Part shown: positions 1-64,000 of the stretch, piece by piece
How the letters are laid out: the number at the start of each line of letters is the position of its first letter
Position numbering within the stretch: position 1 is the first letter of the stretch
Source: Candidatus Methanohalarchaeum thermophilum
GTDB lineage: Archaea; Halobacteriota; Methanonatronarchaeia; Methanonatronarchaeales; Methanonatronarchaeaceae
Length of the DNA stretch: 64,000 nt
Assembly (NCBI GenBank): GCA_001914405.1
Contig: MSDW01000001.1
Coordinates: 930,001 to 994,000 of the forward strand
Direction of reading: 5' to 3'
Notes under the pieces: generated by a model
Databases searched by the model: none
Seen by the model: only the letters and a program-made list of their open reading frames with translations
What the model was told of the DNA's origin: nothing
Program-made: the position numbers and the translations under genes

Positions 1-430
1 CTGCCATTGATAAACCTAAAAGTAAAGCACCTATTGCTACATCTATTTGAGCATAGAACATTGTTTTGACTGGTAATTTCTTAATTGAGGGTACAAATAA
101 TAACAGAATTGCTGATGCTACAATGAAGATGTATCCCGATATTGTTACAGGTATATTCATCCAATAGAGCATTGTAAAAGACATACCGCCTCCTAGGCCT
201 AGTAATGGCCCGAAAACCATATTTAGAGTTCCTCCAACTATGTTTTCGCTTGCAAACTCTATTACGCCCAATATAACTAAGCCTATGCTTATGGTTGTTA
301 TCCAAACACCTAAGAGTGGACCAGAGCTATGTGGTACCTGACCAGTTACAAAAGCCCAGATCCCAATCACTATGGGAGCTATCAAAAATAAGCTAGCAGG
401 AGTTCCTTCAGCCCAACTAATAAATATCAC
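1..430 (-). CDS. Polytopic membrane protein, possibly GPR1/FUN34/YaaH (acetate transporter-like), partial
   Basis: The reading frame is open on the minus strand from a GTG at 430 to the window edge, so the C-terminus is missing. It encodes about 143 residues with at least four hydrophobic segments. The segment containing GVIEFASENIVGG, followed by FGPLLGLGGGMSF, resembles the region of the GPR1/FUN34/YaaH family where an E-x(n)-G-N-T-F-G stretch precedes an aromatic helix. The N-terminal NPAPLGL signature of that family is not clear here; GTPASLFLIAP sits at its place. No strong Shine-Dalgarno is seen, and the frame could begin slightly further upstream. The polytopic membrane call is firm; the family and any acetate or ammonium transport role are tentative. 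Confidence 0.5.
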   Translation of the reverse strand, partial: MIFISWAEGTPASLFLIAPIVIGIWAFVTGQVPHSSGPLLGVWITTISIGLVILGVIEFASENIVGGTLNMVFGPLLGLGGGMSFTMLYWMNIPVTISGYIFIVASAILLLFVPSIKKLPVKTMFYAQIDVAIGALLLGLSMA

Positions 431-842
431 CTGATAAGGATATGTAAACAAAACATAAATAATTAATTAAAATAACAGAGGGGGTTATAGAAATTATCTA
501 TTTGACTGAAAAGACACCTTTCTAAATCTTTTGATTAGGTAGGGGTAGTTCACTGGATCTTGTTATTTTCTATTCATATTTAAGCTGGGGAGATTACCGC
601 GAGATTTTGTAATGTCAGTTAGATTGAGATGAACATAAATAAAGAGATTGAGATCAATTAGGTTTGATAGGAGTTCCTGTAAATCATAGGTTCCTTTAAA
701 TAATGAAGTTCTTTTGAAAGGTTTTTTCATGACTAGGTAGCTTCAAAAGAGTGTTTTTAGGATGTAAAAACTGTTCAAATCTATTTAATGATTTATCAGC
801 ATTGGATGTGTTCTTATGATTTGGTGTTTTTTGGAATGAGTT
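431..842. other. Intergenic region with one solo hairpin, otherwise no gene
   Basis: No convincing reading frame. It holds the 55-bp IS605-type solo hairpin listed at 499-553 and AT-rich sequence. It separates the membrane-protein fragment from the 3' end of the DUF2124 gene. Confidence 0.6.
499..553 (+). repeat. Solo IS605-type end hairpin S1
   Basis: A single imperfect palindrome (CTTTCTAAATCTTTTGATT, then AGGTAGGGG) ends in TAGTTCAC and is preceded by TTATC. It matches the left hairpin of the family B element at 6417 almost base for base and the right end of the TnpB element at 9436. It looks like a minimal element in which left and right ends have collapsed into one hairpin. Confidence 0.6.
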
Positions 843-1325
843 CTATTTTTTATATAATTTAACTGGGTTAAATGTTGTATCGAGTAAATATTTGAAATCC
901 AAAGTTTCTACCCAATCTTCATCAAAGAAGATTCCCATGAAGCACATGCCAATTAAGCAAGATGGTGATAATTTGTCTATTAGCTCTTTTACATCTTCTA
1001 TCCCTGTTTTAGTTTGAGGCATGGCCAAACCTCCTAATAAAACCAGAGCTGAAGGATTAGATAGCTCTTTTTTCTCTTCAAGTTCACTAACTTCTATTCC
1101 AATCTCTCCTTCAACTAACTTTTTAGCTTTAGCTATTTCTGTATTAGGAATAAAATAAGATTTCGATGTTTTCCTTGATGAATACGCTGCTAGTTCAGCA
1201 AAAGGAATGCAAGTAAAACTAGATCCTGAGAAAACAATCTTTTCTAAATTCTTATCAGCAGCTAGACTAGCAAATTTTCGCAATAAAAAAGAAATACCCG
1301 ATCCTTCATCTATTTTTTTAATCAA
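843..1325 (-). CDS. DUF2124 family protein (methanogen-conserved)
   Basis: A protein of 160 residues with the conserved DUF2124 landmarks: a FSGSSFTCIPFAEL segment, the central LVLLGGLAMPQ motif, and a C-terminal IGMCFMGIFFDEDW segment followed by a short tail. Function is unknown; the family is found mainly in methanogens and has a Rossmann-like beta/alpha pattern. I prefer the TTG at 1325 because a GGAGG ribosome-binding site lies eight bases upstream; an ATG at 1358 in the same frame would place that site inside the gene. The gene stands alone between the solo hairpin region and a transporter pseudogene. Confidence 0.8.
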   Translation of the reverse strand: MIKKIDEGSGISFLLRKFASLAADKNLEKIVFSGSSFTCIPFAELAAYSSRKTSKSYFIPNTEIAKAKKLVEGEIGIEVSELEEKKELSNPSALVLLGGLAMPQTKTGIEDVKELIDKLSPSCLIGMCFMGIFFDEDWVETLDFKYLLDTTFNPVKLYKK

Positions 1326-1619
1326 TTTGTTTTCCTCCAAGAAAAATAGTAATATCAAAATTTGTGTATAGAGACAACAATAAATCTTTTCTTAATTAAC
1401 CTATTAAAGTCCCTTTTAGTTAATGATCTAAATAGCCTTAAAAAATTCTTTTTGAATACATAATTAATATTTGTTATATCTTCTATGATTAACAAAAGAA
1501 AAGCATAATGTTAATAATGGATATAAGATATTAGGATTTTTTAGCTTATTTAGTGAGAAGTCTCATTTTTCACGAGCAAATACCGAAAAAAGATAGAGTT
1601 AGTTCACAGTCCTCAGAAA

Positions 1620-2907
1620 AATGCTATTCTGGGTACGGTTACTAGTGAAAGAATGATTTGTAATGGAATTCCAACTCTTAAATAGTTGGAGAATCTGTAA
1701 CCGCTGGGTCTATAAATAAATAGGTTGGTCTAGTAGCCAACTAGACTAAGAAATGCGGTTGAAACTGCAAAAGTAACTGCTAGTACAAAAGCAAAGGAGT
1801 TAGATCCTATGTTAAAGCTGCTTCAATAGCGACAGGAATCATTACTACAGTAACGTTATTATTTATTACTCCTGTTATAACTCCACCGAAAATGTAAAAT
1901 ACCCAAATCACTCCAATTTTTAGTGAGAAAATTCGCTGTATAAGCCATTAAATCCCCTAATAAATCGTCTCCCCCAGTTTACTTGGGTGCTATTCCGAGA
2001 GGGATCACCCCAGCTAAAAGAAGTATTACACCTCATTGAACTTTTTCATAAATCTCATTTGGCTTTAAAACGCTTGTACCAACCATTGTAACTACCTCTC
2101 CTAGTGCAGTTAAAACAATGTCTAACAAAAGTTTGAAAGTGATTTAAAAACTAATATTCCAGTAAAATTAAATAAAAATATACCAATTATGTTCCAGGGC
2201 ATTGCTACTAATCTTGCAACGCTAAACATAATTATTAAAACATTAAGAATCTTTTCAGTTTTATAACTAATTTTTCTTGGTTCTTAAGTAACTACAAAGT
2301 CCCTGCTCTGTGAAAGCTGCTCAAGTCTTCTCGGTCAAACCTATAAGAGAAGTGAATCACCGGCCCGAATTTCTGTCTCATTTAATCTATCATGAATTGT
2401 TTTACCTCTACCCCTAAAGGCCAAAACAGTAGCATTATATCTTTGTTGAAATGTGGAACTCTTCAATGTTTCTCCAATTAGAGAGGATCCGGGAGAGACA
2501 ACGATTTCTACAAACTTCAAATACTCCTTACCATTATATTTACGGATGTAGTCCCTCTCATGTGTAACTCTATCAGGTAGAAGTCGATAACCAATCGTCA
2601 TAAGATAAATGCTTCTCGTTAAAAGGACTATGAACCCAAGGAGAGTGAACTCAAACATTGAACAAGGGTGATTTAAGAGGTTAGCGGAAATATTGCTTGC
2701 AGGTAGATTTGTTAAAGTTCCGATCAAGGTCAGCATTCCTCCAAACATAGAAGCTTAAGATAATGGAATAAGTAACTTAGAAGGAGGTACATTTGCTTTT
2801 TCAGCAGTATTTGATATAATAGGTACGAGAACAGCTACAATAGGGGTACTATTTATTAATTCTGATATAGGTCCTGCTGTAGCAATTGTAGCTAGTAATT
2901 GTTTATC
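1620..2907 (-). pseudogene. SLC13 (DASS)-type anion permease with TrkA-C-like domain, decayed and truncated
   Basis: Pieces of one transporter can be read in several frames on the minus strand. Near 2910-2755 is a helix containing ELINSTPIVAVLVPI. After an in-frame stop at about 2755 comes MFGGMLTLIGTLTNL, the TGTSTN-type sodium/anion signature of SLC13 carriers. A TrkA-C-like stretch follows (FVEIVVSPGSSLIGETL), and near 1800-1640 the C-terminal helices with FAVSTAFLSLVGY, a stop, then TNLFIYRPSGYRFSNYLRVG. There are several stops and frameshifts. The N-terminal half is absent: homology ends at 2907, where the family B element begins directly after TTTATC, so its insertion probably broke the gene. 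Substrate cannot be assigned. Confidence 0.75.
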
Positions 2908-3363
2908 TCTAAGGTTGAGGAGACCTTTCCCCGAGTCTCTGATTTGGATAGGAGAATGAATCAACTACTGTAGTTAAGTTGTTTTCATTAACAATTAAAA
3001 ATTAATTGGCAGTTGGTTGGATTTGCCTGCCTCACCAAAAAGCAATCCCATTGTCTTTGGGGTATTTGGCTAAGTTAAATGCCTCAGATCTCTACATCGA
3101 ATAGGTGTGTTGAGTAAGTTCGAAACTTTTGGGGTAGGGGTCTAGTGGTAGTGTGGAGATTACCGGAGAGAACATAGGCGGAGCTATCCTAAGAGTTAAG
3201 TTAATATATGGGTCTTTGCATGTGCCCTGATCCAATTCTTCCTATGGAGCAAATAGTTCTCCTGTTGATCAGGTGCATGAGAAAATCCCAATGGAAAGAC
3301 GAACTCCATTTAGGATAAGGTCCGCAGGAAAATTCACTGCCTCTAGAAAGTGGGTCACTTCAT
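2908..3363 (+). mobile_element. Family B non-coding element, copy B1
   Basis: About 456 bp of non-coding DNA. It opens with an IS605-type left end (GAGGAGACC, hairpin, GAATGAATCAAC) directly after TTTATC and ends near GGGTCACTTCAT. The interior shares ordered blocks with the copies at 6417 and 55071, for example GGCAGTTGGTTGG, AAAAAGCAATCCC, TAGGGGTCTAGTGG and TTACCGGAGAGAACATA. A small hairpin, ATGGA-loop-TCCAT, lies near the 3' end. Copies differ by many substitutions and by indels not divisible by three, so this is more likely a structured RNA or a non-autonomous element than a gene. Confidence 0.6.
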
Positions 3364-3743
3364 GTATATCTAATAAAATTTCCCAGTTTATCTCCATAAC
3401 TGGAAACATATGATTTATTATATTTAAAACTATTGTACATTGTTTTCCTGCTTTTTTCGAGTGTTACTCTAAAAACATAAAGAAAAACATTTTTTGCTAA
3501 ATATTTTCGAGAAATAGGTTTTTTCTTCAGATAACTGTTAGATAGAATCTAGGGTTTTTCCTTTATATATGGAAAAGATTGAGAAGATAAGGATGGGTAT
3601 AGGAACTACTTAAATTTTGTCTAATCGTTAATTTGAGTAATTTTCTTTCGGTAAATAACGCCAATTGTAGCCTATAGGATTTAGGTTTTAGTAGTTAATT
3701 TATATTAAATTGTAACATTAATTGGTGTAAGGTTGATTTACAG
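3364..3743. other. Intergenic region upstream of the histidine kinase
   Basis: AT-rich and without a reading frame. AT-rich stretches near 3690-3720 (around TTTATATTAAATTG) could serve as the promoter of the downstream kinase. Nothing else was recognised. Confidence 0.4.
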
Positions 3744-6293
3744 GTGATAGAAGCCCTACTAGTAGATGACGATAAGAGTTTTTTAGACCTAGCTAAAACC
3801 TATTTAGAAAATGAGAATGAGAATTTAGAAGTAGAGGTTTCTAGTTCTTCAAAGAAAGCGATGAAATTAATTGAAGGAAGAGAGTATGATTGTATCGTTA
3901 GCGATTATCAGATGCCTGGGTTAAATGGCTTAGAATTACTTAAGAGAGTTAGAGAAGATCTTTGTAGTAATATTCCTTTTATTGTTTTTACTGGAAAAGG
4001 CCGAGAGGAAGTTGCCATAGATGCACTTAACTTAGGAGCTGATCGTTATCTTCAAAAAGGAGGAAGTCCAAAATCTCAGTTTGGGGCTCTAGCCCATTAT
4101 ATTTCTAAAGAGGTTGAATGGCATAGAACTGAGAAAGCTTTGAAAAAAAGTGAGAAAAAATATCGTAGGCTGTTGGAAACTACTCAGGAAGCGATATTTG
4201 TTCATGATATGCAGGGAGAGATAGATTTTGCAAATATGGGGAGATTGGAAAAGCTAGGTTATGATGAAGAAGAGTTGGAGGGAGAAAATGTTCTGGATTT
4301 CATTCCTGATAACCAAAAGGAGATAATTGAGGGTCATAGAAGAGACCGGTTAAAGGGAGATAAGGGCTCATATTTATTTGAAATAGATATTTTTTCAAAA
4401 AATGGAAAAAAGATACCTGTAGAAATTAGTTCCACTCCATTAGTTGAAAACAACGAAATTCAAAAGATCTTACTTACAGTTAGAGATATTACAGAGCTAA
4501 AGTCAAGAAGAGAAAAGTTTTCAACTCTTTTTGATGTTGGACCAGACCCTGCATATATATTAGACAGGAAAGGGGAAATTGAAGAAGTTAACCAAGCGTT
4601 CTGTGAAAAAAGTGGATATGATAAAGATGAAATTATTGGTAAAACTGTTAATGAGCTTCCTTTTTTAACGGAAGAAACCAAAAAAATGGTTTTAGAGGGA
4701 TTTAGAAAAAGAATGGCTGGAGAGAAAGTTCCATTTGAAATGGAACCGCCATATACTGTTCAGGTCGAGACAAAAGATGGGGCAAAGAGATTTGGTCAAA
4801 TAAACATATCGGTTCTAAAAAAAGGCGATAAGCCAACTGGTGTAGTGGGCATAGTAAGAGATATTACCGAGCAGAAAGAATTGGAGCGAAATCTGAAAAA
4901 AACTCGGTCTAGATTAAAGAGATCTCAGAAATTGGCGAAAATTGGTAGTTGGAATATCGATTTAGAAACTTGTAAATTGAAGTTGTCGGAGGAAACCTAT
5001 CGAATATTTGGATTACCTCCTGGAAAACCAATGGATTACAATAAGTTCCTAAAATACGTCCATCCGGAAGATCGTGACTATGTGAAAGAAGAATTGAAGA
5101 AGGCCCTTAAAAAAGGAGAATGTGAGATTGAACATAGAATTTTAATCGACGAGGAAATAAAATGGGTAAGAGAAAAGGCAGATATAAAATTTAATGAAGA
5201 GGGGGATCCTCTCGAGGTTATTGGAAGTTTACAAGACATTACTAAACAGAAAAAAAGAGAGAAAAAATTAAAAGAGAGGGAAGAGCGTCTTGAAACGCAT
5301 TTATCGCAAACACCGGCAGTAATTTATACCTATGAGGTTATTAAGGGAAACCCAGAAACAACCTATGTTAGTGAAAGTGTCAAGGATGTACTGGGACATG
5401 AACCTGAATACTATACAAGTGACCCTCAAAACTTTTTGAATGACCTTCATCCAGAAGATAAACAAAAATTGTTTGAAAAGGAAGAAAAATTAATTACTGA
5501 AGAGGATACGGATAACATCACTGTAGATTACAGGTTCAAAGATAAAAAAGGTAATTACCATTGGTTACGGGATGAAGAAAAGATTCTATCGGATGAGGAA
5601 AATCACAAGAAGGTGATTGGAGCTTGGTGGGACATCACCGAAAGAAAGCGGGCTGAAGAAAGAAAAGAATTCCTTCATAGCTTGTTAAGGCATGATGTAC
5701 AAAACAAGAACCAAGTAGTGGAAGGATATCTAGAATTGTTAGAGGAAGATCTGGGAGAAACAAATGACTACTTAAAAAAGGCAAAGGAAGCATGTCAAAC
5801 TAGTCAAGAAATTATAGAAAAAATTAGAGTTCTAAGAGCAGTCGAAAAGGAAGAAATAGAAGAAATTAGTTTGAAACCATTTACTCAAGAAATAATAAAA
5901 GAGAATAGAGCTAGAGCAGAAGAAAATGACTTTGAATTAATACATAATTGTCCAACTCAAGGATGTAAGGTAAAAGCCGGACAACTACTAAATGAATTAT
6001 TCAGTAACTTGATCGAGAACGCAATTAAACACTCAGAAGGCAGTAAAATAATAATTAACGGAAAAGAAAAAGAAGACAAAATAATCTGTATGGTAGAAGA
6101 CAATGGAAAAGGAATACCGGATAAAATCAAAAATAAGATCTTCAAAAAAGGCTATCAACATGGTGAAACAGCTGAAACAGGACTAGGATTATATCTAGTA
6201 AAAGAAATCGCAGAAGAGTACAATGGAAAGGTAGAGGCCAAAGATTCAGAACTAGGAGGAACCAGGTTCGAGGTACACCTGCAGAAAGCTTGA
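3744..6293 (+). CDS. Hybrid sensor histidine kinase: receiver, four PAS domains, HisKA/HATPase
   Basis: An 849-residue soluble signalling protein starting at GTG. Residues 1-120 are a response-regulator receiver, with acidic residues near D8-D10 and the phospho-acceptor D54 in IVSDYQMPG. Four PAS/PAC modules follow at about 140-250, 255-380, 395-505 and 515-635, each ending in a VRDITE- or WDITE-type PAC tail. The kinase core has its H-box at H650 (LLRHDVQNK, archaeal HisKA type), N-box NLIENAIKH near 756, G1 box VEDNGKGIPD and G2 box GLGLYLVKEI near 812. There are no membrane helices, so it should sense a cytoplasmic cue. No separate output regulator lies beside it; the N-terminal receiver could accept phosphate from another kinase. 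It stands alone, flanked by two family B elements. Confidence 0.93.
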   Translation: MIEALLVDDDKSFLDLAKTYLENENENLEVEVSSSSKKAMKLIEGREYDCIVSDYQMPGLNGLELLKRVREDLCSNIPFIVFTGKGREEVAIDALNLGADRYLQKGGSPKSQFGALAHYISKEVEWHRTEKALKKSEKKYRRLLETTQEAIFVHDMQGEIDFANMGRLEKLGYDEEELEGENVLDFIPDNQKEIIEGHRRDRLKGDKGSYLFEIDIFSKNGKKIPVEISSTPLVENNEIQKILLTVRDITELKSRREKFSTLFDVGPDPAYILDRKGEIEEVNQAFCEKSGYDKDEIIGKTVNELPFLTEETKKMVLEGFRKRMAGEKVPFEMEPPYTVQVETKDGAKRFGQINISVLKKGDKPTGVVGIVRDITEQKELERNLKKTRSRLKRSQKLAKIGSWNIDLETCKLKLSEETYRIFGLPPGKPMDYNKFLKYVHPEDRDYVKEELKKALKKGECEIEHRILIDEEIKWVREKADIKFNEEGDPLEVIGSLQDITKQKKREKKLKEREERLETHLSQTPAVIYTYEVIKGNPETTYVSESVKDVLGHEPEYYTSDPQNFLNDLHPEDKQKLFEKEEKLITEEDTDNITVDYRFKDKKGNYHWLRDEEKILSDEENHKKVIGAWWDITERKRAEERKEFLHSLLRHDVQNKNQVVEGYLELLEEDLGETNDYLKKAKEACQTSQEIIEKIRVLRAVEKEEIEEISLKPFTQEIIKENRARAEENDFELIHNCPTQGCKVKAGQLLNELFSNLIENAIKHSEGSKIIINGKEKEDKIICMVEDNGKGIPDKIKNKIFKKGYQHGETAETGLGLYLVKEIAEEYNGKVEAKDSELGGTRFEVHLQKA

Positions 6294-6416
6294 TTTTATC
6301 TTAGTGGTCGAGATGACCTCTCTTCTTCTCAAATTTCTGATTTTAAGTAGAAATATCAATCAACTGTACCAATTAAATAATTTTAATACCGATTAAAATT
6401 AAGCCATCAGTTTATC

Positions 6417-6829
6417 TATTTGACTGAAAAGACACCTTCCTAAATCTCTGATTAGGTAGGGGTAGTTCACTTGGCTTGTCTAACTCAACAAAAAAACCGA
6501 TTCCCCGTTTTTTGAGGATTGGCTTAACTCTCAGATCCCTACATCGAATGGGATACAAGATAAGATCGAAACCATTTTTGGGGAAGAGTCTTGGTTGCTG
6601 GTGTTGAGGTTACCGGGGAGAACATAAGCGGAACCGATATGAGTTAATATTTGACACTTTCTTCGTGTCCTAATACAGAGCTTTTACCATAAAGCAAATG
6701 GTTACCAGATATTGATCGTGTGTATAAGAGAAGCCGGTGATGGAAAAATCAAACTTCTCTGGATAAAGGGTACATCGGGAAAAACCTTTCTTTTGGAAAA
6801 AATGTGAGTAAGGTTAGAGGTGATCTCAC
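6417..6829 (+). mobile_element. Family B non-coding element, copy B2
   Basis: About 413 bp, preceded by TTTATC at 6411-6416. The left hairpin is nearly identical to solo S1, including its TAGTTCAC end. The body matches B1 and B3 in order: CAGATCCCTACATCGAAT, GAGGTTACCGGGGAGAAC, CATAAGCGGA, a GTGTCCTAAT block, ATGGAAAAATCAAAC and TGGATAAAGG. It ends near GAGGTGATCTCAC. It is the most diverged copy of family B and contains no conserved reading frame. Confidence 0.6.
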
Positions 6830-6883
6830 TATTCTGGTTGGATTATAAAAACTAGGAAAATGAAAGTTAAAATTGACTAGGAT

Positions 6884-7297
6884 GTGACCTCCTCACCTAC
6901 CTAACCGTTGGTTAGGAAGGTGCTTCCATCCATTTACAAGACCAGTATCCAGGGTTTGGTGCCTTGTTACCGGATGGTCTAACAGAGGCAGACACGGTCT
7001 GCCAGGATATTGCAGGCCTGCAAGGACTTAAATACTGGTTTCCAGGACAGGCACCCATGTCCGTCACTACTATGTGCCTTGGTCCTGGGCTCGGCCACAG
7101 AGCCCCGTTCCCAACCCCACCACGTATCTATTGCGATAGAGCCCTGCACTCAAGTGCTTGCCCACTTAAACTTGGCTATTGGGCTAGGAACCTCTCAACA
7201 AAAAACCCCATTTGCCACCCAAATACAAATACCCTGTGGTAATTCATCCCCCTACCTAAAATCAGAGATTTGAGGAGGGGATTTCTCACCAAACAAA
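6884..7297 (-). mobile_element. Family C non-coding element, copy C1
   Basis: A 414-bp GC-rich element on the minus strand. Read 5'-3' it begins after TTTAAC with TTTGTTTGGTGAGAAATCCC and a left hairpin, and ends GGTGAGGAGGTCAC. The interior contains a GGCAGACCGTGTCTGCC hairpin, CTGG-AAA-CCAG, GCACTTGAGTGC and a GGGCTC...GAGCCC stem. These recur in the copies at 39847 and 55729. Short reading frames cross it, but frame is not kept between copies, so I treat it as non-coding and probably a structured RNA. Confidence 0.65.
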
Positions 7298-7459
7298 GTT
7301 AAATGGAAAAATTTTTATAGAATTTTGGTCACTTTTAGATTTAATTTTTTTGTGCTAGATTGGTTCCTATATATACGCTAAAGTAACTTAACTAAGTAAA
7401 TTTTAATTAATTTGAATTGAATCTAGAGTTGTTAAGAGGTAAGTTAAAGGAGGTTTAGG

Positions 7460-7495
7460 ATGTCTGTTAATGGAGAGTGTTTAAGTGAGGGATGA
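7460..7495 (+). CDS. Possible 11-codon leader peptide before the cysteine-rich protein
   Basis: A strong Shine-Dalgarno (AAAGGAGG at 7446-7453) sits in front of an ATG at 7460 that opens [11 protein letters not shown] and stops at 7493-7495. The GTG of the next gene lies inside it at 7485, in a different frame. It may be a translationally coupled leader. Alternatively it is the original start of the downstream gene, displaced by a one-base indel. Confidence 0.35.
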
Positions 7496-7754
7496 GTCTT
7501 TTAAGTTTTTTCAAAATAGGGAGTGTCAATTTTTTCCTTGTCATGATGTCCCAGAGGATGAAATGAACTGTAAGTATTGTTACTGTCCGCTTTATCCGCT
7601 TGAGGACTGTGGTGGGGATTACGAGATACTAGAAAATGGGGTAAAAGATTGTTCAGATTGTAAAAAAGTTCATAGGCCAGGTGCTCATGAATATGTAACT
7701 AAAAAGCTTAAAGAAGCGCATGAATCAGGGGAAATAGGGTTTTTTAGGGAATAG
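7485..7754 (+). CDS. Cysteine-rich small domain protein (PF04071-like)
   Basis: An 89-residue protein matching the Cys-rich small domain family: [32 protein letters not shown], then [11 protein letters not shown]-like spacing ([12 protein letters not shown]) and a His/Pro-rich segment. Eight or more conserved cysteines suggest metal binding. The family often sits beside cobalamin-salvage genes in methanogens and clostridia, but its biochemical role is not established. The GTG start at 7485 gives MRDESFKFF; the only clear ribosome-binding site belongs to the overlapping mini-frame at 7460, so start and regulation are uncertain. It lies about 2 kb upstream of a corrinoid/ferric-type ABC importer, with a dead transposon between. 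Confidence 0.8.
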
Positions 7755-8051
7755 TTTAATTTAAGGGGGTCTTCTTTGTTTGCTAAAAGGAATTATTAGG
7801 GTGGTTGAAAATCTGTGCCTCTTTAGGGTAGTAATATGAATTGATCCGGGAGATGTTTACAGGTTTTGTCGCATTGCTTTTTTGTGTTAGTTGGGTGGTT
7901 TTTCTTTGGATATTTGGGTTATGGTGTTTTGAAGTTGGGTGATTGGTAATTTGTTTTTATCTATTCATCGGAGAAGACCTCTTCCTTTCTTTGATAGGGA
8001 GGGGATGAATCCGATGTCTTTTAAAATGAAAGGGTTTAAATAAAAAGATAT

Positions 8052-9409
8052 ATGCTATATGTTAGGGAAATGAAGAAGTCATTGAGACAGAACCTACGAG
8101 GACTAACTAAACAAGAATATGAGATATTGAAGAAGATGAGTCACAAATCCAAGGATCTATACAACGAAACACTCTACGAAGTAAGACAATATTTCTTCAA
8201 CAACGGAGAATATCTCAGTTATTACAATGCCTATAAGAGACTAAAAGGAGAAAGCGAAAACTACGAAGTCCTAACTTCTCAAATGGCTCAACAAACAATG
8301 AAGCACGTAGACAAAGTGTTTAAGTCATTCTTTAACTTAATAAAGAAAAAAAGAGAAGGTAAATACGATGCTGAAGCAAGTCCACCTAACTACCTAGAAA
8401 AAGACGGACACTTTTCACTAATATTTCCTAAGTCAAAGTTTCCAAGTTAAAGAAGACCACATAAGAATAGGTGTCCCAAGAAGTTTCAGAGAAAAATATG
8501 GGTACACCAAAAAAGAAATCCAGATAGATTTCACTTACGAGAAACTAAAACAAAGCCACATCGACATCAAACAACTACACATAATTCCAAGAGCAAAAGC
8601 ACAATACTTCGAATACAGAATCATATATGAAGAGGAAAAGGAACCAATTGATATAACGGAAGGTACTTGGTTAAGTATCGACTTGAATCTTGATAACCTC
8701 GTCGCTTGTGTTGGCCATCTTGGACGCTCATTCATATTGGATGGGCGATTACTTATAATCGTATAACAGATGGTTTAATAAAGAGGTAGCGAGATTACAG
8801 AGTATTAAAGACAAACAAGGTATTAAAGAAACCACAAAGAGAATAAATAAGCTATTCCGAGATCGAGAAAACTATATACACGATTATTTAAATAAAGCAA
8901 TCAAGGTAATTGTTGAATACTGTAAAGAAGAAAGAATCGAGAAAGTGTTCTGTGGCGATGGAAAGGGTTGGAGACAAGGAATCAATTTAGGTGATAGCAA
9001 CAACGAGAAATTTGTTCAAATATCTTTCGATAAGTTCAAGCAAAAACTCAAGCATAAACTAGAGTTCTATGATATAGAGTTCAAGTTAGTTGATGAATCC
9101 TACACCAGTAAGTGCAGTTTCTTTGATAGCGAGTCTATAGAACATCACGAAGAGTACGTTGGTTCAAGGGTGGAAAGAGGTCTATTTAAAACAAGTGATG
9201 GAGTTTTAATAAATGCTGATGTAAATGGAGCGTTAAATATCGCTAAGAAAGGATTAAAAGAAATAGATGAGGGTAAGCCTGAAACTTTGGGAGTAGGGTG
9301 TAGTGGTGGTGTGGACACGCCAAGGAGAATAAGGAAACCCTTTGGGTTAGGATGCGGCTCAGATATAAGTGAGAGCCTAATTCAAATTTCTTCTGAATTC
9401 CCTTCCTAA
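8052..9409 (+). pseudogene. tnpB: TnpB (OrfB) nuclease, two frameshifts
   Basis: Three pieces in different frames make one TnpB-like protein. Residues from [18 protein letters not shown] run to about 8450, where one extra base shifts the frame before [15 protein letters not shown]. The RuvC-I Asp lies in [13 protein letters not shown] second frameshift near 8750 precedes [14 protein letters not shown]. The 3' part holds [12 protein letters not shown] and the Ruv[18 protein letters not shown] motif. It belongs to the clade without a complete CxxC zinc ribbon. The parent would have been about 440 residues. It is not expected to make active protein. Confidence 0.85.
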
Positions 9410-9436
9410 TCATTTGATTATGTAGGGGTAGTTCAC
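9290..9436 (+). ncRNA. Candidate TnpB omega/guide RNA of element 1
   Basis: The 3' end of tnpB and the following DNA up to the right end (GGTGTGGACACGCC hairpin, AAACCCTTTGGGTT hairpin, then the right-end hairpin finishing GTTCAC) occupy the position where TnpB systems make their guide RNA. Bases after 9436 (ACATTGGTTTTTGG) would be the guide. This is inferred from position and hairpins only. Confidence 0.4.
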
Positions 9437-9618
9437 ACATTGGTTTTTGGTTGAATTAACTTTGTTTTTTAAATTTATTCTTATTTTTTTAAACAAAACT
9501 TAATTAAGTCTGTGAGCAAATATTCAAATATTGGATTAAAGAGTATTTGATTAATTTAAATGATCTTGTAAAACTTGGTTTTTTTGTTAATTTGAATCTT
9601 TATGAAAAGGAGGATAAA

Positions 9619-10662
9619 ATGAAAAAAGCAGCAATCTCTACGATTGTTTTGTTGGTTCTATTTTCAATAGCCATAGGAGGATGCTTACAGCCCGAAGAAG
9701 GAGAAACAAACACTAATCAGATCAAGATCACAGATTCAGCTGGAAGAAACCTCACTATTGAACAACCAGTCGAAAAGGTAGTTACATTAACGGGAGATTC
9801 AGCTGAAGTAACTAGAGCTCTTGCTGCTACAGATAAGATAGTAGGTAAATCAATGTTTATGACTGGAGAATACTGGTCAAATTTAAGTAATGTATCTGTA
9901 GTAGGTAGCTCAATGACAGGTGCTAACGTTGAAAAAATAGTAGAAATAAATCCGGATGTTGTAATAACTTATACTGCCTTCAATGAAGACTTGGAAGACG
10001 AATTAAAGCCCTTTAACATAACTGTTCTAAGATTAGATTTCTATAAATCTCAAACAATGAAAACCGAAATTGAAAAACTAGGAAAGGTCTTAGATAAGGA
10101 AGAACAGGCACAAGAGCTAATAAACTTCTACGATAAATACGAACAAAGAATAACAGAAAAAGTAGAAAATATACCCTCAGATGAAAGAGTTGATGTATAT
10201 GTTGAAGGACTACATAAATACGATACAGCTAGTTCTGATTCAGGTTGGCATCAACAGATTGTACTTGCTGGTGGTAACAACATAGCTGCGGATCTGGAAA
10301 AAGAGAGACCAGATGTTAGTTCTGAATGGGTTCTTGAACAAGATCCTGATGCAGTAGTCAAAGTTACTGGAGATGCACTAGGATACTCTATAGAGAACAA
10401 TACTCTAGCTAAGAACCTAAAAGAAGGAATGGAGAATAGATCTGGATGGAAGACTTTGAGTGCAACTAAGAATGATAGGATTTATCTGGTTTCTAATGAA
10501 CTAATCAGTGGTTTACGGTATCCGGTTGGCACTGCTTACGTAGCAAAGAACTTATATCCTGATAGGTTTCAAGACCTAGATCCCAACGAAATACATAAGA
10601 AATACCTTCAAGAATTCCAAGGAATAGAATATGAGGGCAGATGGTTTTATCCATCGAAATGA
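9619..10662 (+). CDS. ABC transporter substrate-binding lipoprotein (BtuF/FecB-like)
   Basis: A 347-residue periplasmic-binding-protein-fold lipoprotein that captures a corrinoid or ferric chelate outside the cell for the adjacent permease and ATPase. The N-terminus is Lys-rich and hydrophobic and ends in the lipobox IAIGGC, followed by a Glu/Asn-rich linker. The PF01497 core begins with ITDSAGRNLTIEQPVEKVV, and the C-terminal lobe contains SGWKTLSATKNDRIYLV. I place the start at ATG 9619 because AAGGAGG lies just upstream; a longer in-frame version from 9547 would bury the signal peptide. First gene of a three-gene operon. A methylotrophic methanogen needs much corrinoid, which favours cobamide uptake, but iron or another metal chelate cannot be excluded. 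Confidence 0.88.
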   Translation: MKKAAISTIVLLVLFSIAIGGCLQPEEGETNTNQIKITDSAGRNLTIEQPVEKVVTLTGDSAEVTRALAATDKIVGKSMFMTGEYWSNLSNVSVVGSSMTGANVEKIVEINPDVVITYTAFNEDLEDELKPFNITVLRLDFYKSQTMKTEIEKLGKVLDKEEQAQELINFYDKYEQRITEKVENIPSDERVDVYVEGLHKYDTASSDSGWHQQIVLAGGNNIAADLEKERPDVSSEWVLEQDPDAVVKVTGDALGYSIENNTLAKNLKEGMENRSGWKTLSATKNDRIYLVSNELISGLRYPVGTAYVAKNLYPDRFQDLDPNEIHKKYLQEFQGIEYEGRWFYPSK

Positions 10663-10681
10663 ACTTATCCATTGATTTAAA

Positions 10682-11761
10682 ATGGCCACGGAAGAAAGCT
10701 TACAAGAGATTTACACAAGATTTTCGTGGAAGAAAACCGTTTTTATTTTAGTTTCTCTCTTTCTCTTATTTCTTTTAGTTTTAATATCAGTGACACTGGG
10801 AACTGCTTCAATAGGGATTAAAGAAGCCTTTGCAGGTATTTTATCAAATCTATTTCCGTCTTCCTTTCAAGTGTCAGAAACCACGATTGCTATTATTTGG
10901 AAACTCAGACTTCCAAGGATATGTATGGCAATAGCTGCGGGAACGGGTCTCGCAGTGGCAGGAGTAACAATGCAAAATATCCTAAGAAATCCCTTGGCCT
11001 CTCCATATACATTGGGTATAGCTTCTGGAGCAGGTTTTGGAGCTGCTCTTGCGATAGTAACTGGAGCAGGTGTAGTTGGAGTTAACTCCATTTCATTGTC
11101 AGACAATTATCTAATCATAGTTAATTCTTTTTTCTTTGCAATGCTTCCAGCTTTAGCTGTTTTAGGTTTAACGAAATATAAGGAAGCTACACATGGAACT
11201 CTCGTGTTAGCAGGCGTTGCTATGATGTATCTATTTTCATCCGGCCTATCTCTATTACAATACTTTGGTGGGGAAGAAGAGGTTCATGCCATAGTACACT
11301 GGCTTTTTGGTAGTTTAGCTAAATCAAATTGGTTTAATACGGGAATAGTAACATTAATAACATTAATATCTATTATTCCACTTATGATATGGTCCTGGGA
11401 TTTTAATGCACTTTCAGCAGGAGACGAAGTAGCTGAAGGATTAGGAGTCAATGTAGAAAGAATAAGGATTGGAGGAATGATGATCTCATCACTAATAACC
11501 GCCAGCGCCGTCTGTTTCTTAGGCACTATAGGCTTCATTGGATTAGTGGCTCCCCACATAACAAGAATAGTGATCGGAACCGACCACAGGTTTCTTATAC
11601 CATCGTCAGCACTAGTAGGTTCAATAATATTATTGGCATCTGATTCAGTAGCCAGAACAATACTCTCACCGCTGGTATTACCAGTAGGTATAATTACCTC
11701 TCTATTAGGTGTGCCACTATTTCTATATTTAATAGTTAGCAGGAGGAGAAACTATTGGTAA
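10682..11761 (+). CDS. ABC transporter permease, FecCD/BtuC family
   Basis: A 359-residue inner-membrane permease with about ten hydrophobic segments. Landmarks include FecCD-typical [15 protein letters not shown], the following [24 protein letters not shown] (split here: [13 protein letters not shown], then [14 protein letters not shown]), and near the C-terminus [15 protein letters not shown], the coupling-helix region that contacts the ATPase. It starts 20 bp after the binding-protein gene and overlaps the ATPase start by 7 bp, consistent with one co-translated importer. Substrate as for the binding protein. Confidence 0.92.
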
Positions 11762-12549
11762 AACTAGAAATAAAGAATCTAAAATTTAGTTATAATAGTA
11801 AACCTACGTTAGATGATTGTGAACTGAAATTAAAAGAAAACGAAGTGTTAGCTATTATTGGGCCAAACGCATCAGGGAAAACAACTTTGCTTAAATGCGT
11901 AAACAGGATTTTAGAACCAGATCAAGGCTCGATTTACATAAGAGAAAAGAATATTCAAAACCTAGGAAAAGAAGAAATAGCCCAAGAAATTGGTCATGTA
12001 CCACAAGAGGAAGGAGGAAGTTTCCCATCAACTGTTTTTAATACCGTATTAATGGGAAGAAAACCATATATAAATTGGAAGCCATCAAACAAAGATATAG
12101 AGATAGTATCAAATATACTAGAAAAACTTGACCTAAAAAATTTAGCGATGCGAGATATAAATGAATTAAGCGGAGGCCAAAAACAAAAAGTAGTAATGGC
12201 AAGAGCCCTAGCACAAGAACCTGAAATACTACTATTAGACGAACCAACAAGTAATTTAGATCTAAAACACCAGATTGAAGTCATGGAAATCGTTGAAGAA
12301 CAAACCAAAAACGGAGTATCAACTATCTTGGCAATACATGACTTAAACTTAGCTTCAAAATACAGCGACAAAATAATAATGCTAAAGAACGGAAAAATTC
12401 ACGCAGCAGGAGAAAAAGAAATCCTAACACCAGAAAACATAGAACCAGTATATGAAATCAAGGTAGATATAATAGAGAAAAACAACCACAAAGTAGTTTT
12501 ACCTAAAACGAAAACCAAAGAACAAAAAGAAACATGCACAAAAATCTAA
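11755..12549 (+). CDS. ABC transporter ATPase, BtuD/FecE family
   Basis: A 264-residue ATPase that energises the importer encoded just upstream. Walker A is GPNASGKTT (about residues 37-45), the Q-loop region is HVPQEEGG, the signature is LSGGQ, Walker B is ILLLDEPTS with a following D-loop, and the switch His is in AIHDLNLAS. It starts at TTG 11755, with AGGAGGAG seven bases upstream, inside the end of the permease gene. The short C-terminal tail is Lys/Thr-rich. Complete and typical in length. Confidence 0.92.
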
Positions 12550-12780
12550 GAAAATACAACTAAACACTATAACTCAGGCATAATACTAGGAAGTTAAAAA
12601 AACTATCTTGAAATACATATTATAACTAAACTAAATAATTGAAATCAGAACTCTTATGAAGGGAAATAAAACAGAGGTATTAAATTATAATTAAATTATA
12701 AGTTCATAAAGAAATAAAAAACACTTTAGGTTTAAATAACCAGAAATTAATTTGATGAACCTTAGGCAGTTTTTTATAGG

Positions 12781-13365
12781 TTAATTTCTTTTTTTAAACT
12801 TTAAATGAAATATTTTATCCTTTTTATGTTTTTCAACTAAACTAAATCCTTTTTTCTTAGCCAAAGTTAAATAATAATTAGCATTCTGAGAGTGATCTCT
12901 CCATCTAACGCCATACCCTGTTCTTATAGTCTGTTTAGGAAGACTTATTTTTAGAGGAATTAAGAAAACTTCTTCTTCCTTTTCTTCTTTGAACTCTGGA
13001 ATCTCAACATCCCATACTTCAAAAACACCATTATCCTTCAAAACCCTGGAAACTTCATCAAAAACATCTCTTCTATCACAACTCTTTATGTACATAAGAG
13101 TAAAAAAAGAGGTAACCTTCGAAAAAGACTTTTCTAAGAAATTTAGATCCCTAGCATCCATTAAAATCCTTAACAAACCTGAATTGTCACTTGAAGCTTC
13201 AATCAACTCATTTTTATCAGTATCAATAGAAATAACATCTTTTCCATAAAGCTTACCTATAACCCCTTCTCCTCCACCACCTATATCTAATATATGTCCA
13301 TCGAAACTAGTTTTATCCAATTTAATTTCTTGATTAGGCGCTTGATAAATTTTTTCCTCTTTCAT
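12781..13365 (-). CDS. Class I SAM-dependent methyltransferase
   Basis: A 194-residue Rossmann-fold protein. Motif I is HILDIGGGGEGVIG, the acidic residue ending strand 2 is in VISIDTDK, the motif III-like DARDLNF follows, and the post-motif region is FFTLMYIKSCDRRDVFDEVSRVLKDNG, as in methyltransferase-11 proteins. Substrate is unknown. A truncated, frameshifted paralogue lies at 18881-19276, so this is a small local family. Single gene, convergent with the ABC operon. Confidence 0.8.
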   Translation of the reverse strand: MKEEKIYQAPNQEIKLDKTSFDGHILDIGGGGEGVIGKLYGKDVISIDTDKNELIEASSDNSGLLRILMDARDLNFLEKSFSKVTSFFTLMYIKSCDRRDVFDEVSRVLKDNGVFEVWDVEIPEFKEEKEEEVFLIPLKISLPKQTIRTGYGVRWRDHSQNANYYLTLAKKKGFSLVEKHKKDKIFHLKFKKRN

Positions 13366-13790
13366 TATATTATTACCTTATTAAATAAATAAAATATACT
13401 TTTCATATAAATACTTTTAATTAAGAAGAAAAATAAAAAATACACCTAATTTCAATTCTGCATTCAAATAAACAATTTACCTACAGGCCAAAACTCTTAA
13501 GGATAAAAATACCTAAATTAAAACCCTAATAACGCCTGAAAATCCTTAAACAAATCTAAGCTCTCGAACTATGCAATTATAGTATACTAATATTAATTAA
13601 CTTAAACGTATAGGAAAACTAGAGAGACAAAAACACCTCTATAATTCGTCAAGATGATTAACTCCCACAATTTCAAATAATCACCACACTATTATAAAAA
13701 GCAATTATCACATTATTATAAATACCCTAATATCTTTTTAAAAAATTTTAAATTGGATAAAATTCAAATTAATTTTTTATATTTTTTTAT
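13366..13790. other. AT-rich intergenic region, no gene seen
   Basis: About 425 bp with very high A+T and no reading frame. It includes the promoter of the methyltransferase on the minus side and ends at the TTTATC that precedes the second TnpB element. Confidence 0.5.
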
Positions 13791-15264
13791 CCATGTGTTT
13801 GACTGAGATGACATTTTCCTAAGTTTTTGATTTGGGTAGTGTGATGAATCAGTCTTAGAAAAAACCTTTAGATATTATAATAAATGTTGGATGTGGTAAG
13901 GTATAGTTGGATGAAAAAGTTACTAAGACAGAACTTTTGAGAGTTAGATAGGCAAGAGTACGAGATATTGAAAAAAGATGAGTCATAAATCTGAAGGCCT
14001 CTGCAATGAAACTTTCTACGAGAAGGAGACAATATTTCTTTGATAACGGTGGATACTTGGACTATTACAATGCCTACAAACGCTTAAAAGGTGAAAGTGA
14101 GAACTACGGGGGCTTGTCTTCATAAATGGCTTAACAAACAATGAAGCATGTGGATAAAGCTTTTAAATTTTTTTTTAAGTTAATAGAGAAGAAAGGAGAA
14201 GAGAGAATAGATATGATGGTGAAGCTAGTTCACCTAGTTACTTGGATAAAGATGGGTATCTTTCATTAATATTTCCAAACCAGAGCTTCTAAGTCAAGTA
14301 AGACTACATTCGAGTTGGTGTTCCGAAAAGTTTCGGAGAAAAATGTGGGTATGATAAAAAGGAAATTCAAATTGAGTTTTTTTATGAAAAGCTTAAACAG
14401 AGCCGCATAGACATTGAGCAGTTACATATTATTCCGAGAGTAAAAGCACAGTATTTTTTGAGTATAGGGTTGTTTATGAGGAGGAGAAGGAACCAGTTGA
14501 GACAAAGGAGGGTGCTTGGTTAGGTATTGATTTGGGATTAGATAGCTTATATAGCCTGTGTTGGCTATCTTGGGCGCTTATTTATTTTATATGGGGGATT
14601 ATTTAAATTGTATAACAGTTGGTGGAACAAAGAGGTAGCTAAGTTAGGTTACAGTCAATAAAAGATAGGCAAGGATTTGATGGAAATACAGAGAGAATAA
14701 ATAAACTATTTAGAGATCGAGATAACTTTTTGCACGATTACTTAAGTAAATCAACTAAGGCAATTGTTGAGTACTGTGAGGAGAATAGAATCGGGAAAGT
14801 GTTTTGTGGTAATGGGAAGGGGTTGGAAACAGGATATAAGCTTGGGGGATAAGAATAACTAGAATTTTGTTGAGATACCTTTTGATAGGTTTAAGCAAAA
14901 ACTCAAACACAAACCAAAGTATTATAGCATTGAATTCATGTTAGTTAATGAAGCATACACAAGCAAATGCAAGGCATTAGCTAACACAGAAGTAAAGAAG
15001 AAACCAAGCTATAGAGGAAAAAGAATTGAAAGAGGACTATACAAAACAAATAATGGAACATATATTAATGCTGACTTAAATGGTGCTTTGAACATGGCTA
15101 AGAAAAGTATGTCCAAAACCAATTTAAAGCTAGGAATAGGAAGTAGTGGCGGTGTGGACACACCAAGAGAATAAAGAAACCCCTTGGGTTAAAATATGGC
15201 GAAAGCATAATTCAAACTTCTCCTGAACCCCCTCCTAATCTTTAATTAGGCAGGATTAGTTCAG
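13791..15264 (+). mobile_element. IS605-group element with decayed TnpB (element 2)
   Basis: The left end follows TTTAT (13786-13790), with GACTGAGATGACATTTTCC and a hairpin ending GATGAATCAG. The right end near 15225-15264 is CCCTCCTAATCTTTAATTAGG then GGATTAGTTCAG. It has the same architecture as element 1 and is more eroded. No TnpA. Confidence 0.7.
13911..15174 (+). pseudogene. tnpB: TnpB nuclease, heavily decayed
   Basis: This is a paralogue of the element 1 TnpB, aligning along its whole length at DNA level. It starts at ATG AAA AAG TTA CTA, with stops and frameshifts throughout. Only the last part is open: residues after 14938 include NEAYTSKCKAL and INADLNGALNMAKK (RuvC-III region), ending GGVDTPRE. 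Not expected to be functional. Confidence 0.8.
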
Positions 15265-15389
15265 TCTTGATGTATAACTTGTTTTACAAAACCATAAGAA
15301 ATGAAATGAAAAGAGTATACAGTAGTTTTATGTGAGAACCAAGAAAAGATCCTATAGAATACTAAAATAACTAAAGATAACTGACATAT

Positions 15390-16178
15390 ATGAAGATTGG
15401 AGTGAGTGAAATTATGGATACTGTTTATGGTCCAGTTGCTTCATGGCGGCTAGGAAGATCAATTGGGGTTGATCCTATATGTAGAGACAAAAAGATCTGT
15501 TCATTTGACTGTGTTTACTGTCAATTGGGATCTAGCAAAACAGTTTATGAGAGAAGTACTTTTGTAAGTTTGGATGAAATTAAAAAGGATTTGAGTGAGA
15601 TAGATGATGTAGAAGCAGATGTTATTACCTTTTCTGGAACTGGAGAACCTACTATAGCCAAAAATATAGGAGAGATAATTGATTTTGTTAATGTTAATTC
15701 AGATCTACCTACAGCAATTTTAACTAATTCTTCTTATCTATCAAATGAAGAAGTTATTGATTCTCTTTTAAAGGTTGATAATGTTGTAGCAAAATTGGAT
15801 GCCCCAAATAAAGAAATTTTTCAAAAAGTCAATAGGCCACATGATAAAATAGATTTTGAAGACTACTTAAGAGGTATTAAGGACTTTAGTAGGATATATA
15901 ACGGTAAGTTCTCTCTTCAAATAATGTTCGTTGAGGCCAATAAGTTTAGTGCTCAAAGATTGGTAGAAATCGCTAAGGAGATAGATCCAGATGAAATTCA
16001 ACTAAATACGCCCTTAAGACCTAAGAAAGCAAATCCCATAGGTGAAAAAGAATTCCAAGAAATAAAAGATCACTTCAAGGAACTAAAAAATGTAAGAAAT
16101 GTATATGATTCCAAGAAACCAGAAGTTAAACCAATAGATGCGAAAGAAGTGAATAAAAGAAAAAGGTCGGATACATGA
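15390..16178 (+). CDS. Radical SAM protein, COG0731-like
   Basis: A 262-residue radical SAM enzyme. The 4Fe-4S/SAM motif is CSFDCVYCQLG (CX3CX2C, about residues 37-44), preceded by VYGPVASWRLGRSIGVDP, a signature of the archaeal COG0731 branch related to tRNA wybutosine enzymes. The SAM-binding FSGTGEPT segment is at about 79-86. The reaction is unknown. It overlaps the next methyltransferase gene by four bases (ATGA), so the two are translationally coupled and perhaps act on the same substrate. Confidence 0.85.
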   Translation: MKIGVSEIMDTVYGPVASWRLGRSIGVDPICRDKKICSFDCVYCQLGSSKTVYERSTFVSLDEIKKDLSEIDDVEADVITFSGTGEPTIAKNIGEIIDFVNVNSDLPTAILTNSSYLSNEEVIDSLLKVDNVVAKLDAPNKEIFQKVNRPHDKIDFEDYLRGIKDFSRIYNGKFSLQIMFVEANKFSAQRLVEIAKEIDPDEIQLNTPLRPKKANPIGEKEFQEIKDHFKELKNVRNVYDSKKPEVKPIDAKEVNKRKRSDT

Positions 16179-16768
16179 AAGAATACCTAAAATCCTGTAA
16201 CTCTAATTTCTGGAAAAAAGTATTTGAAAAAGAAACCGAATACCTAGATAAGGAACTAAAACACGAAAACGAGATCCTCAGCATCGGCTGTGGACCTGCT
16301 ATCATAGAAAAAGGATTAAAAGAAAAAGACTACAAAATAACTGCACTAGATTCCTCAAAAATAGCAACTAGAAACTCACCAAAAGATCTAAATACATCAA
16401 TAGGGTCCGCTGACAACATAGGTTTTATTGATAATAGCTTTGACACCGTAATCTATATAGTCTCCCTCCAATTTATCGAAAACCTCAAAAAAACAATACA
16501 AGAAACAGCAAGAATACTAAGAAGCGATGGAAACCTAATTATAATGCTATTAAACCCAAAATCAAAATTTTTCAAGGAAAAAAGAAAACAAGAAGATTCA
16601 TATGTAAATAAAATAAGACACGAAAAAACATCCAAAATAGAAGAAAAAGTCAAAAAAAATTTCTACATCAAAAAAAGAGAGTACTATCTAGGAATAAAAA
16701 ACAAAAAAATAATCGAAACTAAAAACCCAAATCTAGCCGCATTATACATAATCCACGCCACCAAATGA
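16175..16768 (+). CDS. Class I SAM-dependent methyltransferase
   Basis: A 197-residue methyltransferase-11-type protein: motif I is ILSIGCGPAIIEKGL, motif II acid is in ITALDSSK, and DNSFDTVIYIVSLQFIENL is the motif IV region, followed by EIARILRSDG-like ETARILRSDGNLIIML. The C-terminal third is very Lys-rich. Substrate unknown. Coupled by a 4-bp overlap to the radical SAM gene upstream. Confidence 0.82.
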   Translation: MKEYLKSCNSNFWKKVFEKETEYLDKELKHENEILSIGCGPAIIEKGLKEKDYKITALDSSKIATRNSPKDLNTSIGSADNIGFIDNSFDTVIYIVSLQFIENLKKTIQETARILRSDGNLIIMLLNPKSKFFKEKRKQEDSYVNKIRHEKTSKIEEKVKKNFYIKKREYYLGIKNKKIIETKNPNLAALYIIHATK

Positions 16769-16967
16769 AGAATCCACAAAAAACTAAGATTAACCACTTG
16801 ATGACTAAACTAGGACTCATCAAACTGAAAAAATAATAAATCAACACCGAAAAATGGCTAACCCGGATTTTGATTTGGGCTATAATTCTTCTCGGATTAG
16901 GATTAATATTCTTTGGTTTGATTGAAGAAAGAAAGTTATCAAAATGAATTTTAACTTTAATTTGTTA

Positions 16968-17618
16968 TTACTTGGAAATTTTTGAAGGATTTGCTTGACC
17001 CATGAGATAGCCGCCGAAACCTGTGGCCCATAGGAGTATTGGGTAAACAACCCATCGCTCGATTCCGCCGAGTCCTAGAAAAGATAGTGGATTCGCTTCA
17101 CCAAGAAATACCACACTCAAAAGAACTAAAAGCGATATACCACCGAATAACATGCTTAGGTACTTGAATGGCCCTTCTACTACCCTAGAGGATACAACAG
17201 CAGCAACACCCCCTCCAAAAAATGTGATTAACGCAAAGATTTGGTGCCATGGAACAACGTTCCCTGGAAACACACCCACTCCAAAGATACCTAAACCAAA
17301 TAAGCCAAGTGATATAGGTAGATCTCTGCGCTCGTATTCTCGGTATAATAAGTAGGTAGCAATGAGTACAAGGGCACCGGAGACGAGCATGGTTGTGTTA
17401 AATATTGTTGCTGAGGGCTGTTGTATGACGCTATTTGGAGGACGAGACGCACCAAGATCACTAATTTCTTGCAAGGTTGAGTAACTTGGATAAAGAACCT
17501 CAGCTGTAATAATTCCAAGAAGTGCAATTCCTCCCACACCAAATAGTATAATACCTGCTTTGGATTTTAGATCAGAAGAAAAAATTTTTTCAGAAATTAT
17601 ATACTTTTCCTCCGTCAT
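16968..17618 (-). CDS. DUF998 family membrane protein
   Basis: A 216-residue protein with six to seven hydrophobic helices. It has typical DUF998 features: an N-terminal helix followed by YPSYSTLQEISDLGA, and a later helix pair with FPGNVVPWHQIFAL. Function unknown. Monocistronic on the minus strand, in a stretch of small membrane-protein genes. Confidence 0.78.
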   Translation of the reverse strand: MTEEKYIISEKIFSSDLKSKAGIILFGVGGIALLGIITAEVLYPSYSTLQEISDLGASRPPNSVIQQPSATIFNTTMLVSGALVLIATYLLYREYERRDLPISLGLFGLGIFGVGVFPGNVVPWHQIFALITFFGGGVAAVVSSRVVEGPFKYLSMLFGGISLLVLLSVVFLGEANPLSFLGLGGIERWVVYPILLWATGFGGYLMGQANPSKISK

Positions 17619-17754
17619 TTATTAAAAAAATTGTTTTATTTAAATTTTATCAAGAAATATGTTATTTTATTACTTTGATCTCTTTTTATTATGAATTTAG
17701 TTTCTTTTTCCTTTTTTTGGTTTTTTCTTTTTTGTTTTCTAGTTTCAGAGAATC

Positions 17755-18000
17755 AACCCCATTAGAATTGAAATTATTATTGCAATCACAAAGCTGGGGT
17801 GTTTCTTAATAGAGCCAATTTTTTCCTAGTATTCTAATCTCCATAGGGAGATAAACGGTTCCAAGCATTGTTAGAGTTGTGATGAATGCAGCTGCTGCTA
17901 TTATAGAAGCACCGATTTCTAACAATGATGCTAATAATGGGAAAGCTATTAAGAGGAAATCTTGAATTAGAGTAATGATTTTATTCCTAGCATAAGCCAA
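17755..18000 (-). pseudogene. Small membrane protein with C-terminal frameshift
   Basis: The open frame from 18000 gives 64 residues with two hydrophobic helices (LIQDFLLIAFPLLASLLEIG and a following AAAAFITTLTMLG region) and stops at 17806. Shifting by one base near 17820 continues a coherent protein, IKKHPSFVIAIIISILMG, which is a third helix, to a stop near 17755. This looks like a recent frameshift or a sequencing error in an 80-residue, three-helix protein. Family not recognised. Confidence 0.5.
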
Positions 18001-18128
18001 TATCTTCTTGGTTTCTTGTTTTGTTTTTTTCTAAAATTTAAAATTTATATGACCAATGAGGAATTGGGCCCTAAAATATTTATTTGATTAGGGGAGATAA
18101 CTTTATGTTAATAGAGTAATATAGAGTA

Positions 18129-18616
18129 ATGAAGAGAAAACATAAAATACTTCTATATTCCTTGTAACTCTTTTATTAATAACATTATACATCACCTTTA
18201 CAAATTACATGGAATTACCAGATACCATTCCCACACACTTTGATGTCCAAGGAAACCCAGACGCTTGGACATCTAAGACAAACTTATTGATTTTGCTAGG
18301 AACTGAAGTATTTATAACGATCTTAGCTTTCATCATATACAAATACCCAAATTATGTTAATATCCCTTCTACAATGGCATTAGCAGCACTACCAGAAAAA
18401 ACTAAACAAAGAGTATATGAGATAATAAGAGACCTTGAACTAATAACACTGACTTTAGTTAATGCCCTTTTTTTATTTATTATTTACCAAATTATAGAAA
18501 TAGCTAAAGAGAATATACGGGAAATGAACACAATGATAATCTGGATTATACTATTAACATTAATTCCAATAATCATATACTATGTAATAAAAATGAGAAA
18601 ACTAATGAGTTCTTAG
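18129..18616 (+). pseudogene. DUF1648 membrane protein, frameshifted near its N-terminus
   Basis: The DUF1648 signature LPDTIPTHFDVQGNPDAW is intact, followed by three hydrophobic helices to 18616. Starting at ATG 18209 would drop the first helix. From ATG 18129 the sequence MKRKHKILLYS runs into a stop, while the next frame supplies LVTLLLITLYITFTNY joined directly to the DUF1648 motif. One missing base near 18175 explains this. The 135-residue downstream version could still be translated. Confidence 0.65.
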
Positions 18617-18880
18617 CTTATTTTAAAACTTTTACCATGATTTTATCGATTATATGTTATTTTATGTAGTTTAAGTACCTTAAGTGATTTATTAAAAATT
18701 TAAACCCGTTGTTAGATGCGTATTGGTACACTTAATAAAATGTTCATAATTCTTTTATTTAAAAAGAATTGAAAAGATATATGTACTTTAGGGAACAGAA
18801 AAAAAGAATATTTTTTTCTATTTTTTTGTTTTCTTCGTCAATAAAATAAATACCTTTTATCAACTTATAGATAGGAAGAG

Positions 18881-19276
18881 ATGAATATAAACGAAGAGAG
18901 ATTATATAAGGTTCCCAAGCAGGGCAGGAAATAAAACTTAGTGAAATTGATTCGGATGATTATTTTTTGGATATAGGTGGTGGAGGTGAGGGAGTTATAA
19001 GTAAGCTTCAAGATAATAAAGTAATTTCTATTGGTAAAGTAGAAAAAGAACTTATAGAAGCGCAAAAATCTACATTAAATTCATTAAATATCTTAATGGA
19101 TGCTACAAACCTTAATTTCCTCGAAGAATCATTTGAAGTGGTTACTTCTTTCTTCACTTTAATGTGTATACCTACTGAAGATAGAGAAGAAGTTTTGTCG
19201 AAAATGTGGATTAGTTAAGAAGGAACAGGGTTTTGATTTAAGTAAAGGTGATAAGAGATACTTTGACTCTGAATAA
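18881..19276 (+). pseudogene. Truncated paralogue of the 12781 methyltransferase
   Basis: Read through one frameshift, this encodes MNINEERLYKVPKQG, then LDIGGGGEGVISKL, ILMDATNLNFLEESFE and SFFTLMCIPTEDREEVLSK. These align with the methyltransferase at 12781-13365. After 19218 only the last residues of the parent are recognisable (KKEQGFDLSKGDKRY), so about 70 codons are deleted. Not functional. Confidence 0.7.
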
Positions 19277-19329
19277 AAAGACGAAAAAAAAAAACAAAAC
19301 AAAGCATTTGAAGGTGTTTTGATGCATAA

Positions 19330-19978
19330 AAAAATTTAATAGTAGCAGAATTGGTTACGTCAACTCCTATAACGAGAGTGCAGACCTACATAGGCAAATA
19401 CGACTAAACAAGCAAACTAAAGCAAACAACACTAAGGAACGTAACACCAAATTCGGAATAACAGAGATTAAAAAAGTCTGCAGTAACTTAAAAACTCCTA
19501 ATTACGTCAAAAAAAGAAGCAGCTAAGAGGTTTAAAGGTTTTTATGAAAAAGAACTTAGATGATTTAATTTAACGTTAGTGATTTTTTTAATAGTTTATT
19601 TTGTTTGTAAAAAACATAATGTCCTTAAGATGCCGGAGTATTGTGTTAAATTTACTAAATATGGCAAAACTAAATTGATGAGAACTTTTAGAGAATATTG
19701 TAATTATATTAATGAAATATCACAACAAATTGATGAAAATAAGTATATAACAAGATTTTTTAGTGAATTAAGTTTAACTAGAGAAGTTGAAGGAAGAGCA
19801 AGAGAGGTTTTGATGGAATATTTGAAGGCAACAGCAAAACCCTTGCTCTTATGTAACCTTTGCTATTTATAAAGCAAGTATTGAGAGGGGACAAAAGAGG
19901 ACGCAAAAACAAGTTGCTGAAACAACAGGAATAACTGACGCTACTATTTGGAACATCAAGAACGAAGTAGAGGATTAA
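19330..19978 (+). pseudogene. TFB-like transcription factor core, decayed
   Basis: Remnants of both cyclin repeats of archaeal TFB are visible in shifting frames. First repeat: RLNKQTKANNTKERNTKFG then EIKKVCSNLKTPNYVKKEAA. Linker: VCKKHNVLKMPEY. Second repeat: SLTREVEGRAREVLMEYL, then, after a frameshift near 19845, FAIYKASIERGQKRTQKQV and AETTGITDATIWN, the helix-turn-helix that contacts BRE DNA. The N-terminal zinc ribbon is not found. Probably a dead extra TFB. Confidence 0.6.
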
Positions 19979-20340
19979 AAAATAAATTAAGGTTAAGTTT
20001 TAGGAAAGAGCTTTTTGAGGTGATTAGAAGTTTAACTTTTCCTTTCATAGAACTTTATAGTGGTTTTATAAGAAACTACATCGCTTTAGCCTTTTAGGAG
20101 GATATTAGTTCACAGACCACTAATTTAACTTAAAAATTTCTTTCAAGAGAGGATTTAAGCATTATCTAGGTGATTAGGGTAATTTATAGTTTTTTAACTC
20201 TATTTAAGTTTATTATAAAGCTAATTAAGAGATTGATTTGTTTTAATGATAGGTAAAGACTTTTTTAGAGCCTATTATTCAACTAAAGGTATTTTTATAT
20301 GGGCTAAGAGGGAAGTTATTTATACGACAATATATAAAGG
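19979..20340. other. Intergenic region, no gene seen
   Basis: About 360 bp of AT-rich DNA between the TFB relic and the J-domain gene. A TATA-like stretch near 20325 (ACGACAATATATAAAGG) probably serves the downstream gene. Nothing else was recognised. Confidence 0.4.
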
Positions 20341-20739
20341 ATGAATATGGGTCTTCCATCTGTAAGCTCTAATGATGAGAATGCTATGACTTTAGAAGAC
20401 AGAGCCAAAAAAATTCTGGGGATAGCTAGAGATGTAGAAATAAATGAAAAGAAATTAAAAAAAATATTTAGACAGAAAGCAAAAGAAAATCACCCAGATA
20501 TGAATCCTGAAAATGAAAAAGCAACAGAATACTTTAAACTCGTTTTACAAGCTAAAAACTACCTAGAAGGGGAAAAAGAAAATAAAAAACTACTAAAGAA
20601 TGATAAATTAGTTGAAGAATATCTAAATGAACCAATTCCAAAGTTGATAAAATCTTATGACGAGTTAATAGAAGCTTACGAAAATTGGAGAAAAAATCAA
20701 TTTTACGATGTAGAAAATAAATCTATTTGGCCAAAATAA
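20341..20739 (+). CDS. J-domain (DnaJ-like) protein
   Basis: A 132-residue acidic protein with a J-domain: helix II with Lys/Arg residues (KKLKKIFRQKAKE), the essential HPD tripeptide in NHPDMNPENEKATEYF, and helix III with VLQAKNYLEG. There is no Gly/Phe region or zinc-finger domain, so it is not a full DnaJ. It could recruit and stimulate a DnaK ATPase for a specialised client; its C-terminal 50 residues match nothing I know. A leaderless start is likely, since the TATA-like AATATATAAAGG ends directly at the ATG region. Confidence 0.78.
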   Translation: MNMGLPSVSSNDENAMTLEDRAKKILGIARDVEINEKKLKKIFRQKAKENHPDMNPENEKATEYFKLVLQAKNYLEGEKENKKLLKNDKLVEEYLNEPIPKLIKSYDELIEAYENWRKNQFYDVENKSIWPK

Positions 20740-20778
20740 GATTTAAAAAAAATCAAACAGAGCAAGAATATAACATAT

Positions 20779-20834
20779 GTGAAGTGACCCCTACCTAAAT
20801 CAAGGAGTTAGGAAGTGGTCTTCCTAACCATTTA
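20779..20834 (-). repeat. Solo IS605-type end hairpin S2
   Basis: On the minus strand this reads, after TTTATC, TAAATGGTTAGGAAGACC, a hairpin, and GGGGTCACTTCAC. The left-end and right-end signatures lie on one 56-bp palindrome, as in the other solo copies. Confidence 0.6.
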
Positions 20835-21382
20835 GATAAAACTAAAATTTATCTTAGTGGTTTTAGAAAGATATAGTTTTTTGAGAGGCCACATTTAGTT
20901 TAGTTTTTGGGTAGTTTTGATGTTAGTAAGGGGTATTGGGTTTATGGTAAGGTTTGCGGTGGGGTTTTCTTCTAGTTTTTGGAGTTGGGTGTGGGGTTAT
21001 TGGTTTTTGGGGGTTGGATTTTTTGTTAGCTGTTGGTGGTGGAGGGGTGTTTGTGGGAGTGCTAAGTTGAGCTTTGGTAGACATGAGATTCGCTTATTTT
21101 TGTTTTTGGGTGTGGGTTGGTGATACGTGGGGAGGGGGTGGAGCTTGTGAAAATGGCATATGAGGGGTTGGTGGCTTTTTGCGTTACTTTTATGGTAGTA
21201 TCTCTACCTTGGAGCTTGGTGGGTGTGAATGGATGGAAGCTCCGTTCTTCTGAGTCTGAGAGCATGTCATTCAATAAAACCAATGAGATACATTAAATAG
21301 TTTATCAGAAAATCCCTTCTCCTATCATAAATAGAATATGTAGCTATAGATCTAGTTCTCTTAGTTAAATTATTTCTTTTTT
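20835..21382. other. TG-rich non-coding stretch
   Basis: The plus strand is extremely rich in T and G (runs such as GTGGGGTTATTGGTTTTTGG). Short open frames are artefacts of this composition: they encode Trp/Phe/Gly-only stretches with no ribosome-binding site. No second copy of this part is in the window, but its composition resembles the family D repeat that follows. Confidence 0.4.
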
Positions 21383-21781
21383 CTATAGGCGTGTTTAGGA
21401 AGTGGTTTTTATGGATTGTTGTTAGATGTGTTTTTTTTATGTTTGCATGGTTTTTGTAGGTGGGTTGGGTGTATTTTTTGATGGTTTTGGTGGGTGTTTG
21501 TGTGTATTATGTTTATTTGTTTTTCTAATTGGGGTTGGTGTTGGTTTTGGTTTGTTTGTGGGCTTTGAGATTATAGGGGTAGGGAAATTTCTGTGTTTAG
21601 TTTATTTTTTGTAGTCTTTTGATGGATTTGTAGTAGGTGTGGTCTATATATCTAGTTTTTTTTGGCTTTATAGAGTTTAGAGTATATGATATTGTATTTG
21701 AATTGGATTGATTTGGATTGAGTTTTGTGAATGTTTTTGGTTGGGGATATTGCTAAAATGTCTTTTTTAGTTTTCAGAAAA
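21383..21781. repeat. Family D TG-rich repeat, copy D1
   Basis: About 400 bp, roughly 95% identical to 51070-51483. It starts with TCTATAGGCGTG and ends near TTCAGAAAA. The plus strand is T/G-rich. One-base indels between the copies (for example TTTTGG versus TTTTTGG) break every reading frame, so it is non-coding. No IS605-type ends are seen. Nature unknown. Confidence 0.65.
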
Positions 21782-21807
21782 TGCCCTACTCGATCATTGG
21801 GGTGGGT

Positions 21808-22005
21808 TCACTTTCTTTGCATTTTTGTTCCGCAGTTTGGGCATTTTCTTTCATAGCAGGGTTCTCCTTGGGTATGGGGTTCCGTGTTTCCGCAGTTTGG
21901 GCATATACATTCTCCACCGGGTCCTGCTGATTTAGATCCTCCCATTCTTCCTTTTCCTCTTCCTTTTCTATTTTCTTTTCTTCCGTTTCCAGAAATTTCA
22001 ATCAC
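21808..22005 (-). CDS. Small zinc-ribbon protein, DUF5320-like
   Basis: A 65-residue protein: a Gly/Arg/Lys-rich N-terminus (GRKENRKGRGKGRMGG), the segment AGPGGECICPNCG and a C-terminal CYERKCPNCGTKMQRK. The two CPNCG knuckles should bind zinc. This arrangement is seen in DUF5320-type proteins of methanogens, whose role is unknown. The start is GTG at 22005; a TATA-like TTATATAG immediately upstream and no Shine-Dalgarno suggest a leaderless transcript. An overlapping frame from TTG 22001 is an out-of-frame shadow. Confidence 0.65.
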   Translation of the reverse strand: MIEISGNGRKENRKGRGKGRMGGSKSAGPGGECICPNCGNTEPHTQGEPCYERKCPNCGTKMQRK

Positions 22006-22096
22006 CTATATAACACATATGTGTAGAAAACTAAAAATCTTAACTCTTAACAGCCCAGGAAAAAAGATAATTAACCGATTATCTAAAATTAGCTAA

Positions 22097-22640
22097 ATAA
22101 AAATTTCCTACGTCAAGAAAAAACAACAAAACTCAAAGAAAATCTTTGTGGTTGAGAGAAGCTTTCTACTAAGTCTTTGGTTTCAGAATGAGAAGTGAAT
22201 TGATATTAGCTCTTAATTGGTTTGAGTAAGTAGATTAGGGTGATTGGCGGTTTTTTGGCTTTGTTTTTATGTCTTTGTGGCTTATGGCTATCTATTAAAT
22301 AAGTTATTTAGAAGAAGATATTTACTCCTTGATGGATTATAGAGTTAAGGGAACTAAAAAAGAATGCAGGTTTTATTATCTAGGGAAATAAATAGGTTAT
22401 AGTTTTAGATTAGATAGGATAAGAGTCGATGAAAAGGCCAGATTATTAATTAAATTAAAAATAAAAGGTTAGGGCCATTGTTATTTTTCTATTTTAGTAT
22501 TTAAGTTAATTAATTTTTTTTGAGGTGTCTTGCATGGTAAGCCATGGGGTTTTCTCTGTTATTTTATTATAGGTTTATTTTTTTCCTAAAGCTTAGTTGG
22601 GAAAAAAGTTCTCTTATTTGGTTATTTGTTTTGTTTTAGA
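22097..22640. other. Intergenic region, no gene seen
   Basis: About 540 bp of AT-rich DNA between the zinc-ribbon gene and the 3' end of the VWA gene. No frame, hairpin element or RNA gene was recognised. Confidence 0.4.
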
Positions 22641-24416
22641 TTAGAAATTGGTTTTCTTTTTTAATCTGGTCGATTTGTTTAGTAATTCGATTTTGATGCT
22701 TTTTATGATTTTTTCGAGGGCTTCTGGTAGTTTTTCGATATTTGGGCAATTTGTGTAATAATCGAATGAATCCGTTTTATCGTAGATTGGATTTTCTTCG
22801 TTGATATTTATTTCGGCTATTTTTGAGTTATATTGGTTTTTTAGGGATTTTATTCTGTCTATAGGTTTTTTGATTCCTTGTTTTGTTTTTGGATCGTATT
22901 TTGAATCCGTAATGCTAATGATAACTGGATTGAGTTTTCTATCGAATTGTAGTATTTCTTCAATTTTTTTATCTGCTGCTTTCAAAGCTTTTTGTGGATT
23001 TGTTCCTCCTCCTGCTCCTAGTTCATAGTTTGGTTCTTTAAACCAATCTTTGATGATTTTATAGTCTGTATCAAAGGCAATTACGCATACCTTTTCATTT
23101 AACTCTTCTAGAGCTTTTCTTATGCTCCAACAACTTTTAAGCGCTTTATAAATCAATTCTCCATCCATGCTTCCACTTTTATCTATGAGTAAAATGGCTG
23201 CTAATGAATTTTCTTTTTCTTTATTAGGATAATATCTTTTGAATATCCTTGAATGCCCCTCTTTTTCTGCGTTCATTGCCGATCTCAGATCAATTTTACC
23301 TTTTCTTTCATTTCTGCGCCACTGTTCCTTCATATCCAACTTAATCTCTTTCAAGACCCGTTTAATTTGGTTTTTTCTTGTTACCATTTCTTCATCAAAG
23401 AAATCTTTTAAGGAAATGCTTTCTTCTTTTGAATCAACTGAGTTAGGGGACCATCCCCCTCCTTTTTTAATTAGTTCTTCATCTTCTTCTACATCCTTTT
23501 TTAATTCCTCCTCTGTGTCATTAACGAAATCCTGGGATTTTTCGTCCACTTCATGTTCTCTCTCTTTATTTGAATTACTCAGTTCTTTTGTATTTAATTC
23601 TGAAATAAGATCGCTGTCAACTTCTTTTTTGATATCAACTGATTCAGTTTTGTTAACCTTAAAGGAAAGGCCCTTATCTTTTCCAAATGGAGGATCACTA
23701 TTAGGATAAAGTTCTGGTATCAATTTAAAAGAATCAGCCGCTTTTTTAATTCTCCTTTTCTTGTTCTCTGAAAATAGAAACAGATCTAAATTTTTCTTTA
23801 GTTTCCTGTATCCACTTTTGTCCAAATCTTGATCCAGGCCATGATAAGTGTTATCGTCCAATAAACTGCTCGAAACATTTTCTAGAGGATTCCTTTGGTA
23901 TAAATTACCGTTTAATGAATTCATAATCAGTTTTTTTCTAAAATCATTTTCTAGGAATTTTCTACAGTATACATCTAAAAAACCTACATTTCCCTTCGAT
24001 GCTTCTCGATATATTTTGTTCTCAAAGTATTTTTTACTAAAAGGATAAACCTTTACGAACTTTTGCTCTACTCTAGCGTCCTCAATCTTAGTCACAAAGT
24101 TTTCAACTGACAAACTTTTCACGAGATGATTTTTTGCACCAACTTCATTCTTTATTGCTTCTTCTAGTTCACTAATCCTTAAGTCGGAAAACATTATGTG
24201 CGCAATTTTATGGTAATTTAAAGACTTTAATTCTATTAAATAGCTTTTATAGTCTTCAAATTCCTTAGATTTCTTTTTGAAAGGCAAAAAAAATCCAGAC
24301 GCCTTTCTTAAATTATTTAGATCCTTTGAAACAATCAGATCTCCATCACCTAGCAATATCCTATCCAACTTTTGTAAAAATCTTCTTTCTGCTTCTGGTT
24401 TAGTATTAATCGTCAT
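22641..24416 (-). CDS. VWA-domain protein
   Basis: A 591-residue cytoplasmic protein. Residues 1-260 are of unknown fold. Residues 260-370 are a highly charged Glu/Asp/Lys/Ser linker. The C-terminal von Willebrand A domain has a MIDAS motif, LLIDKSGSMDG, near residue 412, a GAGGGTNPQKAL Thr site, and a later Asp in ISITDSKYD, so metal binding appears intact. Such proteins (CobT- or CoxE-like) usually work with a MoxR-type AAA+ ATPase, but none is adjacent. It could serve a chelatase-type or complex-assembly role elsewhere, or belong to an integrated element. Single gene next to the tRNA island; the 3' end is AT/Lys-rich. Confidence 0.8.
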   Translation of the reverse strand: MTINTKPEAERRFLQKLDRILLGDGDLIVSKDLNNLRKASGFFLPFKKKSKEFEDYKSYLIELKSLNYHKIAHIMFSDLRISELEEAIKNEVGAKNHLVKSLSVENFVTKIEDARVEQKFVKVYPFSKKYFENKIYREASKGNVGFLDVYCRKFLENDFRKKLIMNSLNGNLYQRNPLENVSSSLLDDNTYHGLDQDLDKSGYRKLKKNLDLFLFSENKKRRIKKAADSFKLIPELYPNSDPPFGKDKGLSFKVNKTESVDIKKEVDSDLISELNTKELSNSNKEREHEVDEKSQDFVNDTEEELKKDVEEDEELIKKGGGWSPNSVDSKEESISLKDFFDEEMVTRKNQIKRVLKEIKLDMKEQWRRNERKGKIDLRSAMNAEKEGHSRIFKRYYPNKEKENSLAAILLIDKSGSMDGELIYKALKSCWSIRKALEELNEKVCVIAFDTDYKIIKDWFKEPNYELGAGGGTNPQKALKAADKKIEEILQFDRKLNPVIISITDSKYDPKTKQGIKKPIDRIKSLKNQYNSKIAEININEENPIYDKTDSFDYYTNCPNIEKLPEALEKIIKSIKIELLNKSTRLKKKTNF

Positions 24417-25120
24417 TTTAATTCAAATGCAACTTACAAACTTCTTAACAGCTTATTCATTCTTCTTTTCTAAAACATAGTGAATTATTCCTACCTTACT
24501 CGTCTCTCGCTCCTTAGAAAGGGGAACTTCACACCAAATAAATTAAAAAACAATTCAACTAATAAATCATTTTCAAAAGACTTCTTTGTTTCCCTCATAT
24601 TGAATAAACCTTCTATTAAAGATTAAAGCCCTAATATCTCTATCAGGATAGCTAAATATCTATATCAATTTAATAACCCACTTAATTAAAGTTTTATTTT
24701 CAACAACTTTTTTTTCCCCATCTCCGTATCGTAAGGATAATCTAAAACTACCTTGAATCTATCCCTAGAGCTTTATTAATGCAAAGAATATAAATAAGCT
24801 TTTTTCTCAAGTCTTAGTAACCGAATAGATAGCACTGGAATGAATGAGATACTTAATTTGCCTAGATATGTTCCATATAATTAGTGGTAACAGACATATT
24901 ATTTTATTAGTTAACTCTTCATTTCTTCTTTAACTTCCTTTGCTTTTAGATCTGTTTCCTTAAGATGTAGGTTGCATAATTCCGAAACTTTGAGTATTGT
25001 AGCAAGAAACAAGGAGTCTTAGGATTAAGATTTCATCTCTCTTGTTATTGGTGTTACCTATTGTTTTTTATCTTCTTCTTTGAAGCCCCTTGGAAGTTTT
25101 TTCCTTTGGTCTATTGGTCT
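24417..25120. other. Intergenic region, no gene seen
   Basis: About 700 bp without a believable frame on either strand. It may hold eroded sequence from the flanking island. No hairpin element of families A-D is present. Confidence 0.4.
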
Positions 25121-25124
25121 TTTA

Positions 25125-25275
25125 TTTTTGTTTTTGGAAATAGGTCACCTGATTCATAACTGAAGTCTAATTGGTATCCTTCTTCCCGGTTTAGGCCCTT
25201 GACCATGCCTTTTGGGGAATTATTTGGTAGCTTCTATCCTTTTTTTCCTGTAGTTTTCGGGAATCCAAAATTAAC
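25125..25275 (-). pseudogene. AbrB/MazE-like small regulator, frameshifted copy
   Basis: Minus-strand remnant of the gene intact at 31164-31310: RKLQEKKDRSYQIIP, then after a one-base shift KGMVKGLNREEGYQLDFSYE and SGDLFPK. It lies directly downstream of the partial tRNA, as the intact copy lies downstream of the complete tRNA, so the island is flanked by a duplication covering both the 3' half of the tRNA and this gene. Confidence 0.6.
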
Positions 25276-25373
25276 ATCATAAGAATCTATATAGGTTTTA
25301 ATATGAAAGAGCTGGACTTTACCTGGTAAAACAAAGAAGAAGTAAGAAAAGTTTCTAACCCTCTCTTAGGATA

Positions 25374-25414
25374 GGCCCAAAGGGATTCGAACCCTTGACG
25401 ACCCGGTTATGAGC
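25374..25414 (-). repeat. attachment-site repeat: 3' half of tRNA(CAT)
   Basis: 41 bases identical to 31417-31457, the 3' half of the tRNA(CAT) gene from the anticodon loop to the acceptor stem. The 5' half is replaced by unrelated sequence. This is the usual scar left when an integrase inserts an element into a tRNA gene. Confidence 0.8.
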
Positions 25415-25556
25415 TTTGTTGTTAATAGAGCTTCTAGGCTGATACCTTGTTGTCTATTAAGGGGGCTTCTACATACATTATTACCGTAAAAAATATAAAT
25501 AATCTTTTGGTTTTAGACTGCTCAGCGGACAATGAGGAAGTCCCGAGTAGATTGAA

Positions 25557-26378
25557 TCAAGGTTTTTTACCTGTTCTGTGAATCTTCTCATTCTGAACTT
25601 CAATCACACCTTTCTGCTCCAGATCCTCAATTAGCTCTTCGAACCTCATTTCTTCGAACCCTATCTTGTTTTTGAGTTCTTCGATTTCAGTTCTAGTTTC
25701 CTCATCAACTCTATTAAGTATATCAAGTTCTTTATAAACCTTTTTTGAAACCTTTCTCACCTTTTCTGTGAGTGGAATGGTGACACCAAACCTTTTTTCA
25801 AGATCCAAGAGAGCCTCATTTATATATGTTATAAAAAGTTCCTCTCCCAGAGAGTTGTTCTGGTTCTTTATCTCCTTGAAGATCTCATCAAAGTCCAGTC
25901 CAGTTTGAACCAGTGTGTTCATGTCTTCTATATCGGCAGTTCTTCCAGCTACACATTTAAAAAGAAATATATCTTCAGAGGAGGTTATTTTCAGAGCCGT
26001 ATTTTCCTCCTTTTTAAATTTTCTACTTCTCTTTTGCATTTCTTTTGAAAACACAAGCTTGTCAGCTACCTTTCTCAAGAATATATCGAACCTACATCCA
26101 TCCTTGTTCTCCAACATCGAGCGAGCACCAAGATCGAGATATTTCTCTTCAGGATCGTGTACCTTTCTGTAGCCGATGTCTTTGAGGGCGCTTCTAATGA
26201 ATTTGAAATTTCTTTCGCTTGTTACCACAGCGTCTATGTCTTTGGTTGCATCCTTTAATCCCTTTAGGGCCATGGCTCCTCCTCCAATTAGGTAAAGTTC
26301 CGTTTCTTCTGATACCTCTCCACTTAGTCTCGTGAACTCTTCTATGATGTATTCTCTTCCAAATTCTTTTTCTCTCAT
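25557..26378 (-). CDS. Nucleotidyltransferase-fold toxin-like protein (AbiEii/DUF6036 type)
   Basis: A 273-residue protein. The N-terminal domain carries the minimal nucleotidyltransferase signature: LYLIGGGAMALKGLKDATKD followed by the catalytic-type IDAVV (Gly-Gly, then Asp-x-Asp about residues 44-46). The rest is helical and charged. Such proteins act as toxins that add nucleotides to tRNA or other substrates in AbiE/MenAT-like systems, kept in check by a wHTH partner. It overlaps its upstream wHTH gene by four bases (ATGA), the usual antitoxin-first order. Catalytic motifs appear intact. Activity and exact family are inferred; it could be a non-toxic nucleotidyltransferase. Confidence 0.7.
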   Translation of the reverse strand: MREKEFGREYIIEEFTRLSGEVSEETELYLIGGGAMALKGLKDATKDIDAVVTSERNFKFIRSALKDIGYRKVHDPEEKYLDLGARSMLENKDGCRFDIFLRKVADKLVFSKEMQKRSRKFKKEENTALKITSSEDIFLFKCVAGRTADIEDMNTLVQTGLDFDEIFKEIKNQNNSLGEELFITYINEALLDLEKRFGVTIPLTEKVRKVSKKVYKELDILNRVDEETRTEIEELKNKIGFEEMRFEELIEDLEQKGVIEVQNEKIHRTGKKP

Positions 26379-27295
26379 ATCTTGACACCATAGTCAAATG
26401 CTAAATCCTTCAGCTCTCTCCAGGTCGGTTGCTCTGGAGTTTTCTTCTCTCCACGAGTTTCTAAGTATTTTATAAGTGATCTTACAGTTTTTTCAACACC
26501 AAATTTCTCTGCTTTTTTGACTAGTTCCCCTTTATTGATATCTCCCTTTTTTATTAATAGCATGCAGTAGCTTTGGTATCTTGTTCCTTTGTCAATTAGG
26601 AGAGTATGGCATATAAGGTCTTTAGAATCTATCTCTCTTTTCTCTTTGGAGCGGAAGTAATGTTTTCTCCCGGTAGTAGTTAAAGGCAGGTCGAACCTTC
26701 CGAATAATTCGGGACCGGTTTGATGGTATTTTTTGTAGTCTATCTCTTCTGGTGTTTGAACCAAAAATTCTTCGAGCGACTCCCACAGCATCGTAAAGGT
26801 GTTGACATGAGAGGAGATCTCTCTCCTATGTTGGAGGTGTGTGTAGCTTTTAGCCAGCTCATTAAGTATTTTAAAGTCTTTGTTTAGTTTGTATTGGCTT
26901 CCCTTTTTTTGGACAATTCCCCTATTTTTGAGTTTTTTTAGGATGCGGTTCACTGTGTTCCTATAATTTCCTGTTTCTTCTGCGAGTTCTTTAACTGTCA
27001 TTGGCTTGTTAAAATGGTAGAGTATGGGTAATGTTTTTCTTGACAATATTTTAGCTGTTTGTATGTAGGGGTAGAGGTTCTTTATTTTCTGGAGGTTTTC
27101 TATAGTTTGATTTTCTGCTTGGTAAACTAGTTTTTTCTTTCCGCTCTTCTCCGTCTTTATTAGTCCTTTTTTTTGGAGTTTTGAGACCAGTTGAGAGGTG
27201 TAGCTTTGGCTGAGGTCTAGTTCTTTGGCCACTTTTTTCAGCGGCTTTTTTCCTTCCAAATTCAGGAGCAACTCTATTTCTGTTTCACCAAGCAT
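26375..27295 (-). CDS. Double winged-helix regulator, likely antitoxin partner
   Basis: A 306-residue protein. The first winged helix is at about residues 5-60 (KKVAKELDLSQSYTSQLVSK, then LQKKGLIKTEKSG). The second is at about 95-150 (VKELAEETGNYRNTVNRILK, then KLKNRGIVQKKG). The C-terminal half is a separate domain that could hold the partner nucleotidyltransferase. The layout matches AbiEi-type antitoxins, which also repress their own operon. Overlaps the next gene by 4 bp. A run of AT-rich sequence (around TTATAAATAATTTTG on the minus strand) upstream of 27295 may hold the promoter. Confidence 0.68.
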   Translation of the reverse strand: MLGETEIELLLNLEGKKPLKKVAKELDLSQSYTSQLVSKLQKKGLIKTEKSGKKKLVYQAENQTIENLQKIKNLYPYIQTAKILSRKTLPILYHFNKPMTVKELAEETGNYRNTVNRILKKLKNRGIVQKKGSQYKLNKDFKILNELAKSYTHLQHRREISSHVNTFTMLWESLEEFLVQTPEEIDYKKYHQTGPELFGRFDLPLTTTGRKHYFRSKEKREIDSKDLICHTLLIDKGTRYQSYCMLLIKKGDINKGELVKKAEKFGVEKTVRSLIKYLETRGEKKTPEQPTWRELKDLAFDYGVKI

Positions 27296-27385
27296 GTAAC
27301 ATTATTACAAAATTATTTATAAAAAAGTTTGGTTATATGTTACAAAGAGGGTTGTTTCACTTTCCTTTTTCCTGATCCCTGGTTT

Positions 27386-27835
27386 CTACTTCTCGAAGTT
27401 CTCTTGGTACTCGTCGTAGTGATCTTTCAAGACCTTATCGCTTATATTGACATATTTCATCGTGGTATTTATGTCTTCGTGGCGCATCAGTTCCTTTACC
27501 ACTGAGATGTCAGCTCCCTTCGATATTAATTTAGTCCCGAAGTAGTGGCGGAACATGTGAACATTTATCTCTCTCGATCCCAGCTCTCTCAGCGGTTCTC
27601 TTCACAAACTGCAGTAGGCCACTTCTTGTCGTTCTCTTATTTCTCTTGCTTAGGAATAGCGCCTCTGAGTCCGTTTCAGACCTGATTTTCAAGTACTTTT
27701 TTATTGCCTCTTTGCACTCCTCAGAGAAAACAACAATCACATCCTTATATCCCTTTCCCTGAACCACTTTTTCCCTTCTCTTCCCTAGATCTATGTCTTT
27801 GAGGTCAAGGCATTTAGGAAATACATTGAGAATTG
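27386..27835 (-). pseudogene. Tyrosine recombinase, C-terminal fragment with frameshift
   Basis: Frame one: PKCLDLKDIDLGKRRE, VVFSEECKEAIKKYL and SGLLQFVKRTAERAGIE. After a one-base shift near 27560: INVHMFRHYFGTKLISKGAD, ELMRHEDINTTMKYV and a stop at 27386. The HxxR box, second His and nucleophile Tyr (MKYVN) are all present. The N-terminal half, including the first catalytic Arg, is absent. Confidence 0.75.
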
Positions 27836-27842
27836 GACGCCG

Positions 27843-28088
27843 ATGGATTCCAAGGACCAGCCCGAGCCATTAAGCGAAGATCCGGAGCTAAATGATTATG
27901 AATTAAATAAACTCAACGATTTAAGGAACAAAATAAAGAAAGACAGAGACAGGTGGTTCATTGAGAACCGCTACGACGACTTGGGAATTGAAACCGTTCC
28001 TAAGTCTTTTTGGTTGAGCGAAGAAGAGATTAATGAAAGAGAGAGCAAATTGGATGAGTATAGTCAATCAGTTTTAGAGGACTATTGA
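27843..28088 (+). CDS. Small acidic protein, unknown
   Basis: An 81-residue, strongly charged soluble protein (pattern NDYELNKLNDLRNKIKKDRD then WFIENRYDDLGIE), probably helical. No family recognised. It is convergent with the second nucleotidyltransferase gene and begins where the recombinase fragment breaks off. Island cargo; could be a short accessory or regulatory protein. No clear ribosome-binding site. Confidence 0.45.
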   Translation: MDSKDQPEPLSEDPELNDYELNKLNDLRNKIKKDRDRWFIENRYDDLGIETVPKSFWLSEEEINERESKLDEYSQSVLEDY

Positions 28089-28121
28089 ATTATCCCTTTC
28101 TCATTGTCGAATAAAGGTGCT

Positions 28122-28943
28122 TTAGAATGGCTTAATGAGTCTTTTTATTTGGTCTCTAATCATATCTATGTCGACTTGCAGTAGGCTGGCCGCAGAATTG
28201 AAAAGCTGGCCGTCTATGCTGTCCTCAAACTTTTCTAAATCCCGGTCTAGGATTATTTCCCTGATACCGTCTCTTATTTCTTTATAGGGCTTGATGTACC
28301 ACAGAATAGCGTAAAGATCGGCGAGATCCTTCACTTTTTTATGGCCTTTTTCTCTATCTGGAAGTGACTTGACCTTCATTGCCCCTAATAGTTCTGGGGT
28401 GGGTAAGGAAATATCCTTAGAAACATCCCAATCAACCTCCTTCTTTAGGGGGAAAGAATGTTTTCCGTTGAATACATGTCTAAGCATAGTTTCTGCGGGA
28501 GGTTGAAAACCAAAAGCTTCCTTAAAGTTGGCAAGGTCAAATGTATCAGGTAAAAGATCAATAAACATATCGAATATCTCGTGCATTGGCCGATTCCTAG
28601 CCTCCTCAGGTGTCAGAGGCTTTCCAGTCTCTCGATGAAACTGCTTCTTGAACCCAAACCTAGTTCTAATGTGCCCCGTATCCTCTAACTTCTGTATTGT
28701 TTTGCCAGCAGCCTCATCTTTAAGTTCATTAGGTTCCCAATCTGGGTCGACATGTACCCCAAGGTCAATGTCCCTTGAACCTATATATTCATGCCCCTCT
28801 TCCTCCTTGAAACCCTTATTAACATGCAGGTGTACGGCCCATCCACCAATTAAGCAGATTGGTGGTTTACATTCTTTTAAAACCTCTTTTAAGTCTCTTT
28901 TCGACAATTTAACGATTTTGTCCGTGTAGTATTGTCTAACCAT
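28122..28943 (-). CDS. Nucleotidyltransferase AbiEii/AbiGii-like toxin
   Basis: A 273-residue protein with an N-terminal nucleotidyltransferase core: ICLIGGWAVHLHVN, then GSRDIDLGVHVD containing the paired Asp residues that bind metal. A conserved-looking MHEIFDMFIDLLPDTFDLA stretch and a C-terminal helical region with KVKDLADLYAILWYIKPY follow, as in AbiEii-type proteins. It overlaps its upstream wHTH gene by 8 bp. It is only distantly like the nucleotidyltransferase at 25557, so the island carries two different modules rather than a duplication. Toxicity is inferred from family and gene order. Confidence 0.72.
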   Translation of the reverse strand: MVRQYYTDKIVKLSKRDLKEVLKECKPPICLIGGWAVHLHVNKGFKEEEGHEYIGSRDIDLGVHVDPDWEPNELKDEAAGKTIQKLEDTGHIRTRFGFKKQFHRETGKPLTPEEARNRPMHEIFDMFIDLLPDTFDLANFKEAFGFQPPAETMLRHVFNGKHSFPLKKEVDWDVSKDISLPTPELLGAMKVKSLPDREKGHKKVKDLADLYAILWYIKPYKEIRDGIREIILDRDLEKFEDSIDGQLFNSAASLLQVDIDMIRDQIKRLIKPF

Positions 28944-29547
28944 GCTCTTCTCCGTGGAATTTATCTATTAGTTTTCTAGCCGCCTCCTTGCATGGACCTT
29001 CCTCTTCAAGGAGGTCCAGGATAAGTTGAGGTGTGGAAACGATGTTATAGCCTTCTATTTCTTCCTGTTTATAGAAGACATGTTGATCCGTTGCCCTCAA
29101 TCTAGTGTTTCCCCCTCCAAGCGAGCCACGTTCTTTAATTAGTTGGATCCAGTCCTCAATTTCTTCTTCCTTTACATAGAAGTCTGTTGTGGAGGGAAAC
29201 AGTAGCCCCTGCTTCAGGTTTTCTGCTTGATAAGTGGTGAGTGCATACCCTAGTTCAATGTTTTCCAAGAGCTGCATGGGTTTTTGTAGAGCTACAGTCA
29301 ATTGATTTGGGCTGATGCGAATGTTTTTCCATTCTCTGTAAAGCCCATTGGGTTTTATGACTTTTGTGTCCTTGAGCAGATCTTTTTCTTGAAGGCGTTC
29401 CGTGTACTCTCGACACCAAGGCTCCGAGACATCGGCCAGTTTAGCAACCCGATACTTAGTTATATCCTCTTCTGGGTGATTGAGGAGCACTCTTATTATT
29501 CGCTCTTTCTTGAGTCCACGCTCTCGCTCCGGTTTCTCAAGTAACAT
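28936..29547 (-). CDS. Winged-helix regulator, likely antitoxin of the second pair
   Basis: A 203-residue protein. The N-terminal winged helix (about residues 13-65) contains ITKYRVAKLADVSEPWCREY and ERLQEKDLLKD. The middle and C-terminal part includes QKPMQLLENIELGYALTTYQ, a segment typical of proteins paired with AbiEii-like nucleotidyltransferases. First gene of a two-gene operon with an 8-bp overlap. Three copies of a TTAACCTAnGnATAA motif lie directly upstream (29546-29630), suitable for autorepression by this protein. Confidence 0.7.
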   Translation of the reverse strand: MLLEKPERERGLKKERIIRVLLNHPEEDITKYRVAKLADVSEPWCREYTERLQEKDLLKDTKVIKPNGLYREWKNIRISPNQLTVALQKPMQLLENIELGYALTTYQAENLKQGLLFPSTTDFYVKEEEIEDWIQLIKERGSLGGGNTRLRATDQHVFYKQEEIEGYNIVSTPQLILDLLEEEGPCKEAARKLIDKFHGEEHG

Positions 29548-29630
29548 AATACATAGGTAAACCCATGGCTTTATAAACTTAACCTATGCATAACTAGAAT
29601 CAATTCCTTAAATACTTAACCTACGTATAA
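29546..29630. promoter_or_regulatory. Candidate operator array of the second wHTH/nucleotidyltransferase operon
   Basis: Three related 15-bp motifs: ATAATACATAGGTAA (29546-29560, reverse orientation), TTAACCTATGCATAA (29579-29593) and TTAACCTACGTATAA (29616-29630). The first two form an inverted pair around a TTTATAAA promoter-like stretch, 0-85 bp upstream of the wHTH start. Binding by the wHTH protein is inferred. Confidence 0.5.
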
Positions 29631-29832
29631 GATGCCCTCCTTCTCGCTTGTTGTTAAAAATAACTATTATTTAATCTTTAAATACCAGTTTTTCTAATGT
29701 TTAAACGGAAAATATAGTGAAGTAGGCCAAGTTAGGATTTGGTAACTGAGTTCTGGTTGCCGGCGCCCGGCTTCTGGTTCTCAATTACTGAATCCCTCTT
29801 GGTTTTACGTAGCCATCCACAAGGTCATATAT

Positions 29833-30904
29833 ATGGACGAGAGGGATATCCACAAACAGAAAAAGAAAACTGAGACAACAGTCAGAAGAATAGAAAACAG
29901 CGAAGAAATCAGCCAGGAGGATGCTGAGTTAATAAAGAAGTTCAATCAGCATTTAAAGACTGTGAGGTCTGTAAAAATCGACAGGAGACATTTTTACCTG
30001 AGCAGGGTCTCTAAGATAGCGAAATGGGTCAACAAATCCTTCAAAGGGATGGAAAGAGAGGATGTGAAGAAAATACAGGTAAGGATAGAGGAAGACGAAG
30101 ACTACACTGAATGGACCAAACACGACAACCAGCTAGCCCTCAAAAAGTATTTCAAATGGCTACACAAAGAAAACTCAAAAACTACACATGGAAAAGCCAG
30201 ACCTATCCCAAAATAGTGAGAGACATTGACACATCAATTGAAAGGACGCATACAGGATACCAAAAAACCTCCCCGAAAAACAGGAGGTCAAAGAGATGGT
30301 GAAGAAATGCAAAAACTCAAGAGACAAAGCAATCTTGATAGCATTATACGACGGGGGCTTCAGAGTCGGAGAATTCTTAAACATAAAGATTGGACACCTA
30401 GAACATATGGACAAGGCCATATCTGTGGTGGTTCATGGAAAAACTGGGTCAAGGAATGTGTTGATGCCGATAGCCGAACCATACCTTAATCGGTGGCTGG
30501 AAAACCATCCAGATCCCAGAAACGAAAACTACTTGTGGGTTAACATAAGCAACCGCAACTACGGAGACCCCTTATCCTACCAGAGCCTAAGAAAGATGTT
30601 AAAGAAAATGAAGGATGAAGCCAATCTTGGATGCAAGGTCAATCCCCACGCATTAAGGAAAGCATCAGCAACATATTACGCACAACACCTCAATAAGGTG
30701 CAACTATGCGACCGATATGGCTGGGTCTACGGCTCCGATATGCCTCGAGTCTACATAAAGAAAAGCTGAAAAAGAACCAACAACGCCGTCCTCAAGGCCC
30801 ACGGCATGGAGATTGAAGAAGACAAAAGCAAAGAAGACATTAAGCTCTGGGTCGAACACCGGGACATCGCGGAGGAGAAAACTCAGGATTATAGAAAGGC
30901 GGTA
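29833..30904 (+). pseudogene. Tyrosine recombinase (integrase) of the island, frameshifted and with in-frame TGA
   Basis: The N-terminal core-binding domain is readable from 29833 (IENSEEISQEDAELIKKFNQ, then YFKWLHKENSK) to a stop at 30216. After one or two frameshifts the catalytic domain resumes at about 30250: LYDGGFRVGEFLNI (first Arg), NPHALRKASATYYAQH (HxxR box), YGWVYGSDMPRVYI with the likely nucleophile Tyr. A TGA at 30767 then interrupts a frame that otherwise runs on through KRTNNAVLKAHGMEIEED to 30904. This is probably the enzyme that placed the island in the tRNA gene, now inactivated. Confidence 0.75.
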
Positions 30905-31163
30905 AGCTGATTTTTCTCCTTTAAAATTGGGCAAAAAACTACTGTTTAAATCCTCAAACTGAGAGTCAGACTGAGACAATTCCATTATCTAAAAATTGAT
31001 TAATTAATTCAGCAGAAAATTGTTGACTTACTTCTACACTGTCAGATATGAATTCCTCTTCAGTTAATTTTATCTCTATATCTTTTCCATTTTTATTTTC
31101 TTCATTCATCTTTTAATTTATATCTATTTAAAAGGATAAATAAACATTTATTAATGAACTTAG

Positions 31164-31310
31164 CTATTTCTTTTTTAGGAATAATCCACCACTCTGATAA
31201 CTAAAATCGATTTCATCACTTTTCTTCCAGTCTAGGCCCTCAACCATGTCTTTGGGTAAAATGATTTGGTAGCTACCATCCTTCTTTTGTTGCAGTTTTC
31301 GGGTACCCAA
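31164..31310 (-). CDS. AbrB/MazE-like small DNA-binding protein
   Basis: A 48-residue protein starting at TTG: RKLQQKKDGSYQIILPKDMV then EGLDWKKSDEIDFSYQ and SGGLFLKKK. This is the swapped-hairpin AbrB fold seen in antitoxins and small transcription factors (the KLQ...YxIxLPK...LGWxxGDEI pattern). It lies just downstream of the tRNA. A broken copy accompanies the tRNA fragment at 25125, and C-terminal relics occur at 43015 and 54930. No toxin gene adjoins it. Confidence 0.55.
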   Translation of the reverse strand: MGTRKLQQKKDGSYQIILPKDMVEGLDWKKSDEIDFSYQSGGLFLKKK

Positions 31311-31414
31311 TTTCTACACCATCCAAATCTATATAGATAACGATATAAAAAAAACTGGGTTAAACAGGGTAATATATGGAAAAAAGAGAAAAGGTTTCAA
31401 ACCCTCCTCAAGAA

Positions 31415-31489
31415 TGGGCCCAAAGGGATTCGAACCCTTGACGACCCGGTTATGAGCCGAGCGCTCTAACCTGGCTGAGCTATGGGCCC
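31415..31489 (-). tRNA. tRNA with CAT anticodon (elongator Met or Ile2)
   Basis: 75 bases; the acceptor stem GGGCCCA pairs perfectly with TGGGCCC, discriminator A. The anticodon stem-loop is CTCGGCTCATAACCGGG with anticodon CAT, and the T-arm is AAGGGTTCGAATCCCTT. No intron. It could be elongator tRNA-Met or the lysidine-like tRNA-Ile2; sequence alone does not decide. Its 3' half is duplicated at 25374-25414, marking it as the island attachment site. Confidence 0.93.
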
Positions 31490-31564
31490 CGTATCTTTAG
31501 ATGTAATTTATGTGTCTAGTCTTTTTTATTTTTTGTTCATAATATAACTTTTTAATGTTCTAAC

Positions 31565-31819
31565 ATGAATGATTTTAATGGAATTTTTAATATGTCTTGG
31601 GATCGAGATAAGAAAAAGTATGAAGATTTGGCTAAGAGTTTTTTAAAGGATATTGCGCCTGTTAGAGGAAAAATTGAGGAAATAAAAAAGGGTGAACGGG
31701 ATTTAGATCAATTGTTAGAGGATTCTACATTTAATGCTAAATTAAGGGAAGAGCTAGGTCATGAACCTACAAAAAAGGAAAAGAAAAAAATAATTGAAAG
31801 TGCTTTGGATAGGATTTAG
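31565..31819 (+). CDS. Small charged protein upstream of cysS
   Basis: An 84-residue, Lys/Glu-rich and probably helical protein (WDRDKKKYEDLAKSFLKDIA, then LREELGHEPTKKEKKKI). No family recognised. It ends 18 bp before cysS, so the two are likely co-transcribed. A second ATG at 31592 would remove eight residues. No Shine-Dalgarno; an AT-rich TATA-like stretch about 25 bp upstream suggests a leaderless mRNA. Confidence 0.6.
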   Translation: MNDFNGIFNMSWDRDKKKYEDLAKSFLKDIAPVRGKIEEIKKGERDLDQLLEDSTFNAKLREELGHEPTKKEKKKIIESALDRI

Positions 31820-31837
31820 TTTTATTGGAGGCTAATA

Positions 31838-33256
31838 ATGGTTTTGAAGGTACACAATACTTTAACTGATGAAATTGAAGAGTTTGATCCTATTAGTGAA
31901 GATAAAGTTAAGATGTATGTTTGTGGAACAACGGATTACGATTACATTCACTTAGGACATGCAAGAACTTATGTTGCCTATGATATGATGGTTAGGTACC
32001 TCGAGTGGAAAGGATATGATGTGCTTTACGTTCAAAATATTACTGATGTTGGTCACTTAACAGAGGAAGGTGAGGATAAGGTAGAGAAAAAAGCTAAACA
32101 GGAGAAAACGCATCCAATGCAGGTTGTTGAGTATTACATGAGAAATCACCTGAGTGATATAGATAAATTAAGGATAAAAAGACCTGATATAATGCCGAGA
32201 GCCACTGGACATTTAATTGATATGATTGAAGCAGTAAAGGAACTGGAAGAGAAAGGGTATGCTTACGAAAGAAATGGTAGCGTTTATTTTGATATATCTA
32301 AACTAGAAGAATATGGTGAATTGACAAATGTCAATCTAGGAGAATTGGAGGAGTCAGGTAGGATAGAGGAATCTAGTGAAAAAAAGAGTCCTCAAGATTT
32401 TGCTCTATGGAAGAAGGCTGCTCCTGGCCAATTAATGACTTGGGATTCACCTTGGGGAGAGGGCTTTCCAGGATGGCACATCGAATGTAGCGTTATGTCA
32501 AACAAATACCTAGGTGAAAAATTTGATATCCACGGAGGAGCCATTGAATTAGCTTTTCCTCATCATGAGAACGAAATAGCGCAGAATAAGGGATTATTTG
32601 GAAAACATCCAGTAAAATATTGGGTGCATACAGGTTTACTGAATATAAAAGGAGAAAAAATGTCTAAAAGCAAAGGAAACTTTATCAAAGTTAAAGAAGC
32701 TCTTGAAAAACATTCTCCAGAAGTAATTAGATTTTGGATTCTCTCCAGCCATTATAGATCACCTTTAAATTATACAGAAGAAAAAATAAGAGAGGCCAAA
32801 AGAAGACTAGAGAAAATAATATTATTTGTAAATAGATTAAGGAAATTGAACAAAGGTAAAGGAACTAAAGGCGAACTTACCCAGAGGGTAAAAGAATTTG
32901 AAAAAAGATTTGAAGAAAAGATGGATAACGACTTTAATACCCCAGAAGCTTTAACAGAGTTGTCAAAATTCATAAACGAAGCAAACAAAAAACTAGATAA
33001 AGGAGAATACGAAGAAGGAGACCCAAGCTATGTATACTCTAAAATAAAAGAAATATTAGATATATTCCAAGTTATTCCAAGAGAAACAAACGGTAATCTT
33101 AGCTCTCTAGTAGAAAATCTAATCGATTTAAGAGAAGATCTAAGAGAAGAAGAAAACTACGAATTAGCCGATGAAGTCAGAGAAAAAATCCAGGAATCAG
33201 GTATAAAAATAGAAGACAAAAAAGAAGGAACAATCTGGATGAAAAACCTAAAATAA
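31838..33256 (+). CDS. cysS: Cysteinyl-tRNA synthetase
   Basis: A 472-residue class I synthetase that charges tRNA-Cys with cysteine. The zinc-ligand Cys29 lies in [10 protein letters not shown], the HIGH motif is IHLGHARTY (about 35-43), a further zinc-site segment is [10 protein letters not shown] with [11 protein letters not shown], and the KMSKS loop is [11 protein letters not shown] near residue 270. The C-terminal anticodon-binding region is complete. GGAGG precedes the ATG. Its presence means this methanogen does not rely only on the indirect SepRS/SepCysS route. Confidence 0.96.
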
Positions 33257-33446
33257 AAGAACAATAAAATATTTTTATCTTAATCTCTTAAATAATCAAA
33301 TCTTTTCTTTATTAATTTTGATGGAAATTTTTAAAAAAGCTGTAAACCCATTTTTTCCTTAGTGAAACGATACTCCAATCCTATATAATGTAGGATCTCT
33401 GGTACTATCAAAAAGTAAGGGTAAAAGTAAACAGGTTTTTTATAAT

Positions 33447-33758
33447 CTTGGTGGTTGAGAAGACCCCTTCCTAATCAAGAGATTAGGGAGGGGATGAATC
33501 AACCTATAAGCCTTAAGTGGCTCCGTGTTTTAGGTTTTGGTGTAAGCTAGGCAGGGGTTGTGGCCGAAGCCAAAAGCCCGTGGACAGATTGAGCCTCTGG
33601 TTACCAAGCTCGCTGGCTTGGGCCAGTGAACCTCCCCAAAAAGCTTCTAGATAAGCGCCGCCCGGGACTGAGATTGGATGACGGCGGTAGGAAGTGAACC
33701 CCTTTGATTCTGGAAGCATCCTTCCAAAATCTTTGATTTTGGTAGGGGAGGAAGTCAC
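33447..33758 (+). mobile_element. Family A non-coding element, copy A1 (candidate solitary omega RNA)
   Basis: About 312 bp, GC-richer than its surroundings. Left end: TTGAGAAGACCCCTTCC, hairpin, GGGATGAATCAACC. Right end: CATCCTTCCAAAATC hairpin, then GGGGAGGAAGTCAC. The interior is nearly identical to the copies at 48765 and 56304 and shares blocks with the DNA behind the nearby TnpB (34948-35121): GAGCCTCTG, CAAGCT, CTAGATAAGCG, GAACCCC and CTGGAAGC. The crossing reading frame is not kept between copies. Bases after the end (AATCTTGGAAGCAG) would be the guide if this is a guide RNA. Confidence 0.65.
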
Positions 33759-33993
33759 AATCTTGGAAGCAGAAAATTTGTGTCTTTTAGGTCATGAAAT
33801 GTATGCTAAAAACAAAGGAGTTTAGGTAACTGAAATTGTTACTTAGTAGTAGTTGGTGTTTTAGATTGACAAAGAAGAAACTTTTAGTATCTCTTGATGA
33901 AGGTGGTTGTCGGGAAACTTGGTTGGGAGAGAGGTTTATTCACCTGCTCCGCATACATAAACGAAATACTAAGAAGGAAACCTATAGGAACAA

Positions 33994-34947
33994 ATGAAAG
34001 TAACCAAAACCATTGAATCAGGGGCTGTAAACTTAACTAAAAAGAAATAAAAAGAACTTAGAGCAGAATATAAAAACCTACAAAGATTCCTACATAATGG
34101 AGAAGATGTTGAATTACATTCAGCTAACAAACAACAAGCTAAAAGATACTATGATATAGATAAAATTAAGGAAGATAAAGAGTACCCAGTTAGTCTAAGA
34201 AAAGACCTAATTGACTTAGAAAGATGTAGTTCGGATATTTGTGATTACTTTGTGAATGTTCCTTCTGCTCAACGTCGTGGAGGAATAAATATTCCTGTGA
34301 AAACAGGTCGAGAAATAAAAGATAGTTGGGAATTGTGTGAGTCTAAACTATTTAGAAAAAAAGATAATTTTTATCTTAATCTTACCTTCAAGATAGAATC
34401 TAAGGAATTCAAAGAATACAATGGTGTCTTAGGGATTGACCTTGGACTCCGTAATCCTGTAGTAGGAGCGGTGTCGGTGGCACCGTCCAGCCAGTCCAAG
34501 ATCTTTTTTAAAGGAGAAGACATCAAAAAAACCCAAACAAAGTACTATCACCTCAGAAAAAACTCCAAAACAAACAAAGGATGGAAAAAAAGAGGATATA
34601 ACAAAGTAAATGACAAATTACACAAATTAACCACAGAGATAGCGAATTACGCAGAACAGAACAAATTAATTGTCTGTGTAGGTGATTTAGAAGATATACA
34701 GGACCAAGATAAGGGAAGGGCAATGAATCGAAAACTACATCGCTTCCCACACTACACCTTTAAACAAATATTAGAATACAAGTTAAAGGAAAGAGGAATC
34801 AAATATATCGAAGTAAGCGAAGCCTTTACTAGCCAAAGATGCTCACGATGTGGTGAGAAAGGCGATAGGTACAAGGGAAGGTTTAGGTGCTGTAGTTGTG
34901 GCTTGGAAATTGATTCTGATGTTAACGGAGCTAAGAACATAGCATAA
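33994..34947 (+). pseudogene. tnpB: TnpB nuclease with complete catalytic residues but a nonsense codon
   Basis: From ATG 33994 the frame reads MKVTKTIESGAVNLTKKK and stops at TAA 34048-34050. It then stays open to 34947 with all TnpB landmarks: Ruv[14 protein letters not shown], Ruv[15 protein letters not shown], a complete zinc ribbon ([11 protein letters not shown] and [10 protein letters not shown]) and Ruv[16 protein letters not shown] re-initiation at ATG 34252 would give 231 residues with the whole nuclease core but no N-terminal wedge domain. A single substitution separates this gene from an intact one. It lies beside family A copy A1. Confidence 0.85.
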
Positions 34948-35121
34948 CGGGTGCTAGGCAAACCTATGATAAGGTCAATGGTTAGTGCAGGGGGCTTTGT
35001 GGCAAGTCCCGTTAACTCCGTAGCTATGACCTAGCCTCTGTAAAACAAGCTAGATAAGCGGAGGAGAACCCCTTGAACTGGCTGGAAGCCCTTGGACTTT
35101 AGGCCAATGGGAGGATGTCAC
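34948..35121 (+). ncRNA. Candidate TnpB omega/guide RNA scaffold
   Basis: 174 bp directly downstream of tnpB, GC-rich and hairpin-rich, ending GGGAGGATGTCAC. It shares ordered blocks with the family A elements (GCCTCTG...CAAGCT...CTAGATAAGCG...GAACCCCTTGA...CTGGAAGC). In known TnpB systems the guide RNA comes from this position, with the guide beginning after the right end; here that would be TTTGTCTTGTTTATTG. Inferred from position and cross-family similarity. Confidence 0.5.
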
Positions 35122-35213
35122 TTTGTCTTGTTTATTGTCAGCCAGAAAACAATCCCACAACTTGAGTGAACGGATAGATTGACTTGGTCACTGGATTCTG
35201 GAAAATGTATTAT

Positions 35214-35903
35214 TTAACTATTTTGGTTCGGTGATTCGAATTCTATGGATATATTTAGTTTTTTGCATTTTATGTCTTTTATTTTAGTTATTCTATTTTT
35301 TAATTCATTGGATAGATTTTTACATATTAATATGCCTTTTATTTCATCTGATTCTATCCATTTGTTTTTTTGTAGTCTCTTGATTTTTTCCTGCATTTCT
35401 TTTGCTTTATCGATTCCAGCTTTTTTGTCAATGTAGTCAATAGCTATTGTATTTCCTTCTTTATCTTTGTATAAAAGGTCTATTTGACCTGTTATAGTGT
35501 TAACATCTCTGCTCTGCCATGGGTGCGGAGTTAGGTTTCCTTTCAAGGTATTTATTTTTTCTTCTATTAAATCAATAATCTCATTTTTTGGCTTAGTTTC
35601 CTTTAGCTTTTCTTTAAAGCTTGGTTCATTTTTTTTCGTTGCTTCTGGTTCATTTAAATCTTCTTTTTCACCTAAAACCCTGTATTTTCCTTTTCCTAGG
35701 TATTTGAATAATTTTTTTTCAATATCGTGGAATTTACTTGAAGGATGGTCACTACAGGCAATAACGATATTTCTAACCTTAGTAGAACCGTAATCCTCCT
35801 CGAATTCACTATTAATCTTATCTATAACCTTTCCAGCGGTAAATTCTCCATTTAATTTACTACTAACTTCTTCAACCTTACTTATAATTTCTTCTCTATC
35901 CAA
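35214..35903 (-). CDS. NucS/PD-(D/E)XK-like nuclease domain protein
   Basis: A 229-residue protein. Residues 1-80 form a helical N-terminal domain (EEIISKVEEVSSKLNGEFTA), then a charged linker. The C-terminal part resembles NucS-type restriction-fold nucleases: TPHPWQSRDVNTITGQIDLL, then YKDKEGNTIAIDYIDKKAG, where the usual D-(x)n-E-x-K reads D...D-x-(x)-D-K. The Glu is therefore replaced and activity is doubtful. I choose TTG 35903 because GGTGG precedes it; an ATG at 35948 gives 15 more residues. Monocistronic. Confidence 0.55.
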   Translation of the reverse strand: MDREEIISKVEEVSSKLNGEFTAGKVIDKINSEFEEDYGSTKVRNIVIACSDHPSSKFHDIEKKLFKYLGKGKYRVLGEKEDLNEPEATKKNEPSFKEKLKETKPKNEIIDLIEEKINTLKGNLTPHPWQSRDVNTITGQIDLLYKDKEGNTIAIDYIDKKAGIDKAKEMQEKIKRLQKNKWIESDEIKGILICKNLSNELKNRITKIKDIKCKKLNISIEFESPNQNS

Positions 35904-36162
35904 TTTTGATCCACCTAGACGAATTAGATGAAAGTAAAAAAGCTCCAAAGTAATTAAAACCTACTAAAGTTAAATTCCAACTTAATTAATTTCTTTCCAT
36001 AAAGACATTATATAAAAGCTAAATGTGCAAATAGTGATAGAACCCAATATCCAACTAATCGCTGATTAGACTAACTACAGTTAGTAGATTATATTAGATT
36101 ATTATACTAGATTAGGTTTATGTCAAAACTTGTGATAGATTTTGTTGGAAAGTATTGGGAAG

Positions 36163-36236
<74 letters not shown>

Positions 36237-36341
36237 CAGGTCAGATATAAAATCAATCATAGAAGATATATCACTCATATTATGTTCTGGTAGGAATAAA
36301 AAAATTACCCTCTTGATCATTAAATGGGCTATTAGTTAGCT

Positions 36342-36629
36342 CTAGATTAGCTCTCTAAGTTCCATTAACTTATCGATCTGCTCTTGTATTTTTTCCTTTA
36401 TTTCATCCGTTTTATCTTTTTGGATCATTGCCCCCTCGCTAGAGGGTTTAATCAACCCTTCATTCTCAAGTATCCTCAAAGAATACCTTACCTTATGCTT
36501 GGGTATATCGAGTTCATCGGAAATTTTCCCCATACCTATTGGTCCTTCCCGATCAGCTAACTCAAGTATTCTGAGGTGTCTTTCAAATAATTCTACCTCT
36601 TCCCTAATTGATTCGATCAAACCCGTCAA
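36342..36629 (-). CDS. Winged-helix transcriptional regulator
   Basis: A 95-residue protein: N-terminal coiled helix, then a wHTH at about residues 18-68 (LRILELADREGPIGMGKISD, ELDIPKHKVRYSLRILENEG, LIKPSSEGAMIQ) and a C-terminal dimerisation helix. This resembles small methanogen regulators of the COG2512/ArsR-like group. Divergent from aroA, with about 240 bp between them. Target unknown. Confidence 0.78.
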   Translation of the reverse strand: MTGLIESIREEVELFERHLRILELADREGPIGMGKISDELDIPKHKVRYSLRILENEGLIKPSSEGAMIQKDKTDEIKEKIQEQIDKLMELRELI

Positions 36630-36827
36630 CTTATGTACTAAATCATACTGAGAGTTATAAAAAAATTACGATCATTTTAAGATTTATATAAAATTAATGT
36701 GCTCAGGGAGATACAGCTGGGGAAAAATAGATTATGAGGAAAATAAAATTAGATAAATGGTTTTGAATTTGGAATTAGCCTGTAATATTGGTGAATGTGG
36801 TTTAAGGCATTTGTAAAGGGTTGAGAT

Positions 36828-36836
36828 ATTTATATT
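36828..36836 (+). promoter_or_regulatory. Candidate TATA box of aroA
   Basis: ATTTATATT lies about 40 bp before the preferred aroA start (GTG 36870). Transcription would begin near 36860, leaving a short leader that contains the GGTGG ribosome-binding site. Confidence 0.4.
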
Positions 36837-36869
36837 AGTTTTGTGTTATGTTTGGATTGGGTGGTTTTT

Positions 36870-38144
36870 GTGGGAGTTGAGATAAAGGGAACTAAAGATG
36901 TTGGTGGGGTAGTAGATGCTCCTCCTTCTAAGAGCTATAGCCACAGGGCTGTTTTTGTAGCTGCTATGTCAGGAGGAAGATCCAAGATTTTTAATCCGTT
37001 GATTTCTAGGGACATTGAGGCTACAATTAATGGTCTTAGGGAACTTGGAGCTAAAATAGATAGGTTTGAGAGAGGTTATTTGGCCGTAGAAGGTTTTGGT
37101 AATAAACCTAAGCCTCCATCTGATGTAGTAGATTTAATGAATTCAGGGACTTCAATGAGGTTCTTGATGGGGGTTGGATGTCACTTGGGTGAAGGTGCTT
37201 TGATCTTAACTGGGGATCAATCTCTCAGAGAGAGACCAAATCAGCCGCTTATAGATTCTTTAAATGAATTAGGCGGAAGAGTATTTTCATCTCGATCAAA
37301 TGGGAAGCTTCCTATAGTTGTTAAAGGAAAGTTAAAGGGAGGACCTACTTCTATTACAGGCCAGGTATCGAGTCAGTTTATTTCTAGTTTGTTGCTCTGT
37401 TCTCCTATAGCAGAGGAAGGGGTTAGCATAAATCTGCTGGATGGGATGAAGTCTTCACCTTATATTGATATGACTAGAGAGGTTATGGAGGAAGCTGGAA
37501 TAAGTTTCAAGGATGATCTGGAGATCAGAGGAAATCAAAGTTATACCCCAATTAATTATAGTGTTCCAGGTGATTTTTCTTCTGCCGCTAATCTACTTGC
37601 TTTAGGAGCTCTTTCTGATGGAAAGGTAGTTGTAAAAAACCTAAAGGAAACTCAGCAAGGTGATAAGGTTATCTTAGATGTACTTGAAGAATTTGGAGCC
37701 GATGTAAGCTGGGAAGGTTCTAATGTAGTGGTTCATGGTGATAATTTGGAAGGAATAACTTATGATGCATCAAATACTCCTGATTTAGTTCCAGTTATTT
37801 CGATTTTAGGTGCTTTTGCATCTGGTGAAACAAGAATAACTAATGTAGAACATGCTAGATATAAGGAAACGGATAGAATATCGGCTATGTCCACGGAACT
37901 TCAGAAGATGGGGGCAGAAGTAATTGAAAAGAGAGATGGCCTAATTATACGAGATTCTAAACTAAGAGGAACTAAATTAAGTGGACACGAAGATCATAGA
38001 ATAGTTATGGCTTTAACTCTGGCAGCTGCGTTTGCAAGTGGAAAATCAATTATAACAGATGAAGAATACGTTAAAATATCCTTTCCAGGTTTTTTCGAAA
38101 AAATAAGTCAATTGGGCGTTGAATGTGTTAGGTCAAAAAAATAG
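36870..38144 (+). CDS. aroA: 3-phosphoshikimate 1-carboxyvinyltransferase (EPSP synthase)
   Basis: A 424-residue enzyme joining shikimate-3-phosphate with phosphoenolpyruvate to give EPSP, sixth step of aromatic amino acid synthesis. Visible: N-terminal PPSKSYSHRAV (phosphate-binding Lys/Ser), MNSGTSMRFLMGV (the NAGT-type loop), the ITGQVSSQF shikimate-site segment, GDFSSAANLLALGAL, the ARYKETDRISAM loop, and C-terminal DHRIVMALTLAA. A GTG at 36843 is also in frame, but GTG 36870 has GGTGG five bases upstream. Converges on the CPBP protease gene, the two overlapping by 17 bp at their 3' ends. aroC lies 5 kb downstream. Confidence 0.95.
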   Translation: MGVEIKGTKDVGGVVDAPPSKSYSHRAVFVAAMSGGRSKIFNPLISRDIEATINGLRELGAKIDRFERGYLAVEGFGNKPKPPSDVVDLMNSGTSMRFLMGVGCHLGEGALILTGDQSLRERPNQPLIDSLNELGGRVFSSRSNGKLPIVVKGKLKGGPTSITGQVSSQFISSLLLCSPIAEEGVSINLLDGMKSSPYIDMTREVMEEAGISFKDDLEIRGNQSYTPINYSVPGDFSSAANLLALGALSDGKVVVKNLKETQQGDKVILDVLEEFGADVSWEGSNVVVHGDNLEGITYDASNTPDLVPVISILGAFASGETRITNVEHARYKETDRISAMSTELQKMGAEVIEKRDGLIIRDSKLRGTKLSGHEDHRIVMALTLAAAFASGKSIITDEEYVKISFPGFFEKISQLGVECVRSKK

Positions 38145-39063
38145 CTCCTAATAATGAAATCATATTCATCGTCGAATGAGCTACAATTGGCCCAATAATG
38201 CTCTCGGTTTTTTCATATAAGTAACCAATAATTAATCCAAATAGGAATGGAGAAATTATTTGAATTATTATGCCGTAACCAGAGTGTGTCACTGCAAATA
38301 AAATTGATGCTATCCATATATTTGTCCTAGTCTGTATAAATCCTCTGAAAAAGATTTCTTCGGTAAAACCTGCAAATATAGAAATAAATATAGCTATAGC
38401 TGGACCTAATTTAACTATTCTATCCATTAGTATGTTTTCCGATGAAGCTCCTAAAAATTGAATTAAAATAGTGTTTATTAAACCAATTACAGCAATTGTT
38501 ACTATAGCTGTTAATACTCCATAACCAAGGTTTTTAATTAAGTTTTTAGTACCTAGTCCCAGTCCTTCATATAGACTAAGGTTATTGACACTTTTGTTCC
38601 ACGCTATTGGAATAAGTACTAGAGGAATTATCATTAAAATCTGCTGAAAAACTAATGAAAATGGATCAAGTGATGGAAACTGTATTTCTTCACCTAAAAT
38701 AAACTTAATCTCTAGTATAGCTATTCCCTGAGTTATATACTGGCTAAATAAAAACCAGAGAGCAAAAACCATAACCGAAAACATTAAGTCATGAACTGGT
38801 TTACCTGGATCAATATCAGTTTTTTCAGTTAAAAAATTAATCAAATCCCCTTGCCTAAAGATATAAGCCAATAAAATACCTAAAAAAACTATTGAAAAAA
38901 TTAAAGAACCTACTGTGAAAAGAGGAAAAGAATAGTCATAACCAGGAAATAGACCTACTGGATCCAGATAAAAAATAAGCCAGTTAGCTGAACTTAAAAA
39001 TAAAATCGATGCAACAAAAAATTCTGATAACCTCGCCAATAATTTAAACCTATTACTAAACAT
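38128..39063 (-). CDS. CPBP family intramembrane glutamic protease
   Basis: A 311-residue protein with eight or more hydrophobic segments. The Abi/CAAX-protease motifs are present: EEIFFRGFIQTR (EExxxR), the second-motif His in AVTHSGYGIII and a third motif in VAHSTMNMISLLG. Members process prenylated or membrane peptides or act in immunity and stress; the substrate here is unknown. Monocistronic, convergent with aroA. Confidence 0.85.
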   Translation of the reverse strand: MFSNRFKLLARLSEFFVASILFLSSANWLIFYLDPVGLFPGYDYSFPLFTVGSLIFSIVFLGILLAYIFRQGDLINFLTEKTDIDPGKPVHDLMFSVMVFALWFLFSQYITQGIAILEIKFILGEEIQFPSLDPFSLVFQQILMIIPLVLIPIAWNKSVNNLSLYEGLGLGTKNLIKNLGYGVLTAIVTIAVIGLINTILIQFLGASSENILMDRIVKLGPAIAIFISIFAGFTEEIFFRGFIQTRTNIWIASILFAVTHSGYGIIIQIISPFLFGLIIGYLYEKTESIIGPIVAHSTMNMISLLGAIFLT

Positions 39064-39846
39064 AATTTAACTAAAATTATGTCTTTAAGCATATAACCTT
39101 TCTCGTTTAAGCCATTAATCTAATAAAAAACTATTTCTCTCATAAAAGTCACCTTGTTTCACTAACATTAAAAGATCCTACAGCTTCTATTTAGAAAATT
39201 CGACTTTTAATCTACATTTTGAATACTTATCTTAAATAAAAAGATATTTTTAATAAAAACTATTAAAAAAGTATTTACTAACAACTGACATTATTAAATT
39301 ATTAACTTAGTTATTCAGTTTTTGCCTTATATTCCTAATGGTAGGATTGGTTACTCCACAGACTTTGGGTATCTCTTTCTGTTTTCGCCGCTGACCTAAC
39401 CCCTGAAGAAAGCTCTTGACAAAGTAGTGTCACCAGCAAAAAATGAACTTGAAGAAAGGATAGACAAACTGGGTCTGGAGGTATTTGAAACTGGGGTGCT
39501 GCACGAAGAAATCAGAGCAAAACTCGAGTAAGTTCACCAAAAACCTAACAAAAACACACTTAAATGTAAGCATCTAAGCTCACACGAGAAATGATTCAGC
39601 TATATACACCTTTTCACCTATAAACCCCAAACAAAAGCACCTTGAAATGATCTACTGCCTCTCTCTCTTTTTATGTTTTTTGGATAAAACTAACAAAGAT
39701 CTCAACACCATTGCGGTGATGTGTGTATTACATATGACACCGCGGTGTAGAACATGTGAGACAGAACTTTAAATGATATTATCTGATAGTCACACTTTTT
39801 GATGAAAGTAAAGATAAAAAAAATCTTTAATACTTTTATTTTTAAC
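39064..39846. other. Intergenic region with gene scraps
   Basis: No intact gene. On the minus strand 39307-39400 encodes RRKQKEIPKVCGVTNPTIRN, which matches the C-terminal DNA-recognition helix pair of TFB proteins. On the plus strand 39420-39530 a frame reads SPAKNELEERIDKLGLEVFE with no start, of unknown origin. Palindromic bases near 39715-39760 (ACACCGCGGTG) were also seen. Confidence 0.45.
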
Positions 39847-40259
39847 TTTGTTTGGTGAGAAATCCCTTTCCTCAAATCTCTGATTTAGGTAGGGGGATGA
39901 ATTACCACAGGGTATTTGTATTTGGGTGGCCAATGGGGTTTTTTGAGAGGTTCTTAGTCCAATAGTCGAGTTTGGGTGGGCAAGCACTTGAGTGCAGGGC
40001 TCTATCGCGATAGATAGGTGGTGGGGTTGGGAACGGGGCTTTGTGTGACCGAGCCCAGGACCAAGGCACATAGTAGTGATGGACATGGCCATAAGTACTG
40101 GAAACCAGTATTTAAGTCCTTGTGGGCCTGTAATATCCTGGCAGACCGTGTCTGTCTCTGTTAGACCATTCGGTAACAAGGCACCAAATCTTGGATACTG
40201 GTCTTGTAAATGGATGGAAGCACCATCCTAATCAAGGATTAGGTAGGTGAGGAGGTCAC
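39847..40259 (+). mobile_element. Family C non-coding element, copy C2
   Basis: 413 bp after TTTAAC (39841-39846). Left end: GGTGAGAAATCCCTTTCC with hairpin, then GGGGGATGAATTAC. Right end: GGAAGCACCATCCTAATC, hairpin, GGTGAGGAGGTCAC. Hairpins shared with C1 and C3: GCACTTGAGTGC, TACTGG-AAA-CCAGTA and GGCAGAC-CGT-GTCTGTC (with a G-U in place of a G-C found in the other copies). Frames crossing it shift relative to C1, so it is non-coding. Confidence 0.65.
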
Positions 40260-40313
40260 GTATAAATAGATTATAATAAAGAATAATGTTATTTTTTAAT
40301 CCGTTTGGTTTTT

Positions 40314-40620
40314 TTATTTATTTTCCTCTAAAATTTTGTTTATTCGGTTATTAACTTCTATTTTTTCATTAAGGTAGTATAAGATATTTTCTATTCTTTT
40401 TCTTTCTTTTTTTGGAGGTAAAGGTATTTTTAATTTTTTTTGATTTCTTCTAATCTGTTCTTGGCATTCTTGTTCCTGTTGAAAAATTATCTGCTAAATC
40501 GATAAAATCTTGATGAGGTAGAGTATAAAAAATAAGAAATTTCTACCTATGCTATTTCTTGGTTTTATAACATTAATATCAGTTTGACATTTACCAGAAG
40601 ATTTTTGGAGTAGCAGCTTT
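40314..40620 (-). pseudogene. Type I restriction specificity subunit (HsdS) C-terminal relic
   Basis: The last part reads EQIRRNQKKLKIPLPPKKER then KRIENILYYLNEKIEVNNRI and NKILEENK, the IPLPPxxEQxxI and LDEKIExNxRIN pattern that closes HsdS target-recognition domains. Upstream pieces (KPRNSIGRNFLFFIL) are in other frames, with stops. No hsdM or hsdR is present. Confidence 0.55.
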
Positions 40621-40747
40621 TCTAAAGGATGGTTTTAACTTCCCAAATAAAATGTCTTAATTCTTAGACAATGGACTGAGTTTGTTTATTTTTTTAGTTT
40701 AGTTTTGGAATAGAGTAAGTAAAAAGGAGAAAGAGAGATTTTTTTCT

Positions 40748-42089
40748 TTATGCTGGGTTCTCAAGGTATGGTGTGTAATCTACTGGTCCTGTGATCTGGT
40801 TCTTTATTTCTTCTTTGCTATCTGTTCCCTACCAGTTGTTTGTTGCATTGAGTTTTTCGTCTTGGTCTTTGTTTTGTACTCCAACAGGTGCAATTAAGTT
40901 GTTGTAATGAACTTCTGCTTCACTAGCGTCTGCAGGGAACCCACTAGCTGGGTGTCCACTAAGAGTGTCTAATCCAAATGCTACTCAGGGATAAGGTGCG
41001 CCAACTTCTTCAAAAACATTATACTCAGTGCCATCATTTATTTCCTCTATATTGTTTCTTAATACAGAGACATCTTTTGGCTGAACCTCTGCATTATCTG
41101 ATGGAGAAGTAACGATTCCATAAGTCCATCCTGCAGAATGTATGTCTTTAATGGTGTTGCCTTCAGCAAGGACATTACTAACATCTCCTTGAACCTTGAC
41201 TCCGACTGCTCCACCATAATGAGGCCAACCTTCTTCAGGATTTCCTTTGTTTATGATGTCTTTGACGACATTGTTTGTGATTTCAATGTCTTTAATTGTT
41301 GGGCCATCAGACCAGATTTGTATTCCGTGGACAGACATAGTATCTTCATTTCCACTTGCGTCTCCATGAACTCCTTCGACTATATTATTTTCTATTAAAA
41401 CATTACTGGCCGTTACTCTAATGCCAGCTCTGTCACCTATATCTGTTGTGTAAGTTTCTTCTGGGTTTACCGTGAATCCATCTAAAGTGGTTCCCTCTGC
41501 ACTCATAACTATTCTACCTTTAATTATTACGTTTTGGGCATCAGCTTTGGATTTAACCGTTAAATATTCTTTGTTTAGGTTTATGTTTTCTTGGTAGGTT
41601 CCTGGACAAACTACAATTGTATCACCGCTATCGGCCTCATCAATTGCTTTTTGGATGCTTTCACCTTGTTCTACTATTTTTGCTTGGATGAATTTGGCTT
41701 TAACTGTTATGTCTTCTCTGGGAACGGTTAGGGTTGTTTCTTTGGCTCCTGCGTCTTCAATTAGTTCTGGAGAAGAAGTGTTCCAGCATTTGAAAATGTA
41801 TCCTTCTTTTGGTTCTGCTTTAATTGTTATTTCTCTGCCTATTGTGTAGAATCCTTCACCGCTTACTGTTCCTCCTTCTTCGGGTATTTTTTCTAGGTTT
41901 ACTTCGCTAACGAAAGGTAGTTTTGGTTTGACTTTGTCCGGAACATTTTCTGTTGCTTTTTGATTGTTTATTCCTTTTTCTGATAGTCCTTTAGCATGTA
42001 ATGGGAGTTTTTGCTGTTGCAACTCCTGCTACGAGAGCTAGAATCAGTATTGAGGAGATAGCCACCGCTGCCAAAATTGATCTCTTCAT
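40748..42089 (-). pseudogene. Secreted right-handed beta-helix protein, disrupted
   Basis: From ATG 42089 (GAGG upstream) comes a signal peptide, MKRSILAAVAISSILILALV then AGVATA. A one-base shift near 42015 is needed to enter the 345-residue main frame. That frame holds a repeat-type domain (GGTVSGEGFYTIGREITIKA, then PKEGYIFKCWN, the InlB-like/bacterial-repeat pattern) and a pectate-lyase-like beta-helix beginning ESIQKAIDEADSGDTIVVCP and GTYQENI. It is interrupted by TGA 40985-40987 and TAG 40829-40831, and otherwise runs to 40750. The second stop replaces a Trp of the usual NNWWG motif. Exported; the function would be polysaccharide binding or cleavage. Confidence 0.7.
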
Positions 42090-42406
42090 ACTTTTTTCCT
42101 CTATCATTATTATGGAAACTTCTGTTAATAAATCTTAATAAAAAACAATGAAGGATCTTTAATTTAGGGAGATGTCTTAATTTATGGGTTATTCCTAAAG
42201 AAAAAATAATATCATGATCTCTCTTTTAATCTTGGATATAATCTTCTAAACCCGCTTTTACGGAACTCTTTAATTTTACTTAGTAAGGAATCATAATCCT
42301 CTGGAAGTTTATCAAATTTTTGATTTCTTTAAAAATCAAAATTAACTAAATTTTAAAAAGTATTTGTATTTTGCTTACTTATTTGTAAGTATAGGAGGTG
42401 AGTTTT
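42090..42406. other. Intergenic region, promoters only
   Basis: No gene. AT-rich sequence that should hold the divergent promoters of the beta-helix relic (minus) and the Mop-like gene (plus; a strong AGGAGGTG at 42394 belongs to it). Confidence 0.4.
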
Positions 42407-42619
42407 TTGGTTAAAGAATTATCTGCCAGGAACCATTTAGAAGGAGAGGTAACTGATGTCGATATAGGAGTTGTTGGAGCAAAAATAAAAATAGATACTG
42501 GTGCAAATAAAGTAACAGCTTTCATAACAAAAGAAGGTGCTGAAGAACTAGATATAAAAGAAGGAGATGATGTAAAAGCCGTAATAAAGGCAACAGAAGT
42601 AATGGTTTCAAAATCCTAA
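42407..42619 (+). CDS. Mop/TOBE-domain protein (molybdate- or tungstate-binding)
   Basis: A 70-residue single TOBE domain: SARNHLEGEVTDVDIGVVGA, then KIKIDTGANKVTAFITKEG, AEELDIKEGDDVKAVIKATE and VMVSKS. It matches molbindin (Mop), which stores or senses molybdate or tungstate oxyanions; methanogens need these for formylmethanofuran dehydrogenase. TTG 42407 lies eight bases after GGAGG; GTG 42398 overlaps that site. Monocistronic. Confidence 0.85.
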   Translation: MVKELSARNHLEGEVTDVDIGVVGAKIKIDTGANKVTAFITKEGAEELDIKEGDDVKAVIKATEVMVSKS

Positions 42620-43293
42620 AACTCAATAAATAAAAATCATCATAAAAACTTTTTTTAGTTTTTTATAAAATTTATTTATTCTTTCCTTTTGAGTATAGAG
42701 ATGTTTTTTAGTGTTTATTCTTATTTTTTTTCTACATGTGAAAAGTAAACAAAATGGAATAGATGTATACGAACAACTTTTCTTAGAAGTTCAAGAAAAC
42801 AGGGGACCAATTAACAGAATCAGGTATGAAAGAACTTCTTTTAAGAGTGTGTTACAAAGACTACCACGGATCTAAAGAAATAATAGATATAACTCCTCAA
42901 GGCTATAGTGGTTCTTCAAAATATATAAACAATATTAGTAGCTTAGGTTAATTCAACTTAACTTTTAGTAGCTTAGGTTAATCCAACTTAACTTCTATAT
43001 TTCTCCTTTTTATTTTTTTCTCTTATGAAAGTGGTGGATTATTCCTAAAAAAGAAGTGATTTAAAAATGAAGAGGAAACAAAAATTTTATTTAATTTTTT
43101 ATGGGGGTTATTGAGATTAATTTTGGATAAGAGGTGGTAGAGAGGCTTTCTTTCTGTCTTTCCAAATATTTTTTCTTAAAATAAAACGATAATCTGTTGA
43201 ATTAGATAAAGAACTGTGAGCTAAGAAATAAGAGTTTAGGAGTAAAGTTATTATATAGTGGAGTTAGTGGTTTTTGGTTTATTAGTGGTTGAG
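42620..43293. other. Intergenic region with tandem repeat and relics
   Basis: About 670 bp. Contains an exact-length 30-bp tandem duplication (42935-42964 and 42965-42994, one mismatch) and, at 43015-43059, a C-terminal scrap FSYESGGLFLKKK of the AbrB-like family. A frame through 42820-42950 (MKELLLRVCYKDYHGSKEII) has no proper start and may be another relic. The aroC promoter lies at the right end. Confidence 0.45.
42935..42994 (+). repeat. 30-bp tandem duplication
   Basis: Two adjacent copies of TTAGTAGCTTAGGTTAATTC followed by AACTTAACTT, differing at one base (ATTC versus ATCC). No coding context. Confidence 0.7.
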
Positions 43294-44385
43294 ATGTCAA
43301 ATACATTTGGAAAATTATTTAGGTTAACTACGTTTGGTGAGTCGCATGGAGATGCGGTTGGGGGAATAGTGGATGGATGTCCTGCGGGATTAGAATTAAC
43401 CAGAAATGACATTCAGAAGGAGTTAGATAAGAGAAAACCAGGTCAAAGTGATTTGACTACTAGTAGGAAGGAAGGAGATAGGGTTAGGATCCTTTCAGGG
43501 GTTTTTGAGGGAAGAACGATAGGAACGCCAATTGCAATGGTAGTTCAAAATGAAGATGTGGATTCGAGTAAATATTCCCGTGATCTTATTAGACCGGGTC
43601 ATGCGGATTATATGTATGAGAGAAAATATGGTTTTAGAGATTACAGAGGAGGAGGCCGGTCATCGGGTAGGGAGACTGTAGGCAGAGTATGTGGAGGAGC
43701 AATAGCTAAGAAATTACTTGAAAGAATAGATGTTGAGGTATTTGGCCATGTAACCAAAGTTGGTGGCATAGAATGTTCTCCGTCAATTGAAGAGATTAAA
43801 AAACATTCGACTGAGAATAAGGTGAGATGTGGTGATCCTGATAAGGCTGAAAAAATGGCTGAGAGGATTAAATCTCTTGGAGATAGTGGAGATTCTATTG
43901 GTGGTTGTGTAGAAGTTATAGTGGAGAATCTACCGCTTGGAGTGGGTGAACCGGTTTTTGATAAACTGGAAGCAGAGTTAGCGAAGGCTACCTTGTCAGT
44001 AGGAGCAGTGAAGGGATTTGAGATAGGAGCTGGGTTTAAGTCTGCAGATAAAACTGGAAGCCAGATGAATGATCCTTTTAGGATCCATGAGGGAAAGATC
44101 GATATAAAGGAAAATGATGCTGGAGGAGTTCTTGGAGGAATATCAAGTGGAGAACCAATTAATATTAGGGCAAGTGTGAAGCCAACTCCATCTATTTCGA
44201 AACCGCAAAAGACGGTTAATTTGAGAGAAAAGGAAGAAAAAGAGATTCAGATACGAGGCCGTCACGATCCCTGTATTTGCCCTAGAATTGTTCCTGTATT
44301 AGAGTCTATGGTTTCGCTTACCATTGTAGACTTGTGTATGAGATCTGGAAACCTCCCGGTAGATAAAATAAATGATGAACGCTAA
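43294..44385 (+). CDS. aroC: Chorismate synthase
   Basis: A 363-residue FMN-dependent enzyme converting EPSP to chorismate. Signatures: [19 protein letters not shown] (first family signature), [20 protein letters not shown], then [20 protein letters not shown] (second signature) and C-terminal [19 protein letters not shown] (third signature). The true start is ATG 43294; earlier in-frame GTGs only add an unrelated leader. First of a closely spaced series with purL, hisF and coaD (47-bp gap to purL). Confidence 0.96.
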
Positions 44386-44431
44386 ACTGAATATCTGTAT
44401 TTAAATCTAATAGGAAAAAAGGTGAAAAATC

Positions 44432-46534
44432 TTGTCATTAAGTAATAAGGATTTTAAATTAATTAGAGAAGAGCTTGGAAGAGAACCAAGTGATGTTGAA
44501 ACGGAGTTATTTATCAATCTATGGAGTGAACATTGTGCTTATAGGTCTAGTAAATCAATTTTGAGGCAATTTAATTCAGAGGGCCCAAATGTTGTTATAG
44601 GACCAGGGGACGATGCAGGAGTTGTTGAATTACCTAATGGAGTTAAGTTGGCAATAGGAATTGAAAGCCACAATCATCCATCTTATGTGGATCCTTACAA
44701 CGGAGCAGCTACTGGTATAGGAGGAATAGTTAGAGACATAATCTCTATGGGGGCTCGGCCAATAGCACTGGCAGATATATTAAGATTTGGTTCTTTGAGC
44801 AAAGAAAAAAACCAATATATATTTGAAGGTGTTGTTGAAGGAATCTCAGATTATGGAAACAGCATAGGAGTTCCAACGGTGACAGGAGAAGTGGAATTTG
44901 ATGAATCCTACAATGGAAATCCCTTGGTAAATGTGCTTTGCGTTGGAAAAGTTGAAGACCTCATAACTGCAAAAGCTAAAAGATCTGGAGATAAACTAGT
45001 TCTTTTAGGTTCTTCAACTGGTAGAGACGGATTAGGAGGAGCTTCTTTTGCATCTGAAGAACTAGACGAAGATTCTGAAGAAGAAGAGAGATCCAGTGTA
45101 CAGATAGGTGACCCATTTACTGAAAAACAGCTTATAGAATGTATACTGGAGATGAACGAAGACAATTTACTTGAATCCTGTAGAGACCTAGGTGCAGCAG
45201 GATTAGGAGGAGCTTCATCTGAAATGTGTTCGCTAGGAGGATATGGAGCTGAAATAAACTTAGATAAAATTCATACAAGAGAAGAGGGAATGAATGCTAT
45301 AGAACTAATATTGTCAGAATCACAGGAAAGAATGCTTATAGAAGTAAAGGAAGATAACCTAGGCGAAATAGACCAAATTGCAAAAAAATACGATTTAGAT
45401 TACTCAATTATAGGAGAAGTCACCGAAGACGAAAGATACAGAGCAGATTTCGAGAAAAAAACAGTAGTAGATCTTCCTATTGATTTTTTAACTGAAGGAG
45501 CTCCTCTATACCATAGAAAAATTGAACCAAGTGAACCTAAACAACCTATACTTACATCAGAGAAAGGTGAAAAGTCGCTAAAGCAAAAGATAGACGAAAT
45601 CCTGTCTTCACACAATATCGGATCTAAGGAGTGGATCTATAAACAATACGACCACGAGGTTCAAATTAGGACTATACTGAGACCAGGTGAAGCGGATTCA
45701 GCTGTATTAAGAATCGAAGATAATGCTATAGGTATTTCATCCGGTTGCCTCTCAAAGCACTGTAGAAGAAATCCATTTATGGGTGGTCTTGGGTCATTGC
45801 TCACCAATGCGATGAACCTTGCTACAGTTGGAGGATTACCTCTCTGCTTGGTAGATTGTCTTAATTTTGGCAGCCCAGAAGACAAAGAAGTTTATTGGAA
45901 ATTTAGAGAGGTAGTTAATGGAATAAATATGGGGGCTAGAGCACTGGAAGTACCTGTAGTCGGGGGAAATGTTTCGTTCTACAACGATAGCGAAGAATAC
46001 CAACAACCAGTTAACCCAACGCCTTCTATTGGAATGCTTGGTTGGATCTCAGATTCCTCAAATATACCTGATTTTGAGATCTATGCAGGGCAGAAGTTGA
46101 TAAGACTGAGAGGAAAACGACGAAACTATAAGAAATTAGAAGAGGATAATGACATGGATAAGGTAATAGAAGAAAAAATTAATTTAATTAATTTGGCCCG
46201 AGACTTTGTTAAGGAAGAAGATGTTTCTGCAGCTAGAACCGTTTCTAGAGGAGGATTAATAGCTGCTTTAGCTAAATTAGTTTACTCATCAAAAAAAGGA
46301 TTAAAAGCGGAAGTAAAAGAAAGAGATCTAGGAAAAGAAATCACACGTATGGGTTACGCTGAAGCCATATTCGTTTCTGACCATATCCCAGATAAAGAAG
46401 AGTTCAATGTTATAGGAGAGATAGATGACAGTGGAAAGATAGAGGTTGTAGGAGAAAATCAAGATTTTTCTCTTGGAAAAAATGAAATAAATAAAAAGAT
46501 TGAAGGTTTAAATAAATATATGAGAGGTAATTAA
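44432..46534 (+). CDS. purL: Phosphoribosylformylglycinamidine synthase subunit II
   Basis: A 700-residue ATP-dependent enzyme of purine synthesis that makes FGAM with ammonia delivered by PurQ (and PurS), which are not in this window. Motifs: [14 protein letters not shown] near the N-terminus, [29 protein letters not shown] (nucleotide- and Mg-binding), and in the second half [20 protein letters not shown] and [14 protein letters not shown] 44432 is the start. The gene ends 2 bp before hisF, implying co-translation. Confidence 0.95.
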
Positions 46535-46536
46535 AA

Positions 46537-47352
46537 TTGTTAACAAAGAGAATAATACCCTGTTTAGATGTTAAATTAGATCAAGAAGGAGGAACAGTTG
46601 TAAAAGGCGTTGAATTCAAGGATCTAAATAAAGCTGGGGATCCGGTTGAGTTAGCTAAGAAATATAATAAACAAGGCGCTGACGAAATAGTCTTTCTAGA
46701 TATAACGGCATCTTCAGAAGGTAGAGAAAATATGAAAGAGGTTATAAGAGAAACATCTGATCAGGTTTTCATCCCGTTTACGGTCGGAGGAGGGATAAGT
46801 TCGATAGAAGACATTAAAAAAACATTAAGAGCAGGTTCAGATAAAGTAAGTATAAATACTGCAGCAGTCGAGAATCCTGAACTAATAAACAAAGCATCAG
46901 AGATTTTTGGAAGCCAATGTATCGTAGTCGCAATTGATGCCAAAAGAAGAAAAGAGGAAGAAAAAGATAAAGAAATAGTTGAACTCGAAGACGGAACAAA
47001 GGGATGGTACGAAATAGCTATCTACGGAGGCAAAAAGTATACCGGAAAAGATGCCATAAAGTGGGCTAAAAAGGCAGAAGAGATGGGAGCTGGTGAAATA
47101 CTGCTAACCAGCATCGATAGAGATGGCACAAAACAGGGCTACGACAATAGTTTAACAAGTAGAATATCAGAAGAAGTAAACATACCCGTTATAGCTTCCG
47201 GAGGAGCTGGTAAACCCGAACATATCTACGAAGGATTCACAAAGGGAAAAGCCGATGCTTGCCTAGCAGCAAGCATATTTCACTACGATGAGTACTCAAT
47301 CCCTGAATTAAAGAGGTATTTAGAAAAAAAAGGAATAAATGTTAGGTATTAA
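46537..47352 (+). CDS. hisF: Imidazole glycerol phosphate synthase cyclase subunit
   Basis: A 271-residue TIM-barrel enzyme closing the imidazole ring in histidine synthesis. The catalytic Asp is in [10 protein letters not shown] (D11 equivalent), the second catalytic Asp is in VVAIDAKRR, phosphate loops are [10 protein letters not shown] and [11 protein letters not shown], and [15 protein letters not shown] is fully conserved. TTG start 2 bp after purL; GAGGT upstream lies inside purL. Its glutaminase partner hisH is not here. Confidence 0.95.
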
Positions 47353-47355
47353 TCA

Positions 47356-47820
47356 ATGAAAGTTGCAGTAGGCGGCACATTTTCACCTATCCATGATGGA
47401 CATATAAGATTACTCAAAACAGCATTAAGTAAAGGAACTCATATTGTAATAGGATTAACATCTGATAAGATGGCTTCAGACAAAAAAGGAAAAATAGAGA
47501 ATTTTGAAAAAAGAAAAAACAAATTAAAATCAAAATTAGAAGAGATAAAAACAAACACTAAATGGGATATAGTAAAAATAAACTCTCCGATAGGAGTTAC
47601 ATTGGATGAGAGATTTGATGCAATAGTGGTTACACCAGAAACAATACATAACGCAGAAAAAATCAATAAAAAAAGAAAAGAAAATGGATTAGAAGAATTA
47701 AAAATAATAAAAGTAGATTTAGTATTAGCTGAAGACGGTAAACCAATTTCTTCGACCAGAATACGACAAAATGAAATCGATAAACATGGAAATTTAGTGA
47801 AAAAAGAAAGAAGACCCTAA
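47356..47820 (+). CDS. coaD: Pantetheine-phosphate adenylyltransferase, archaeal type
   Basis: A 154-residue nucleotidyltransferase of the HIGH superfamily that makes dephospho-CoA from 4'-phosphopantetheine. VGGTFSPIHDGHIRLLKTA carries the HxGH-type motif (HDGH), and EDGKPISSTRIRQNEI the ISSTxI motif. Length fits the archaeal COG1019 group. Starts 3 bp after hisF, continuing the operon. Confidence 0.9.
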   Translation: MKVAVGGTFSPIHDGHIRLLKTALSKGTHIVIGLTSDKMASDKKGKIENFEKRKNKLKSKLEEIKTNTKWDIVKINSPIGVTLDERFDAIVVTPETIHNAEKINKKRKENGLEELKIIKVDLVLAEDGKPISSTRIRQNEIDKHGNLVKKERRP

Positions 47821-47895
47821 CATTAGCATAAGAGATTAAAGGAAACTTATAACTTATCTCATTAGATAAATTCACTTGCAAAAAGGGACATTCTT

Positions 47896-48705
47896 ATGGT
47901 AGATGATAACCCCGATTTTACTGGATCTGAGGAATTTCCGTTTGATGAAGAAGAACTTAGTGAAAAAGCCCCAAAAGATAGAGTTCCTACGGGTATAGAA
48001 GGTTTTGACGATCTATGTGCTGGAGGCCTACTAAAAGGAAGAAGCTATTTGCTTTCAGGGAATGCAGGAGCGGGAAAATCAATTTTTGCCACCCAATTTC
48101 TATACAATGGAGCCAAAAAATACGATGAACCAGGTATTTATGTGACAACGGAAGAAACACCCACAAACATAAGAGAAAACATGAAAAACTTTGGCGTGGA
48201 CCTAAAAGAACTTGAAGAAGAAAATAAACTAGCAATAGTAGACGCATCAGCAGCAAAGATAGGTATACCAAGTGACGAAAAATATGTTGAAGTACAACCC
48301 TTCGACATGCAATCCCTAATTAACAAAATAATTGACATACAAGAAGAAATAGGAGCAGAAAGATGCATAATAGATTCAACAACATCACTAGCATTTAGTA
48401 TTGAGGAAAACTCAGACTTAAGAATAGAACTACTTAAATTATCTTCAACACTCGGTGTATTAGGACTAACCAGCCTAATGATAGCCGAAGTATCAGACTC
48501 CAACGAAATAAGCAGATACGGCATAGAAGAATTCGTAACAGAAGGAGTAATAAGATTATATTACCAAAAGAAAGAAGGAATAAGAGTCAGAAGCGTAGAA
48601 ATATACAAAATGAGAGGATCTGACCACAGTAAAAAAATACATCCTTTTGAAATCACAGAAAAAGGAATAAAAGTCCACCCAACAGAGGAAGTTTACTACT
48701 TCTAA
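47896..48705 (+). CDS. KaiC-like RecA-superfamily ATPase (RAD55 group)
   Basis: A 269-residue single KaiC domain. Walker A is SGNAGAGKSIFATQF (about 54-62), the acidic pair after it is in VTTEETPTNI, and Walker B is RCIIDSTTSL. The N-terminal 25 residues are acidic and unstructured. Such archaeal proteins bind ATP and are thought to act in signalling or motility control. It follows coaD after 75 bp and may have its own promoter. Compare the degenerate relative at 52216. Confidence 0.87.
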   Translation: MVDDNPDFTGSEEFPFDEEELSEKAPKDRVPTGIEGFDDLCAGGLLKGRSYLLSGNAGAGKSIFATQFLYNGAKKYDEPGIYVTTEETPTNIRENMKNFGVDLKELEEENKLAIVDASAAKIGIPSDEKYVEVQPFDMQSLINKIIDIQEEIGAERCIIDSTTSLAFSIEENSDLRIELLKLSSTLGVLGLTSLMIAEVSDSNEISRYGIEEFVTEGVIRLYYQKKEGIRVRSVEIYKMRGSDHSKKIHPFEITEKGIKVHPTEEVYYF

Positions 48706-48764
48706 ACTGAAATCCTCCTTTCCCCTAAAGAAAGAGAATTTCTTGTAAGAAGTTCAAGGTTTAT

Positions 48765-49074
48765 CTTGGTGGTTGAGAAGACCCCTTACTTAATCTCTTG
48801 ATTAGGGAGGGGATGAATCAACCTATAAGGCTTAAGTGGCTCCGTGTTTTAGGTTTTGGTGTAAGCTAGGCAGGGGTTGTGGCCGAAGCCAAAAGCCCGT
48901 GGACAGATTGAGCCTCTGGTTACCAAGCTCGCTGGCTGAATCGGGAACCTCCCCAAAAAGCTTCTAGATAAGTCCGCCCGGGACTGAGATTGGATGACGG
49001 CGGTAGGAAGTGAACCCCTTTGACTCTGGAAGCATCCTTCCAAAATCTTTGATTTTGGTAGGGGAGGAAGTCAC
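48765..49074 (+). mobile_element. Family A non-coding element, copy A2 (candidate solitary omega RNA)
   Basis: 310 bp after GGTTTATC. Nearly identical to A1 and A3: TTGAGAAGACCCCTTAC left end, GGCTCCGTGTTTTAGG, AAGCCCGTGGACAGATTGAG, CTAGATAAG then a CCGCCCGGG...GACGGCGG stem, GTGAACCCCTTTGAC and right end GGGGAGGAAGTCAC. Its difference from A1 (AATCGGGAACC versus GGGCCAGTGAACC) includes an indel, so the crossing frame is not preserved. Possible guide: GACTAACCTAATCTC. Confidence 0.65.
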
Positions 49075-49272
49075 GACTAACCTAATCTCACCTTCAAATG
49101 TGCCACAAACACTTTGATCAGACCAATGGTGGAGCCTATGACATCCTTAAGTTCTTCACTACCATCTTTAGGGCAGTAAGCACTACTGCCCAGATTGTCC
49201 AATTTATTTTATCCTGTTTCTCTTTACTTTCCTTGACATAACATATATCCTTTTCAGGTATCCTGTGGGGTT

Positions 49273-49326
49273 GAAGTGACCTCTACCTAAATCAGGGATC
49301 TTGGAGGAGGTCTTCTCAGCCACTAG
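49273..49326 (-). repeat. Solo IS605-type end hairpin S3
   Basis: On the minus strand, after TTTATC: CTAGTGGCTGAGAAGACC, a hairpin, then GAGGTCACTTC. It lies at the 3' end of a decayed TnpA frame and could be that element's end rather than an independent solo copy. Confidence 0.5.
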
Positions 49327-49860
49327 GATAAAAATTCACAAATTATCTGTATTGCCTGAACATTTGGTTTATCTTGGGGATTTTTAACCCTAATCCGGGT
49401 CTTTAATCTATAATTTGTTAGTTTAAGTGGATTTTTATCTCTGTTGACTTTCCTACATACTTCTTTATGTTGTTCAAGAGTTACCTCACTTGTAGTAGCA
49501 AGAAAATACTTAGGCAACCACAGAGATTATTGCTTCTTTAAGCTAATAAGGAAAGGTTATCACTCAGTTTTCTACTGTTAACACCTTCAAAGAAGTTAAA
49601 AACCTCTACCTTTTGGAAAAGTTGGTTGTAGAATTTTTCCCCTAAACAATATGTGATAAGGATATTGCCTAACCCACACTCTTTACTTTGTTCAAAATAG
49701 TGATTTACCAGCATCAAGCAATATCATATAGTCGTTCTTTCAATACTGTAGCTAAATCATCTAACAAAAGGCTTTTCCTATATTTTGTATAGAATATTAG
49801 GTGTTATATGGAGTGAATGTACACTATCGTCTTACTGGATATATACCATACTTTATAGGT
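49327..49860 (-). pseudogene. tnpA: IS200-type TnpA (Y1 transposase) relic
   Basis: Minus-strand scraps in several frames reconstruct a Y1 transposase: LIFYTKYRKSLLLDDLATVL then KERLYDIA, VNSRKLSDNLSLL and SLWLPKYFLATTSEVTLEQH. These match the HVVFCPKYR, SRKLR and LWSxSYFVATxGxV stretches of IS200/IS605 TnpA. The HUH and catalytic-Tyr regions are too eroded to check. It is the only TnpA trace in the window. Confidence 0.55.
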
Positions 49861-50150
49861 TATTTTATATATTAATTTTATATATTAGTGTTTTGTTGTT
49901 TAGTGTTTCCTCTGCTATTGGACTATATCTTTTCCTCTAGAGAGAGGAGGTCTCTGTTCTGAATTAAAGAATAAAAAACACCGGAACTCGATGATTAATC
50001 TATAGAATAAGGTATCTAAAAATAATTAATTGGTCTCACCTAAAAGATCGATAAAATCAAAAGAAAAAGGTCTTTTAACAAACTAAAGCTAAAAAAAAGG
50101 AAAGAATAGTTAATCAAAAAGGAATAGAAATAAAAATTAGATTTTAACAA

Positions 50151-50987
50151 TTAATTGTCTTTTCTCAATTCTTTTACTTTCTTGATGTTTTCTTTATGGC
50201 CTTTTTTATCGTCTTCGGGTGTTTCAAGTATAAATGGCAGATTCCTTAGTTTTTCGTGGTTTATTATTCTCTTCATTCCCTCTTCACCGATCTTACCTTC
50301 ACCTATATGTTCATGTCTATCCTTATTTGAGCCTAAAGGAAATTTAGAGTCATTTAAATGAATTAATTTAAGTTTATTTAGTCCAATTTTTGCGTCAAAC
50401 TCATTAGTAAATTCATCTAGACCGTTTTCGGTGGCTAGATCATAACCAGCAGAAAAAACATGACATGTATCAAGTGTAACTGCAGTCGGGACCTTCGAGT
50501 TTTCAATAATCTCTCTAATTTGGTCTAAATTATATCCTAGAGTAGTTCCACTACCTGATGTCATTTCTAAAAGTATTTCAATATCTTCAGTTTCTTTTAG
50601 CTTATTCAAGGAATCAGAAATCTTTTTTAAGCCTTTTTCTTCTCCTAGGCCCGTATGAGTTCCAGGATGAATATTAATATACTTAATGCCTAATCGCTTA
50701 GCAGTCTCAACCTCTTTTTCCATTGCATCCATTGACTTACGATAAAGATCATCCTTAGGCGTAGCTAAATTCGTTAAATAAGACTCGTGTATAACAATGG
50801 GATCGACATCACTACCCTTACGCCTATCCATGAAATCTCTTCCTTCCTCTTTTGAAGGAACATCAAACTTCCAGCCCCTAGGAGAATGTGAAAATATCTG
50901 ACAGCAATTACCACCAAGCTTTTCGATCCTATCTATTGATTTGCTGAACCCTCCAGAAATAGAAACATGAGCACCAATCCTCAACAA
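50151..50987 (-). CDS. nfo: Endonuclease IV (AP endonuclease)
   Basis: A 278-residue zinc-dependent TIM-barrel enzyme that cuts abasic sites in base-excision repair. Family landmarks: MLRIGAHVSISGGFSKSID, IFSHSPRGWKF, YINIHPGTHTGLGEEKGL (His ligands), LLEMTSGSGTTLGYN, TCHVFSAGYDL, HLNDSKFPLGSNKDRHEHIG and FILETPEDD. All metal-binding motifs are present. Monocistronic. Confidence 0.95.
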   Translation of the reverse strand: MLRIGAHVSISGGFSKSIDRIEKLGGNCCQIFSHSPRGWKFDVPSKEEGRDFMDRRKGSDVDPIVIHESYLTNLATPKDDLYRKSMDAMEKEVETAKRLGIKYINIHPGTHTGLGEEKGLKKISDSLNKLKETEDIEILLEMTSGSGTTLGYNLDQIREIIENSKVPTAVTLDTCHVFSAGYDLATENGLDEFTNEFDAKIGLNKLKLIHLNDSKFPLGSNKDRHEHIGEGKIGEEGMKRIINHEKLRNLPFILETPEDDKKGHKENIKKVKELRKDN

Positions 50988-51069
50988 AAATAACCACCAA
51001 CCATTCTATCATAAATCTTACACGAACATAACATTTAGCTTTTCTTAAAAAACATGAGAATCCAGTAAT

Positions 51070-51483
51070 CTATAGGCGTGGTTAGGAAGTGGTTTTTATG
51101 GATTGTTGTTAGATGTGTTTTTTTTATGTTTGCATGGTTTTTGTAGGTGGGTTGGGTGTATTTTTTGATGGTTTTGGTGGGTGTTTGTGTGTATTATGTT
51201 TATTTGTTTTTCTAATTGGGGTTGGTGTTGGTTTTTGGTTTGTTTGTGGGCTTTGAGATTATAGGGGTAGGGAAATTTCTGTGTTTAGTTTATTTTTTGT
51301 AGTCTTTTGATGGATTTGTAGTAGGTGTGGTCTATATATCTAGTTTTTTTTTGGCTTAATAGAGTTTAAAGTGAATAATATTGTATTTGAATTGGATTGA
51401 GTTTTGTAAATAGTTGTGGATGAGGATGTTGCTAAGATGTCTTTTAGGATATGGTTAAAATGTCTTTTTTTACCTTCAGAAAA
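51070..51483. repeat. Family D TG-rich repeat, copy D2
   Basis: About 410 bp matching 21383-21781 at roughly 95% identity up to a point near 51370, then less well with a small insertion. TCTATAGGCGTG start, TTCAGAAAA end. It lies between nfo and the prepilin peptidase gene. No coding frame is kept. Confidence 0.65.
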
Positions 51484-51535
51484 AAGCTTTAGCTTAATTG
51501 TTTAGTAGTTTCCTTGTTCTAGAGCTGAAAATATG

Positions 51536-52219
51536 TCACATTAACATTAAATATCCAATATTAAAGAAAGCTAATACCAAGTAAAGCAGGTCGCCGATGA
51601 AGATGGCAACTAGGTATCCACCGAATATTGAAGCTATAAAGGGGATTTTTGGACTTATCCAAACATAATCTTTTTCTTTGAGTAATTTACTTCTGTTTTT
51701 AATGGAAGAGAATAATTTAGATTCCTTTAATATTTTATCTTTTTCGTTTACTTCCTTAACTGGTTTTTTGAGTCCGATAAACATTTTGGAAAGTTTATCA
51801 GTATCTCCTCTTATTAGGTTGAAGAGAAACAACGCTAATGGATAAATTAAGGAGATTATCAACGAATTTAGAAGAACAGTAAATGTAAAAACCGTTGCGT
51901 CACCATAAACTGGGTTGAAGTAATTTGGATAAACGGGAAAGAGAAGTGATAATACCATTAAGGCCTTGGCATCTGCTCCTCCAAAAAAATTAAAAAAGTA
52001 AAATAGATAGGACAAAGGAAAAATAAATCCAAAAGAGATTAATAAATAAGTTAGATAAGTTTTATTGAAATTAAGGAAAAGATAGAGAACAGAAAGAACT
52101 AAAAGAAACAACCAAAAATAATTTGAAGCTTTCCTAGTTTTTATGTCCTGCATAGATGCTAATAACAAAACAAATAAAGCTAATATGATCTTAATAAGAT
52201 TTAAGTCCATAATCATCAA
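51536..52219 (-). CDS. Archaeal prepilin/preflagellin peptidase (A24 family)
   Basis: A 227-residue membrane aspartyl protease that removes the positively charged leader from type IV pilin-like or archaellin precursors. The first catalytic Asp is in LLASMQDIKTRKASN after helix 1; the second is in FFGGADAKALMVLSL (GxGD-type motif, here GGAD). Six hydrophobic helices. The central cytoplasmic loop is Lys-rich. The gene overlaps the upstream RecA-fold gene by 4 bp. No pilin or archaellin genes adjoin. Confidence 0.85.
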   Translation of the reverse strand: MMIMDLNLIKIILALFVLLLASMQDIKTRKASNYFWLFLLVLSVLYLFLNFNKTYLTYLLISFGFIFPLSYLFYFFNFFGGADAKALMVLSLLFPVYPNYFNPVYGDATVFTFTVLLNSLIISLIYPLALFLFNLIRGDTDKLSKMFIGLKKPVKEVNEKDKILKESKLFSSIKNRSKLLKEKDYVWISPKIPFIASIFGGYLVAIFIGDLLYLVLAFFNIGYLMLM

Positions 52220-52968
52220 CTATCCATAATAGATCTTCTATCCAGTCTATTTTTCAATTCGCTATCCCCTATAGGCTTGTCTACCCTTATCCTATGTGGA
52301 CTACTCTCACTTACTCCTCGTTCAATTTCATAATTATGCCATCGACTATCGAAACTACCCGCATCATGCCAGCAGATCTTTAAAAACTTCTTACCCTCTA
52401 GAAACAAGGTCTCGATCAAAGTAGAAGCAGTAGATTGAACAAAGCTTAATTTCTCGGAACTAAGACTTTTTTCAACCGTTAAAAGAGTTAAATTGTTTTT
52501 AGATTTTTCTTCAGCCATTAACAACTGTAAAACATTATTAATTACATTAGGCTCTGCAAAATTAGCGATAGAATTAAAAGAATCAATAACGGTTCTACCT
52601 CCATCCCCTAACCTACATCTAGATTTATTATACAAATGAAGAAACTCATTCAAATTAGGGCCCTTTAAGTTCAATCTCTCTTCATCTAGAGATTCATTTA
52701 ACCTCCATGAATAGCCATCAATCACTTCAATATCTTCTATATTAATCCCTCTTCTCTTAAAGCCCTTTGTTACTCTATCAATGGATCTACCTAAAGTAAA
52801 AAACAAACTAGACTCATTAGATCTTACACCCTCTTCAACAAAAGAAAAAGAAAACAACTCCTTCCGACTGCTGGGGCTACCAACAATAACAATAGTAGAA
52901 GAATCCAAAAAACCATCTCTCAGTAGACCATCAAGTTCCTCAATACCAAATTTTTTCATCTTACTCAA
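52216..52968 (-). CDS. KaiC/RecA-fold protein with degenerate P-loop
   Basis: A 250-residue RecA-like protein: IEELDGLLRDGFLDSSTIVI then VGSPSSRKELFSFSFVEEG aligns with the KaiC Walker A (GxxGxGKS/T), but the Gly-Lys-Thr/Ser is replaced by Ser-Arg-Lys-Glu. Later segments (GRTVIDSFNSIANFAE) keep the Walker B Asp. It probably does not hydrolyse ATP normally and may be a partner or sensor for another KaiC-like protein. Coupled to the prepilin peptidase by a 4-bp overlap, suggesting a shared role in surface-filament biogenesis. Start ATG 52968; function inferred. Confidence 0.65.
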   Translation of the reverse strand: MSKMKKFGIEELDGLLRDGFLDSSTIVIVGSPSSRKELFSFSFVEEGVRSNESSLFFTLGRSIDRVTKGFKRRGINIEDIEVIDGYSWRLNESLDEERLNLKGPNLNEFLHLYNKSRCRLGDGGRTVIDSFNSIANFAEPNVINNVLQLLMAEEKSKNNLTLLTVEKSLSSEKLSFVQSTASTLIETLFLEGKKFLKICWHDAGSFDSRWHNYEIERGVSESSPHRIRVDKPIGDSELKNRLDRRSIMDS

Positions 52969-53067
52969 TTAATATATTTAAACAAAACAACTATTATTTT
53001 GGGTGCCACAGAAACCCAAATAATTTATTAAAAACAAGTAACAAGGATATGTACTGAACTATAATAT

Positions 53068-53141
<74 letters not shown>

Positions 53142-53213
53142 CTCCCCTGAGATAAAGATTTTGAAAAAGATAAGACCCTTCTGATAAGGAATCGAAAAAA
53201 TTATATTTAAAAA

Positions 53214-53284
<71 letters not shown>

Positions 53285-53287
53285 TAA

Positions 53288-53358
53288 GCGGGTGTGGTCT
53301 AGTGGTAGGACCTGAGCCTTCCAAGCTCATGGCCCGGGTTCAAATCCCGGCACCCGCA
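53288..53358 (+). tRNA. tRNA-Gly (TCC)
   Basis: 71 bases. The acceptor stem GCGGGTG pairs with CACCCGC, discriminator A. The anticodon stem-loop is TGAGCCTTCCAAGCTCA with anticodon TCC, and the T-arm is CCCGGGTTCAAATCCCGG. Only 3 bp follow the tRNA-Gly(GCC) gene, so both come from one transcript. Confidence 0.95.
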
Positions 53359-53371
53359 CTTACGATTATTT

Positions 53372-53425
53372 TAGTGCTTGAGAAGACCCCCTCCAATCTT
53401 TGATTTTGGTAGGGGAGGAAGTCAC
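53372..53425 (+). repeat. Solo IS605-type end hairpin S4
   Basis: GCTTGAGAAGACCCCCTCC, then ATCTTTGATTTTGGTAGGGG and AGGAAGTCAC. The left part is a left-end signature and the right part is the family A right end. Lies 14 bp after the tRNA-Gly gene. Confidence 0.6.
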
Positions 53426-53525
53426 TATATACATTGGCTCTTTTGATCTTGTTTTTATTTTTAGTGTTCTAATTTTCAGGTCAATTTCTCATAATCTAAT
53501 TTTTCTCTAAATAAAAATTCTGAAA

Positions 53526-53886
53526 TCTTCAATTTGTATATAATTACAGTACCTTCATTACAATAAAGGGTTTAAGTTCTTTTAATCATGATAATAGCTC
53601 TGTATATACCTTAAATCAAATTGAAGGCAAAATACATCCTGTTGATACGAAAGTAATAATTAAAGATCTAGGTAACAACGACATATGGATCTATTGTAAT
53701 CTATTCTACAAAGCAAAAGATCTAAAACAGGTAGAAGAAACTATAACATTCAAAGTTGGAAAAGACAAAAACCTTCCAAATCTCTCAGGTGAAGTAAAAC
53801 TAATTCTGGGAAATACACTAGAAATTAAAATAATTGAAAAGTTATCTTGTGTGTTCATAAGCCGGCCAACAACTGGAATGGATTAA
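53526..53886 (+). pseudogene. Open frame without start codon, origin unknown
   Basis: About 115 codons are open (TINQIEGKIHP-like stretch TLNQIEGKIHPVDTKVIIKD, then LGNNDIWIYCNLFYKAKDL and GEVKLILGNTLEIKIIEKLS), with amino-acid use like a real soluble beta-rich domain, but no ATG, GTG or TTG near the beginning. Probably the 3' part of a truncated gene. No family recognised. Confidence 0.35.
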
Positions 53887-54039
53887 TCAAACAATTATTC
53901 TAAATTGGGAGATTATTTCTAGAAGGTGGATTTGATTATCCAAGGTTGTTAAAAAAGAGAACAGATGGAGGTCTGTTTATGAGGTGGATTTTTCTAAAAA
54001 CAAAGAATTAAAAATGATTAATTACTTAAATGATAACAG

Positions 54040-54888
54040 ATGAAGAAAATTTATATCTTATTGTTGGTTTTTTTGTTATTGTTTTTTCTGTTAGCTTTGG
54101 TTTATCAACAGAATCCACAAAAATTCCATGAAAAACCAATAGAACAATATATCAACCAGACTAACGAAATTAAGGAGAAAATAGCATTGGTTATTCAAAA
54201 AACAATTAACATTTCTCGAAATTTAGCTAATAACTATTTAAACAATCAAATGAATAACCAAGATCCTTGTCTCTTTGAGACTTGGCCTTACAATAAAACG
54301 TATTATGAAAAAGCAGACTCTTATGTTGAAACGCATTACAAAACGAGATCAGAAAAGTCCTTGGATTCTTTATATCAATTATTAAAACAATTACAATTTA
54401 GAGAATACGAGAGAGATGTATTTGATTGTACTGAATCTTCCGCTAAACTGGAATGGATACTGGAAGGAGCTGATTACGATGCCGTGATCGCTTATTCTGA
54501 AAGTTTTCCTGCTTTTCAGTCTTCAATTGGACATTCTTGGGTTGTTATCGATTTAGGACAAAAAATAGTTGCAATAGAAGCAACAGAATTAACCAAAGAC
54601 AATTATAGGCCACCAGGGATAGTGGTCAATCAACGGGGAGAGTATTTAGAGTATACAAACATCTATGAACGTTATATGGATTGGCTGGAAGAATATCCAG
54701 CTAGTGAATATCAAAGACCAAGCGACTTATCATTTGAAGAATGGACCAACCAATACCTCAATGAAGAATATGAGCCCTACTCAAATTATTACTATAACCC
54801 ACAAAAAACCTATGAAACTCCATATAACGCTACTTTAGGCACTGAATATATTCCAGAAAGCGAATGGGATTGGTGGCAAAATAATTAG
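54040..54888 (+). CDS. Membrane-anchored transglutaminase-like cysteine protein
   Basis: A 282-residue protein with one N-terminal anchor helix (IYILLLVFLLLFFLLALVY) and an external domain. A transglutaminase-type triad is visible: Cys in REYERDVFDCTESSAKLEW, His in SSIGHSWVVIDLG and an acidic residue in VAIEATE. The C-terminal third is rich in Tyr, Glu, Pro and Asn. Such proteins could be peptidases or cross-linkers at the cell surface. Monocistronic and intact, among relics and repeats. Confidence 0.68.
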   Translation: MKKIYILLLVFLLLFFLLALVYQQNPQKFHEKPIEQYINQTNEIKEKIALVIQKTINISRNLANNYLNNQMNNQDPCLFETWPYNKTYYEKADSYVETHYKTRSEKSLDSLYQLLKQLQFREYERDVFDCTESSAKLEWILEGADYDAVIAYSESFPAFQSSIGHSWVVIDLGQKIVAIEATELTKDNYRPPGIVVNQRGEYLEYTNIYERYMDWLEEYPASEYQRPSDLSFEEWTNQYLNEEYEPYSNYYYNPQKTYETPYNATLGTEYIPESEWDWWQNN

Positions 54889-54924
54889 AAAAAAAGAACC
54901 TAATAAATGCCCACTATCCTTAAT

Positions 54925-55015
54925 GCATTTTCCACTTTTTGTAGAGATGTATAACCTGGAAAAAAAATAAACCAAATTCAGTTATAAACCAGGTCAATTA
55001 TTCCTAAAAAGCCAT
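54925..55015 (+). pseudogene. AbrB-like C-terminal relic
   Basis: Readable scraps DVYNLEKK-like and KFSYKPGQLFLKSHK correspond to the LPKDMVEGLDW and DFSYQSGGLFLKK parts of the AbrB-like protein at 31164. Frames are broken. Similar tails occur at 43015 and 25125. Confidence 0.35.
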
Positions 55016-55070
55016 AAACCTGCTTATTTATTTTATTTAACTTTGATTTCTTTAAGAATAACTGGTTTAT

Positions 55071-55527
55071 CTTAAATGTTGAGAAGACCCCTTCCAAAAT
55101 CTTTGATTTTGGTAGGGGATGAATCAACTAGGAAGGGTTTAAGTGTTTTTGAGACTAATTAAGAGTAACTGGCAGTTGGTTGGGAGTCTGCCTCATCAAA
55201 AAGCAATCCCGTTGCCTACACGGAGCGTGTCCGTGGACTGACTTGGAAACGAGTCAAGTAACGAGTTGAAAAAAAATAGGTAAGCCCGAAACTTCGGGAG
55301 TAGGGTCTAGTGGTTGTGTGGAGCAACCAGAGTGAATAAGGGAGCCATTGTGTAGCTAATATATGGGCTTTGTGCCCTAATCCAATTCTTCACTCGGAGC
55401 AATAGTTCCCTGTTGACGGTGTGAATGAGACAAGTACCGTGGAAAAGCAAACTCCTCTTTGGATAAGGCTCACAGGGAAGCCCCTTCCTCACCGAACGAA
55501 TGTGAGGTAAGGTAGGGGTCACTTCAC
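55071..55527 (+). mobile_element. Family B non-coding element, copy B3
   Basis: About 457 bp after TTTATC. Left end: TGTTGAGAAGACCCCTTCC, hairpin, GGGATGAATCAACT. Interior hairpins: ACGGAGCGTGTCCGT, GACTTGGAAACGAGTC and CCCGAAACTTCGGG. Right-end hairpin: CCTTCCTCACCGAACGAATG then TGAGGTAAGG, followed by TAGGGGTCACTTCAC. Block order matches B1 and B2. Strongly GC-enriched compared with the surrounding DNA. First of three non-coding elements in 1.55 kb. Confidence 0.65.
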
Positions 55528-55728
55528 TCTTTTATAAGTTCCATTTATTTGGGTTTTTTGAAATATTTATCAATAGTTATTTTGGTGTATTATTTACTAA
55601 GTAGGTGTAAGAGGGTTTTGAAAGAAGTAAGGGTTTGTTGCAGGAAAGAAAGGTTGGGGGTATTGGTTGGGGTAAACTAAATTTTGTTCTTTTCGTTAGT
55701 TACTTCAATAAGTGAAAGAAATTTTAAC

Positions 55729-56142
55729 TTATTTGGTCTTAATCTCCTTCCTTTTTTTGATAGGATGGGAGGGGGAATCATTACAAGATATTTGTATTTG
55801 GGGAGCTTCAATAGGGGGGTTTTTGTTGGGAGGTTCTTAGCGTATAAGCCAAGTTTGAGTGGGCAAGCACTTGAGTGCAGGGCTCTATCGCAATAGATAT
55901 GTGGTGGGGTTGGGAACGGGGCTCTGTGACCGAGCCTAGGACCAAGGTACATGATGGTGATGGACATGGGTGCCTGTCCTGGAAACCAGTATTTAAGTCC
56001 TTGTGGGACCTGCAAGATCCTGGCAGACCGTGTCTGCCTTTGCTAGATCATTCGGTAACAAGGCACCAAATCTTGGATACTGGTCCTGTGAATGGATGGA
56101 AGCACCTTCCTAAATCTTTGATTAGGTAGTTGAGGAGGTCAC
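55729..56142 (+). mobile_element. Family C non-coding element, copy C3
   Basis: 414 bp after TTTAAC, with the same hairpins as C1 and C2: GCACTTGAGTGC, GGCTC...GAGCC, CTGG-AAA-CCAG and GGCAGAC-CGT-GTCTGCC. The left-end hairpin is degenerate (CCTTCCTTTTTTTGATAGG). The right end is GGAAGCACCTTCC, hairpin, TGAGGAGGTCAC. Confidence 0.65.
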
Positions 56143-56303
56143 ATGCGTGTCTTCCTCTTTATGTCAATAATTAATTACCTCTTTAATGAGTTAGGTGTGT
56201 TCTTGCCGTACTAGTTAGAAAAGTTATTTAAAGCTGGTTTAGTTTTTTGGGTGTTATTTGCTTTTCTGTCTGCCCATTTTCGAAATTTCTTATATTGGTT
56301 TAT

Positions 56304-56619
56304 CTTGGTGGTTGAGAAGACCCCTTACTTAATCTCTTGATTAGGGAGGGGATGAATCAACCTATAAGGCTTAAGTGGCTCCGTGTTTTAGGTTTTGGTG
56401 TGAGCTAGGCAGGGGTTGTGGCCGAAGGCTAAAGCCCGTGGACAGATTGAGAGTTCTGGTTACCAAGCTCGCTGGATGAATCGGGAACCTCCCCATAGAA
56501 AGCTTCCTAGATAAGGGCCGCCCGGGACTGAGATTGGATGACGGCGGTAGGAAGTGAACCCCTTTGACTCTGGAAGCATCCTTCCAAAATCCCTTGATTT
56601 TGGTAGGGGAGGAAGTCAC
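56304..56619 (+). mobile_element. Family A non-coding element, copy A3 (candidate solitary omega RNA)
   Basis: 316 bp after GGTTTATC; nearly identical to A2, with small indels (CCATAGAAAGCTTCC versus CCAAAAAGCTTC; CCCTTGATTTTGG in the right hairpin). The right end GGGGAGGAAGTCAC is followed by ATCTTTCTTGTCGG as possible guide. Indels that break the crossing frame while hairpins persist support an RNA rather than a protein. Confidence 0.65.
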
Positions 56620-56893
56620 ATCTTTCTTGTCGGTTATTCTAAATAAGAAAATATTGTTACATGGGGTATTGTCTTGAGTTTTTGGTTATTGTGGTAGAAA
56701 AATTGGTGGGTTTTTCTGGGTTTTTATGGTTTTTTTAAATTTTTTGGTTGATTTGTTTTTGTTTTTTTGTTTTTGGGTTTATTTGTTTTAAAGAGAAGTT
56801 TTTCAAATTGATTTGATTTTTTTATGAGTTATCTAAGTTTGTTAGGTTAGTGATGTATAGGGATTTAAATAGCATGTTATACATATGGGTTAA
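56620..56893. other. TG-rich intergenic region and promoter
   Basis: The plus strand is T/G-rich (for example GGTGGGTTTTTCTGGG), without genes. The right end holds the methyltransferase promoter. Confidence 0.4.
56863..56870 (+). promoter_or_regulatory. Candidate TATA box of the methyltransferase/corrinoid operon
   Basis: ATTTAAAT sits 24-31 bp before TTG 56894, the spacing expected for a transcript that begins at or next to that codon, so the mRNA is probably leaderless. Confidence 0.4.
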
Positions 56894-57973
56894 TTGAGTG
56901 TATTGGAAATGGATGAATTAACCCCTAAAGAAAGAATATTTGGAATGGTAGAGGGCAAGGAAGTGGATAGACCTGGAATCGGTTCCTTTGCAATGGCTTT
57001 TATCTCAAAGCAAGTACATGGTCTATCTGTAAGAGATTGCTACACTGACTGGGAAAAGTTTCTCAAGTATTACCTAAAAGTGCAAAAGATGTACGGTTTT
57101 GATTCACCTCCATTGGTAGGTCACGCATCTATGGGAGCTGCTGAATTTGGTGGTGAATACAAATACCCAGAGGAAGGAAGCAACCTACAATCACCAGCCG
57201 TCAAAAAACATCCAGTGGATTCTGTGGACGATGTTTATGACCTTGAAATCCCGGATCCATCTGAAGCGGGTGAGATCCCTGAAATGCTGGGAGCTGCCGA
57301 ATATGTAAAAGAAAACTATCCAAAAGGATATGATGCTGTTTCTGTAGTTGTAGGCAGTCCTTTTACCTGGGCCGGGAATATTGCAGATGTTAACAACCTA
57401 ATGAAATGGACCGTTAGAGAACCTGATGCAGTTCACAAGCTACAGGAGAAAGTGGTCGATTTCTTAATAGAATATCTGAAGGTTCTATTAGAAACTGGAG
57501 GAGAAGTTGTTATGCCCTTTGATGGTGGTCCAACCGAGTCTAACGATCTACTCAGTCCAGATCAATTTGAGGAATTCGTTTTACCTCACTGGAAAGATTT
57601 TAGAGAAAGAGCACTAGATCTAGGTGTACCAGGGTTTTTATGCCATCCATGTGGAAATCAGACTAAAAATTTAAAGTTTTACAAGGAATTACCTGGTACA
57701 TTAGCCGTAAACTTTGATTTTAGGACACCACTAAAGGATGTAGTAGAAGAACTTGGTGATCAAGCGATGATAGTAGGTAGTATAGAACCTGCTAAATTTT
57801 TAAGCAAAGATGATGAGTGGATATATGAAAGGAGTATGGAACAGTTAGAAATAGCTGCAGATGCTCCGCATGGTTACATGATTGGCCCTGGCTGTGAATT
57901 ACCCGTTGATACGCCACCGCTAAACTTCCATGCGATGTGTCAGGCCGTTCGTGATTACGCAAAGGAGGATTAA
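56894..57973 (+). CDS. UROD-fold methylcobamide:coenzyme M methyltransferase-like protein (MtaA/MtbA/CmuA family)
   Basis: A 359-residue UroD-type barrel that in methylotrophic methanogens moves the methyl group from a corrinoid protein to coenzyme M. N-terminal LTPKERIFGMVEGKEVDRPG is typical. The zinc-site His and Cys lie in GVPGFLCHPCGNQTKNL, with the third ligand Cys in GYMIGPGCELPVD, which fits the H-x-C-x(n)-C rule of MtaA/MtbA. TTG 56894 starts right behind a TATA-like box; ATG 56909 is an alternative. It is followed 2 bp later by its corrinoid protein. No substrate-specific methyltransferase (MtaB, MttB, MtbB or MtmB) is adjacent, so the methyl donor is unknown. Confidence 0.87.
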   Translation: MSVLEMDELTPKERIFGMVEGKEVDRPGIGSFAMAFISKQVHGLSVRDCYTDWEKFLKYYLKVQKMYGFDSPPLVGHASMGAAEFGGEYKYPEEGSNLQSPAVKKHPVDSVDDVYDLEIPDPSEAGEIPEMLGAAEYVKENYPKGYDAVSVVVGSPFTWAGNIADVNNLMKWTVREPDAVHKLQEKVVDFLIEYLKVLLETGGEVVMPFDGGPTESNDLLSPDQFEEFVLPHWKDFRERALDLGVPGFLCHPCGNQTKNLKFYKELPGTLAVNFDFRTPLKDVVEELGDQAMIVGSIEPAKFLSKDDEWIYERSMEQLEIAADAPHGYMIGPGCELPVDTPPLNFHAMCQAVRDYAKED

Positions 57974-57975
57974 AA

Positions 57976-58605
57976 ATGTCTAAAGAAGAAATATTAAAAG
58001 ACCTGCATGAGGGTATTATAGACCTAGATGAAGAAAAAATAAAACAAACATCACAAAAAGCATTAGATGAAGGAGTAGAACCTATAGATGCAATAATGGA
58101 TGGATTGATTCCTGGTATATCTGAAATGGGAGAAAAATACGATGAGGGAGAGGTTTTTGTACCAGAAATAATGATCGCTTCGGAATGCCTATATGCTGGA
58201 TTAGATATATTAAAGCCACATATAGACGAAGAAGACCTTGCAGCATCAGGTAAAATAATTATTGGAGTAGTTGAGGGAGATGTCCACGATATAGGTAAGA
58301 ACTTGGTTAAGTTAATGCTTGAGGTAAAAGGATTTGACATAATTGATCTAGGTAAAGACGTCGAAAATGAGGAATTTAAAGAAGCACTAGAGCAGAATGA
58401 TGCAGATATCATAGCCGTTTCAGCAATGATGACCTCCACTATGTCAGGAATAAAAGATATAGTAGAACTATCAAAAGGAAGTGGAGTTAAAATACTGGCA
58501 GGAGGAGCCCCCGTAACGAGAGAACAAGCAGAAGAACTAGGAGCAGATGGATTTGCACCTAAAGCAACAGGAGCAGCAGAAGAAGCATTAGAACTAATGA
58601 AGTAA
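57976..58605 (+). CDS. Corrinoid protein (MtaC/MtbC/MttC-like)
   Basis: A 209-residue cobamide-binding protein carrying the methyl group between a substrate methyltransferase and the UROD-fold partner upstream. Residues 1-90 form the four-helix cap; residues 91-209 are the B12 Rossmann domain with the base-off/His-on motif D102-x-H104-x-x-G107 in EGDVHDIGKNL, followed by the SxL-type region VSAMMTSTMSGIK and GGAPVTREQAEELGADG. GGAGG precedes the ATG. Two-gene operon. Substrate class (methanol, methylamines, methylthiol or a betaine) cannot be told from sequence alone. Confidence 0.92.
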   Translation: MSKEEILKDLHEGIIDLDEEKIKQTSQKALDEGVEPIDAIMDGLIPGISEMGEKYDEGEVFVPEIMIASECLYAGLDILKPHIDEEDLAASGKIIIGVVEGDVHDIGKNLVKLMLEVKGFDIIDLGKDVENEEFKEALEQNDADIIAVSAMMTSTMSGIKDIVELSKGSGVKILAGGAPVTREQAEELGADGFAPKATGAAEEALELMK

Positions 58606-58992
58606 CTTAAACCCACCTACTATCTACTTTTTATTACTTATTTCTTTATTCAATATTAGAAAAATCTCTTTATTCAATATTAAAAAAGAGCAATATTTAT
58701 ACATAGTAGAGTAAGGGAGAGAACTTCAGGATTGGCCATGTGGATCACTTAACTCTTTAAGGTCCGAAGGTGATTTTAGTTCCTGAGTATTTTTTGGTAC
58801 TTTTTTCTTAAGTTTTTAACTTATTTGGTGAGAAATCCCCTTCCTAAATCTCTGATTAGGTAGGGGTAGTTCACGTTGATTATGAGGGGATTGTATTATA
58901 GTGGAAATTATTAGTGAAAATAAAAAATAAGTATTAAATGGTTGTTTAGAGCATCTTAAATTGGTTTTTAATTTAATTTGAGGTTTTAGCTA
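58606..58992. other. Intergenic region with solo hairpin S5
   Basis: No gene. Includes a TTCAATATTAGAAAAATCTC tandem-like repeat (58651-58688), the solo hairpin at 58821-58874 and the DNA ligase promoter. Confidence 0.45.
58821..58874 (+). repeat. Solo IS605-type end hairpin S5
   Basis: After TTTAAC: TTATTTGGTGAGAAATCCCC, hairpin TTCCTAAATCTCTGATTAGG, then TAGGGGTAGTTCAC. The left part matches family C and the right part matches the TnpB elements. Confidence 0.6.
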
Positions 58993-60891
58993 ATGGATTA
59001 CTCTGAATTGGTAAAAAGTTATAAGAAACTTGAATCTACTCAGTCGACGTTAGAAAAAACTGAAATAATTTCAAAATTATTTATTAATTCGCCTAAAGAA
59101 GATTTAGATACATTAGCTCATTTAATTAGGGGTAAAGCTTTTTCCGAATGGAAAAATTTGGATTTGGGTATTGGTAAGAAACTTATAATAAAGGCAATTT
59201 CTAAAGCTACTGGAATAAAGGAAGAGAAGGTTAAAAAGGAATGGAAAAATAAAGGAGATTTAGGAGATGCAGTAGAGGTTATAGTAAAAAATAAAAAGCA
59301 ACAAACTTTGACAACGAAAAAATTGACTTTAAGTTTGGTTCAGGAAAATCTAGAGAAAATAGCCGGAGCAGAGGGCAGTGGAAGTCAATCCAAAAAGATT
59401 TCCTTGATCGCTGAGTTGATTGGTTCGGCTGAGCCTGAGGAGGCAAAGTATATTGTCAGAACGGTTTTAGAGAATCTAAGAATAGGTGTTGGGGAAGGAT
59501 TGGTTCGTGATGCTATAGTAAAGGCATTTTTTAGTGAATTAATTGGTTTAAGTGAACTTGATGGCTATGAGATTACTGGTCAACAGGTTGGAATAGACAA
59601 ACAATTACTTGGATCTATCTCAGAATATAGATTGAACAAAGTTAAGGAAAAAACCGAGTTAATTGAAATAGATTTATCGGATGACGGAATAAGTAAGCTC
59701 TGGAAGAAAGAAGGAGCCGATGTTTTTATCACTGATAGGAAAAAGGAAATTGAGGATAGATTGAAGGGAATTGTACAACATGCTTACGATGTTTCAACTG
59801 ATTTTGGAGAGGTTGCAGAGGTTGCAAGTAAGAAAGGAGTTCAAGGTCTTAGGGAAATGGATATAGAGTTATTTAGGCCGATAAGAGTTATGTTAGCTCA
59901 GAAATCAGATTCTATGGAAGATGCATTTGAAGCTGTCGGAAGCGAAGAAGGGTTAGCGGCTCTAGAATATAAGTATGATGGAATTAGGGTTCAGATCCAT
60001 AAAGAAGGAAGTGATGTTAAAATATTTACTCGAAGATTAGAAGAGATAACAGATCAATTTCCAGAGATTGTTAATGCCATTAAAGATAGCATAGATGAAG
60101 AAGAAGTTATCGTTGAAGGCGAATTAGTGGGATTTGATCCTCAAAAGGGATATTTGCCCTTTCAAAAACTATCCAAGAGAATAAAGAGAAAGTATAATAT
60201 ACGAGAGATGATAGAAAAAATTCCCGTTACTGTTTACTTATTTGATTTAATCTATTGTAATGGTAACTCCCTAATCAGACAGAATCTTAGAATTAGGTGG
60301 AGTAAACTGAATTCATTAATAAATAAAATAGATAATTCAGTGGAACTAGCATCTCACCTAGAGACATCTGATCTAGATAAAGCCCAAAGCTTTTATCAAA
60401 AAGCGCTAGACGAAAACCAAGAAGGGATTATGTTAAAGAACCTAAGTAAGAGATATAAGCCGGGTTCCCGTGTTGGCTATATGGTAAAACTAAAGCCCGT
60501 GATGGAAACTCTTGATTTAGCTATAATTGGAGCTGAATGGGGGGAAGGAAGACGAAGAGATTGGTTAGGTAGCTATAAATTAGCTTGTATGAACAAAGAA
60601 ACTGGAGAACTAAAGAGTATTGGAAAAATGGCTACAGGTTTTACGGACGAGCAATTAGAAGAACTTACAAATAAGCTAGAAGATATGATAATCCAAGAAG
60701 ATGGACGATCAGTAAAATTAAAGCCGAAAGTAATTGTTGAAGTAGCTTACGAAGAGATACAGGAATCACCAAAATATGAAAGTGGCTACGCGCTTCGTTT
60801 TCCCAGGCTTGTAGCTGAAAGAGAAACATTGGGAACTGGAGATGTAGATACACTAGACAGGATAAGAGAACTTTACGGAAAACAGTCCTAA
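58993..60891 (+). CDS. lig: ATP-dependent DNA ligase
   Basis: A 632-residue archaeal type I ligase that seals nicks in replication and repair. The N-terminal DNA-binding domain is about residues 1-290. The adenylation domain has motif I LEYKYDGIRVQIHKEG near residue 330 (nucleophile Lys), motif III VYLFDLIYCNG-like segment, motif IV EGIMLKNLSKRY and motif V MVKLKP. The C-terminal OB-fold ends with SGYALRFPRLVAERE (motif VI region). Somewhat longer than the usual 560-600 residues, the extra being in the N-terminal half. Monocistronic. Confidence 0.95.
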   Translation: MDYSELVKSYKKLESTQSTLEKTEIISKLFINSPKEDLDTLAHLIRGKAFSEWKNLDLGIGKKLIIKAISKATGIKEEKVKKEWKNKGDLGDAVEVIVKNKKQQTLTTKKLTLSLVQENLEKIAGAEGSGSQSKKISLIAELIGSAEPEEAKYIVRTVLENLRIGVGEGLVRDAIVKAFFSELIGLSELDGYEITGQQVGIDKQLLGSISEYRLNKVKEKTELIEIDLSDDGISKLWKKEGADVFITDRKKEIEDRLKGIVQHAYDVSTDFGEVAEVASKKGVQGLREMDIELFRPIRVMLAQKSDSMEDAFEAVGSEEGLAALEYKYDGIRVQIHKEGSDVKIFTRRLEEITDQFPEIVNAIKDSIDEEEVIVEGELVGFDPQKGYLPFQKLSKRIKRKYNIREMIEKIPVTVYLFDLIYCNGNSLIRQNLRIRWSKLNSLINKIDNSVELASHLETSDLDKAQSFYQKALDENQEGIMLKNLSKRYKPGSRVGYMVKLKPVMETLDLAIIGAEWGEGRRRDWLGSYKLACMNKETGELKSIGKMATGFTDEQLEELTNKLEDMIIQEDGRSVKLKPKVIVEVAYEEIQESPKYESGYALRFPRLVAERETLGTGDVDTLDRIRELYGKQS

Positions 60892-60958
60892 CCTCACTTA
60901 GATTTAGATCTTTGATTTGGGTAAAAATAATTAAAAAAATAAAATAATCTATTATGAA

Positions 60959-61735
60959 ATGTGTGAAATGCTTGCCGGTAGCTTTAATAAACCAATATCC
61001 CCCTCCTATCCACTTAAATACTTTGAAAAAAGAGATAAAGATAATCCGGACGGCTGGGGCCTAGGATACTTCCCAGATAACTCTGTAGAGTTGATAAAAG
61101 AACCAGTAAAAGCTGAAGAAAGTAAACTATACAGCTTTTTCTCAAATTACCAAGAAACTAGATCCAAGATATTTATTACTCATCTAAGAGGAGCAACAGT
61201 TGGAGAATTAAGCCATCAAAACACTCATCCATTTAAAAGAGAGCTAAATGGAAATGGATACATATTTGCTCACAACGGTACATTAAATGATATTAAAACA
61301 AAAAACTTAAAGAGATACTTTCCTATAGGCGATACAGATTCCGAATACGCCTTCTGTTATCTATTAGATCAATTAAAAGATAAATTAAGGAACCAGTACC
61401 TAAAAAACAACTTAGGTTTTTTAAGAAATTTATTTACAGAAATAAATAAATACGGCCAATTTAACTGCGTGATCTCTCAAGGCCAATACCTTTTCACATA
61501 CCACGATATGAAAGGATACAAAGGACTTCACTATTTGGACCCAAAACAGATAAAACCAAATTTAAAAGAAAAAACCCTACCAAAGGAAATAAAAAGATAT
61601 TTAAAAAACTTAAAAAAACTAAAAGGAAAAATAATAGCAACAAAACCCATACTAATGAAAGATAAATGGAAAAAATTTGATAAAGGAGAATATACAGTAA
61701 TAAAAAAAGGAAAATTCATATTAAGAGAAAAATAA
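60959..61735 (+). CDS. Class II glutamine amidotransferase domain protein (YafJ-like)
   Basis: A 258-residue Ntn-hydrolase. The second residue is the catalytic Cys (MCEMLAGSFNKP), exposed after Met removal. Conserved glutaminase segments: NPDGWGLGYF, FITHLRGATVG (Arg and Thr of the Gln site), NTHPFKRE and FAHNGTLNDI, then DTDSEYAFCYLLD. No synthase domain is fused; YafJ-type proteins are thought to be peptidases or deaminases of unknown substrate. The C-terminal 60 residues are very Lys-rich. ATG 60959 is fixed by the need for Cys2. Confidence 0.83.
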   Translation: MCEMLAGSFNKPISPSYPLKYFEKRDKDNPDGWGLGYFPDNSVELIKEPVKAEESKLYSFFSNYQETRSKIFITHLRGATVGELSHQNTHPFKRELNGNGYIFAHNGTLNDIKTKNLKRYFPIGDTDSEYAFCYLLDQLKDKLRNQYLKNNLGFLRNLFTEINKYGQFNCVISQGQYLFTYHDMKGYKGLHYLDPKQIKPNLKEKTLPKEIKRYLKNLKKLKGKIIATKPILMKDKWKKFDKGEYTVIKKGKFILREK

Positions 61736-61785
61736 CCCCTTAAAAAACCTTTTAGATAAAACCCATACAGTAATCTAAAATAAAA

Positions 61786-62747
61786 GGCTCTGTTGCAACC
61801 CTTCCCGGAACCTTCATGACCTCCCGGTAAAAAAGTGGGTTTGGGGATGGGATAATTGCAGTTGGAACTAGAGCTGGATGAGCTTCCGGAAACAGAGCTT
61901 TACAGATTCGTCAAAGAGATTAAACGTTTGGTAGCTAGGAAGGTTCCAAAGTATTCTTCCAAATACTCAAGAAAGGACTACACTTTAAGGCAGCAGCGCT
62001 GTCCTCATCTGCCTAAAAATAAAGAAAGAAGACACATACCGAGAGATCGCTGAAGAAGCCAGGGAGATGCCGAGAATAAGAAGCAAACTCGACTTAAATA
62101 AAGTTCCTCACCCTTCAACGCTCTGCAGAGCGTTCAACAAACTTTCGATGAAGAAATGGAGAAACCTCCTAAGGCTCTCAGTAAAGAAGCTGGACATCTC
62201 AGGAGTTGCAGGGATCGATGCCTCCGGGTTCGACAGAAGCCACGCATCACGCTATTACACCCAGAGGTCGGAGATGAAGCTGAGTTCATTGAAGACGACG
62301 CTCCTTGTAGATGCAAACGGGGCGATAGTCGACCTCCACGTAACGACAACCAGGAAGATATGACACAAAGATAGCTCCACAGATCGTTAGAAGGAACTCC
62401 AAACTTATAGACGTCCTATTAGGAGATAAGGGATACGACGACAAAAAACTTAGAGAACTATGCCTCGAGAAAGATGTAACACCCGTTATCAAACATAAAG
62501 AGTTCACAGAGAAGCATAAAAAACTCAACCAAGAGCTCGACGGCTACGAAAAAAGAAACATGAACGAGAGCCTTAACTCCTCGTTAAAGAGAAAGTATGG
62601 CTCCCACGTCTCTTCTAGAACCTGGTGGAAACAGTTCAGAGAAATAACGGTAAAATGCCTAGTGCAAAACATAGAAAAAACAGTAAATTATCTCGCGACC
62701 CTAACCCTTATGGTTCCAAGTAGTCTCAAAAGGGTTGCAACATAGCC
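61786..62747 (+). mobile_element. IS5-family insertion sequence, inactivated
   Basis: 962 bp bounded by inverted repeats GGCTCTGTTGCAACCCTT (61786) and its partner GGCTATGTTGCAACCCTT on the opposite strand at 62747, one mismatch. Contains a single broken DDE transposase. No clear target duplication. GC content is higher than in neighbours, consistent with recent arrival. Confidence 0.85.
61856..62745 (+). pseudogene. IS5-type DDE transposase, several frameshifts
   Basis: Read through frameshifts near 61990, 62045 and 62365, it encodes ELDELPETELYRFVKEIKRL, SKYSRKDYTLRQ, a segment ending EMPRIRSKLDLNKVPHPS, SGVAGIDASGFDRSHASRYY (first Asp), VTTTRKHDTKIAPQIVR, VLLGDKGYDDKKLREL (second Asp) and KRNMNESLNSSLKRKYGSHV (Glu). 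This is the haloarchaeal/methanogen IS5 transposase pattern. Not functional as read. Confidence 0.82.
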
Positions 62748-62867
62748 ATTTTTTTCTATTAGAGATTTAATTTAGCTGTTATTAGTTTTGTCTTAATTGG
62801 TATAGATGACTTTCTTCTTCACGAGTGAAGAAAAAAAGTAAATCAATGGGTTGTTTACTTGGTTTTA

Positions 62868-64000
62868 TCAATCTTTAAAATAAGAGTAGGTCCCTTTTTT
62901 TGCATATTTACATCTTAAGCCCATTCTTTCTTCATCAACGGAGTAGGCTTCCATTCCCGGAACTATTACTTTTACTACTGGTATACCTATTTCTTCTCTA
63001 GTCAAATCATGTATGATAATTCTGTCAACGCCTATTTTCATCAAGTTTCTTGATATCTCTTCAATGTCGTCCAAAATGTCATCGTATCCGAATGATCTGT
63101 TTCTTATCTCACTAAATGAACATACATTTGATTTTGACTTGTTGAACCAGAATTTGTTTCTTTTTTTAAGGCTTTTGTAATCCTTTTTTATTTTTCCGTT
63201 AACAGAGTTTTCTTTCTTTTTTGAATTGTAGATTTGTAGTAATCTGCTCTGAGCTACTTCAGTAATAGCTCTCTTTAGAGCTACCTCTGAATTAGGATGG
63301 GATCCAAAACCAATAGTAAGTAAACTGGGATCTTTTTTCCTGAGATCTTCAGAAACAGCTGCAAATGTTGGAACATTGAGATCATGGGTTAAATCTCTCA
63401 GTATTATTGAAACATCGTTTTCCTTAAATTTGTTAATTAATTCATTTAGTTTATTGCTTTCTGGTTCAATAACTGGCCCAGTTTCTTTTTTTACCTTAGC
63501 TATAGACCAAGCATCTCTTTCAACGACTTCGGTTAAAGCATGAAGAACAGCTTCTTCTAATACATTACCAGAGGCTAAGCCATTTGTATTTGTTTTAAAT
63601 AGTCCACCAGTGTATTCTATTGATAGTGGATGAAAAACAGCTTCTGCTGGAACATATATTTCTTCTCCTTCAATTAAATCATAGGATTTAACCCAAGGTA
63701 ATCTTATATTCTCAAAATTACCTATGTGATCAGGTAGTATTAGTTTTCGAGGATTTAAAACTACATTATCTTCTTTAAGTTCATTAAAAGATGCTTTAAC
63801 TAAGTCTCTGTCATGTAATTCAGCTGAATACCTTTCAATAGATTCCATAATTGCCGAAACCTTAGCTTCTGTTTTATTTAATCCTTTACCTTTATACAAA
63901 GAAATAGCTCCCTCATCTGCGCTAGGTCTTGATGCAGTAACGACTGGTAATCCAACTCGGTCTAATTCAGTTATATCTTCTATTTTCGATAAATTAATAT
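62868..64000 (-). CDS. ycaO: YcaO-domain protein, methanogenesis marker 1 type (McrA thioglycine synthesis), partial
   Basis: The frame runs off the right edge; the missing part is the N-terminus. Beyond the ATG at 63899 it stays open to 64000 (GLPVVTASRPSADEGAISLY), which is typical YcaO sequence. ATP-binding motifs: EAKVSAIMESIERYSAEL (the SxxxExxER type) and a Glu/Arg pair in EEAVLHALTEVVERDAW. The C-terminus holds VKVIVPGMEAYSVDEERMG, matching the marker-1 branch. In methanogens this protein acts with TfuA to install thioglycine in the McrA subunit of methyl-CoM reductase. No tfuA is visible before the edge. This is the clearest sign that the host is a methanogen. Confidence 0.88.
   Translation of the reverse strand, partial: INLSKIEDITELDRVGLPVVTASRPSADEGAISLYKGKGLNKTEAKVSAIMESIERYSAELHDRDLVKASFNELKEDNVVLNPRKLILPDHIGNFENIRLPWVKSYDLIEGEEIYVPAEAVFHPLSIEYTGGLFKTNTNGLASGNVLEEAVLHALTEVVERDAWSIAKVKKETGPVIEPESNKLNELINKFKENDVSIILRDLTHDLNVPTFAAVSEDLRKKDPSLLTIGFGSHPNSEVALKRAITEVAQSRLLQIYNSKKKENSVNGKIKKDYKSLKKRNKFWFNKSKSNVCSFSEIRNRSFGYDDILDDIEEISRNLMKIGVDRIIIHDLTREEIGIPVVKVIVPGMEAYSVDEERMGLRCKYAKKGTYSYFKD

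Follow-up and report, generated by a model that had tools for sequence, protein, structure and literature searches.

Guide RNAs encoded apart from their nuclease gene are described in the OMEGA literature as stand-alone omega-RNA loci, which belong to IscB, not TnpB. The TnpB omega-RNA (reRNA), as known from ISDra2 and from archaeal IS200/IS605 elements, is normally encoded in cis with tnpB; its scaffold lies 3' of the gene or overlaps its end, and stops at the right end of the element (PMC8612924, PMC10097598, PMC12558985). The solved structure of the ISDra2 omega-RNA contains a pseudoknot, in which an upstream segment pairs with the bases that immediately precede the guide (PMC10097598). Autonomous IS200/IS605 elements are thought to be retained through TnpB, which cuts the empty site under the direction of a flank-derived guide (PMC11870625).

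Here we describe family A, a group of IS200/IS605-type elements of Candidatus Methanohalarchaeum thermophilum in which such a scaffold also stops at the right end and is, in contrast, encoded alone. The elements were examined in a window of 64,000 nucleotides (positions 930,001 to 994,000 of contig MSDW01000001.1, here C1) and across the genome. Their closest precedent is provided by the palindrome-associated transposable elements (PATEs) of Haloquadratum walsbyi, especially HqIRS71, which may be the same kind of element: these too are transposase-free and of the IS605 type, with subterminal palindromes and a target oligonucleotide, and their description predates knowledge of omega-RNA and proposes no guide-RNA function (PMC3119063). 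Unlike the Haloquadratum PATEs, family A shows no clear remains of TnpB coding sequence, carries an elaborated scaffold with a domain termed P4, numbers 43 copies and matches a TnpB omega-RNA model. Both proteins have likewise been lost from the IStron variants without any ORF (BcISt1), which are of the IS605/IS607 type; unlike family A, these kept a group I intron, came from five closely related strains and were not assigned a solitary guide function in that survey (PMC4227781). Searches of the open-access literature found no direct precedent for solitary or non-autonomous TnpB guide elements. Our main reading, to which we give a probability of about 0.6, is that family A consists of guide-only selfish elements that act as parasites on autonomous relatives, whose transposase and nuclease they use.

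Three copies lie in the window, with outer coordinates that include a 5-base left target:

33442..33758, + strand, family A copy 1: target-like ATAAT, then the element at 33447-33758
48760..49074, + strand, family A copy 2: target TTTAT at 48760-48764, element at 48765-49074
56299..56619, + strand, family A copy 3: target TTTAT at 56299-56303, element at 56304-56619

These are the three copies of the original prediction, and the element starts it gave (33447, 48765 and 56304, directly after the target) are exact; genome-wide, however, the family has 43 members, not three. A search of the whole genome (2,141,311 bases) with copy 2 as the query recovered 40 copies at 71-100% identity to it, and a covariance model raised the count to 43, at least one of which is truncated. 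Lengths range from 309 to 339 bp (about 320 bp), and the three window copies have a G+C fraction of 0.50; the family average is approximately 0.48, compared with 0.33 in the flanks. The window copies contain no ORF of 100 aa or more and interrupt no obvious gene. Rfam models run over the window matched tRNAs only, and plasmid records gave no match.

When the copies were aligned with their flanks, both borders proved constant: the left one follows a TTTAT-like target in nearly all copies, and the right one lies at GGAAGTCAC, exact at GTCAC. Sequence outside both borders was unrelated between copies, which are dispersed. The subterminal hairpins at the left and right are related to those of IS605 elements of the same genome, and no TnpA or TnpB gene lies inside the elements, so that the predicted IS605 right end and lack of a nuclease gene both held. 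One copy is inserted in a TnpB gene, and five uninterrupted paralogues of this gene, serving as the empty site, continue through the joint after CTTAT; at this one empty site there was no target duplication, and a one-base indel lay a few bases off. The insertion footprints are of the IS200/IS605 type. Based on the borders, the lack of TnpA and TnpB and the empty site without target duplication, family A comprises non-autonomous IS200/IS605 elements and belongs by membership to the PATEs, having kept its ends and lost the nuclease gene.

The interior of these elements was compared with the DNA downstream of a TnpB gene in the window:

33994..34947, + strand, TnpB pseudogene: TAA at codon 19, C-terminal TNB domain present
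34983..35121, + strand, omega-RNA region and right end of this TnpB element: GTGGC at 34999-35003 can pair with GTCAC at 35117-35121

Alignment bore out the claim that ordered blocks are common to family A and the DNA 3' of this TnpB (TAG-GCAGGGG..TTGTGGC..AAG-CCCGT..AGCCTCTG..AAGCTAGATAA..GCGG-AGGA..GAACCCCTT..CTGGAAGC), with one correction, in that a block of the TnpB copy reads TAGCCTCTG rather than GAGCCTCTG as had been given. The alignment score was 35.5, against a shuffled mean of 18.8, and one in 1,000 dinucleotide shuffles scored as high; with the right end removed the score was 31.0, reached by three of 1,000 shuffles. A covariance model trained on 38 family A copies and restricted to their interior, with the left end and the right-end hairpin left out (R1), found the 43 copies in the whole genome together with five weaker sites, all five directly 3' of a TnpB C-terminal domain. 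Conversely, a model built solely from 13 TnpB 3' regions, also without the right-end hairpin (R2), found 15 TnpB-type sites, 30 family A copies (14 of them at E below 0.01, the best at E = 9e-11) and a single further site, a weak one. Run over 295 genomes of the phylum, R2 had matches in 63, and the TnpB motif DxNAAxNI lay upstream of the match in 23 of the 30 top loci, nearly all at the same fixed offset, the behaviour of a model of TnpB omega-RNA. The family A interior is thus a scaffold homologous to TnpB omega-RNA in sequence and structure, and the shared structure on which the original prediction depended was recovered reciprocally by two independent models. The usual encoding together with tnpB is missing from family A, which sets it apart, and the scaffold stops at the right border of the element, which puts the flank in the guide position.

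Within copy 1, the parts of the element are as follows:

33447..33504, + strand, left end: subterminal hairpin GGTTGAGAAGACC(hairpin)GGATGAATCAACC, resembling the left end of the autonomous element at C1:451-453 kb
33550..33580, + strand, hairpin H1 of the omega-RNA scaffold: GGCAGGGG..GAAG..AGCCC
33560..33564, + strand, 5' side of the proposed pseudoknot: GTGGC
33643..33695, + strand, P4 domain: GCTTCTAGATAAGCGCC..GGCGGTAGGAAGT, with a covarying outer helix
33706..33758, + strand, right end: CTGGAAGC, hairpin, GGAAGTCAC
33754-33758, + strand, 3' side of the proposed pseudoknot: the last five bases, after which the guide would begin at 33759

The five bases that lead up to the guide (GUCAC) are complementary to GUGGC in the loop of H1, a predicted pairing that resembles the ISDra2 pseudoknot (PMC10097598) and is derived here from complementarity. 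Five pairs can form in most family A copies, four in the majority of the remainder and three in the others, some being weakened; standard pairs make up 93% of the cells at the five pseudoknot positions of the alignment. The partners are GUGGC/GUCAC in family A, the window TnpB and TnpB locus L089, GUGAC/GUCAC in loci L039, L043 and L048, GUGAAC/GUUCAC in L041, L052, L060, L083, L085, L093 and L116, and GUGACC/GGUCAC in L094. Both partners thus change together between TnpB clades, in support of a conserved, though predicted, pseudoknot. Over the whole proposed structure of family A, 89.6% of pairs are standard, and its covariation score of 0.167 compares with 0.145 for shuffled alignments and at most 0.098 for slid structures. 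Compensatory change within the family was modest, with 102 pair-keeping and 121 pair-breaking changes on the tree; unsupervised column covariation mostly reflected subfamily structure, and RNAalifold on the whole element mixed the left and right hairpins. In single copies, matches to a TATA-like box before H1 were no better than in shuffled sequence, and no conserved promoter was found by this measure. The P4 motif appeared in none of 84,980 species genomes and in no viral contigs under a stricter pattern, and under a looser pattern only in archaeon SCG-AAA382B04 among those species genomes.

On the tree of family A copies, the interior (columns 121-317) accumulated 3.0 changes per site, compared with 3.25 at the left end and 4.2 in the right hairpin. 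Uniform rates would leave 8.3 invariant sites in the interior, against 33 observed (dispersion p = 2e-24), and invariant interior motifs lie far from both ends, though the copies differ by up to about 30%. Conserved blocks remote from the ends include AAGCCCGTGGAC, GATAA and ACTGAGAT. The interior is under constraint, as slow to change as the ends and far less even than neutral sequence. For comparison, the genome holds much shorter elements of the same type, of which one in the window was taken as a control:

6409..6472, + strand, minimal PATE: left end fused to right end, omega-RNA absent

Such PATEs measure about 60 bp and occur dispersed through the genome in at least 30 near-full-length copies, and since they lack the RNA, the omega-RNA seems unnecessary for mobility. 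Other minimal PATEs of about this size in the window are at 494-554 and 58815-58881.

Guide-only elements were not confined to family A. Two + strand copies of a second family, family B, lie in the window:

39846..40259, + strand, family B: H1 with GTGACC, right end GGTCAC
55775..56142, + strand, family B, second window copy: matches query positions 54-414, left end unmatched

This family is non-coding and IS605-type, measures about 414 bp and has at least 15 long copies genome-wide; a further copy is on the minus strand at 6884-7298 (C1:936884-937298). One of the 15 TnpB-type sites found by R2 is itself a solitary element that retains no more of the TnpB gene than the last codons (about 40; locus L205), which suggests a plausible tnpB-deletion intermediate and hints at how guide-only elements originate. 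L205 (C1:913777-915476) consists of a left end, a CTTTATATG box, approximately the last 40 TnpB codons, an omega-RNA and a GTTCAC right end. Beyond this genome, a sister-genus genome (G001) has two solitary elements with the same layout and different flanks, and two more distant archaea have at least four solitary copies beside TnpB-linked ones (G044) and about ten beside three TnpB-linked ones (G146); in these two, TnpB was judged absent from the lack of an upstream DxNAAxNI motif and from inspection of the alignments. The layout of left end, omega-RNA and right end occurs in several families and in at least three other archaeal genomes.

Other repeats were recorded in the window as well. An element of 462 bp (family C, 55066-55527) is non-coding, with a TTTAT left border and a GGTCACTTCAC right end; it has many copies genome-wide (71-99% identical) and relatives in G001. 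Direct repeats of about 380 bp, 81-98% identical, are present at 21382-21766 and 51069-51445.

Because of its in-frame TAA at codon 19, the window TnpB at 33994-34947 is not intact (the longest ORF from a later start is 231 aa), and any partner of family A must be another TnpB of the genome. The TnpB domain has about 89 matches in the genome, and several TnpA genes are intact. At C1:451-453 kb lies a complete TnpA+TnpB element whose left end follows the family A plan; its target is ATTAT, its right end is GTCAC, and CTAGATAAGCG is common to it and family A. In a 400 aa TnpB at C1:680 kb, the translation, read by eye, has the RuvC residues aspartate, glutamate and aspartate in place at their expected motifs. 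No TnpB of this genome has an omega-RNA that matches family A over its full length including P4; the nearest matches are partial. Among the remaining TnpBs, the one at C1:842 kb (L054) is closely related to that at C1:680 kb (L044) and may have lost the RuvC glutamate, since it reads IILGDL where L044 reads IILEDL; two related broken TnpB genes lie at 8052-9409 and 14027-14971, the first followed by a GTAGTTCAC right end.

We propose that family A elements would be mobilised in trans by a TnpA from elsewhere, and that transcription through the right end would yield an omega-RNA with the initial bases of the right flank as its guide. Loaded with this RNA, a TnpB from another site in the genome would cleave the TTTAT-plus-flank sequence, which is present only where the element is missing, and repair from an occupied copy would then restore the element, as the role of TnpB in retention suggests. 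The most likely use of the family A guide would thus be in trans, by a TnpB, to cut empty sites.

In a different reading, a TnpB element gave rise to family A by losing internal sequence, and the copies still move in trans, with the omega-RNA part as a functionless passenger. Internal deletions of IS605 elements that give PATEs are known (PMC3119063), the right end overlaps the omega-RNA so that part of the RNA is kept in any case, and the modest covariation within family A fits as well. Such a passenger does not readily account for invariant interior motifs remote from both ends in copies that differ so widely, and PATEs of about 60 bp that dispense with the interior are widespread in the same genome, while the end, omega-RNA and end layout is repeated in several families and genomes; we regard this reading as unlikely, though it keeps some weight. 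Solitary RNAs might instead tie up TnpB with other guides and thereby reduce cutting by autonomous elements, as the high copy number of family A relative to TnpB genes and the disruption of a TnpB gene by one copy could suggest. Occupying TnpB, however, does not need an RNA that ends exactly at the flank, and family A has kept the terminal GUCAC, the exact right border and the left target motif, as retention needs, which makes this role improbable.

IS605 transposition acts on single-strand hairpins, and the interior could in principle take part in transposition or in the structure of the DNA, through additional TnpA binding or a single-strand fold, and have no function as RNA. Minimal PATEs manage without the interior, which is moreover homologous to a region that elsewhere overlaps TnpB coding sequence at a fixed offset to the TnpB C-terminus; we rejected a purely DNA-structural function on these grounds and consider it very improbable. 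The domesticated regulatory role that had been suggested for the copies, resembling TnpB-derived RNA-guided repressors with selected guides, would agree with the lack of an obvious interrupted gene at the three window copies. It is abandoned here and seems scarcely credible, as the forty-odd copies are dispersed mobile insertions, one of them inside a TnpB gene, and their guides are unrelated because the flanks are unrelated, with no conserved guide among them.

Guide-only elements that use TnpA and TnpB in trans, the reading that we prefer for family A, may represent a wider phenomenon. With about even odds, in our judgment, guide-only transposons would form a recurrent selfish class that consists of ends and omega-RNA only, rivals in number the intact nuclease-bearing elements in some archaea, and borrows TnpA to move and TnpB to home into its own empty sites. 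If it is true that a guide RNA alone suffices for retention, the nuclease would be a shared good exploited by smaller parasites, and this would help account for the many IS605-derived miniature elements in archaeal genomes. Family A also shows a route by which a guide RNA can part from its nuclease gene, and a step of this kind has been considered in relation to how separate CRISPR guide RNAs arose.

Follow-up and report, generated by a model that had tools for sequence, protein, structure and literature searches.

A tnpB-less PATE carrying a predicted enlarged TnpB omegaRNA in Candidatus Methanohalarchaeum thermophilum

A 414-nt sequence is present three times in the window (the whole stretch of 64,000 nt analysed here), which raised the question of what the element is and at which level it is conserved. 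All three copies, proposed in the original prediction, were confirmed to the base when their ends were mapped independently (Table 1). With one copy as the BLAST query, 46 matching places were found in the genome (2.14 Mb, four contigs), far beyond chance. Approximately 44 copies with lengths of ~403–421 nt were recognized, falling into three homologous sub-families with common ends. The window copies belonged to sub-family C (76–92% identity), and sub-family E had identities of 78–93%. The 13 copies of sub-family D were 95–99% identical, which indicates that the element was recently mobile. Boundaries were set by aligning more than 30 copies with unrelated flanks; both were sharp, and the 3' end was GGTCAC. 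The sub-families shared one anatomy: beside the TTTAAC flank lay a subterminal hairpin, behind which the interior was structured and led to a terminal hairpin, with GAGGAGGTCAC as the element end. The 5' flank of nearly all intact C, D and E copies was TTAAC, almost always as TTTAAC, while one copy was preceded by TTTATC. The flanking DNA was different at every copy and target duplication was absent.

Table 1. Features of the queried copy and positions of the other two copies, in window coordinates.
Feature	Position	Strand	Basis or remark
Insertion target / predicted TAM TTTAAC	39841..39846	+	Left flank of queried copy
Complete family-C element, PATE with expanded omegaRNA, 413 nt	39847..40259	+	Alignment of copies
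Left-end subterminal hairpin	39864..39896	+	80–95% identical to left ends of resident/relative tnpA/tnpB elements
Predicted omegaRNA core	39948..40129	+	Covariance model R1, 180 bits; homologous to tnpB-linked omegaRNAs
Hairpin GGGCTT..GAGCCC	40036..40056	+	Covariation
Loop GTGACC, pseudoknot 5' strand	40045-40050	+	In hairpin GGGCTT..GAGCCC; covariation
CGU hairpin GGCAGAC-CGT-GTCTGTC	40140..40156	+	Compensatory changes; segment absent from tnpB-linked omegaRNAs
Right-end terminal hairpin	40221..40249	+	Type as in tnpB-element right ends
GGTCAC, element end, pseudoknot 3' strand (TEM)	40254..40259	+	Complementary to loop 40045-40050; co-varies
Predicted guide segment, ~16 nt of flanking DNA	40260..40275	+	From omegaRNA architecture (PMC8612924); differs per copy
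Second window copy	6884..7297	-	TTTAAC at 7298-7303, minus strand
Third window copy	55729..56142	+	TTTAAC at 55723-55728

The genome was rich in IS200/IS605 genes, with 90 TnpB-domain and 27 TnpA matches, many of them broken. Several of these resident elements had left ends with 80–90% identity to the left ends of the 414-nt family (80–95% when tnpA/tnpB elements of a relative, archaeon SCG-AAA382B04, contig PZKD01000125.1, are included), and their right ends were of the same type. One tnpA element sharing the C/E-type left end encoded an intact TnpA (L127). The subterminal palindromes resembled those found in the genome's own IS605-type elements, a fixed short target lay alongside without being duplicated, and the queried copy was, at 413 nt, too short for a transposase, with ORFs that had no Pfam match. 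Empty sites agreed with this. For a D copy within iscB (L020, C2:122080-123338), the joined flanks aligned across the junction with the uninterrupted iscB of the relative, leaving one extra base in a diverged, frameshifted iscB. A 379-nt PATE of a sister family was located after TTTATC inside the tnpB of L127 (C1:1549500-1552300), and its omission restored a 376-codon frame. Both sites indicate precise insertion. The PATE-defining features given for haloarchaea (Haloquadratum walsbyi; PMC3119063) match those of the 414-nt element. Judged by its sequence, the element is a PATE, i.e., a non-autonomous transposon of the IS200/IS605 family that has kept its ends and lost tnpA and tnpB. Phage and plasmid records were also searched and contained no match.

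Other elements were observed nearby. A different PATE-like element, recognizable by the hairpin CCCCTTACTTAATCTCTTGATTAGGGAGGGG at its left end and by a right end that matched, was located directly 3' of the third copy (~56310-56620). The sequence GGTAGGGGTAGTTCAC, with a chance expectation of 0, marked the right ends of other TnpB-type elements at 538-553, 6455-6470, 9421-9436 and 58859-58874; these probably represent further PATE or tnpB families. The window also contained fragments of the PF07282 TnpB domain (8945-9409, 14881-15096 and 34252-34947), the last of which was followed by the element end GAGGATGTCAC at 35111-35121. In L128 (~1350-1500), a short ribbon-helix-helix-like ORF (MKTKSITIREDQIEWLEKNHINLSSLVREKIDEE...) was found upstream of that element's intact tnpB.

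The identity of the interior was addressed with a covariance model built from the element core (R1; 181 positions, 41 pairs) and searched against the whole genome. R1 yielded 44 expanded matches of at least 160 nt, for 0/44 of which the 250 nt upstream contained a TnpB domain, and nine compact matches of 107–110 nt (39.7–58.2 bits). All nine compact matches had a PF07282 domain immediately 5' of them in the same orientation, and in eight cases the distance was exactly 7 nt. The complete element found in the relative had the left end, a gene for a 364-aa TnpB and, at the 3' end of that gene, an R1 match that ended in GTTCAC (55 bits; genome-wide E=2e-13). Since R1 finds both the expanded tnpB-less copies and the compact versions 3' of TnpB domains, the interior is, by homology, a TnpB omegaRNA (reRNA) on the strand from TTTAAC to GGTCAC, with tnpB lost and extra hairpins gained. 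Homology to the RNA at the tnpB 3' end thus extended over both genomes, and a pseudoknot joined a hairpin loop with the transposon end beside the guide. None of the 44 expanded copies adjoined or overlapped tnpB, and they are therefore termed omegaRNA-derived and stand-alone. Compared with the compact form, the expanded form had ~60 nt more inside the first helix, a CCAAGG/CCTTGG helix with a larger apical part and ~95 nt more before the terminal hairpin. In total, it exceeded the tnpB-linked omegaRNAs by ~150–200 nt; its fit into TnpB is uncertain, which counts against the explanation favoured below.

IscB omegaRNAs lie on the same strand as iscB and have the guide at their 5' end. An RNA of the IscB/HEARO type was considered, since a D-like left end adjoins iscB of the relative, and was rejected on strand and Rfam evidence. 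The strand preference was that of the TnpB type, and the iscB orientation in L094 likewise disagreed with an IscB omegaRNA. Rfam gave no match at the gathering threshold or at E<=5, including to sotRNA (RF02656/RF02657) and HEARO (RF02033). In the relative, iscB copies with D-like ends were found beside TTTATC (L094, L096).

The hairpins reported in the original prediction (GGCAGAC-CGT-GTCTGYC, CTGG-AAA-CCAG, GGGCTY/GAGCCC and the sequence GCACTTGAGTGC) were all found in the three window copies. They had been called compensated, which did not hold within these copies, where only G-C to G-U changes occurred; true two-sided changes appeared once the comparison took in sub-families D and E as well as the copy from the relative, so that pairing-preserving changes were present in the larger alignment. 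GCACTTGAGTGC as a simple hairpin was rejected, as its pairing is broken in copies reading GCACTTGAGCAC; instead, the overlapping 9-bp helix GUUUAAGUG/CACUUGAGU was kept, with changes on both sides. The consensus folding energy was -46.8 kcal/mol on the sense strand (TTTAAC to GGTCAC) and -15.1 on the other strand, a bias that recurred in every sub-family, as is expected when the real RNA strand tolerates G-U pairs.

In a six-helix structure, 85% of cells were paired. Shuffling gave 82% (0/500 reached the observed value) and sliding the structure no more than 57%, and two-sided changes numbered 32 vs 14 expected. This structure was made by hand, the outer pairs of helix 3 were weak and a few helix-edge pairs failed. 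The element end GGTCAC paired with the loop GTGACC as a pseudoknot, and loop and end changed together (GTGATC/GGTTAC, GTGAAC/GTTCAC, GTGACA/TGTCAC, CTGGCT/AGTCAG). Its pairs were kept in 68/72 cases across 12 distinct versions, with 32/20000 shuffles as good. The CGU hairpin, present in the expanded form only, co-varied as GGCAGAC/GTCTGCC, GGCGAAC/GTTCGCC and GCCGAGT/GCTCGGC (12 distinct versions; 6/20000 shuffles as good); it was counted by motif because MAFFT, in aligning the 3' module, placed sub-family E out of register. The shuffles leave relatedness in, so these pairing statistics are strong but short of final. Sub-family E, and likewise a small number of C copies, had partly broken pairs, as in decaying copies; these count against the favoured explanation. 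Because covariation reaches a hairpin exclusive to the expanded form, and because there is a strong preference for one strand, the alignments argue strongly that the RNA itself was under selection. The RNA-level conservation originally proposed was thus borne out by folding bias, covariation and lack of a conserved frame, while the identity as an IS200/IS605 transposon with a TnpB omegaRNA homologue had been missed.

Among 295 genomes of the phylum, R1 detected the RNA only in the own genome and in the one relative, which is of the same family; a match in one further genome (E=0.009) was judged to be due to chance. In the relative, a single stand-alone homologue in another genus was also observed (L092, C122:14892-15079), in which the interior was better kept than the ends and the terminal hairpin was missing. 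This suggests an old copy or a domesticated RNA. The own genome encoded mcrA, and the organism is therefore very probably a methanogen.

The own genome encoded a 364-aa TnpB (L070) with an intact frame and a matching compact omegaRNA. The TnpBs of the two genomes were 82% identical and had sequence relatives among the TnpB and Cas12f chains of known structure; a genome search for near TnpB relatives returned archaeon SCG-AAA382B04 alone, which was already known. TnpBs with a family-like omegaRNA (L045, L049, L050, L052, L053, L070, L125) had Gly at the RuvC-II Glu position, whereas the canonical Glu was kept in the other TnpBs of the own genome. This Gly counts against the favoured explanation. 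Inspection by eye revealed that L049, L053 and L070 have an alternative Glu ahead of the zinc finger; in L070, this Glu is six residues away from the first zinc-finger CxxC. Since such a Glu fits the 'rearranged' RuvC-II arrangement (PMC10711439), the matching TnpBs may well be active despite the Gly.

As described in the available text on the PATEs of Haloquadratum walsbyi (PMC3119063) and the PATE-like element of Halanaerobium (PMC7290912), these elements resemble the 414-nt element in their near-terminal IS605-type palindromes without terminal inverted repeats, lack of target duplication, transposase-less length and homogeneous multi-copy expansion. The Halanaerobium element retains, according to the same text, the last 58 nt of tnpB and the whole right end. 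That text describes these PATEs without an omegaRNA, whereas in the 414-nt element an omegaRNA is recognized, enlarged and co-varying. A pseudoknot and a right-end hairpin have been described for the omegaRNAs of ISDra2 (PMC10097598) and Halobacterium (PMC12558985). The 414-nt element shares with TnpB omegaRNAs (ISDra2, PMC8612924, PMC10097598; Halobacterium sotRNA, PMC12558985, RF02656/RF02657) the strand, the terminal hairpin and the loop-to-end pseudoknot just before the guide, and is homologous by covariance model to the tnpB-linked omegaRNAs of its own genome. It differs in its scaffold (~310 vs ~145 nt), added hairpins, absence of tnpB and absence of an Rfam match. A 489-bp PATE of virus HRTV-DL1 and Halorubrum, of which one end is expressed, has been proposed to yield an ncRNA (PMC10544981); the available text does not connect it with TnpB by structure or evolution, and the lineage differs. 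PATEs, omegaRNAs and ncRNA from PATEs (PMC10544981) are already known. What is new are tnpB-less elements in high copy number carrying an enlarged, covarying omegaRNA; the open-access literature searched contained no account of PATEs that carry such RNAs.

As a whole, the element is with good confidence explained as a PATE with an enlarged TnpB omegaRNA that is moved by TnpA and guides TnpB in trans. Most likely, both steps depend on resident proteins, of which the TnpB step is inferred. A TnpA encoded elsewhere in the genome would recognize the two end hairpins and move the element. The element would be transcribed into an RNA ending in ~16 nt of flanking DNA, the putative guide, and the resident 364-aa TnpB with its matching compact omegaRNA could bind this expanded RNA. 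TnpB would then be directed to TTTAAC plus guide, i.e., to the empty donor site, so that the copy would be retained and spread. Guiding in trans is plausible because TnpB accepts reRNA from a separate plasmid (PMC8612924).

It is unlikely that the PATE is inert, with only the end hairpins mattering as single-stranded DNA substrates of TnpA and the interior being a functionless leftover of the tnpB omegaRNA. The ends are indeed conserved, helices are broken in some copies, and mobile PATEs without any known RNA cargo have been described (PMC3119063). However, pairing in the interior helices and the pseudoknot is preserved, for one strand only, by compensatory changes and G-U substitutions, covariation also occurs in the hairpin exclusive to the tnpB-less form, and the single-copy homologue in the other genus has kept its interior better than its ends. 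That homologue, well kept without its terminal hairpin, and the large added domains would suit an RNA recruited elsewhere, as a regulatory RNA, with a non-TnpB partner or for RNA-guided binding without cutting. Precedents are a regulatory small RNA from the Salmonella IS200 tnpA (PMC12594629) and a Halobacterium PATE reported to be active as an ncRNA (PMC10544981). We consider recruitment just as improbable as inertness: TnpB binding would predict retention both of the guide-adjacent architecture and of the pseudoknot formed with the element end, and both are retained; in addition, the near-identity of the 13 D copies speaks for recent mobility.

A protein-coding element or pseudogene is extremely improbable. 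Open frames, the longest with 129 codons, do cross single copies; however, the longest frame varies among copies, stops are numerous and copy lengths differ by non-multiples of three. The original prediction that open frames shift between copies proved correct, as both frame and length differed, and two antisense ORFs had no Pfam match.

Beyond the favoured reading of a PATE with a TnpB omegaRNA acting in trans, it is possible, if somewhat doubtful, that a 'guide-only' transposon has arisen, which dropped the nuclease gene, enlarged its scaffold once free of coding overlap and reached ~44 copies. If so, a few resident TnpBs would be turned into a genome-wide multi-guide system, and the added RNA domains might outcompete the cognate compact omegaRNAs or recruit another partner. 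TnpB and its omegaRNA have been proposed as the ancestor of Cas12 and its crRNA, and uncoupling of the guide RNA from the nuclease gene is a key step toward Cas12. The elements described here provide a natural case in which stand-alone omegaRNAs are more numerous than tnpB genes with a matching RNA, and in which the constraint on RNA structure appears to persist, with growth, after the loss of tnpB. They make the selection and action of TnpB guides in trans directly testable, and suggest that other PATEs might be carriers of stand-alone omegaRNAs.
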